From: Deltaproteobacteria bacterium
GTDB lineage: Bacteria > Desulfobacterota > DSM-4660 > Desulfatiglandales > Desulfatiglandaceae
Direction: 5' to 3'
Length of the DNA stretch: 32,748 nt
Assembly: GCA_019308785.1 (NCBI GenBank)
Contig: JAFDHL010000003.1
Location: 1 to 32,748 of the forward strand
Position 1 is the first letter of the stretch. Every line of letters starts with the position of its first letter. The notes under the pieces are model-generated. The model saw only the letters and a list, made by a program, of their open reading frames with translations. It searched no databases and had not been told where the DNA came from. Shown here in pieces: positions 1 through 32,748 of the stretch. The translations under genes and the position numbers were made by a program.

Positions 1-606
1 CGGTCTTGCCGCAAGTATTGAACCCATCAGGACATATGGTGAGCCATAGAAATACTCAGGGTTTATTTCCAGGACCCTATCCAGAAAGGCCTGTGCAATC
101 CCTAACTGTGCCAAGGCAGCGGGCTTGTCAAGGTTCAAGTTGATCCACGCGTTCCATGACATGGCGGTCCAAAACAGGGGTTTTAGAGCTTCAGTTCCGA
201 ATGCTGATAATGTTTTCCTGATGGTTTCCTTTTTCGCGCCCGAGTGTTTCAATGCAGGAGAGTTTTGGCCAACGGCCATAAGGCCATATGTCCTGGCACG
301 GAGATAGAGATTAGATGCCCTCTCCGGATCTTCGTCTTCAACGAATAGCATGGCGTATCCTGTAAAACCCATGCAGAGCGAGGTCAGAAGCTGCCTGTTA
401 TTGGGATCGCTTTTTAGAAGACCCTCCATTAGTTTCAGATCGGCTGGCAGGGACTGCCTTGCCAGTTCCGGGTCGCATTCTTCAAAAAGGGTCTGGGTGA
501 GGTTTGGTATCAGAGAAGGTGAAAACTGTAATGCCAGTTTTACACAACCTGCCTGAAACGAAACCAGAAATAAAACGAGAAATAATTTCCACGAAAATTT
601 TTTCAT
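1..606 (-). CDS. TatT-family (TRAP transporter-associated) lipoprotein, partial
   Basis: Open reading frame of 202 codons from an ATG at 604-606 that runs off the left edge without a stop, so the C-terminus is missing. The first ~25 residues are a Lys-start, hydrophobic signal peptide ending in QAGC, a slightly atypical lipobox, so the protein is probably lipidated and periplasm-facing. The mature part has helical TPR-like sequence including FTGYAMLFVEDEDPERA and RARTYGLMA, which I recognise as typical of the TatT component described beside TRAP (DctP-type) transporters. TatT trimers are thought to deliver ligand to the binding protein. The neighbouring TPR gene ends 7 bases upstream, so the two are probably one operon; DctP/Q/M genes would be expected beyond the left edge. 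Family call is from sequence recognition only. Confidence 0.72.
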   Translation of the reverse strand, partial: MKKFSWKLFLVLFLVSFQAGCVKLALQFSPSLIPNLTQTLFEECDPELARQSLPADLKLMEGLLKSDPNNRQLLTSLCMGFTGYAMLFVEDEDPERASNLYLRARTYGLMAVGQNSPALKHSGAKKETIRKTLSAFGTEALKPLFWTAMSWNAWINLNLDKPAALAQLGIAQAFLDRVLEINPEYFYGSPYVLMGSILAARP

Positions 607-613
607 TGTGCCA

Positions 614-1834
614 CTAAAACCCGATAAAAGTGTCATTCTTTTTTGGTGGGCTATCAAGATATTTCTTTGTCAGGAATTGTGCCCCGGCCCCGTTTTCCAT
701 GTTCAATATTTGCCTGTAATATTTCATGGCCATTTCCCTTTTCCCCTCAAGATCGTAACTTACGCCTATCTTTATGAGGGGCCATGCGATCATAGCAGGA
801 TCGTTTTCAGGGTCGGCTCCCTTAAGAATTACATCAAGCTTTGATCTTGCAGCGCCATAATGACCATGGAAAAGATCATGGACGGCCTCAAGATATAGTG
901 CTCGTTTAGCCCACATGCCGGCCTCCCGCACTGAAGAGGCAAGGAGACTCTTCTCACGCAAATGAAGAACGCTGCCTTTATATTCAGCCTCCATACCTAG
1001 CCTGATATAACTTACACCTTGCAGGAATTTATACCGGGGGGTTCGTTGGTATTTTTTTGCCAGCTCGTCAGCCAGTTGAAGGGCCTTTTGATATTCCTCC
1101 TCCACAAACAAGTAAATGTGAATGAGCATACTTTTGGCTTCTGTTGACGAGTATACCGCTTCTTTAGCCGCAACATGCAGTTTTCTCAGACCTTCTTCCT
1201 TGTTCCCTCTATGGACAAGGAGATAGGTCAGGAACTTCAAGAACCCGGAAAAGCGGGCAGTGTAATAATCAAAAGTGCCGAGGCCCAAGAGCACGTCTTT
1301 GTTGTTGGGATCCATTTTGTAACAGACATTCAGGGCATCAATTGCATCCCTGGCTAAGAAATAGGAAGAAAGCCATTTGCCTTTCATAAGCTCGAGGCGT
1401 CCCCTGAACCCCAGGGCCCCTCCTAAATACAGATAGTCATAACTGTCAGCAACATTATGTTTAATCCGGCTTTTGGCCACCTGGATTGTCCAGTCAATGC
1501 GCTCTCTGTATTCCCCTAAGGTATCGGGAGACCAGAAGCCTGCTGCTAAGCGTGACCATGTTACCATGGCTAAATAAAAATAGCCTTCCGGCTTCTCGGG
1601 AAAATCAGTAATGACATTATGAAAGAGGATTTCGGCTTCATCAAATTGTTCGTCATATAGGAGGTCAATTCCTTTAATTATTGTCTTGTTAGCAAGCTGT
1701 CCTTGGAATTCAAAAGGCTTTGATTTTTCAAGGCCCCAAAGGGTTTGACACCAAGCCAATAACAGGAAGCAGGTGAAAAGAAATGAGAAAGAGGATATCA
1801 AAAGGAATGTCCTAAGTTGGTCCGGTCTTTTCAC
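614..1834 (-). CDS. TPR-repeat protein with N-terminal membrane anchor or signal
   Basis: 406-residue protein starting at GTG (1832-1834) with a modest AAGGG element upstream. Residues ~9-31 are strongly hydrophobic after a basic start (MKRPDQLR), so it is exported or anchored in the inner membrane. The remainder is alpha-helical with TPR-like patterning: GYFYLAMVTW near residue 83, YLYLGGALGFRG near 135, LLGLGTFDYYTARFSG near 183 and a final repeat at LIKIGVSYDLEGKREMAMKYYRQIL. No catalytic motif is visible. Its stop lies 7 bases before the TatT-like lipoprotein gene, so both are probably co-transcribed and the TPR protein may work with the lipoprotein in an envelope complex; that partnership is inference. 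Exact function unknown. Confidence 0.7.
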   Translation of the reverse strand: MKRPDQLRTFLLISSFSFLFTCFLLLAWCQTLWGLEKSKPFEFQGQLANKTIIKGIDLLYDEQFDEAEILFHNVITDFPEKPEGYFYLAMVTWSRLAAGFWSPDTLGEYRERIDWTIQVAKSRIKHNVADSYDYLYLGGALGFRGRLELMKGKWLSSYFLARDAIDALNVCYKMDPNNKDVLLGLGTFDYYTARFSGFLKFLTYLLVHRGNKEEGLRKLHVAAKEAVYSSTEAKSMLIHIYLFVEEEYQKALQLADELAKKYQRTPRYKFLQGVSYIRLGMEAEYKGSVLHLREKSLLASSVREAGMWAKRALYLEAVHDLFHGHYGAARSKLDVILKGADPENDPAMIAWPLIKIGVSYDLEGKREMAMKYYRQILNMENGAGAQFLTKKYLDSPPKKNDTFIGF

Positions 1835-2003
1835 GGTAACACACCCTTGCTTGACATGGAGAGAGCTTTTATGGTCAGGGTTAGAGGTGCAACTTCAAAC
1901 ATATAAAAATATGATTAACATGAAACCGCTGATTTGTGCAAGTGGGAATCTTAGGACCTTTATTAAGGCTGTTTAAAAAGAAAACTCTAAGCTAAAGAAT
2001 TTG

Positions 2004-2031
2004 TTGACTTTTTTTATATTTATGGTAGAAG
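2004..2031 (+). promoter_or_regulatory. Possible sigma-70-like promoter for the rmlD-like gene
   Basis: TTGACT at 2004-2009 and TAGAAG at 2026-2031 with a 16-base AT-rich spacer, about 45 bases ahead of the start codon at 2076. A GAGGAGG ribosome-binding element follows at 2057-2063. The -10 matches consensus at only four of six positions, so this is tentative. Confidence 0.3.
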
Positions 2032-2075
2032 TCATAGATCAGTTCCGCTAAATCGTTGAGGAGGGTCTGTCGAAG

Positions 2076-2963
2076 ATGAAAATACTGATTTTGGGCAGCA
2101 AAGGGAGGCTTGGAAGTGAATGCAGAAACGTACTTAGCCATGATCATGATGTTGTCTCGCCGGACAAAAAGGAGATGGACATTATAAGCTGGGACGGGGT
2201 TATAGAAAACCTCCAGGAGATTTCTCCAGATGTGGTTATTAATTGTGTTGGATTTACCGATATAGACTTGTGCGAGACAGAAAATTTTGCAGTTCGAAAA
2301 ATAAATATTGAAGGGCCCAGAAATCTGGCTCAGGGCTCTGCCCGGTTTGAATGCAAATTAGTTCATATTTCCTGTTGCGACATATTTGACGGACAAAAGA
2401 TGATGCCGCAGCCATATTTTGAAGATGATACGTCTAACCCGGTATCCGCTTATGGCAAAAGCAAGGTAGACAGTGAAGTTGCCGTTCGAGAAAATTCCCC
2501 AAATTATATTATTGTTAGAAGCGCATGGTTGTATGGTATCAACGGTAAAAATTTCATCAAATCTATCTTGACCCAGGCTATTCGAAAAAAGCCGAAAATC
2601 ATAAGAGTTGCTGATGACCAGTTCGGTTCACCAACCTGGACGTATCGACTTGCCTTACAGATCCGGGAACTCTTGCTTAATGATGGAAGGGGAACGTACC
2701 ACGCAACGGCAGAGGGGTATTGCTCTCGATTTGAATATGCCAAGTATGTTCTGGATAAGCTTGACATAAAGGCTTCCATTGAACCTTGTAGCAAAAAAAA
2801 CCTCCAGGGAGCAGCCAGAAGACCAGCCAATTGTCTTCTGGAAAACAGGTTGCTGAAAAGCCAGGGTATCAATGTTATGCGTAATTGGAAAAAAGAAGTG
2901 GATATTTTCCTTAAGAAATTTGGGGAAGAACTCATTAAAGAAGCCAAGACGAAGAAGTCTTGA
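2076..2963 (+). CDS. RmlD-like dTDP-4-dehydrorhamnose reductase family protein (SDR)
   Basis: 295 residues, the usual length of RmlD. The Rossmann dinucleotide motif GSKGRLG sits at residues 7-13, the substrate-side ISPDVVINCVGFTDIDLCE block at 49-67 and the SDR pair Y126-x3-K130 in SAYGKSK. The later VRSAWLYG and ADDQFGSPTWT blocks are typical of the family, which reduces dTDP-4-keto-6-deoxy-sugars in the cytoplasm. The usual HISTDYVFDG segment reads HISCCDIFDG (97-106), so the Thr that completes the catalytic triad is Cys100 and the next Asp and Tyr are also changed; substrate or activity may differ. No other rml gene is adjacent, which also argues against confident naming. GAGGAGG precedes the ATG by 12 bases. 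Confidence 0.78.
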   Translation: MKILILGSKGRLGSECRNVLSHDHDVVSPDKKEMDIISWDGVIENLQEISPDVVINCVGFTDIDLCETENFAVRKINIEGPRNLAQGSARFECKLVHISCCDIFDGQKMMPQPYFEDDTSNPVSAYGKSKVDSEVAVRENSPNYIIVRSAWLYGINGKNFIKSILTQAIRKKPKIIRVADDQFGSPTWTYRLALQIRELLLNDGRGTYHATAEGYCSRFEYAKYVLDKLDIKASIEPCSKKNLQGAARRPANCLLENRLLKSQGINVMRNWKKEVDIFLKKFGEELIKEAKTKKS

Positions 2964-2984
2964 AAAACGGCTCAGGATAAAACA

Positions 2985-3392
2985 ATGAAACTCCTGCTGT
3001 CCCTTTTGGGATTGGCGTATTTTTTTTGTCCCTATGACCTTTTCCCTGACTTTTTTGTGGGTGTAGGATGGATAGATGACCTCATCCTTTTAGGCCTTAT
3101 ATGGTGGTTTTTTTTCAGGAAGAAGAGGTTCGTTTACAGAGCCGATTATGAGGGAACGCAGGAATCATTTTCCGGAGCCAACAGAGAAAGCTTCTCCGAA
3201 TCAAAAGACCCTTATGTCGTGTTGGGCGTCAAAAGAAATGCGTCTCCTGAAGACATAAAAAGTGCCTACAAGCGGCTCGCTAATAAATATCATCCGGATA
3301 AAGTCCTTCATTTAGGCGATGAATTCAGAGAACTGGCAGAAATGCGCTTCAAGGAAATACAAATGGCGTATCAGGAGTTGAAGCCTAAATAG
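2985..3392 (+). CDS. Small membrane J-domain protein with DUF1232-like N-terminus
   Basis: 135 residues. The N-terminal ~45 residues are hydrophobic and contain [19 protein letters not shown], which resembles the PxDLIPD...G-x-DD core of DUF1232 (YkvA-like) membrane proteins, followed by a basic FRKKR stop-transfer stretch. A linker leads to a C-terminal J domain (about 75-133) with an intact HPD motif at 103-105. J domains stimulate Hsp70 (DnaK) ATPase, so this is probably a membrane-tethered DnaK co-chaperone with the J domain in the cytoplasm. No Gly/Phe or zinc-finger region is present, so it is not DnaJ itself. It starts 21 bases after the rmlD-like stop, probably co-transcribed, and overlaps the end of the convergent oxidoreductase gene by 8 bases. 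Confidence 0.8.
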
Positions 3393-5301
3393 AACGACCC
3401 AGGACCGCACCCTCATAGATTGCCGACTTGGCACTCCTCGGTTCCAGACAGTCCCCAATCTGATGGATTTCATATCCGAGGGATTTGATCTGATTATATA
3501 GCCTATTATCCGGTCGGTTCCCGATTGCAATCACAACCCGTTCTGCCTCAAGAAATTGTTCCTCACCACCTTTACCAACTACATACACCCCATTTTCTTC
3601 AACCTTTGATAGTTTGAATTCGGTCATAACTTTCACATTATTGGCTTTTAGTTCATTGAGAAGGACCTTTCGGGTAATGCTTTCAAGGGGTTTCCCAATC
3701 CTGGGAAGCATCTCCACGATGGTTACAGGACATCCATGCCCTGAAAGATGGAGGGCTACTTCACATCCTACAGGGCCGCCGCCAATGATGACCGTCTTCT
3801 TTTGAACCAGCACATTCCCACTTAGAACTTCTGCAAAGGTAACTACATTGGTTTCATCAATGCCTTCCACAGGTGGAGAAAACGGCAGGGAACCGGTTGC
3901 CAGAACTACCATATCAGGCTCCTCATCTTTCACCGTGTCCACAGTGACTTCATGTTTCAGGTAACACTTGACCCCGAATTTTTCTATCTGTCTTTTCTGG
4001 AATTTGATGAGGCTCAGCAGTTCTTTTTTGTAACCTGTAACACTGCCTAATACCAATTGCCCCCCAAGAACGGATTGTTTTTCAAAGAGATGTACATCAT
4101 GCCCCCGCCTTGCCGCGACCCATGCAACATTCAGCCCTCCTGGGCCGCCGCCGATCACCATGACTTTCTTAGGGCTCTTGGTAGGGTAGAATGCCATCTC
4201 CTTTTCCCGGCCTAACTCCGGGTTGACCAGGCATTCTACGCGACCTTTTCGGAAGATAGACTCCATGCAGGTATTACAGGCAATGCAGATTCTTATGTCA
4301 TCCAGGCGTCCTTCTTTTGCCTTTTTGGGCATTTCCGGATCTGCCAACAGGCCTCTGCCCATGCATACCAGATCAGCCTTCCCCGCTTTTATTATATCGT
4401 TTGCAATCAAAGGGTCATTAATTCTTCCCACGGTCATGACTGGGATATTCAATGCATTTTTGATTGTCCCGGCGGAGTTGACCAGGCAGGCCTTTTCCAT
4501 AAACATAGGCTGGCAGATCCATTCTGGAGTGGCATCATTACCCGCAGATACCTGAACTATGTCAATACCTGCCTCTGCAAGGATCTTTAGAATTTGTATG
4601 CTTTCGTCCACGGTGAGACCATTTGCAACAAATTCTTGGGCACTGATCTTGAAAGAGATTGGAAAAATCTCTCCAACCCGGTTTCTAACCTCCTCAATGA
4701 TCTCTCTGGCAAAACGGGTTCTGCCAGTAACATTGTCGCCGTAATCGTCGTCGCGGATATTGGAGAATCTTGATAGAAATTGATTAATCAAATATCCGTG
4801 GGCTCCGTGGATTTCTATCAATTCAAAGCCCGCCTCAACGGCTCTGTGGGCAGCGTCTCCGAATTTCTGGACCAGTTCCTGTATGCCGTTAACGGTCAGA
4901 GGGGTCACATCTCCCCGGATGGTAGGGCAAGGAAGAGGGGAGGGGGCGAAGGGCTTTTGTTTAATGATCTTCGCGGAAGTCTGTCTGCCACTGTGATGGA
5001 TCTGAATCGCAGGGATCGCACCCTCGGATTTAATAACACCGGCGATCTTGGACAGCCCTTCTATAAATCGATCATCATATATCCTGGCCTGATGGAGCGA
5101 GACAATGCCCTCCGGTGATACAGCACATGCCTCCATAATGACCATGGCCGGCCCGCCGGCGGCCCTGAGCCTGTAGTGTTCAATTGTGACATCCGTTATG
5201 GATCCATCATCTTCTATTAAAAAAGATGCCAGACCCGGCATAACGATCCTGTTTTTGAGTTCACAATTCTTGATCCGGTAAGGGGAAAACAGGTATTTCA
5301 T
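3385..5301 (-). CDS. NADH:flavin oxidoreductase, OYE/2-enoate reductase type (FMN, 4Fe-4S, FAD)
   Basis: 638 residues with the three-part layout of 2,4-dienoyl-CoA reductase, 2-enoate reductase and trimethylamine dehydrogenase. Residues 1-~335 are an Old Yellow Enzyme TIM barrel with HHSGRQT (102-108) and the catalytic-loop [11 protein letters not shown] (165-175). A 4Fe-4S site follows at C339, C342, C345 and C357; its CxxCxxC spacing is closer to trimethylamine dehydrogenase than to E. coli FadH. The C-terminal half has FAD (GGGPGG, 384-389) and NAD(P)H ([10 protein letters not shown]) Rossmann motifs. It probably passes NAD(P)H electrons through FAD and Fe-S to FMN to reduce an activated C=C bond, such as an enoate or enoyl-CoA; the real substrate is not shown. 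Weak purine-rich ribosome site (GAGAGAAG). Single gene on this strand, facing the J-domain gene. Confidence 0.87.
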
Positions 5302-5524
5302 AATTTTTTCTTCTCTCTGTATTCTATTAAGCAGAGATATATAGGAATGTACTTTTACTTTGTCAAATAAAAAACCTGGAGGAGTCCCTGTTCGGCGCAG
5401 CAGGGCTAATATTAGCGTCGTACGCTACAGCGGATCGAAAAAAGGACCAATTACGTTGACCAAAAAAACCCTATTCTGGTATCATCTATCCCAAAACGAT
5501 TATAATTCCCTGAGATATTCGATC

Positions 5525-5543
5525 CCTGCCTGCGGCAGGCAGG
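5525..5543. repeat. Perfect 8-bp-stem hairpin
   Basis: CCTGCCTG (5525-5532) and CAGGCAGG (5536-5543) with a CGG loop. There is no following T-run, so it is not a standard terminator; it resembles the short GC-rich palindromes scattered between genes in many deltaproteobacterial genomes. Confidence 0.6.
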
Positions 5544-5545
5544 TT

Positions 5546-5565
5546 CAATCGAAAACCGTCAATTA
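5546..5565. repeat. 20-bp intergenic repeat, copy 1
   Basis: Matches 23276-23295 at 18 of 20 positions; the shared core is CAATCGAAAA-Y-CGTCAATT. Both copies lie in intergenic DNA a short distance from start or stop codons. Role unknown. Confidence 0.4.
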
Positions 5566-5584
5566 GTAATGGGAGGAATAAGCC

Positions 5585-6055
5585 ATGAATATCTACTTAG
5601 TACAACACGGGAAGCCAGTTCCCAAGGAGGAGAACCCGGACAGGCCCCTGTCCGGGCAGGGAATTGAGGATATAGAAAGGATAGCCGCCTTTCTAAACAG
5701 GGATAGTAGGATTCAGGTGGAAGAGATCTTCCATAGCGGTAAAACCAGGGCCAGACAAACTGCTGAGATTTTAGGCTCCAGCCTGATTCCTGGGAAGGAA
5801 CCGCTGGAGAAGGCCGGGCTTGCTCCTCTGGATGATGTACGAATTATCTCGGATGAAATCATGCAAATGCAGAATGATTTCATGATCGTTGGCCACTTGC
5901 CCCATTTGGCCAGGTTGACTTCTCTTCTGACCACCGGCAGCGAATCCAATTCTGTCGTTGGTTTTAAGCAGGGCGGGATTGTGTGCCTAAGGTATAATGA
6001 TGAAGAAAAGGTATGGACGGTTGCCTGGATGTTAGTACCTGAGATTATCATGTAG
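5585..6055 (+). CDS. sixA: SixA-like phosphohistidine phosphatase
   Basis: 156 residues, typical of SixA, a small histidine-phosphatase-superfamily enzyme that removes phosphate from phosphohistidine on signalling or PTS phosphocarrier domains. The nucleophile histidine is H8 in LVQHGKP; the canonical RHG is QHG here, a variant I have seen in other SixA relatives. Other family blocks are DRPLSGQG (19-26), the Arg-containing FHSGKTRARQTAEIL (49-63) and the second catalytic His at 104 in MIVGHLPH. A GGGAGGA ribosome site lies 8 bases before the ATG. NupC follows after 61 bases on the same strand, so they may share a transcript, but a functional link is not evident. Confidence 0.8.
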   Translation: MNIYLVQHGKPVPKEENPDRPLSGQGIEDIERIAAFLNRDSRIQVEEIFHSGKTRARQTAEILGSSLIPGKEPLEKAGLAPLDDVRIISDEIMQMQNDFMIVGHLPHLARLTSLLTTGSESNSVVGFKQGGIVCLRYNDEEKVWTVAWMLVPEIIM

Positions 6056-6116
6056 GGCGGGTTACCGCGCCCGCCGTTGGGCTGATTTCAAAACATATCT
6101 TGAATTTGGATTAGGA

Positions 6117-7361
6117 TTGGACAGACTTCAAAGTTTATTAGGATTTTTCGCCTTAGCCCTCCTGGCCTGGCTCTTTTCCGAAAAGCGCAAACAGGTTAGC
6201 ATGAGGATATTTGTAACCGGGCTTTGCCTGCAGGCGGGTCTGGCCCTGTTACTGCTGAAATTTCCGGGAAGCCAGGAGATTTTTCTCTGGCTCAACAGAG
6301 CCGTGCAGTCGCTTGAAGAATCCACAAGGGCCGGAACCGGATTTGTGTTCGGGTATCTTGGCGGCGCACAGCTTCCTTTTGACGAAAAAATACCGGGTTC
6401 CAGTTATGTCTTGGCCTTTCGAGGTCTCCCTTTGGTCCTGGTCATCAGCGCACTTTCTTCACTTTTCTTCTACTGGAGAATAATGCCCGTTGTTGTTCGC
6501 GCCTTTTCATGGGTTTTAAGGCGGATAATGGGCATCGGCGGTGTAGAAGGCCTGGGTACTGCGGCCAATATCTTTGTGGGCATGGTAGAGTCGCCTCTTT
6601 TTGTTAGGCCCTATCTTTCAGGGATCTCAAGGAGCGAGCTGTTCACAATAATGACATCAGGCATGGCGAGCATTGCGGGAACTGTAATGGTGCTTTATGC
6701 CGCAATCCTGAGTAGAGCCATGCCCGGAGTCATGGGGCACCTTTTGACTGCATCCATTATCAGCGCCCCTGCGGCAGTGACAATATCCAAGCTAATGATC
6801 CCCGAGACGCATGCACCAACCACGGGAGATGTGGAAGTGCCCAGAGGGGCGGAGAGTTCCATGGATGCCATTACCCGCGGAACTCTGGATGGTATCAAGC
6901 TGCTGATTAATATCATAGCAATGTTAGTTGTTCTCGTTGCTCTGGTTCATCTTTTAAACCTTGTCTTGGCCTACCTGCCCGATTTGGGAGGGCAACCAAT
7001 AACCTTCCAAAGGTTGCTCGGGTATCTGATGGCTCCTGTAACATGGCTGATGGGCATCCCCTGGTCCGAGGCAAAGATGTCAGGAGCCCTTATGGGAACT
7101 AAAACCGTTTTAAATGAATTGCTGGCATATCTTGATCTGGCCGCATTGCCTGCAGGTGCTTTGAGTGAAAGATCACGTTTAATCATGATCTACGCCATGT
7201 GCGGTTTCGCTAATTTTGGCTCGCTCGGGATCATGATCGGTGGCATGGGCGCTATGGCTAAGGAAAGAAGAGAGGAACTTGTGGGGTTAGGCATTAAGTC
7301 AATCGTGGCAGGAACACTGGCTACCTGCATGACAGGAGCCTTGGTAGGCATTATATATTGA
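6117..7361 (+). CDS. nupC: NupC-type concentrative nucleoside transporter
   Basis: 414 residues with about ten hydrophobic membrane spans. Family landmarks are GTGFVFGYLGG (residues 75-85), LGTAANIFVGMVESPLFVRPYL, the EL-x-TIMTSGMASIAG segment, and AKMSGALMGTKTVLNELLAY followed by CGFANFGSLGIMIGG. These correspond to the CNT substrate and Na+/H+-binding repeats, so the protein should import nucleosides by cation symport across the inner membrane. The start is a TTG at 6117-6119, chosen because the N-terminus (MDRLQSLLGFFALALLAWL) aligns with NupC starts; a GGATTAGGA element precedes it. It converges with livF, with only 17 bases between the stops. Adenine deaminase lies in the same window, fitting purine salvage, though not in the same operon. 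Confidence 0.9.
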   Translation: MDRLQSLLGFFALALLAWLFSEKRKQVSMRIFVTGLCLQAGLALLLLKFPGSQEIFLWLNRAVQSLEESTRAGTGFVFGYLGGAQLPFDEKIPGSSYVLAFRGLPLVLVISALSSLFFYWRIMPVVVRAFSWVLRRIMGIGGVEGLGTAANIFVGMVESPLFVRPYLSGISRSELFTIMTSGMASIAGTVMVLYAAILSRAMPGVMGHLLTASIISAPAAVTISKLMIPETHAPTTGDVEVPRGAESSMDAITRGTLDGIKLLINIIAMLVVLVALVHLLNLVLAYLPDLGGQPITFQRLLGYLMAPVTWLMGIPWSEAKMSGALMGTKTVLNELLAYLDLAALPAGALSERSRLIMIYAMCGFANFGSLGIMIGGMGAMAKERREELVGLGIKSIVAGTLATCMTGALVGIIY

Positions 7362-7378
7362 ACGACCTTCTGGCCAAT

Positions 7379-8086
7379 CTAAATTCCAAGATAGGCCTCT
7401 CTTATCTCAGATGATCCCTTTATTTTTTCCGGCTTGCCTTCTGCTTTAATCAGGCCTTCATGCATAATATAGACATAACCTGCTGCATTAAGGGCGGCAT
7501 CTGCATTTTGCTCTACGAGCAGGATAGTTAAACCTATTTCGTCCCGCATTTTTTGTATCGTCTCAAAGACAGACTGCACAAGCACAGGAGCCAGGCCCTG
7601 ACTTGGTTCATCAAGCATCATTAATTTGGGTTTCGTCATTAGGGCCCGAGCAATAGTTACCATTTGTTGTTCACCGCCGCTCAGGGATCCGGCCAGCTGC
7701 TTTTGTCTTTCTTTCAGTCGGGGAAACAAAGAATACACTATTTCCATGGATTCGTCTTTATGTTCGAGAGCTTTTTTCACGTATGCGCCCATGGCAAGAT
7801 TTTCGTACACGTTCATGTTAGGAAACAGGTGCTTTCCTTCAGGCACTAATGCCACGCCCATTTCCACCTTTTTATGAGTGGGTAAATTGGTGACATCTTC
7901 TCCTACATAATGAATCGTACCACCCCAGGGCTCGACAGAGCCAAAAACAGTAGAGAGAAACGTGCTCTTGCCGACTCCATTGGGGCCGAGAAGTGCAGTT
8001 ATTGTCCCTTTTTTGACTTGAAGGCTCGGCTTCCACAAAACCTGCATGGGGCCATAACCTGATTCGAGCTCTTTTACGGTTAACAT
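7379..8086 (-). CDS. livF: Branched-chain/aromatic-type ABC transporter ATPase LivF
   Basis: 235 residues, full length for LivF. Walker A is GPNGVGKST (34-42), the signature is LSGGEQQMVTIARAL and Walker B ends MMLDEPSQGL, followed by the LLVEQNADAAL switch-histidine-region equivalent and the AYLGI C-terminus usual in LivF. It is the last gene of the LIV operon and begins 2 bases after livG ends. It should pair with LivG on the cytoplasmic side of the LivHM permease. The substrate cannot be told from the ATPase; LIV-type systems in anaerobic deltaproteobacteria are also used for aromatic acids and short organic acids. Confidence 0.93.
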   Translation of the reverse strand: MLTVKELESGYGPMQVLWKPSLQVKKGTITALLGPNGVGKSTFLSTVFGSVEPWGGTIHYVGEDVTNLPTHKKVEMGVALVPEGKHLFPNMNVYENLAMGAYVKKALEHKDESMEIVYSLFPRLKERQKQLAGSLSGGEQQMVTIARALMTKPKLMMLDEPSQGLAPVLVQSVFETIQKMRDEIGLTILLVEQNADAALNAAGYVYIMHEGLIKAEGKPEKIKGSSEIREAYLGI

Positions 8087-8088
8087 CT

Positions 8089-8829
8089 TTATTCCTCCGG
8101 TGGATGACCTAAGTAAACCTCCACAACCTTCGGATCTTCCAGGGCTTCTTTTGTGGGGGCATCAACTATCTTAGAACCTTGATGCAATACAATCACCTTT
8201 TCCGCCATTCCGACTACCGCCCGCATAATATGCTCAACCATGGAAACGATGGCTATTTTCTCTTCAACTGCTATCTGCTTAATAAATGCAACCATTTGAT
8301 CGATATCATTCGGATGCATTCCGGCCATAGCTTCATCCATAAGGAGGAGCTTGGGCTTCATTGCAAGGGCACGGGCAATCTCCATCAGCTTTTTTTCTAC
8401 AGGTGTCAGTGCCCCTGCTGGTTTATCCTTGTGTTCTTGAAGGCGAACGCGTTCAATCGTCTTATCTGCTATTTCCAGGGATTCATCCACGCTTACTTTG
8501 CCGCTGAGGGTACCGAACATTGCCCCAACGGCTACGTTCTCTCTCACGGTGGCTGAGGCAAACGGCCTGGGAATTTGAAATGTTCGTCCAATTCCCAACG
8601 GTGCCCTTTTATATGGCTGGAGAGTTGTGATATCCTGTCCGTCGAAAATAACACGCCCTTCTTCTGGAAAATAAACCCCGCTGATAACATTGAAGAGAGT
8701 GGTTTTTCCGCTACCGTTTGGGCCTACTATCCCGACAAATTCGCCCTTGCTAATTTCCAAACTCACTTTATTCACCGCTATCAAACCACCAAAGCGCTTT
8801 GTTATGTTTTCAAGCTTTAATAAAGACAT
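8089..8829 (-). CDS. livG: Branched-chain/aromatic-type ABC transporter ATPase LivG
   Basis: 246 residues from an ATG at 8827-8829 with GGTGAGGA just upstream. The frame stays open for another 100 codons, but that stretch lies over livM and looks nothing like a protein domain, so I rejected the longer start. Walker A is GPNGSGKTT, the long LivG-type insert is present (GRTFQIPRPFASATVRENVAVGAM) and Walker B is LLLMDEAMAGM. The ABC signature is LTPVEKKLMEIARAL rather than LSGGQ; degenerate signatures of this form are common in LivG proteins. It works as a heterodimer with LivF. The livM stop is 8 bases upstream. Confidence 0.92.
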   Translation of the reverse strand: MSLLKLENITKRFGGLIAVNKVSLEISKGEFVGIVGPNGSGKTTLFNVISGVYFPEEGRVIFDGQDITTLQPYKRAPLGIGRTFQIPRPFASATVRENVAVGAMFGTLSGKVSVDESLEIADKTIERVRLQEHKDKPAGALTPVEKKLMEIARALAMKPKLLLMDEAMAGMHPNDIDQMVAFIKQIAVEEKIAIVSMVEHIMRAVVGMAEKVIVLHQGSKIVDAPTKEALEDPKVVEVYLGHPPEE

Positions 8830-8837
8830 ATCCTCAC

Positions 8838-9839
8838 CTAAATTATAAACCGTGCCAGAACTGAACCCTTGGTCCTGCTCTTTAACATCCCGACAACCCC
8901 CTCCGGGAACAAAACGATAATGATAATTATAATTGGCGCAAAAATCAGCAGCTGAAATCCCGGCATGAATATAGAGAGATAATATTTTGAGATGCCATAG
9001 ATGAGCCCTCCGACTACAGGGCCCAGAAGAGTGCCTGCTCCCCCAAGGAGAACAATAATAATGGCTTCTATGGTATAATGAATCTCGAAAACCTCGGGCG
9101 GGAAGACATAAGGGGTTTTTAATGCCCATGAGGTAGCTCCAACCAGACCCGCAAAACAGGCGCTTGTGATGAAAGCTGTGATCTTGTATTTGGTAACATT
9201 TATGCCCATCACCTTGGCGGCGTCTTCATCTTCCCTCAATGCGGTTAGCGCATAACCGATCTTGCTTCTCATGTAAAAAAGGGTTACAAATGCAGCCAAT
9301 GCCGCAATGAAAAGAACCATGATGTCAGCCCAATAGGTCATTAGACTGCTGGCAGCTTCTCTTCCAAGGATCTGGTTGAGTTGGGCAGTAAATATTAGAC
9401 CTTCAGAACCATTCCATATTCTTGCCCCTTCAATAAGAAACCGGAACCCCTCATTTACTCCTATTGTGGCAATGGCAAAGTAAGCCCCTCTGAGTCTCAG
9501 CGCTACCGCCCCCACAGCCATAGACAACAGAGTGGACATCAATAATGCCAGGATAAAACCGATTATGATAATTCCTATTCCGAGTCCTTCAATATGGGCA
9601 AGGTTCGTAATTGCCAGCGCCATCCCATAAGTGCCAACACCCATAAAAGCAACATAACCAAAATCCACGTATCCGGTCATGCCGAGAAAGATATTAAATG
9701 CCTGTCCCATGGCACAGTAGAAAAGGAGCATGGCTACTAATTGCCACATCCCCGAAATGTTTTTACCGACCAAAAAAAGGAAAAGGTATGCAGTAAATAC
9801 GGGTATTAAAGGATAGTACTTTGTGATTTCTTTTTTCAT
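8838..9839 (-). CDS. livM: LIV-type ABC transporter permease LivM
   Basis: 333 residues with about nine or ten hydrophobic segments. Recognisable LivM blocks are AFNIFLGMTGYVDFGYVAFMGVGTYG near residue 47, ALRLRGAYFAIATIGVNEGFRF, the cytoplasmic EAA-like loop ALREDEDAAKVMGINVTKYKITAF and LLGGAGTLLGPVVGGLIYG. The protein forms the inner-membrane channel with LivH. Its ATG overlaps the livH stop by four bases (ATGA-type overlap at 9836-9839), indicating translational coupling. Confidence 0.93.
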   Translation of the reverse strand: MKKEITKYYPLIPVFTAYLFLFLVGKNISGMWQLVAMLLFYCAMGQAFNIFLGMTGYVDFGYVAFMGVGTYGMALAITNLAHIEGLGIGIIIIGFILALLMSTLLSMAVGAVALRLRGAYFAIATIGVNEGFRFLIEGARIWNGSEGLIFTAQLNQILGREAASSLMTYWADIMVLFIAALAAFVTLFYMRSKIGYALTALREDEDAAKVMGINVTKYKITAFITSACFAGLVGATSWALKTPYVFPPEVFEIHYTIEAIIIVLLGGAGTLLGPVVGGLIYGISKYYLSIFMPGFQLLIFAPIIIIIIVLFPEGVVGMLKSRTKGSVLARFII

Positions 9840-10723
9840 TTTGTACTCAGAAGTCCAGTCGGTTTAATTAGAAGTATGGCCAATAACATCACAAAAGACA
9901 AAAACCGGGTCAGTGCAAACGGTTCCACACCGGGAATTAAGGCAAATAGCGTATAGGACCCATTCTCAATTAACCCAAAGGCCAATCCGCCGAAAAAAGC
10001 CCCATAGGGGGATGAAAGACCGCCCAGGACGGCAATAACAAATGCCTTCAGGGTATATCCTCCTCCCATATAGGGATTGATGCCAACCGGGATAAACATG
10101 GTGAGAAGAACGCCACTTGCCACGGTCAGGCCAATTCCCAATGCAAAGCTCAGGGCATAGGCCCCACCAACATTTACACCGCAAACCCTGGCGCCTTCGC
10201 TGTCCTCAACAACACTCCTTACGGCTGACCCTGCCCGGGTCTTATTAAACCACAAGTAGAGAAGAAGGGCGATAATCACACTTCCAATGCAGGCATATAG
10301 TTTTGACATGGGCAAAACCGTTACACCAATGTCTATTTTGCCTACAACCCAATTATAGCCGCGAAACTCTGATCCGAAGGTGAGTTTTACAAGCTCCTCA
10401 AGTAAGATCCCAATGGAAAAAGTCGCCAACAGAGTGGCAAGTTCCGGGGCCTTGATCAACCTCTGCATGGTTGTATAGTAAAAAATAAACCCCAGGCCCA
10501 TGCCTACAGCAAAAGCAACAGGGACAGCAAGTATTGGGTTTATTCCAAGGGCATTGAACAACCAGAGGGTGACAAATGCCCCCACCATGATAAAGGCCCC
10601 ATGCCCAACATTTACCACCTTCAGAACACCAAAGATAAGGCTAAGGCCCATAGTGGCCATACCATAAACTGCACCCAGGACAATGCCCTGGATAAGATTG
10701 CCGGTAAGTTGTTCTAAAAACAT
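9836..10723 (-). CDS. livH: LIV-type ABC transporter permease LivH
   Basis: 295 residues, standard for LivH. The N-terminus QGIVLGAVYGMATMGLSLIFG followed by KVVNVGHGAF is the family hallmark; the EAA-like loop is TRAGSAVRSVVEDSEGARVCGVNV and the C-terminal block is IAVLGGLSSPYGAFFGGLAFG. It is an inner-membrane channel subunit. It lies 47 bases after the first binding-protein gene and overlaps livM by four bases, so the order binding protein-livH-livM-livG-livF is a single operon. Confidence 0.93.
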   Translation of the reverse strand: MFLEQLTGNLIQGIVLGAVYGMATMGLSLIFGVLKVVNVGHGAFIMVGAFVTLWLFNALGINPILAVPVAFAVGMGLGFIFYYTTMQRLIKAPELATLLATFSIGILLEELVKLTFGSEFRGYNWVVGKIDIGVTVLPMSKLYACIGSVIIALLLYLWFNKTRAGSAVRSVVEDSEGARVCGVNVGGAYALSFALGIGLTVASGVLLTMFIPVGINPYMGGGYTLKAFVIAVLGGLSSPYGAFFGGLAFGLIENGSYTLFALIPGVEPFALTRFLSFVMLLAILLIKPTGLLSTK

Positions 10724-10770
10724 TCTATCATTTCCTCACAACTATCGTTTTTTAAGAATTACATTTTTTG

Positions 10771-12057
10771 TTATGGAACCGCTATCTTCCCCTTTGCTTT
10801 TTCTGCGAAGGTGGGCATGGGGTAGCAAGGTTTACCGGTCTGGGCTTCTTCAGGCCATACAATAACCCTCTTGCCGCCCTGCCACTGAACATCCACCATG
10901 GAATGGCCGACCTGAAGTCCTGTATCGTCTACATCCCAGCCACCATAAAAAGACATAAACTCCAAATCGCCAAGGGCCGCTCTTACTTTATCCGAATCAA
11001 GGGAATTCGCTTTCTCCACGGCTAATACATAGGCTAACACCTGAGCACCGGCCTCTGCAGCGTGATAATCCGGGATAATATTTTTGCCCAAGGCCTTTTT
11101 AAAAAGAGCTACAAATTCATCCTGGTTTGGCCCGATCCAATTCAGTCCCACCTTCTTGGCCTCGCCAGCCGAGTATTTTACTCCATATTCCCAGTGTGAT
11201 GGGCCCATAACGCCTTCTGCCATACTTGTTAATGCCTTGTAAAAGGCTGGCAGTGTTGCGGCAGCTATCAGGGATAGGGCTTTGGTATCTATGTCCAGAT
11301 CAGCCAGCTGCCTGTTAAAAAGTTGGCCGTCCTCAAAGTGCCCGCCACCGAGGATAAAATCAGGTTTGCTCGCTTTCAAAGCTGAAAGCAAGGGGGTAAG
11401 ATCGGTGACGCCTTTTGGATATGTACGCTCAAAGACAACATTAAACCCAAGCTTTTTGGCATATTTTTCTGCTCCGTGCATCACCATTTTTGCGAACTCG
11501 GAATCCTCATAGGCCAGTGCAACTTTCTTGGCCTTGGGGTCAATTTTGTGAATCATATTGAGCGTTCCCTGGTGATAGCTGGTGGCAGGCCCTATGGTTT
11601 GGACAATGTATCTAAAACCCTGCCTGAATATCTTGTTGTTCGCACCCCCATGATCCATGTAGAGCATCTGATGACTCTCGGTCACAGGGGCGCCTCGAAG
11701 CGTAAGGCCTGAGCTGTACGCGGAGAAAACAACGTTCACTTTGTCAACCGTAACCAGCCGTCCGATGAGGCTTGTTACAGCCTCTTTCTTGGACTCACAA
11801 TCGTAGTATTTGTACTTGAGAGGGATTTTCTTCCCAGCTACCTTAATCCCTCCATATACATTATTTACCCAATCGATACATGCCTTTATTCCCCCGATAG
11901 CCTGTTCACCTGCCTTTGCGTACTTTCCCGAAAGGCAAGCTGGATGGCCGATAACGATTTTACCTGCCGATTTTGCCTCGGCCAGGGAAAAACCCGCCAC
12001 AAAGAAACAAAAAAGAGCAGAAAATACTACCAGAGTTCTAATAGCTGATTGTTTCAT
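10771..12057 (-). CDS. LIV-type periplasmic substrate-binding protein (operon copy)
   Basis: 428 residues from an ATG at 12055-12057 preceded by a strong AAGGAGG (12064-12070); the 33 codons upstream in the same frame are rejected. Residues 1-28 are a Sec signal peptide (basic MKQSAIR, hydrophobic core, AEA|K cleavage). The mature protein is a type I periplasmic-binding fold: GKIVIGHPACLSGKYAKAG, then AYSSGLTL and the KKVALAYEDSEFAKM block. It captures ligand for LivHMGF. Ligand is unknown; the family in anaerobes includes amino-acid, amide and aromatic-acid binders. It heads the transporter operon, 198 bases downstream of a second binding protein. Confidence 0.9.
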   Translation of the reverse strand: MKQSAIRTLVVFSALFCFFVAGFSLAEAKSAGKIVIGHPACLSGKYAKAGEQAIGGIKACIDWVNNVYGGIKVAGKKIPLKYKYYDCESKKEAVTSLIGRLVTVDKVNVVFSAYSSGLTLRGAPVTESHQMLYMDHGGANNKIFRQGFRYIVQTIGPATSYHQGTLNMIHKIDPKAKKVALAYEDSEFAKMVMHGAEKYAKKLGFNVVFERTYPKGVTDLTPLLSALKASKPDFILGGGHFEDGQLFNRQLADLDIDTKALSLIAAATLPAFYKALTSMAEGVMGPSHWEYGVKYSAGEAKKVGLNWIGPNQDEFVALFKKALGKNIIPDYHAAEAGAQVLAYVLAVEKANSLDSDKVRAALGDLEFMSFYGGWDVDDTGLQVGHSMVDVQWQGGKRVIVWPEEAQTGKPCYPMPTFAEKAKGKIAVP

Positions 12058-12255
12058 GGTATACCTCCTTATATTACAGGATTTTTTGTTGCTTATTTTC
12101 CTCACCACAATTTTATTGTCCGTTTTTAACATGTCAGCCGTAATACAAAACCACAACGGCTGTCAATAAGTTTGGATGCCTGAGCAAAAAAATCGATTAC
12201 CGTTCCAGGAAGCTCAGAGGTGAGAAAGGATCATGGATGTGGAAAAGCGAAACTT

Positions 12256-13440
12256 TCACTTAGGCACAGGATAAACATATCTTGCCGTGGCAACTTTCTT
12301 AGGCCAAACCGTCTCAAGCCTGCCATTTATCCACTGGACCAGTAGGGTTGGGAGCCTATTCTGTCGCGACTTCTTGCCATAGGATGCAAACTTCACTGGG
12401 CCGAACACAGTCATCATGTCGGTATCGACGAGCGCATCCCGGACGTCTTTTGGCGTCAGGGATTTGGCCCTTTTTAGGGCATCTGCAATTACATACATGG
12501 CTGCATAGGCCTGTGCTCCGTGGTAGTCAGTGGGCGAGTTATACATTGCCATAAAATTGTTATAGTATCTTTTTGCACCTGGGTATGGAACTGATGGGGC
12601 CCAGAGCGTAGGTGAGTAGACATAGTTTGAAGCATCCCCGGCTATCTCCTGGAATTCCGTCGAAGCAAATCCAGTAGAACACCCTACAAGAAGCCTGGGA
12701 ATCAGATTCATCTCTTTGGCCTGTCGCACGAATAAGGCTGAATCCATAACATAGGAAATCATGTAGACAAAACCCGGGTTTTTTGTCCTGATCTTGGCCA
12801 GCAACGGTCTAAAATCGAGAACTGCTGGCTCGTAGCCTTCTTTCATAACTAAGTTCAGATTCAATTTCTTGCGGAGTTGCATAAACTTTTTTACGCCGAA
12901 CAGGCCAAAAGGGGTATTTTCGTAAAGAACTGCAGCGGTTTTGACACGGGCTATTTTTTTCAGGAAGGAAGCGAGTGTCTTTTGATATTCGCTAACGGGC
13001 GGGTTGAGTCTGAAGATATACTCCCAGCCCTGCTCTGTGATTTTGTCGGCAGATGCAGTATTTACCAGGAAGGGTATTTTATGCTCCTGAGCCGAGGCTG
13101 CGGTTGCCCAGGTTACTGAACTGGAAAAGCCGCCACAAACCACGATAACCTTATCTTGTGATATCAGTTTATGGATAGCTGAGCGGCCTACATCAGGCTT
13201 ACCAGCGGTATCTTCAATCAAAAGCTCTATCTCTTTACCATTAATACCACCTGCTGAGTTGATCTCATGTACGGCCAGGAGATATGATTTATTTTCAATC
13301 TCACCAAACATGGCAAGTTTTCCGGTTAAGGGCAGAATCACGCCCACCTTGGCGCCTTTAGCCAGGACAAGACCTGCCGTTGTTGTTGCCAGGAACATCA
13401 AGGAAAAAAAGATGCACAGTAATCTTGTTACTCTTTTCAT
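12256..13440 (-). CDS. Second LIV-type periplasmic substrate-binding protein
   Basis: 394 residues from an ATG at 13438-13440 with a GAGG element 8 bases upstream; the 43 codons before it in frame are unlikely. Signal peptide residues 1-27 end VLA|K. The mature sequence has the classic start AKVGVILPLTGKLAMFGE, then AVHEINSAGGINGKEIELLIEDTAGKPD, and a GGFSSSVTWA block that lines the ligand pocket in this family. It differs clearly in sequence from the other binding protein, so it probably widens the substrate range of the same LivHMGF complex; it could also have its own promoter, since 198 noncoding bases separate the two genes. Ligand unknown. Confidence 0.9.
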   Translation of the reverse strand: MKRVTRLLCIFFSLMFLATTTAGLVLAKGAKVGVILPLTGKLAMFGEIENKSYLLAVHEINSAGGINGKEIELLIEDTAGKPDVGRSAIHKLISQDKVIVVCGGFSSSVTWATAASAQEHKIPFLVNTASADKITEQGWEYIFRLNPPVSEYQKTLASFLKKIARVKTAAVLYENTPFGLFGVKKFMQLRKKLNLNLVMKEGYEPAVLDFRPLLAKIRTKNPGFVYMISYVMDSALFVRQAKEMNLIPRLLVGCSTGFASTEFQEIAGDASNYVYSPTLWAPSVPYPGAKRYYNNFMAMYNSPTDYHGAQAYAAMYVIADALKRAKSLTPKDVRDALVDTDMMTVFGPVKFASYGKKSRQNRLPTLLVQWINGRLETVWPKKVATARYVYPVPK

Positions 13441-13718
13441 AAAATACCTCAATTTCCAATAATTAGGCCCAGCTATATGCACAACCCATTTCATTTGATC
13501 CTTTTCCTGTTCCCCGCTGTGCGGCATAAAATGAGGGATGCACGGAGTAATCTTTAGGGAAAAGAGCAATAATAATACTCGTTATTCCGAGCGAACGCAA
13601 ATTCATTCTCAGTGAGTTTAGAACACATCACTCAAAACAGATTTTTTGTCGAGGAACCTCATAAATATGTCATTTACAGGTGTCTCTTGTAAGTGTTATT
13701 TAATACTAAGTTAACAAC

Positions 13719-13872
13719 CTCGTAAAAAGTCGGTTTGCGCCTTTTTACTCGGCGGGGAAGGGCTTCCCCTCCCCCGCCATTTGAAGTAAATTCAATCCCG
13801 CGTACCGCGGGACCACCCTCGCCCCAGGCCGGGGCTTACTCGCCCTCGGCCTGTTGACGGACTTTTTACGAG
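13719..13872. repeat. 154-bp inverted-repeat element (13-bp perfect arms)
   Basis: Arms CTCGTAAAAAGTC (13719-13731) and GACTTTTTACGAG (13860-13872) are perfect reverse complements. Between them are nested GC-rich palindromes, including CCCGCG-TA-CCGCGGG near 13797-13811 and a GGCGGGG/CCCCCGCC pair at 13751-13779. The right arm also forms its own 10-bp hairpin (13854-13880). The ACTTTTTACGAGG core recurs at 16260-16272. This looks like a small palindromic intergenic element (REP or MITE-like), with no coding capacity. Confidence 0.6.
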
Positions 13873-13880
13873 TCCGTCAA
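13854..13880. repeat. Perfect 10-bp-stem hairpin
   Basis: TTGACGGACT (13854-13863) and AGTCCGTCAA (13871-13880) around the loop TTTTACG. It competes with the longer arm pairing at 13719-13731. No T-run follows, so a Rho-independent terminator is unlikely. Confidence 0.65.
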
Positions 13881-13961
13881 AGTTATACCCAGTTAAAATA
13901 AGATTGAAGGCCAAGGGCAGATCAATGCCTAATGAAGGGCCATCACTTTTTAGGAGATATC

Positions 13962-14951
13962 ATGTCCATTCAAGAAAACATAATGATTCCTACTCAGTTA
14001 GTAGATGTCAAGAACATCGACGATTCTTCAGGTCCGTATTGCATGAGTTTTGGATTTGATCTTAGACCATTAATCCGGTCCATTGATAGTATCGGCCTGC
14101 TTAATAGTCCTTTGTTGATGAAAACGGTACAGGAGAGATTAAACATCATTACCGGATACCGGAGGATTAAGGCTATCAAGACATTGAAATGGGATAAGAT
14201 ACCCTGCAGGATTCTATCTGAATCCAAACTGCCCCCCCTGGAATGTCTTTTGTTAAATTTCCATGACAATCTTTCTACAAGGGAACTTAATTGTGTGGAA
14301 AAGGGTATGGCCTTAAGCCGTTTAACCGCGTATCTTCCCGATTCTGAAATCATCGAACATTACATGCCGTTGTTGGATCTTCCCTCACATGAAGATACCC
14401 TTCACCTTTATATTAAGATTGAAAAAGAACTGGAAATAGAGATCAAAAAAAACCTGGCGCAGGGCCGGCTATCGCTGCACGCTGCTAAAATGCTTTTGGA
14501 GGTCGATCCTGATTCCAGGTCCTCCATTTGCCGACTCATATCATATTTAAAGTTTAATATTAACCAACAGAAACAATTTATTGATTATATTGTTGATATT
14601 TCACATATATCTGGCAAACCAGTTTCTGATCTCTTAGGGGAGGAGCCCGTTAAGGGGGTTTGCTCAGATGAACACCTGAATATCCCTCAAAAGGGCAGGG
14701 CAGTGCTGCGGTTTTTTAGAGGCAGGCGTTTTCCGTCTTTGACAATTGCTGAATCGACCTTCAAAAAGATGGTCGCTAAATTAGATCTTCCTGATGGTGT
14801 GAAAATTGAATTCCCGCGGTTCTTTGAAGCACAACATTTTCGCCTTGAAGTATGTTTTAAAGAGGGAAGGGAGTTGAAAGAGAAGATAGAGAGTCTGACC
14901 CGGAAAGAAGGGTTGGGGAACTTAGGCAATCCCTGGGGAGAGGGTGTCTAA
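13962..14951 (+). CDS. ParB-N-like domain protein coupled to an SPL-like radical SAM gene
   Basis: 329 residues from the ATG at 13962, chosen over 13932 because TAGGAG sits 7 bases upstream. The N-terminal ~90 residues follow the ParB/sulfiredoxin fold: IPTQLVDVKNID, then LIRSIDSIGLLNSPLLMKT, the GYRRIKAIKTLKW box (65-77) and IPCRIL. The middle (about 90-220) is helical, with LSTRELNCVEKGMALSRL and LAQGRLSLHAAKMLLEVDP, which resembles the KorB/ParB helix-turn-helix region. The C-terminal ~100 residues (RFFRGRRFPSLTIAESTFKKM onward) are not recognised. The stop overlaps the next ATG (TAATG), so the two proteins are translationally coupled and probably act together. It is far from any parA, so a chromosome-segregation role is unlikely; a DNA- or nucleotide-binding role is inference. 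Confidence 0.72.
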   Translation: MSIQENIMIPTQLVDVKNIDDSSGPYCMSFGFDLRPLIRSIDSIGLLNSPLLMKTVQERLNIITGYRRIKAIKTLKWDKIPCRILSESKLPPLECLLLNFHDNLSTRELNCVEKGMALSRLTAYLPDSEIIEHYMPLLDLPSHEDTLHLYIKIEKELEIEIKKNLAQGRLSLHAAKMLLEVDPDSRSSICRLISYLKFNINQQKQFIDYIVDISHISGKPVSDLLGEEPVKGVCSDEHLNIPQKGRAVLRFFRGRRFPSLTIAESTFKKMVAKLDLPDGVKIEFPRFFEAQHFRLEVCFKEGRELKEKIESLTRKEGLGNLGNPWGEGV

Positions 14952-16042
14952 TGTCGAATTTCACCATCAAAGAAGTGTTAGTGGAAGATGGGGCTTTAAG
15001 GCATTCGCTCACCAATCAAATATTGCAAAGATTACCCGGTATTCCTGTTCAAGCGACAAAAGGCGTCCGATCAAAGGCGAGCAGCAATGAAATGGATATG
15101 GGGAAGGATACGCTTCATCTGGTTTTTTATAAAGGTGAATTTTTTAAGCCGTGCCCAGGAACCAGGGAATATATGTGCTGCGGATATCAGATCCTCAATG
15201 TGGCAACAAATTGTCCCCTCAACTGCAGCTACTGCATCTTGCAGTCCTATTTCAATCAGCCCAATTTGAGAGTTTTTGTCAATCTGGAAGAGGAACTTAA
15301 GCGGGTTTTGCATGTCATTGATTCTGAACCTGACCGGATCTTCCGTGTGGGAACAGGGGAGTTCACTGACAGTCTTGCTGTTGATCCTATTACCTGCTGG
15401 AGTGATCTCCTTCTTCCCGCGTTCTCAAAAAGAAAAAATGTGGTTCTGGAACTTAAGACTAAAACAACAAATATCGAGAGGGTTCTCGATTCCAAATACA
15501 GGGATCGAATCATCGTCTCCTGGTCCTTGAATAGCCCCTACATTGCTGCACGGGAGGAACACGGGGCAGCGAGCTTGAAAAACAGGCTTAAGGCGGCCAG
15601 ACAGTGTCAATCCGAGGGATTTGTTTTAGGTTTTCACTTTGATCCGCTTATCCCGCATCCCCAATGGAAACAGGAATATCTGAAGAGCCTTGAACTGATG
15701 GACAAATATATTGATCCCAAGAGAATTATTTGGATAAGCATGGGTTCTTTCAGGTATATGCCTGGACTTAAACAGATCATTAGGAGACGGCACCCAAAAA
15801 CATGTGTGCTTGATGGGGAATTTATCACTGGATTAGATGGAAAAATGCGTTATTTCAAACCGATACGTACGGATCTATACGGGTTTATGCGTGAAAATAT
15901 GGAGAAGTGGCACCGCGATTTGGGCCTTTACCTTTGTATGGAATCGGATGATGTCTGGCAGATGAGTATGGGGTGGTCTCCTGGGAGCTCTGCAGGGCTC
16001 CGTGGTTACTTAGACAGACGCGTTGTTGAATTTTTTGGGTAG
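14951..16042 (+). CDS. Spore photoproduct lyase-like radical SAM protein
   Basis: 363 residues. The radical SAM cluster motif CxxxCxxC is C88, C92, C95 in NCPLNCSYCILQSYF, followed by LRVFVNLEEELKRVL, as in spore photoproduct lyase (SplB), which repairs the thymine dimer of spores. The SAM-binding GTGEFTD block is at 134-140 and FHFDPLIPH is a further family motif. In Bacillus SplB the H-donor Cys141 lies in the segment that here reads GTGEFTD without a Cys, so the chemistry may differ. Nothing in the window suggests sporulation. Coupling with the ParB-like gene (one-base overlap) suggests a joint task on nucleic acid. Substrate unknown. Confidence 0.8.
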   Translation: MSNFTIKEVLVEDGALRHSLTNQILQRLPGIPVQATKGVRSKASSNEMDMGKDTLHLVFYKGEFFKPCPGTREYMCCGYQILNVATNCPLNCSYCILQSYFNQPNLRVFVNLEEELKRVLHVIDSEPDRIFRVGTGEFTDSLAVDPITCWSDLLLPAFSKRKNVVLELKTKTTNIERVLDSKYRDRIIVSWSLNSPYIAAREEHGAASLKNRLKAARQCQSEGFVLGFHFDPLIPHPQWKQEYLKSLELMDKYIDPKRIIWISMGSFRYMPGLKQIIRRRHPKTCVLDGEFITGLDGKMRYFKPIRTDLYGFMRENMEKWHRDLGLYLCMESDDVWQMSMGWSPGSSAGLRGYLDRRVVEFFG

Positions 16043-16109
16043 CATTCCATAACGATATGTGTTAATCAATACGACTTTATTGAAATCGCAGAAAGTCATT
16101 TTAACGCCT

Positions 16110-16243
16110 GGATACCCGCCAATCCCTTCGCTGGGGCAAGCTCTTAGCGGGAGTGACGGCTATCATATCTGGTTGATATTAAATGCTTTATTGTCATTCC
16201 CGCCCCGCATCAAGTGCGGGATAAACTACAGCGGGAATCCAGA
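16110..16243. repeat. Two opposed copies of a GTCATTCCCGC-type intergenic repeat
   Basis: Right copy: ATTCCCGC (16196-16203) pairs with GCGGGAAT (16231-16238), with an inner CCCGCA/TGCGGG hairpin (16204-16209 and 16215-16220). Left copy: a related, less perfect CTGGATACCCGC...AGCGGGAGTGAC at about 16113-16156 in the opposite orientation. Such repeats are widespread between genes in deltaproteobacteria. Confidence 0.55.
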
Positions 16244-16252
16244 TAGATAGGA

Positions 16253-16274
16253 AACCTCGACTTTTTACGAGGTT
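16253..16274. repeat. 7-bp hairpin sharing the ACTTTTTACGAGG core
   Basis: AACCTCG (16253-16259), loop ACTTTTTA, CGAGGTT (16268-16274). The 13-base core ACTTTTTACGAGG is close to the right arm at 13861-13872, linking the two noncoding regions that flank the ParB-SPL pair. Confidence 0.55.
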
Positions 16275-16337
16275 ATCAATAGTTGAATTACAGAAAACCA
16301 ACAACTGTTAACTGACAACATAAGATAGGAGGTAATA

Positions 16338-16565
16338 ATGACATTAAGAGAAGAGGTTGAGAGTGCCCTGGAAAAAGTAAGACCCTCACTCCAGGCAGAC
16401 GGAGGGGATGTCAAGTTAGTGGATGTGGATGACAATGGAGTGGTTAAGGTGATGCTACAGGGAGCTTGCGCAGGATGTCCCATGTCCCAGATGACCCTTA
16501 AAATGGGAATTGAAAAGATCTTGAAGCAGAATATTCCTGAAGTAACAAGTGTGGAATCGGTATAG
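16338..16565 (+). CDS. Nfu-type Fe-S cluster scaffold/carrier (NifU C-terminal domain)
   Basis: 75 residues, a standalone NifU C-terminal domain. Signature residues are [19 protein letters not shown] (7-25) and the cluster-binding CxxC at C44 and C47 in GACAGCPMS. Two such subunits hold a bridging 4Fe-4S cluster that is handed to apo-proteins in the cytoplasm. GGAGG lies 5 bases before the ATG. The hbd gene starts 73 bases later on the same strand, so both may share a transcript. Many Fe-S enzymes in the window (MiaB, SPL-like, flavin oxidoreductase) are possible clients, but that is only inference. Confidence 0.9.
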
Positions 16566-16638
16566 TGCGAATAAATATCCCAAATTAACTCTGGAGGGTT
16601 TTGGCTGAAGGCCAAGAACAGGATAAAGGAGACGTATT

Positions 16639-17499
16639 ATGGAGATAAAAAAAATAGGCGTTGTAGGTGCAGGGGCAATGGGAAATGGCATTGCTCAAGT
16701 TGCAGCACAGATAGGCTGTGAGGTCGTTATGAGAGATATTAAGGACGAATTTGTTGAGCACGGCATGAATAATATTGACAGATTCCTGTCCAAGAGCGTG
16801 GAAAAAGGGAAGCTCGATGCCAAGGAAAAGGATACCATACTTGGAAGGATCAAGGGCACAACCGATATGTCTCAAATCAAAGACATGGATTTTGTGATTG
16901 AAGTTGTTATCGAGGATCTGGAGCTGAAAAAAAGTGTTTTCAAAGAACTTGATGACTTGTGCCGCCCTGAAGTTATTCTTGCGTCCAACACATCCTCCAT
17001 GTCAATAACTGAAATAGCCGCGGCAACAAAACGGCCTGACAGGGTATGTGGAATGCATTTTTTCAATCCGGTGCCACTCATGAGATTAGTGGAAGTCATC
17101 CGCGGGTATTCTACCAGCGATGAGACGATTAAAATTACCACCGATCTTGCAAAGAAAATGGGTAAGACGACCGTTGAGATCAAAAAAGATTCTCCGGGCT
17201 TTATTGTTAATAGAATTATGATTCCCCATATATTAGAAGCAATAAAAATTGTGGAAGAGGGCATTGCCAGTATAGAAGATGTTGATATTGCCGTTAAAAA
17301 CGGTCTCAATTATCCAATGGGGCCATTTGAGCTAATGGACCTTACCGGAATTGATATTGCATATTTCGTGGCGGAGTATTTTTACGAGGAATTAAACAAG
17401 GAGTCCAAGTGGGTTTCCCCGAATCTGCTTAAGACAATGATCCGCGCGGGTAAATTTGGAAGAAAGACCGGTGCCGGATGGTATGATTACAGCAAATAA
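16639..17499 (+). CDS. hbd: 3-hydroxybutyryl-CoA dehydrogenase
   Basis: 286 residues, the usual length of the short monofunctional enzyme. NAD-binding GAGAMGNG is at 10-17, the catalytic-loop ASNTSSMSITEIA at 115-127 and the catalytic His140 in CGMHFFNPVPLMRLVE, paired with Glu152; the C-terminal dimerisation half contains DSPGFIVNRIM and NGLNYPMGPFELMDLTG. It interconverts (S)-3-hydroxybutyryl-CoA and acetoacetyl-CoA with NAD(P)+ in the cytoplasm, in beta-oxidation of short acyl-CoAs or in the lower part of anaerobic aromatic degradation. AAAGGAG precedes the ATG. The transcript probably ends at the strong terminator at 17713-17745. Confidence 0.92.
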   Translation: MEIKKIGVVGAGAMGNGIAQVAAQIGCEVVMRDIKDEFVEHGMNNIDRFLSKSVEKGKLDAKEKDTILGRIKGTTDMSQIKDMDFVIEVVIEDLELKKSVFKELDDLCRPEVILASNTSSMSITEIAAATKRPDRVCGMHFFNPVPLMRLVEVIRGYSTSDETIKITTDLAKKMGKTTVEIKKDSPGFIVNRIMIPHILEAIKIVEEGIASIEDVDIAVKNGLNYPMGPFELMDLTGIDIAYFVAEYFYEELNKESKWVSPNLLKTMIRAGKFGRKTGAGWYDYSK

Positions 17500-17540
17500 A
17501 ACAATTAGACTATTAAACCTCAGACCTAGTTAAGTGGTTG

Positions 17541-17687
17541 AATAGTTGAGTAGTTAAATGGTTAAATTCACGGGCGTATTTGTTTTTAGTCCCGCTGTGG
17601 CGGGAGACATTTAACATTTTGATATTTGCAACTTGCTGAGATTATAACAATAATTTTCCAACTCAACCACTTAACCACTCAACTATT
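17541..17687. repeat. Imperfect 26-bp inverted repeat downstream of hbd
   Basis: Arms at 17541-17566 and 17662-17687 match at 22 of 26 positions when one is reverse-complemented; every difference is G against A. The unit is rich in GGTTRAGT. The 95-base spacer holds a CCCGC/GCGGG hairpin near 17601-17614. No gene lies here. Probably a degenerate palindromic intergenic repeat. Confidence 0.5.
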
Positions 17688-17712
17688 TGACTATATCTGA
17701 ACCTTCAATAAC

Positions 17713-17745
17713 AAAAAAGGCAGTTCATATTGAACTGCCTTTTTT
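17713..17745. terminator. Bidirectional Rho-independent terminator
   Basis: Perfect 15-bp stem: A-run plus GGCAGTTCA (17713-17727), loop TAT, TGAACTGCC plus T-run (17731-17745). It gives a T-tail on either strand, so it can serve hbd on the plus strand and the small ribosomal-protein gene ending at 17757 on the minus strand. Confidence 0.92.
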
Positions 17746-17756
17746 GGATGATACGG

Positions 17757-17846
17757 TTATTTATTTTTATGACGCATCTTTTTCTTGAGCTTTCTGTATT
17801 TGTGTTTTCTGATCTTTTTCCGTCGTTTCTTGACAACATTGCCCAT
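17757..17846 (-). CDS. bS22/mS38-like small ribosomal protein (AURKAIP1/COX24 domain)
   Basis: 29-codon gene below the usual length cut-off. The product starts MGNVVKKRRKKIRKHKYRKL and is then almost entirely Lys/Arg. This is the pattern of the bacterial AURKAIP1/COX24-domain proteins, which include mycobacterial bS22 and relate to mitochondrial mS38; they bind rRNA near the 30S decoding region. Support for translation: AAAGGAG 8 bases before the ATG, and the perfect terminator 12 bases after the stop. It stands alone between hbd and the GGDEF gene. Identification rests on recalled family sequence, but the motif VVKKRRKKI-x-KHKYRKL is very specific. Confidence 0.85.
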   Translation of the reverse strand: MGNVVKKRRKKIRKHKYRKLKKKMRHKNK

Positions 17847-18003
17847 TAAAAGGCTCCTTTGTGAAAATGATAGAGGCGTTTTACAATTTTGTTGGGCAGG
17901 ATGTCAACAGGTATTTTTATAAGATTAAGAGGGGTGGGGACGTGATCAGTCAAGATATAAAGGAAAAACGATAAAGTTTACATAATATATATTATCTGAC
18001 CTT

Positions 18004-18888
18004 TTATAAGGAATTTTCTATCTGGTTCTTTCTCTTTCCTTTGAACTTATAAAGGTGTTGGTCTGCCTTTGTAACAAATTCCTCGGGCGTCATTCCCTCT
18101 GAAAAGTCTGCATGGCCTGTACTTGCTGTTAATTTGCATTCTTTTTGAATGCCCTCTTCAATACGTTTTGCTATACTCTGGGCAATGTCCACACTCGCAT
18201 CAATTAAGATGGCTGCAAATTCATCCCCACCATACCTATAGCCGGAATCAACGCCTTGCCTGATATTATCACTGATGATGGCTCCTACCTTTTTGAGAAC
18301 CCCATCACCTGCCACATGCCCGTTTTTGTCATTATACTCCTTGAAATCGTCTAAATCGAGCAGGATCATTGAAAGCTGATTCTTTTGTCTCCGGGCCCTC
18401 ACGATCTCTTCTTTCAACCTGGCATAAAATTGCCTCTGGTTGTAGAGGCCTGTTAAAGAATCGGTAATGGACAATCTGTTGAGTTCTTGTTTTATGTTGC
18501 GCTCAACTATGGCCCTTTTGATCTTGGCCTCAAGCTCTTCAATGACAAAAGGTTTGTTGATAAAATCCGAGGCCCCTGCATTTACCACATCCATATATTG
18601 GTAGTCCTTGGAATACCCTGTCATGGCGATGACGCAAACATTGGGGTGATCATTTTTTACACGGCCGATCAATTCCAAACCATCCATTTTAGGCATCTTG
18701 ATGTCTGTCACCAAAAAGGCATAGGATTTCTTTTTCAGTTTTCGGAGGGCTTCCTCTCCGCTATCCGAAGAATCAGCCGGAAACCCAAGATACATTAGCA
18801 TTTCCACAACAGGCCCTCTGATAGACTCTTCGTCATCAACGACAAGTATCAATTCATCGCTGTATTTAATATGTTCTATATCCACCAA
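18004..18888 (-). CDS. Response regulator with GGDEF (diguanylate cyclase) output
   Basis: 294 residues. Receiver domain (about 11-125): acidic pair D18/D19, phospho-acceptor D62 in VTDIKMPKMDG, T90 and K112. A short helix leads to a GGDEF domain (about 140-290) with LTDSLTGLYNQRQF-like entry (ITDSLTGLYN, 141-150), DLDDFKEYND and an intact GGDEF at 220-224, so it should make c-di-GMP when phosphorylated. The inhibitory RxxD site before GGDEF is not intact (QGVD), so product inhibition may be weak. The start is a TTG (18886-18888) or the adjacent GTG. It follows miaB after 15 bases, so it belongs to the nadK-miaB transcript. No histidine kinase is nearby. Confidence 0.9.
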   Translation of the reverse strand: MVDIEHIKYSDELILVVDDEESIRGPVVEMLMYLGFPADSSDSGEEALRKLKKKSYAFLVTDIKMPKMDGLELIGRVKNDHPNVCVIAMTGYSKDYQYMDVVNAGASDFINKPFVIEELEAKIKRAIVERNIKQELNRLSITDSLTGLYNQRQFYARLKEEIVRARRQKNQLSMILLDLDDFKEYNDKNGHVAGDGVLKKVGAIISDNIRQGVDSGYRYGGDEFAAILIDASVDIAQSIAKRIEEGIQKECKLTASTGHADFSEGMTPEEFVTKADQHLYKFKGKRKNQIENSL

Positions 18889-18903
18889 AAAAATCCGTAA
18901 GCC

Positions 18904-20442
18904 TTATATTGTTTTCTCTATCTCGCCCTGGAGGGAATTCTGCAACCCATGTTTAATCGATAATTTAACTAAACAGCCTATATATCTGCTATCACAGTCA
19001 AAATTCACAACCTTATTTGTTCCCGTACGGCCCGTTAACTGCCTTCCTTTTTTGCTTTGGCCTTCAACCAGCACTTCCATCTGCTTGCCCTCAAGAGCCC
19101 TGTTCTTTTCCAAGGTGATTTGTCTTTGAAGGTTTTGAAGGACACTTAAACGTGATGCTTTTTCAGTTTCATCGACCTTTTCATTCAATTTGTATGCAAA
19201 TGTACCTTTTCTGTCGGAATATTTAAAGGAAAAAATTGCATCAAATCGGACCTGCCCAATAAGATCGAGGGTCTCCGAAAATTCATTCTCTGATTCTCCG
19301 GGAAAACCTACCATGATATCACTTGTTATGGCAATATCAGGGTTTGTGGATCTCAGTTTCGCTATGAGGTCTATATAGTGCTCCCGCGTATATCCCCTTT
19401 TCATCCGCTTGAGAACTGAATTTGAGCCCGCCTGTAAAGGCAGGTGCAGGTGGGGACAAAGGTTATTGAGATATACAAAGCATTGAATCAGCTCATCAGA
19501 GAGATCCTTTGGATGTGATGTTGTAAAACGCAGTCTCAGCAAACCATTAAGCCCACTAACTTCCCTGAGCAGGGAAACGAAGTCCCACCGCTTCTCCCCT
19601 TCCCATCTGTATGAATTCACATTCTGTCCAAGTAGGGTAATCTCTTTAACCCCCTCTGTGATCAGATTCCTTGCCTCAGCGATTATGTCGTCAGGGGAAC
19701 GGGAAATTTCTCTACCCCTGACGTAAGGAACAATACAGTAAGTGCAGAAATTATTACACCCTTGCATGATGGATATATAACCGGTGACTCTTCCCTCGAA
19801 GTAGCCCCGGAACGGAATCTGCGAAGGCGGAGCAGGATTCAGATCTGTTGCCACGACTCTTTGTCGATCCGAACCAATACGATTCAAGACTTCCTGTATT
19901 CTGCCCAGCTCCCTGGGTCCCATTACGAAATCAATCTGTGGAAACCTTTTTATCAACTCGGTGCCTTGCTGTTGGGCCATGCATCCCACAACACCAAGAA
20001 TTATTTCCGGTTTCCTGCGCTTAATGACGGACATGCGGCCAAGATGGCTGAATGCCTTTTGTTCTGCTTTTGCCCTGACAGTGCAGGTATTTATCAGTAT
20101 AAGATAAGCATCGTTCGGATCGTCTACAGGAGATAAGCCTAAATGTCCGAGGGATTGAGCCAGATAGTCCGAATCGCAATCATTCATCTGGCAACCCATG
20201 GTTGTAATAAAGAACGTACGTGACGCATCTTTTTCCACAAGGTCAATCCCTTCTCCTTTTTTTAAATAATCCAGCAACTCAGAAACCAGCTCCTCACACC
20301 CAGGGGAAATCTGGATTTCAATAAATGCAACAAGGGGATCGAGTGTCCTGACCACAGCCGTCCCATCGTAAGATTCAATGGTTGATCTTAGGTAGTTGAT
20401 ATCCTTCCGATCCACACGGAAGATACGTTTAATGGTCTGCAT
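18904..20442 (-). CDS. miaB: tRNA methylthiotransferase MiaB with N-terminal DUF4911 extension
   Basis: 512 residues, about 70 longer than normal MiaB. Residues 1-~72 (FRVDRKDINYLRSTIESYDG, AVVRTLDP, SPGCEELVSELL) match my memory of DUF4911, usually a separate small protein. MiaB proper starts near 75: cluster Cys C84, C120 and C154, radical SAM C229, C233, C236 in GCNNFCTYCIVPYVRGR, LHLPLQAGSN and a C-terminal TRAM-like domain. There is no internal start between the two parts, so this is a true fusion. MiaB adds the 2-methylthio group to i6A37 of tRNA using SAM and Fe-S clusters. The ATG overlaps the end of nadK by 14 bases. Confidence 0.92.
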   Translation of the reverse strand: MQTIKRIFRVDRKDINYLRSTIESYDGTAVVRTLDPLVAFIEIQISPGCEELVSELLDYLKKGEGIDLVEKDASRTFFITTMGCQMNDCDSDYLAQSLGHLGLSPVDDPNDAYLILINTCTVRAKAEQKAFSHLGRMSVIKRRKPEIILGVVGCMAQQQGTELIKRFPQIDFVMGPRELGRIQEVLNRIGSDRQRVVATDLNPAPPSQIPFRGYFEGRVTGYISIMQGCNNFCTYCIVPYVRGREISRSPDDIIAEARNLITEGVKEITLLGQNVNSYRWEGEKRWDFVSLLREVSGLNGLLRLRFTTSHPKDLSDELIQCFVYLNNLCPHLHLPLQAGSNSVLKRMKRGYTREHYIDLIAKLRSTNPDIAITSDIMVGFPGESENEFSETLDLIGQVRFDAIFSFKYSDRKGTFAYKLNEKVDETEKASRLSVLQNLQRQITLEKNRALEGKQMEVLVEGQSKKGRQLTGRTGTNKVVNFDCDSRYIGCLVKLSIKHGLQNSLQGEIEKTI

Positions 20443-21316
20443 GTTTATTGAAAGTCGCCCCGCCCCACATCAATTTGGTTCTCAGGATCTTAAAATGACT
20501 GTGATCAGGAGGTTTGAGAAGCTTGATCTTTTCTTCTGACTTGCAGATGACAACCCTATCCCCGAAATAAAGATCAAATCCCACCTGCCCGTCAAATGTC
20601 AAGACAACCGTTTCTTCACTCTCCTTCCCCATCTGGATGTCAACTACGCTTGTATCGGGAATAATAATGGGTCGATTCGTAAGGGTGAAAGGACAAATAG
20701 GCGTTAAGATAAGTGTTTCCATGGTCGGATAGAGTATGGGTCCACCTGCGGACAAATTATAGGCCGTGGAGCCCGTGGGTGTAGATATGATAAGGCCATC
20801 GGCCCTGAACGTTGTCAGGAATTCATTATTGAGTGTCACTTCAAGGTCTATGATTCTCGCCAATGTCCTCTTGTTTATCACCACATCGTTCAAGACTCGA
20901 AAGCGGCAGACCTCGTTGTCGTTTCGAAAGACCTTGGTTTCAAGCATGACCCTGCTTTCCACTTCAAGACGTCCATCGATCATCATCTCAATCACAGGAT
21001 AGAGACGATCAATCGGAATCCCCGTGAGAAACCCCAGCCCTCCGAGATTTACCCCCAAAAGGGGAGCCCCGTACCGGCCAACCCTGCGAGCAGCGCCCAA
21101 AAGGGTCCCATCGCCACCAAGGACTACAACCCAATCCACGGTCTTAGGGATAGCCGAGGCCTCTTCCTGGCACTCGTACAAGGGTTCTTTGGCATCCATC
21201 TCTTCTAAGAAGACATTGATGCCCTTCTCTCTGAACCAGCCTTCAAGTTTTATGGCCTCTGATCTTGCCGGTTTATGGCGGTGCTTGTATATGATCCCAA
21301 CTGTTAGGGCAGACAT
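20429..21316 (-). CDS. nadK: NAD kinase
   Basis: 295 residues from the ATG at 21314-21316, chosen over an ATG 11 codons upstream because GGAGGA lies 7 bases before it. NAD kinase hallmarks are the GGDGTLLGAAR motif near residue 70, LGVNLGGLGFLTG, the NDVVINK block that binds NAD, and PTGSTAYNLSAGGPILYP near 185. It phosphorylates NAD+ to NADP+ in the cytoplasm. It heads a minus-strand group nadK-miaB-response regulator with overlapping or closely spaced genes. Two hairpins (21335-21357 and 21363-21375) lie just upstream in the leader. Confidence 0.93.
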   Translation of the reverse strand: MSALTVGIIYKHRHKPARSEAIKLEGWFREKGINVFLEEMDAKEPLYECQEEASAIPKTVDWVVVLGGDGTLLGAARRVGRYGAPLLGVNLGGLGFLTGIPIDRLYPVIEMMIDGRLEVESRVMLETKVFRNDNEVCRFRVLNDVVINKRTLARIIDLEVTLNNEFLTTFRADGLIISTPTGSTAYNLSAGGPILYPTMETLILTPICPFTLTNRPIIIPDTSVVDIQMGKESEETVVLTFDGQVGFDLYFGDRVVICKSEEKIKLLKPPDHSHFKILRTKLMWGGATFNKHADH

Positions 21317-21334
21317 AGAAAAGTCCTCCAAATA

Positions 21335-21375
21335 ATAAAATCGTTTCACGATTTTATATAGCGCGGCTTCGCCGC
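21335..21375. repeat. Two adjacent hairpins upstream of nadK
   Basis: ATAAAATCG (21335-21343) with CGATTTTAT (21349-21357), loop TTTCA; then GCGGC-TTC-GCCGC (21363-21375). On the minus strand the GC hairpin comes first, followed by the AT-rich one, just ahead of the nadK ribosome site. They could terminate or attenuate read-through from the ade gene lying upstream, or be a simple repeat. Confidence 0.45.
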
Positions 21376-21479
21376 TTAATAATAGAGCGAGAAATCTTAT
21401 CGTACTGAAAACACAGAGGTTGAAGATTTATCCCTGCGGTCAAAATAACAAAAAGAAGGATTTTAGTTCAACCGCTTTC

Positions 21480-23219
21480 TCAAGCCACTGTAAACAGGGG
21501 CACAATTTCAAAACGATTTACGTCCACCAGTCCCATGTCGGTCAGCTTCAGTTCAGGAATAACAGGAAGGGCGAGAAATGAGAGTGCCATAAAGGGTTCT
21601 TCAAGAGCGCATCCCAGCGCAGAGGCAGCATTCTTTATTGCCTGTAACTGTTTTACAACGGTATCCAGGGGTTGCCTTGACATCAGGCCGGCTATTTCGA
21701 GGGGTATTTTAGCGAGAACCGTTCTGTTATCCCGGACAGCGGCAAGGCCACCGCCCATATCCCGGACAATTTCAACCGCCTTGAAAATTGCCTCATCACT
21801 GACGCCAACGACAATTACGTTATGTGAATCATGGGCCACCGATGACGCTATTGCGCCGTGCTTGAGTCCGAAACCCTTGACCAACCCCAGGCCAACATGG
21901 CCGCTGGCCTTGTGTCTTTCCACAACACAGAGTTTCAGGATATCCGACTTGATATCCGCCACGACCCATCCGCCCTCTGATTTTGTCTTTTCATAAAGCA
22001 TACGCGTTGTGATCTGACCTGGAATGAGTTCAATCACTCTGGCCTTGCCGCCGACATGAGGAATACGGAAACTATCTGGCGTCAGCAGAGCGATATTCAG
22101 GGGTTTAGGTTGATCAAGGGGCATCTCAATTTCGTTAAATGGAAAACCGATCAACTCCCCCTTGTTGATAACCATACGGCCATCTTTATACACTGAGGAA
22201 ACTTCAAAGTCATCCGGATCCTCCAACACCGTAATGTCGGCACGGTAGCCCGGAGCGATGGCGCCCCTGTCTTGCAGGCCGAAGTATTCGGCCGGATTCA
22301 GTGTAACCAGCTGGATCGCAGTGACGGGATCAAGACCCAGATCAACTGCCTTTTTGAGCATGAAGTTCAAATGGCCTCTATGCTGTATGTCTTCTGCGTG
22401 CAGGTCATCGGAAACAAAACAGAAACGACGGGAATTATCGCTATTGACCAGTGGAAGCAATTCCTCAAGATTTTTTGCCGATGTCCCTTCACGGATCATA
22501 AGCATCATACCGCTTTTCACCTTTTCAAGACCTTCCGACCTAACAGTTGTTTCGTGGTCCGAACGGATCCCAGAAGACAGATAGGCCTGGAGATCGTAAC
22601 CTGAAAGCGAAGGACAGTGCCCATCCAACACTTTGTCCCTGAAAAAAGCTATTTTTTCAAGTACTTGCTCATCACCCATAAGGACACCCGGAAAGTTCAT
22701 CATTTCTGCCAAGCCCAAAATACGCGGCTCATCCTTCAGTTCCGTAAGATCCGTGGCATTCAGGGTTGCCCCTGCAGTTTCCAGGTTGGTCGCCGGCACA
22801 CATGAGGGAGCCATGAAAAATATGTCAAATGGGATAGAACGACTCTCTTCTAACATAAAACGGATCCCCTCGAGGCCCATTACATTTGCGATTTCATGAG
22901 GGTCTGAGACAATGGCCGTTGTTCCGTGAACCAGTAAGGCTGCAGCAAGTCTGGATGGGACCAGCATGCTGCTTTCTATGTGAATATGCCCGTCAATCAG
23001 GCCGGGAACCATCCATTTGCCCGCTATATCTACTTCTTCTTTTCCGTGATAATCAAGGCCCACGCCCGCAATAACACCCTCTGATATTGCTATGTCATTC
23101 TCCTGGATATTCCCTGTAAAGACATTAACCACCATTGCCCCTTTTAGGACAAGATCGGCCGGAATTCCCCTTTTTGCTACGGAAATCCTTTTTTTAAGTG
23201 CTTTGACTGTTGTGTTCAT
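21480..23219 (-). CDS. ade: Adenine deaminase
   Basis: 579 residues, the normal length of the Ade (COG1001) amidohydrolase. The metal-binding HxH is H78/H80 in GLIDGHIHIESSM, followed by VHGTTAIVSDPHEIANVMG. The middle holds FVSDDLHAEDIQHRGHLN and LNPAEYFGLQDRGAIAPGYRAD, the amidohydrolase barrel exit, and the C-terminal Ade-specific domain contains SSVAHDSHNVIVVG. It hydrolyses adenine to hypoxanthine and ammonia in a Mn/Fe-dependent reaction. No strong ribosome site is seen before the ATG at 23217-23219. It is separated from the kinase-like gene by 130 bases, so it may be transcribed alone or as part of the minus-strand series. Together with NupC it suggests purine salvage. Confidence 0.93.
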   Translation of the reverse strand: MNTTVKALKKRISVAKRGIPADLVLKGAMVVNVFTGNIQENDIAISEGVIAGVGLDYHGKEEVDIAGKWMVPGLIDGHIHIESSMLVPSRLAAALLVHGTTAIVSDPHEIANVMGLEGIRFMLEESRSIPFDIFFMAPSCVPATNLETAGATLNATDLTELKDEPRILGLAEMMNFPGVLMGDEQVLEKIAFFRDKVLDGHCPSLSGYDLQAYLSSGIRSDHETTVRSEGLEKVKSGMMLMIREGTSAKNLEELLPLVNSDNSRRFCFVSDDLHAEDIQHRGHLNFMLKKAVDLGLDPVTAIQLVTLNPAEYFGLQDRGAIAPGYRADITVLEDPDDFEVSSVYKDGRMVINKGELIGFPFNEIEMPLDQPKPLNIALLTPDSFRIPHVGGKARVIELIPGQITTRMLYEKTKSEGGWVVADIKSDILKLCVVERHKASGHVGLGLVKGFGLKHGAIASSVAHDSHNVIVVGVSDEAIFKAVEIVRDMGGGLAAVRDNRTVLAKIPLEIAGLMSRQPLDTVVKQLQAIKNAASALGCALEEPFMALSFLALPVIPELKLTDMGLVDVNRFEIVPLFTVA

Positions 23220-23275
23220 GTTATATGAATATTGGAAACTGAAGGTTTACGATGGCTCTTTGAATATTCAATCGT

Positions 23276-23295
23276 CAATCGAAAATCGTCAATTT
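23276..23295. repeat. 20-bp intergenic repeat, copy 2
   Basis: Matches 5546-5565 at 18 of 20 positions. Lies in the 130-base gap between the kinase-like gene and ade. Confidence 0.4.
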
Positions 23296-23349
23296 TTGGA
23301 TGGCTGTCTGTCATATTGGGTAACGCTCTTCACCGCGATTGCGAAATTC

Positions 23350-23952
23350 CTAACGGGTAACCTTGCTGACCACATACCACTCCTCTGTCAGGTCAGACGT
23401 GGTGTCAACTAACAGATGAATGATGTTCAGATCTGGATATAGTTTCTTCAAGTCCTCCAGTTCCACCGCTTCAAACTTCTTTACATTATTTGTATATGCC
23501 TGTTCTGTAAGTGCGTTGGACTCGTAATTCTCTTTTGTCCGCTTAGCAATCCGCGCCAAAGAAATTTCCTTTGGGCATTGGGTTTGCTGGATGACCAGCG
23601 TCATTCCGTATCTGGCTGCCACATCGGCTGCGCGTCTCCTCAGGGCCTGTGTTACAAAGGTGGCATCCAGGATAATCCCCTGCCCTTTTCCTGCCAGCTC
23701 GTCGGCCATTCTGAACATCTCATCATAGACGAGCGTCCTTTTATTCATGTTTGAGGCCACCTTTTCATCAAAAATGTCCTCATTCTTGAGCACTTCAAGC
23801 CGGATCATGTCAGACCTCAAGATCTTGTATCCCTTAAGTTCAGCAATGACCTCAGTGGTTTCAGTCTTATAAGAAGCAGGAAGCCCGCATGCTATCAGAA
23901 CCGTTTTTGGGTCTAACTGCTTTTTCATAAAATCGACAAAGGGTTTTTTCAT
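23350..23952 (-). CDS. P-loop kinase-like protein (COG0645/AAA_33 type) with altered Walker A
   Basis: 200 residues. It resembles the predicted P-loop kinases that are often fused to, or next to, COG2187 APH-like proteins. The nucleotide loop is CGLPASYKT (22-30): the lysine and threonine are kept, but the usual glycine just before the lysine is Tyr28. LRSDMIRLEVL (55-65) and GQGIILDATFVTQALRRRA are the expected Walker-B/lid landmarks, and RIAKRTKENYESNALTEQAY is the arginine-rich lid. Substrate unknown. A good AAGGAG precedes the ATG at 23950-23952. The usual partner lies upstream at 24593-25591, separated by an inserted gene. Confidence 0.72.
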   Translation of the reverse strand: MKKPFVDFMKKQLDPKTVLIACGLPASYKTETTEVIAELKGYKILRSDMIRLEVLKNEDIFDEKVASNMNKRTLVYDEMFRMADELAGKGQGIILDATFVTQALRRRAADVAARYGMTLVIQQTQCPKEISLARIAKRTKENYESNALTEQAYTNNVKKFEAVELEDLKKLYPDLNIIHLLVDTTSDLTEEWYVVSKVTR

Positions 23953-24023
23953 GAAAACGCTCCTTCAGTATTCATATTGTTCAATTAGTCAGCTACTATT
24001 ATATATACTATTATGCAGCGGGT

Positions 24024-24506
24024 GGTTGAGCCGGTTTGCCTGTTGACCGGTTCGCCGGTTCTGTGAACATGGTAAACCGCACCTTGCCCAAGTACGTGGT
24101 AAATGCCCTAATTCTTTTTCAAGTATTTAATTAGGCCATCAATCATTTTTCGAACTTTTTCGCAATGTTTATAGGTATTTTGAAAATCTTCTTCTGTAAT
24201 ATACTCTTCATCAACTGCAATATATAAACAATTCTGAACCTCGGAACAGGATCTTCTTGAATAGGTTAGAAACCTAATAAACTCATTATTCGATCTTGAA
24301 TCAAAACCTTCACAGATATTATTCATAATAGAGATGGATGCTCCTGTTGTTTGTCCTGACAATCTAAAATCTTTTGCAAAATGAGGACTCTTTACGTAAG
24401 TGTAAATAGTCTGGGTTAAAACTCTTGCTTCCTGCCAGCACTCTAAGTCTTCAAACCTCTTGATTTTCATATTGTGCCTATCCTTTTTTTTCAACCAGGC
24501 TCAACC
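24024..24506. repeat. Inverted CCGGTT-rich repeats flanking the four-helix-bundle gene
   Basis: GGTTGAGCC (24024-24032) on the left and GGCTCAACC (24498-24506) on the right are perfect reverse complements. Both sit in longer tracts (about 24021-24063 and 24491-24530) made of CCGGTT or AACCGG units. They bracket the gene at 24108-24470. Repeats of this kind may mark the edges of a mobile cassette. Confidence 0.5.
24108..24470 (-). CDS. Four-helix bundle protein (23S rRNA IVS-protein family)
   Basis: 120 residues from an ATG at 24468-24470, with an AGGATAGG element upstream; an ATG 8 codons earlier is possible. Family landmarks are RFEDLECWQEAR near the start, the LSGQTTGASISIMNNICEGFDS segment (typical consensus LRRAAVSIPSNIAEG) and FIRFLTYSRRSCSEVQNCLYIA, then the final helix. 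These proteins were first found in intervening sequences of bacterial 23S rRNA and are also spread as solitary genes; Avd of diversity-generating retroelements is related. No reverse transcriptase or rRNA is near. It is inserted between two genes that usually belong together and is flanked by inverted repeats, which suggests mobility. Cellular role unknown. Confidence 0.85.
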   Translation of the reverse strand: MKIKRFEDLECWQEARVLTQTIYTYVKSPHFAKDFRLSGQTTGASISIMNNICEGFDSRSNNEFIRFLTYSRRSCSEVQNCLYIAVDEEYITEEDFQNTYKHCEKVRKMIDGLIKYLKKN

Positions 24507-24592
24507 GGCCCAACCGGCTAACCGGCTAACTAAAGCAAATATACCACTTTTTAAAGTTGTTTTGCTCGCATTCATGAACCAATACAAGTAGG

Positions 24593-25591
24593 CTATAAGA
24601 TATACGAATAGGCAAGCTGGAAATACTTCGTGGCCCTCTGTGCCGCTTCATCCTTCTTGTTCGCACTTATATTATCATCATCTTCCTGGAAACTATCCAC
24701 TTTTCCTCGAACAAAAGCCCTGTAGACCTTGTAGAAAGTAAGCAGGGAATCCACGTCCTTCTCACCTGCGAGTTCTTTATAGAGGTTCCACAAGATCGCA
24801 GCATCATCTTTTCCCCCATGGTATTCCAGGTCCATAAGGAGGAATGCGATATCTGCGACTGTATCACTGTAACGAAACCGGTCGTTGAATTCAATACAAT
24901 CAATGATGGAAAGGGGTTCAGTAAAACAGATGTGCTCCATGTGAAGATCGCCGTGGCAATCCCTGATCCGCCCCTGCCCTATCCTTTTAAAAAACAGATC
25001 CCCGTTTGCCCTGTAGAAATCATCCGTCCATCTCTTTAGGGCCTTGAATTCCTTTTCCTGAATAGTCGCCCCGATATATTTTTCAACCTGCTCGAAATTT
25101 TCGTCTGTGTTGATCCTAAAGGCTTCCGGTTGACCGTATTGATCGATTTCAGAGGTCTGGAGCGCGTCCATATGAAAACTGGCAAGGACCTGTGCAATCA
25201 TATTCAAATGATCCCTTGTAAGCTCACCACTATCAAAAACCGATTTCATCAATTTTTTATCCGGGATCCGTCTCATCTTTATCGCGTATTCCACGACTTC
25301 ACCTAAAGTGCCTCCCAGAATATGTCTCTCTCCGTCAAACCTGACAGGCAAAACATCTAAATAAATGTCTCTTGACAGCCTTCTGTTCAGCCTGACCTCC
25401 TGGTTGCAGTAATATTTTCTTTTTTCAAGGGTAGTGAAGTCCAGGAATCCGAAATTGACCGGTTTTTTTACCTTGTAGACAAACTCATCCGCCACAAAAA
25501 CAATGGAAATATGCGTTTGAACAACAGAAACCTTTTCTGTTTTATCAGGGAGTAAGGCAGGATTTTGAAGATCATCAATAATGGAGGGCAT
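24593..25591 (-). CDS. Aminoglycoside phosphotransferase-like kinase (COG2187)
   Basis: 332 residues from the ATG at 25589-25591; a GTG seven codons upstream is less likely. The N-lobe has VYKVKKPVNFGFLDFTTLEKR (38-58) with the ATP-binding lysine. The catalytic loop is CHGDLHMEH (212-220) with D215, and the metal-binding Asp is D231 in IIDCIEFND. This is the COG2187 group, in many genomes one chain with a C-terminal COG0645 kinase; here that part is a separate gene at 23350-23952. The substrate is unknown; there is no evidence that it confers antibiotic resistance. Its stop is 99 bases before the right-hand inverted repeat. Confidence 0.82.
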   Translation of the reverse strand: MPSIIDDLQNPALLPDKTEKVSVVQTHISIVFVADEFVYKVKKPVNFGFLDFTTLEKRKYYCNQEVRLNRRLSRDIYLDVLPVRFDGERHILGGTLGEVVEYAIKMRRIPDKKLMKSVFDSGELTRDHLNMIAQVLASFHMDALQTSEIDQYGQPEAFRINTDENFEQVEKYIGATIQEKEFKALKRWTDDFYRANGDLFFKRIGQGRIRDCHGDLHMEHICFTEPLSIIDCIEFNDRFRYSDTVADIAFLLMDLEYHGGKDDAAILWNLYKELAGEKDVDSLLTFYKVYRAFVRGKVDSFQEDDDNISANKKDEAAQRATKYFQLAYSYIL

Positions 25592-25673
25592 AATCAAAAT
25601 TCCCGTAATCACAACAAAACATTTTTCCCCATTCTTTCTACAAAATTTCTATCCCGTCAATAATTAATTCTTG

Positions 25674-25720
25674 CTTTATGCACCTTTAATGTGTATTGTT
25701 TTAGATATACATGCATAAAG
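25674..25720 (+). promoter_or_regulatory. Nested palindromes, probable vapBC operator
   Basis: CTTTATGCA (25674-25682) and TGCATAAAG (25712-25720) are perfect reverse complements. Inside is an imperfect palindrome ATGTGTAT (25689-25696)/ATATACAT (25705-25712), seven of eight matching. They end 10 bases before the vapB ATG, overlapping the ribosome site, as expected for an autoregulated toxin-antitoxin operon. Confidence 0.45.
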
Positions 25721-25730
25721 GAGGGTTTTA

Positions 25731-25922
25731 ATGAGAACAAATATTATTATTGATGATTTCCTGATGGCCGAAGCAATGCGACTCAGCCAATTGAAGACAA
25801 AAAAAGCAACGGTTGAGAAAGGACTGCATTTATTAATTCAAATCAAAAAACAGGAACAAATCCGCAATTTATGTGGTAAACTGAAGTGGGATGCAAATCT
25901 GGAACAGATGAGGCTTGACTAA
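25731..25922 (+). CDS. vapB: VapB-type antitoxin
   Basis: 63 residues. The N-terminal MRTNIIIDDFLMAEAMRLSQLKTKKATVEKGLHLLI is the ribbon-helix-helix DNA-binding fold of VapB (DUF2191-type) antitoxins, and the C-terminal ~20 residues (CGKLKWDANLEQMRLD) are the toxin-binding tail. It should bind VapC to neutralise it and bind its own promoter. AAAGGAGG lies 5 to 6 bases before the ATG. Its stop and the vapC ATG overlap by one base (TAATG). Confidence 0.87.
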   Translation: MRTNIIIDDFLMAEAMRLSQLKTKKATVEKGLHLLIQIKKQEQIRNLCGKLKWDANLEQMRLD

Positions 25923-26347
25923 TGATTTTGGTCGACTCATCGGTTTGGATTAACTATTTTAGCGGGATAGAGACCTGGCAAACAAAATTGCTTGATGGGC
26001 TGCTCTCTAACGTACCCATTCTCATGGGTGATTTGATTTTGGCTGAGGTGTTACAGGGCTTCCGTTCCGATAAAGATTTTGAAGAAGCCAGAGCCAACCT
26101 GAGCACCCTTCCATTTCAGACAATAGGTGGTTATAAAGTCGCTTTAAAAAGCGCATTGAACTATCGACTGTTGCGAAAAAAAGGAGTAACAGTCAGAAAG
26201 ACAATTGACATTATTATTGGTACATTTTGTATTGTTAAAAACATCCCTCTGCTACACGATGACCGGGACTTTGAACCAATGGTAACCCACCTCTCCCTTA
26301 AAGCGTTATCTCAGGACTATATATTCAATTTGAGTAATCCTTTCTGA
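25922..26347 (+). CDS. vapC: VapC-type PIN-domain ribonuclease toxin
   Basis: 141 residues, full-length PIN domain. Acidic metal-binding residues are D5 (MILVDSSVWI), E42 (LILAEVLQGF), D96 (KTIDIIIG) and D114/D116 (LLHDDRDF). VapC toxins cleave tRNA or rRNA and are inhibited by VapB. All expected acids are present, so the toxin appears intact. The gene ends convergently with the dehydratase-family gene 50 bases away. Confidence 0.9.
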   Translation: MILVDSSVWINYFSGIETWQTKLLDGLLSNVPILMGDLILAEVLQGFRSDKDFEEARANLSTLPFQTIGGYKVALKSALNYRLLRKKGVTVRKTIDIIIGTFCIVKNIPLLHDDRDFEPMVTHLSLKALSQDYIFNLSNPF

Positions 26348-26397
26348 AATTCAACTTCAGCCTGTTGAATCACCTTATCATCCCTGAATCAAGACCA

Positions 26398-27837
26398 TCA
26401 TACGTTGGCCAACTCCTGGGCCATCTTTTTCTTCTCTTCCAAATTCGTTATCCTGTAAAGAACCATCATCTGGTTCTGACTTGGACCGGAGCCCTGATAG
26501 GTACCAACACCATGAAGTCCGGCAACCCAGTTTTGCAGGAATTTCATGATTCTCATTCTCTTATCTGCAGGGGCCGCAGACTTGAGGTATTTGGCTACAT
26601 ATTCCTTTATTTCAGGGTTTTCCAGTTCTCTTTCACTAGGCAATGTAACGGCAACACCTCCTGCAATATCACCGGCCAGGGCAAGAACTTCCCAAAACCC
26701 ATCATTAGTATTCAGCTTGGCTATATTGCTCATTGCCTCATCCGGCATGAAGACACCGGAACCCTCTGGCTCCTCATTGCCCAGATGGGCGGCAGCAATA
26801 GCACATGCAAGTGATGTCTCGTTTAATTGAATCATTCGCGTAATTTTTTGGGCAATGTGGGACACTTTCTGTAGCCCATTGTATTCTGCGATAAGCTGGG
26901 TTGCACCAATAATCAAATCCATAAAGCCTACTTTGCATGCTCCACCGCAGTTCATGCGGTGTGTCTTGGCAAATCTGGTAATAAATCTCTGGGTGTACTC
27001 AACCTCCCCGCACATGAATACCCTTTCCCAGGGAATAAACACGTGATCAAAAATCACAAGACAGGTTTCTCGCTGGCCATATATGGGGTTGCCGATATGC
27101 CGTATGTCCTCTGCGCACTCCCGTTCCACGCTGAAAGGATTATACTGGGCTACATAGATCATCCCCTCCGTGCCGTTGGGAACAACAAATGCAATGGCAT
27201 AGTCTTCCTCCCCTTTCCGGCAAGAGATTCCTGGCAAAACAAGGGTCTCGTCCGCTGCATAGGCCCCGGTTGCATGCTGTTTGGCGCCATTTACCACGAT
27301 CCCGTCAGCCCTTTTTTCAACAACATGGACATAGGAATCGGGATCCTGTTCAAGTGGTCTTTTGCTGCGATCGCCCTTTGTATCAGTAACAGATCCGCTC
27401 ACCACCAAATCGTTCTCCTGGGCATACTTGAGGTATTCATTAAATCTCTGATGGTATTCCGTCCCTTTATCCTGATCTATCTCCCAGGTAGTAGCTGCAA
27501 GGGATGGAAGCATTTCGTTCCCGGGACACCGATAGTTGCAGGTTCCCAGTTTTTGACTGCTCAAACGGGCCATGTCCAGTCGTTTCTGAAGATCCTGATT
27601 GCTTTGATGAATGTGTAAGGCACGGCTGATCATCTCACCTGTCAAATGAGATTTGGCGGTCATGATATCGAAATATTGAGGGTCCGTTGTCAGCTCGTAA
27701 ACACGGGCTGTTGCCTCGATGACCCCTTTGGTTACAGGATGGTCTGTCAATATTTCCACCTTCTTGCCGCCTATAAAGAGTTTTGGTCTGAGTTTTGCGA
27801 CTCGTTCGCGATATTCATTTGCTGTCTTAATGGCCAT
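26398..27837 (-). CDS. 4-hydroxybutyryl-CoA dehydratase/vinylacetyl-CoA isomerase-family protein
   Basis: 479 residues, close to the ~484 of clostridial AbfD, with the 4-hydroxyphenylacetate 3-hydroxylase fold. Blocks include KLGTCNYRCPGNE (97-108) with C100 and C104, which match the Fe-S ligands C99/C103 of AbfD, and KTHRMNCGGACKVGF (291-305) with H293 matching H292. The fourth ligand, C299 in AbfD, would fall at A300; Cys297 and Cys301 are close by. AbfD dehydrates 4-hydroxybutyryl-CoA to crotonyl-CoA through a ketyl radical, using FAD and a 4Fe-4S cluster. The shifted ligand means the exact reaction is uncertain; another acyl-CoA or hydroxylase-like role is possible. GGAGG precedes the ATG by 5 bases. 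No acyl-CoA genes are adjacent. Confidence 0.8.
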   Translation of the reverse strand: MAIKTANEYRERVAKLRPKLFIGGKKVEILTDHPVTKGVIEATARVYELTTDPQYFDIMTAKSHLTGEMISRALHIHQSNQDLQKRLDMARLSSQKLGTCNYRCPGNEMLPSLAATTWEIDQDKGTEYHQRFNEYLKYAQENDLVVSGSVTDTKGDRSKRPLEQDPDSYVHVVEKRADGIVVNGAKQHATGAYAADETLVLPGISCRKGEEDYAIAFVVPNGTEGMIYVAQYNPFSVERECAEDIRHIGNPIYGQRETCLVIFDHVFIPWERVFMCGEVEYTQRFITRFAKTHRMNCGGACKVGFMDLIIGATQLIAEYNGLQKVSHIAQKITRMIQLNETSLACAIAAAHLGNEEPEGSGVFMPDEAMSNIAKLNTNDGFWEVLALAGDIAGGVAVTLPSERELENPEIKEYVAKYLKSAAPADKRMRIMKFLQNWVAGLHGVGTYQGSGPSQNQMMVLYRITNLEEKKKMAQELANV

Positions 27838-27972
27838 TTTGTCCTCCGTTCATGTTATTATGGGTTCTCTTTCATGTTGGCGCAGTGTATGATACTGATT
27901 CTTCCTGGTCAATGCAAGAGACCCTGCAGGGCCTTTAACAGCCCATCACACTGCTGACAATGAGATATTTTT

Positions 27973-28890
27973 ATGCAAATAGAGATCCTTGGAGCTGAAT
28001 CCTTAGGCGTAAGAGGGCTTTGTTGTTTTGTAAAAACAAAACACAGGAATATACTCATAGATCCTGGTATAGCTTTGGGCTATATGAGAGAAAAATTACT
28101 GCCTCATCCTGTGCAGATAGCAGTGGACGAAAAAATACAGGAAAATATCATAAGCACATGGAGAAATGCTACAGATATCGTGATTAGTCATTTCCACGGA
28201 GATCATGTTCCTTTGGCAAATGCCAATCCCTATCAACTGGATATAAAAAGATTAATAGGATTGAATCAAGATGTTAGAATATGGACCAAGAACCCATCTC
28301 ATTTTTCTCCTACTGAAAAAGAGCGGGCAGAATATCTTTCTTCAATCCTGCAAGCTGATCTGATTCCAGCCGAAGGTAAAAATGAAGGACCCATGGCATT
28401 TTCCGGGCCGGTGCCGCATGGAAAGGCAAATGACAATTTGGAAACAGTCATGATGACAAGGATTGAAGAAGACAAGGTTTTCGTTCATGCATCGGATATT
28501 CAGCTTCTCGATGATGAGAAGGTTTCTTATGTTTTGGCCTGGAAACCGGACATCTTACTGGTAGGAGGGCCTGCAATCTATTTATCCAGGTTATTTGATG
28601 ATCTGATTAAAAGGGCCTGGAACAACGCCGTAAGGCTTTCTCAGGCCATTGATATGCTGATTCTCGATCACCATCTTATGAGAAGTCATGAAGGGCTTGA
28701 CTGGCTAACACGACTAACATCTCTGACTGGAAAATCTGTTATGTGTGCGGCAGATTTTATGCACACACCCAGAATGTTACTTGAGGCCGATCGTAGAGAT
28801 CTATATGAAAAACTGCCCGTTCCTGCGGGATGGCACGAAGATTATGCAGAGGGTAAAGTTACCACTGACTATTTTGTAAGGACGGTTTAG
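27973..28890 (+). CDS. UPF0282-like metallo-beta-lactamase-fold hydrolase
   Basis: 305 residues. The start MQIEILGAESLGVRGLCCFV with the IDPGIALG segment resembles archaeal UPF0282 proteins. The metal-binding HxHxDH is H73-F-H75-G-D77-H78 (ISHFHGDHVP); later landmarks are VFVHASDIQ, LLVGGPAIYL and ILDHHLMRS, which supply the remaining metal ligands. Substrate unknown; the fold could be a nuclease or a small-molecule hydrolase. The start ATG has only a weak purine-rich element (ATGAGA) ahead. It diverges from the dehydratase-family gene with 135 bases between. Confidence 0.78.
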   Translation: MQIEILGAESLGVRGLCCFVKTKHRNILIDPGIALGYMREKLLPHPVQIAVDEKIQENIISTWRNATDIVISHFHGDHVPLANANPYQLDIKRLIGLNQDVRIWTKNPSHFSPTEKERAEYLSSILQADLIPAEGKNEGPMAFSGPVPHGKANDNLETVMMTRIEEDKVFVHASDIQLLDDEKVSYVLAWKPDILLVGGPAIYLSRLFDDLIKRAWNNAVRLSQAIDMLILDHHLMRSHEGLDWLTRLTSLTGKSVMCAADFMHTPRMLLEADRRDLYEKLPVPAGWHEDYAEGKVTTDYFVRTV

Positions 28891-28921
28891 TTCTCTTTTA
28901 TTTCGCTGTTGAAAACAATTC

Positions 28922-29101
28922 TCAATCAGGATAACGATAAACATTCAACCCTATCCTCTCATCCCTTTCCGGGACGGGCACATTTCCCTCCGTGGAAGCT
29001 ATTATGATGGTCTTACCTGACTTAGACGGACCGAAGTCCTTGGACAAATCTACTTTAATGATAAGGGCCTCCCCTTCAACGGTCATTTCTACATTCTTCA
29101 T
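28922..29101 (-). CDS. Conserved 59-residue protein of unknown function
   Basis: 59 codons from an ATG at 29099-29101 with a perfect AAAGGAGG 6 bases upstream. The sequence begins MKNVEMTVEGEALIIKVDLS, then FGPSKSGKTIIIAST and ends GLNVYRYPD. It resembles a small conserved protein I recall from archaea and deltaproteobacteria (beta-rich, DFGPSKSGKT and VPVP...GLNVYR motifs). SKSGKT resembles a P-loop end but the protein is too short for a P-loop fold. It stands between the UPF0282-like gene and the toxin-antitoxin genes. Function not known. Confidence 0.78.
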   Translation of the reverse strand: MKNVEMTVEGEALIIKVDLSKDFGPSKSGKTIIIASTEGNVPVPERDERIGLNVYRYPD

Positions 29102-29269
29102 TAAAAACCTCCTTTAAGATTGATTTGTCTCTAAATTACATACACCAACCAAAACATCAAGGTTTTTCCCTGCGGCTCTATTAGCCTATCTATACAAATC
29201 ATCGGCTGACCGGAACCCTTTATTGCATTTACAAGTCCCTCCCGTAAAACTTCAAGATGGATATCTCAT

Positions 29270-29506
29270 CTACTTTTTTTTGCCAAGCCAATCTATAAAA
29301 TCTTTTCTGCTCACATCGACGTCGTGAAGAATTTTATTAGTTATTCCCCTTCCTAAGTTTTCGCCCTTATGGTCTGGAACAGTTGCGGTTCTTCCATCAT
29401 AATGCCTGAAGAAGATATGGCTGCCATGCTGTCTACTTTTCTCAAAACCCAGATATTTTAGAAAAGCAATCATTGTTCGGGAAGCTACAGTCGGCAATCG
29501 AGTCAT
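29270..29506 (-). CDS. hicA: HicA-type mRNA interferase toxin
   Basis: 78 residues, a double-stranded-RNA-binding-like fold. Landmarks are AFLKYLGFEKSRQHGSHIFFRH (14-35) with the catalytic His30 in GSH, and GRTATVPDHKGENLGRGITNKIL. HicA toxins cleave mRNA and are inhibited by HicB. The ATG overlaps the end of the hicB gene by four bases (29503-29506). All expected residues are present. Confidence 0.88.
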   Translation of the reverse strand: MTRLPTVASRTMIAFLKYLGFEKSRQHGSHIFFRHYDGRTATVPDHKGENLGRGITNKILHDVDVSRKDFIDWLGKKK

Positions 29507-29715
29507 AAAGCGACCTCAATCTGCTGCACTCCCTCAAAAACCATAGGCGTTGGCGCCTCTTCTTGAAGACAAAGCTCAATAACCTCCCTAATTCGAGGCG
29601 TCAATTCTTCCATAGTTTTTGCTTGTGTATAGCAGCTCTTTAGGGATGGGACGGTTGCTACCAAGTAACCATCTTCATCTCGTTCTATTAAAACACTAAA
29701 TCTATATTTTTTCAT
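29503..29715 (-). CDS. hicB: HicB-type antitoxin (short form)
   Basis: 70 residues, essentially only the partial RNase-H-like HicB domain: YRFSVLIERDEDGYLVATVPSLKSCYTQAKTMEELTPRIREVIELCLQEE. It lacks a separate C-terminal DNA-binding domain, as in other short HicB forms, so autoregulation may be weak. It precedes hicA in the antitoxin-first order. AGGAGGCAAAATG-type ribosome site is present. It starts 30 bases after the DUF433 gene ends, so the three genes are probably co-transcribed. Confidence 0.88.
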   Translation of the reverse strand: MKKYRFSVLIERDEDGYLVATVPSLKSCYTQAKTMEELTPRIREVIELCLQEEAPTPMVFEGVQQIEVAL

Positions 29716-29745
29716 TTTGCCTCCTAAAAATAGGTTTTGGTCTTT

Positions 29746-29997
29746 TCATGTATAAGTCTCCAAAGGAAATGTTTCTATCCGTTCATGACCGACCATTCTT
29801 CGCGCATAGATCAGGCATGCTTGGATATCTTCCTGTTCTAACCAGGGATAACCCTCAAGAATGGTTTCAACCGTATCTCCAGCAGCAAGCATTCCGAGGA
29901 TATGTTCAACCGCAACACGCCGCCCCCTGATGATCGGCTTCCCGCCGAAGATTTTAGGGTTTACAGTGATCCTCTCCAAAATTTTTTTCTCATCCAT
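29746..29997 (-). CDS. DUF433 domain protein (antitoxin-like), without its usual partner
   Basis: 83 residues from an ATG at 29995-29997 with AGAGG upstream; the 45 codons before it in frame are rejected. The start MDEKKILERITVNPKIFGGKPIIRGRRVAVEHILGMLAAG is the DUF433 helical DNA-binding domain. Such proteins normally precede a DUF5615 PIN-like toxin gene in an antitoxin-toxin pair; here hicBA follows directly and no DUF5615 gene is present. It may therefore be an orphan antitoxin, a regulator of hicBA, or a remnant of a replaced module. Confidence 0.82.
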   Translation of the reverse strand: MDEKKILERITVNPKIFGGKPIIRGRRVAVEHILGMLAAGDTVETILEGYPWLEQEDIQACLIYARRMVGHERIETFPLETYT

Positions 29998-30076
29998 AAC
30001 TATTACCTCTCGTTTCTCGCTATTACTTTTTGTTTTTGATTTTAGCCTGGAAGGATACAATATTTCAATCGCAAAT

Positions 30077-30314
30077 CTAAAATCCCAACCCTTTTTTCCT
30101 TGCCAGAACTCCGTCCACCCATCGTTTTTCATCAGTTCCCGAGGGATAGAGAGCGGAAAGGGCTTGAGCTAATCGCCAGTAAAGTGGGTTCATACCGATA
30201 CCGTCATCAACAAGGAATCTTTTCAATGCCTCTCCGCGACCTGCTCCGAAAAGTATCATGCTCTGGTGAAGCTGATCAAGAACGGTTGAACCGGCCCTTC
30301 CTGATAAATCGCCA
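30077..30314 (-). pseudogene. 3' remnant of a DUF1156 (COG1743-type) DNA methylase gene
   Basis: The frame ending in TAG (30077-30079) reads GRAGSTVLDQLHQSMILF, AQALSALYPSGTDEKRWVDG and VLARKKGLGF, the very characteristic C-terminus of DUF1156 adenine-specific DNA methylases. Only about 75 codons remain, and the 5' limit of recognisable sequence falls at 30314, exactly where the 47-bp repeat begins. The catalytic part is missing, so it is a dead fragment. DUF1156 methylases occur with DUF499 proteins in defence islands. Confidence 0.75.
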
Positions 30315-30361
30315 GCCCAGTTAAATTGACTTTGTTTTTATTTAACCGGGGTCAACTACGT
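30315..30361. repeat. 47-bp direct repeat, left copy
   Basis: Identical to 32568-32614 in the same orientation. Each copy contains an imperfect hairpin, CCCAGTTAAA against TTTAACCGGG (nine of ten). It borders the truncated DUF1156 fragment on one side and the AlbA_2 tail gene on the other. Confidence 0.85.
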
Positions 30362-30371
30362 CCCCGACTGC

Positions 30372-30794
30372 TTACGGGTTTTCTTCCAGCCACTTTCTAC
30401 CTTTGCTGGTAAGTATATATTTTTGCAAGCGGCTTTTAGGTTTATCAGGAATTGTCATCTCAATCCAGCCACCTTTAATGGCCGGCAAAATATAAGCTTT
30501 TCTGAAATGATCTGCATTGCGCAATCCAAGTTTTTCCTGCAATATTTGTCTGTTAACCGGTTGCAAACAGAATGGAATAAGCCTTGCGACTTCCATGGCG
30601 ACTTCCATGGTGACTTCCATGGTGACTTGGTCGGTGACTTCTTTTTGTATGGTTTCCGGCCTTGTTAAAGTTGCAATAAAAAAGTCCTCTGTATCGAACG
30701 TAATTTCAATACCTCTTTCAGCCATAGCTTCGCGCAGAACTTCCCTGGGATTTCTTTTCGAGGCCAGCCATAAGGCAAAAAAATGGTGGGCCTA
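30372..30794 (-). pseudogene. C-terminal winged-helix fragment of an AlbA_2/Fic-type protein
   Basis: Open frame from the codon after the TAG at 30792-30794 down to the stop at 30372. It reads HHFFALWLASKRNPREVLREAM, then FFIATLTRP, a VTDQVTMEVTMEV linker and a winged-helix tail ending MTIPDKPKSRLQKYILTSKG, typical of AlbA_2 or Fic proteins. The first ATG is at 30723-30725 (117 codons) but has poor ribosome-site spacing. The linker is encoded by a 12-bp repeat (30586-30633). Because it lacks the N-terminal catalytic or ATP-binding part, it is either a gene remnant or an amber read-through extension of the upstream AlbA_2 gene, with which it is in frame. Confidence 0.6.
30586..30633 (+). repeat. 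12-bp tandem repeat, about four units
   Basis: Three near-identical GYGACTTCCATG units plus a degenerate fourth (GTGACTTGGTCG). It encodes the repeated VTME/VAME linker on the minus strand; a multiple of three, so copy-number changes keep the frame. Confidence 0.75.
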
Positions 30795-32240
30795 TTGATT
30801 TAAAAATGCTTTTCCGTTCTGTGTTATTATATACCGTTGTGAGGGGCTCTTCGGCTTGTCCGGTATGGTCATGGCGATACAATTTGCCTCCAGGAGCGGA
30901 CGTAAATAATTGTTCATAAAGGTCTCACGGTGCTTCAGTTTCATAAAACTCATCATTTCCTTTAGTAGCCTGGCTTCACGGCAATATTTGAGGAGTTTTA
31001 CCTTGTCCGCATCTTGCATAATACTTGTCCGGTACTTGTCCGGTACTTGTCCGGTACTTGTCCGGTCCACCATCCTTTTCCTGAACTGAACCTGAAAAGC
31101 ATACCCAACTTCCTGGAGGATTAGGTCAACCTCAGGGTATTTTTCAAGCGCCTTTCGCATTCTCTGAAATCCTGTACCCCACGCTTCGATCAAATTAAGA
31201 TTCTTGAAGATAGGCGCCAGGACGCGGTTTCTGATTTCTGACCTTCCCGTTCCGAGCTTTTCTATGGAAAGGGTCTCCGGCAACTGTCCGGGACTTGTAA
31301 TTTCGAGCATGTCATCAAAGATCGCTACCTTTATATCGTTTCCAAGTACCGAATAGTCACGGTGAATGACGGCGTTTGTAATCGCTTCCCGAACAGCTTC
31401 AAGAGGATATTCCCATCGATCTTCCCTATACACCTCACCGATCCTCGCCGATAGCGCTATGTTCTTTTTGATAAAGGAAAGACAGGGTTCTACAGTCACA
31501 TGGATCGGACCATTTATTGTCATTTGATCCAGAAACACGCCTTTGTCTGTGCCTTTGAAGCGCGCGCACTCTATTTTTGCATAAGGGAAATACCGTTTTC
31601 GAATGGGCGATTCCGACAAGAGAACAGCCCCATGTGTCGGAAGAATATGGCCTCGCTCATCATGCAATAATCCCATATTTGTCAGACGTTCAACATTGAG
31701 AGTTCGGCTGGTCGTTTTTTTATAATCTGCTTTAAATGTATCGAGAGATACTTCTGCGATGGAGGCATCATATACTGGAAGAGCGTCAAAGGAAATATTT
31801 CGCCTGCGAAGTTCCAGTGTTTGAATCATTTCCTGCGAGGCCTGTCTGGTCGTAGAACCTACACGAATGCAAACGCCGTTATCTTTACCCTGGGATTTAA
31901 TGTAGTATGGCTTATTTGGTCCTGAAAAGATCTCAACAACAAGAAGGGTTTTGCCTCCCACTGCCTGAATATAAATCTCGGGAACAATGGTCGGTTCGCA
32001 GTTGTCTAAAATGTGGTTTGCAATGCGCTCCTCGAGCTTGAAGAGTTTATCATTAACAATACCGATAATTTCGCGAGGATCGTTCCTTACTCCAAATACG
32101 ATTTTTCCTCCGGCACCGTTGGAAAAGGCAACAGAAGTTTTTGCTAACTGTTTCCCACCGGGGAATTGTTCCTTGAATTCAAGGCGTCGCGATTCCGGTT
32201 GAGTCCAGAATTCTTCAATATGGTTTTGCTTCTCTCTCAT
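30792..32240 (-). CDS. AlbA_2 (Schlafen-type) ATP-binding protein with C-terminal winged helix
   Basis: 482 residues of the COG2865 type. The N-terminal AlbA_2 domain has ESRRLEFKEQFPGGKQLAKT (17-36) and FSNGAGGKIVFGVRND (39-54); GVCIRVGSTTRQAS follows at the domain end. The middle carries the ATPase-like block YPLEAVREAITNAVIHRDYS and SPGQLP, resembling a GHKL-type N-box, then AWGTGFQRM. A linker precedes the final winged helix (MTIPDKPKSPSQRYI). Such proteins are usually annotated as regulators or as parts of defence systems; the function here is unknown. The linker contains an 11-bp tandem repeat (31023-31066). The ATG overlaps a short upstream frame (ATGA), and the stop is followed in frame by another winged-helix tail. 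Confidence 0.82.
   Translation of the reverse strand: MREKQNHIEEFWTQPESRRLEFKEQFPGGKQLAKTSVAFSNGAGGKIVFGVRNDPREIIGIVNDKLFKLEERIANHILDNCEPTIVPEIYIQAVGGKTLLVVEIFSGPNKPYYIKSQGKDNGVCIRVGSTTRQASQEMIQTLELRRRNISFDALPVYDASIAEVSLDTFKADYKKTTSRTLNVERLTNMGLLHDERGHILPTHGAVLLSESPIRKRYFPYAKIECARFKGTDKGVFLDQMTINGPIHVTVEPCLSFIKKNIALSARIGEVYREDRWEYPLEAVREAITNAVIHRDYSVLGNDIKVAIFDDMLEITSPGQLPETLSIEKLGTGRSEIRNRVLAPIFKNLNLIEAWGTGFQRMRKALEKYPEVDLILQEVGYAFQVQFRKRMVDRTSTGQVPDKYRTSIMQDADKVKLLKYCREARLLKEMMSFMKLKHRETFMNNYLRPLLEANCIAMTIPDKPKSPSQRYIITQNGKAFLNQ
31023..31066 (+). repeat. 11-bp tandem repeat, four perfect units, inside the AlbA_2 gene
   Basis: ACTTGTCCGGT repeated four times without change. Because 11 is not a multiple of three, the minus-strand translation passes through all three phases (RTS, TGQ, VPDKY, RTS). 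Gain or loss of one unit would shift the frame ahead of the C-terminal winged helix. Confidence 0.9.
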
Positions 32241-32311
32241 CTCTGATGAAACCTCTTTTTTTGGGAAAAGTTGCCTTGTTCAATAAGTTCTTTTAATTCC
32301 CTTTTTTTCAT
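32237..32311 (-). CDS. Short frame (24 codons) coupled to the AlbA_2 gene
   Basis: ATG at 32309-32311 with AAGGA six bases upstream; product starts MKKRELKELIEQGNFSQKKR. Its TGA overlaps the AlbA_2 start (ATGA), and its own ATG overlaps the stop of the previous frame (TAATG). No family recognised. It may be a leader peptide or a truncated gene; translation is only suggested by the coupling signals. Confidence 0.35.
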   Translation of the reverse strand: MKKRELKELIEQGNFSQKKRFHQR

Positions 32312-32472
32312 TACAGTTCCTTCAATATTTGCAGATATTCACGACTATATCCAAAAGGAATATCCACATTAACTATCTTGACCAACGTCTGCAACGGTGA
32401 TGCCCATATGCTGCTTGATAAATATGTCAGCATGGGATTTCTTCCTAATTTGTGACTACTCACGTAGTCTGC
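32311..32472 (-). pseudogene. Unidentified short frame or gene remnant
   Basis: Open from a TAG at 32473-32475 to the TAA at 32311-32313. It reads coding-like (HKLGRNPMLTYLSSSIW, VDIPFGYSREYLQIL); the only ATG is at 32431-32433, giving 40 residues, without a good ribosome site. I do not recognise the family. Its stop overlaps the next small frame, so it was probably once the first gene of the AlbA_2 operon. Confidence 0.35.
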
Positions 32473-32475
32473 CTA

Positions 32476-32748
32476 AATAACCTGAGTAGTTAATCTAATT
32501 TTTCCCTTTTGTTGTAAAAAGTGCAGACCTTTACGTCCTTTATCCTTACAATTATTCAACATAGCCTGCCCAGTTAAATTGACTTTGTTTTTATTTAACC
32601 GGGGTCAACTACGTTCCTGAGTTTCCTGTATATCCTATCTGAAAAATGGAATTTCCTATATAATCGAGTTAGTACATCGAACTACATCAATGGATTATTT
32701 CAAAACTGTAAAACTAAAGAGCGTCCCCCTACCAAATTAGTTATCCTT
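32476..32748. other. Right-end region without a recognised gene
   Basis: AT-rich and without a supported gene on either strand. It contains the right copy of the 47-bp direct repeat. Confidence 0.5.
32568..32614. repeat. 47-bp direct repeat, right copy
   Basis: Identical to 30315-30361, same orientation; together they bracket about 2.2 kb holding the AlbA_2 gene, its in-frame tail and the short upstream frames. Confidence 0.85.

Follow-up and report, generated by a model that had tools for sequence, protein, structure and literature searches.

The window, by which we mean the whole 32,748-nucleotide stretch analysed here, comes from a bacterium of sulfate-reducer type and carries on its forward strand two adjacent genes that almost certainly encode an obligate functional pair. 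The upstream gene (13962–14951) encodes a ParB-like partner protein of 329 amino acids, recognised from its open reading frame, its AF2 model and its co-occurrence with the neighbouring gene across genomes, and the downstream gene (14951–16042) encodes an SPL-like radical SAM protein of 363 amino acids, recognised from its match to the Pfam SPL profile and from an AF2 model matching an SPL structure. The parts can be assigned to known superfamilies, whereas neither the partner domain nor the system as a whole can. The original prediction of an undescribed coupled pair is strongly supported by the co-occurrence of the two genes, although the conserved element of the partner has proved to be a new C-terminal domain and not the ParB/HTH part.

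To our knowledge, all characterised SPLs, which repair UV damage, are tied to spores. The clade described here is found in hundreds of genomes outside any spore context, together with an obligate domain that is new to Pfam and the PDB. Its existence implies that there is a radical reaction not yet described and that the ParB fold has been put to a new use. The pair spans at least two bacterial phyla, the partner domain is usually attached to a ParB-like protein, and nature offers standalone and perhaps fused variants through which the role of the partner can be tested directly. Our search, which covered 5.4 million open papers, found nothing linking a ParB-like protein to an SPL-like or other radical SAM protein.

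Organization and co-occurrence of the two genes

The ParB-like gene starts with an ATG at 13962, preceded by AGGAG at 13952–13956, and ends with a TAA stop codon at 14949–14951; the ATG of the SPL-like gene is at 14951 and shares one base with that stop, giving the sequence TAATG (14949–14953, forward strand). The one-base overlap proposed earlier thus holds, with both reading frames confirmed at their places.

Using the C-terminal domain of the partner as a probe and taking strong SPL-like matches, we found both in 163 of 297 genomes of the window's phylum, the SPL-like gene only in six, the domain only in six and neither in 122 (Fisher p = 2e-67, in a set of phylogenetically non-independent genomes, many of them MAGs). 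Finding the SPL-like gene mostly without the ParB-like gene would have refuted the pairing, and these counts show the opposite. SPL-like relatives are present in 181 of the 297 genomes, and record titles name many further hosts among the Desulfobacterota, KSB1, Caldithrix, Zixibacteria and Omnitrophota. In a second phylum, represented by 82 genomes, all 50 of those with a clear SPL-like gene also have the partner domain.

Both genes could be mapped in 132 genomes: in 89 they are adjacent on the same strand, with the partner directly upstream of the SPL-like gene, in two they lie within 20 kb of each other, and in 41 they are unlinked, so that the co-occurrence reflects more than linkage. The same arrangement, partner directly upstream and on the same strand, is seen at 56 of 80 named loci, and 14 of the 17 named genomes lacking adjacency carry the partner domain elsewhere.

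The SPL-like radical SAM protein

The SPL-like protein matches the Pfam SPL profile PF20903 with 102 bits (E = 4e-29, cut-off 27), and its AF2 model (pLDDT 91.5) matches Gt SPL (4fhc) over the whole length, with TM scores of 0.79/0.84. In these respects it resembles the SplB proteins (PF20903, TIGR04070; Gt SPL 4fhc/4rh0 and Ca SPL), with which it also shares a CX3CX2C radical SAM cluster motif (C88-C92-C95, 15212–15235, forward strand, invariant in 54 relatives), a tyrosine at the position of Gt Y96 (Y94) and a lysine at that of Gt K174 (K171). It differs from them in having only 23–25% identity, a glutamate for Cys140, an isoleucine for Tyr98, additional invariant or near-invariant cysteines (C76, C77 and C329), an obligate partner protein and no sporulation context, and in scoring far under the cut-off of the NCBIfam equivalog TIGR04070 (112.5 bits against 400). 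In a phylogenetic tree the family is separated from SPL-family proteins of Bacillus, cyanobacteria and Deinococcus with support of 98/99, albeit with long-branch warnings. The protein is built on an SPL chassis, but we do not class it as an SPL.

Comparison of 54 diverse members shows that the invariant residues in the first half of the protein are C88, C92, C95, C68, C77, Y94, E137, D140, K169 and K171, and in the second half H229, D231, R268, D296, K298, R300, Y301, C329 and E331. Four of the latter, D296, K298, R300 and Y301, belong to a β-hairpin (15818–15859, forward strand; AF2 strands 291–293 and 299–301) that occupies the site of the lesion-recognition hairpin in SPL, to which it is probably equivalent. 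The position of Tyr98/99, a residue of the radical relay in SPL, is residue 96 in this family and is occupied by isoleucine, valine or phenylalanine. The hydrogen donor of the Bacillus enzymes, Cys140 (Gt) or Cys141 (Bs), is replaced by the invariant E137, the last residue of a GTGE motif at residues 134–137 (15350–15361, forward strand). We considered this loss as proof against SPL-type chemistry and have withdrawn that argument, because the SPL of C. acetobutylicum takes as its hydrogen donor a different cysteine, C74, which lies across the pocket (PMC5368176), and C68 of the SPL-like protein (codon 15152–15154, forward strand) probably falls at that position. Specifically, HMMER and MAFFT both align the invariant C68 with Gt S76, which probably corresponds to Ca C74, a correspondence drawn from the Gt SPL C140A/S76C mutant (PDB 4rh0) and PMC5368176. 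On these alignments a donor cysteine of the clostridial type is plausible.

We also note that Fusobacterium vincentii encodes an SPL-like protein of 623 amino acids (L167:3098-4969), whose N-terminal half has no identified family; a fused nucleosidase domain suspected by eye in this protein was dropped for want of a significant match. The record is labelled a plasmid, yet it is 2.1 Mb long and so is probably a chromosome.

The ParB-like protein and its C-terminal domain

The ParB-like protein (AF2 model, pLDDT 94.6) consists of three parts on the forward strand: a ParB_N core of the Noc/ParB CTP-binding type (residues 34–84, 14061–14213), assigned from profiles, fold match and invariant residues; a helical HTH_ParB-like region (residues ~88–177, 14223–14492), assigned from a weak HTH_ParB match, a Noc/ParB profile alignment that spans it and the AF2 helices; and the new C-terminal domain (residues 178–318, 14493–14915), marked out by its co-occurrence with the SPL-like protein and its occurrence alone in some lineages. 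That the N-terminus would match ParB by profile had been a point to check, and it does: the single sequence falls slightly under the Pfam ParB_N cut-off (22.9 bits against 26.3, E = 9e-5), while a profile of 56 family members matches Noc structures at 4e-23, and also ParB and Spo0J, over residues ~20–233, in agreement with Foldseek. Distant profile matches to the ParB-fold enzymes SbnI/SerK and sulfiredoxin (~3e-4 to 2e-3) are far weaker than the ParB/Noc match, and indicate that a ParB fold can act as a nucleotide-using enzyme.

With the ParB/Noc CTPase clamps (7bnr, 7ng0, 6sdk) the protein shares the N-terminal ParB fold, the G-x-R-R patch and the helical HTH-like region. It departs from them in that the patch reads G-[Y/F]-[R/K]-R, with tyrosine or phenylalanine in place of the usual glutamate of the GERRxRA motif (G65 and R68 are invariant in 56 relatives), and in that the third motif, ENxQRE, is kept only partly (D/E102 in 46 of the 56, N103 in 45, R107 in 47, N110 in 54 and E113 in 55), being eroded in some Syntrophobacterales-type loci. 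Further departures are the replacement of the usual ParB C-terminus by the new domain and the absence of a parA gene beside it at this locus; the same genome encodes canonical ParBs separately, with a canonical parA-parB on contig C102. Matches to phage families are mainly to the ParB_N part.

Residues 178–318 have no relatives in Pfam or the PDB; within the family E289, P258, F299 and R256 are invariant or nearly so. Eight genomes from four families (G038, G136 and G074; G163; G198; G149, G221 and G284) have, directly upstream of the SPL-like gene, a protein of 168–199 amino acids that matches the family profile at positions ~146–321 only, with no ParB_N. Some lineages lack the ParB/HTH part, and it is the C-terminal domain that is the conserved element of the partner. 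Cases in which the ParB halves look split (G103 and G142) were discarded, as they appear to be contig-end effects.

A divergent SPL-like clade in the second phylum has a conserved N-terminal extension of 120 amino acids (FTFQEFRQVVEASRDLxMWGEG), and 11 of the 16 genomes with such a protein have no separate partner. When the extension was first compared with the partner domain by profile, the match fell short of significance; with enriched profiles hhalign gave a score of 25.6 (P = 6e-4), against no more than 18 in 60 column shuffles and no more than 13 for reversed and other control profiles. These profile comparisons are suggestive of a natural fusion of the partner domain to the SPL-like protein. 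The N-extended variants are those of loci L215–L222 and L224–L231, from a KSB1-type phylum.

Recurrent neighbours

In 26 loci the gene immediately preceding the partner or the SPL-like gene, often with an overlap, encodes a specific GT2 glycosyltransferase, ~40–60% identical across phyla and recognisable by the signatures CEDYDxWLR and GGHxDQLS, which is often a member of the operon. In 28 loci from many families, 15 of them with no adjoining SPL-like gene, the partner is immediately preceded by purC (SAICAR synthetase), a second recurrent operon neighbour (near-duplicates included in both counts). The loci with purC upstream include L112–L118, L125, L126, L128, L130, L196 and L198. In the window's own genome the GT2 ortholog (L245) is at G000:C102:4066-4881 on the reverse strand, near the canonical parA-parB, and lies downstream of genes that by eye are ispH/S1-like and tRNA-dihydrouridine-synthase-like; RlmH-like neighbours, also named by eye, occur in another family.

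Within the window's phylum GT2, partner and SPL-like genes are all present in 156 genomes and all absent from 117, and GT2 might appear to be an obligate third component. This fails in the second phylum, where GT2 is unassociated, being found in 40 of 68 SPL-positive and 8 of 14 SPL-negative genomes, and where a block of genomes, G324–G333 and G335–G338, encodes the SPL-like protein and its partner but yields no GT2 ortholog at threshold. GT2 is therefore a frequent associate and not an obligate part.

Proposed mechanism and alternatives

We consider that the SPL-like protein quite probably forms a direct complex with its partner, and the balance tips slightly towards a nucleic acid as the substrate. 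The overall reading that we prefer, to which the sequences lead us to give about an even chance, is of an obligate two-subunit radical SAM enzyme that in most lineages is brought to nucleic acid by a ParB front end. The SPL-like subunit would carry a [4Fe-4S] cluster on C88, C92 and C95 and cleave SAM, and the resulting 5′-deoxyadenosyl radical would abstract a hydrogen from the substrate; the invariant C68 would probably return the hydrogen, in the manner put forward for the clostridial SPL. The partner would dock on the SPL-like subunit through its C-terminal domain, which would be required for function, and in most lineages the ParB/Noc-type front end, binding nucleotide and DNA, would deliver the enzyme to DNA or RNA. 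Because the ParB/HTH part is missing in some lineages and its third motif eroded in others, the core role must be something other than DNA loading. The fold and conserved residues make action on a nucleic-acid lesion or modification plausible, and the substrate would most likely be a damaged or modified pyrimidine in DNA or RNA. More tentatively, and with rather less than an even chance of being right, the pair may represent a widespread but so far unrecognised machinery by which anaerobes repair or modify nucleic acid, in which an SPL-type subunit, obligately bound to a new domain, is directed to DNA or RNA by a repurposed ParB CTP clamp, often with a dedicated GT2 alongside.

The recurrent GT2 and purC neighbours have no obvious fit with DNA repair, and the strongest alternative is a pathway of biosynthesis or RNA modification in which the SPL-like protein, the partner and GT2 make a glycosylated nucleoside, a tRNA or rRNA modification or a cofactor, the ParB fold then being a nucleotide-binding subunit and no DNA clamp. 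The upstream positions of GT2 and purC, the joint presence and absence of the three genes in the window's phylum, and the company of dihydrouridine-synthase-like, ispH and RlmH-like genes all speak for it; against it stand the lack of GT2 association in the second phylum and the fact that GT2 relatives with solved structures mostly have glycans or proteins as substrates, and we regard it as possible but doubtful. True repair of dithymine lesions of the spore-photoproduct type in non-sporulating anaerobes, with the ParB-like protein as a lesion or DNA loader, is less probable still: the SPL fold, the clostridial-type C68, K171, the hairpin residues R300-Y301 and the ParB/HTH front end would suit it, but the equivalog score, the separate clade and the missing Tyr98 do not, and many hosts come, to judge from record titles, from sediment or groundwater, where UV is no obvious pressure.

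It is very improbable that the ParB-like protein is merely a DNA-binding regulator of the SPL-like gene, as its upstream, overlapping gene and its HTH similarity might suggest, since unlinked copies co-occur too, the conserved element is a domain found alone with no HTH, and that domain may be fused to the SPL-like protein. Least credible of all is an association owed only to shared ancestry or chance neighbourhood. The genomes are indeed non-independent, and each gene appears to be inherited vertically and present as a single copy, but both genes are absent together from single genomes of otherwise positive families (G231 in f1, G112 in f11, G047 in f12, G014 in f17 and G040 in f42), and in several single-gene genomes the match lies near a contig end. 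Moreover, the 14 SPL-negative genomes of the second phylum include eight with GT2 and only one with the partner, so incompleteness alone does not explain the joint absence.

Other features of the window

The palindromes that were thought to bound the pair are real, with 16-nt arms at 13719–13734 and 13857–13872 and a third copy at 16259–16271, but they belong to a dispersed genome repeat unrelated to it. The end motif CTCGTAAAAAGTC is present in 70 exact copies in the draft genome of 4 Mb, which often form inverted pairs with starts ~116–146 nt apart; the palindromes are thus uninformative about the two genes, and we reject them as part of the system. The repeat with CTCGTAAAAAGTC ends (13719–13872 and 16259–16271) is MITE-like.

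A role of the pair as a defence system was likewise rejected, as no PADLOC model family for known anti-phage defence was matched. Behind the pair, 16338–17499 and 18004–20442 contain genes named by eye as NfuA-like, 3-hydroxyacyl-CoA dehydrogenase, response-regulator/GGDEF and MiaB-like; the order from the NfuA-like to the MiaB-like gene is kept in ~20 related genomes, as close-lineage synteny. Further downstream, the reading frames at 25922–26347 and 29746–30132 are, by eye, PIN-toxin-like and DUF433-antitoxin-like.
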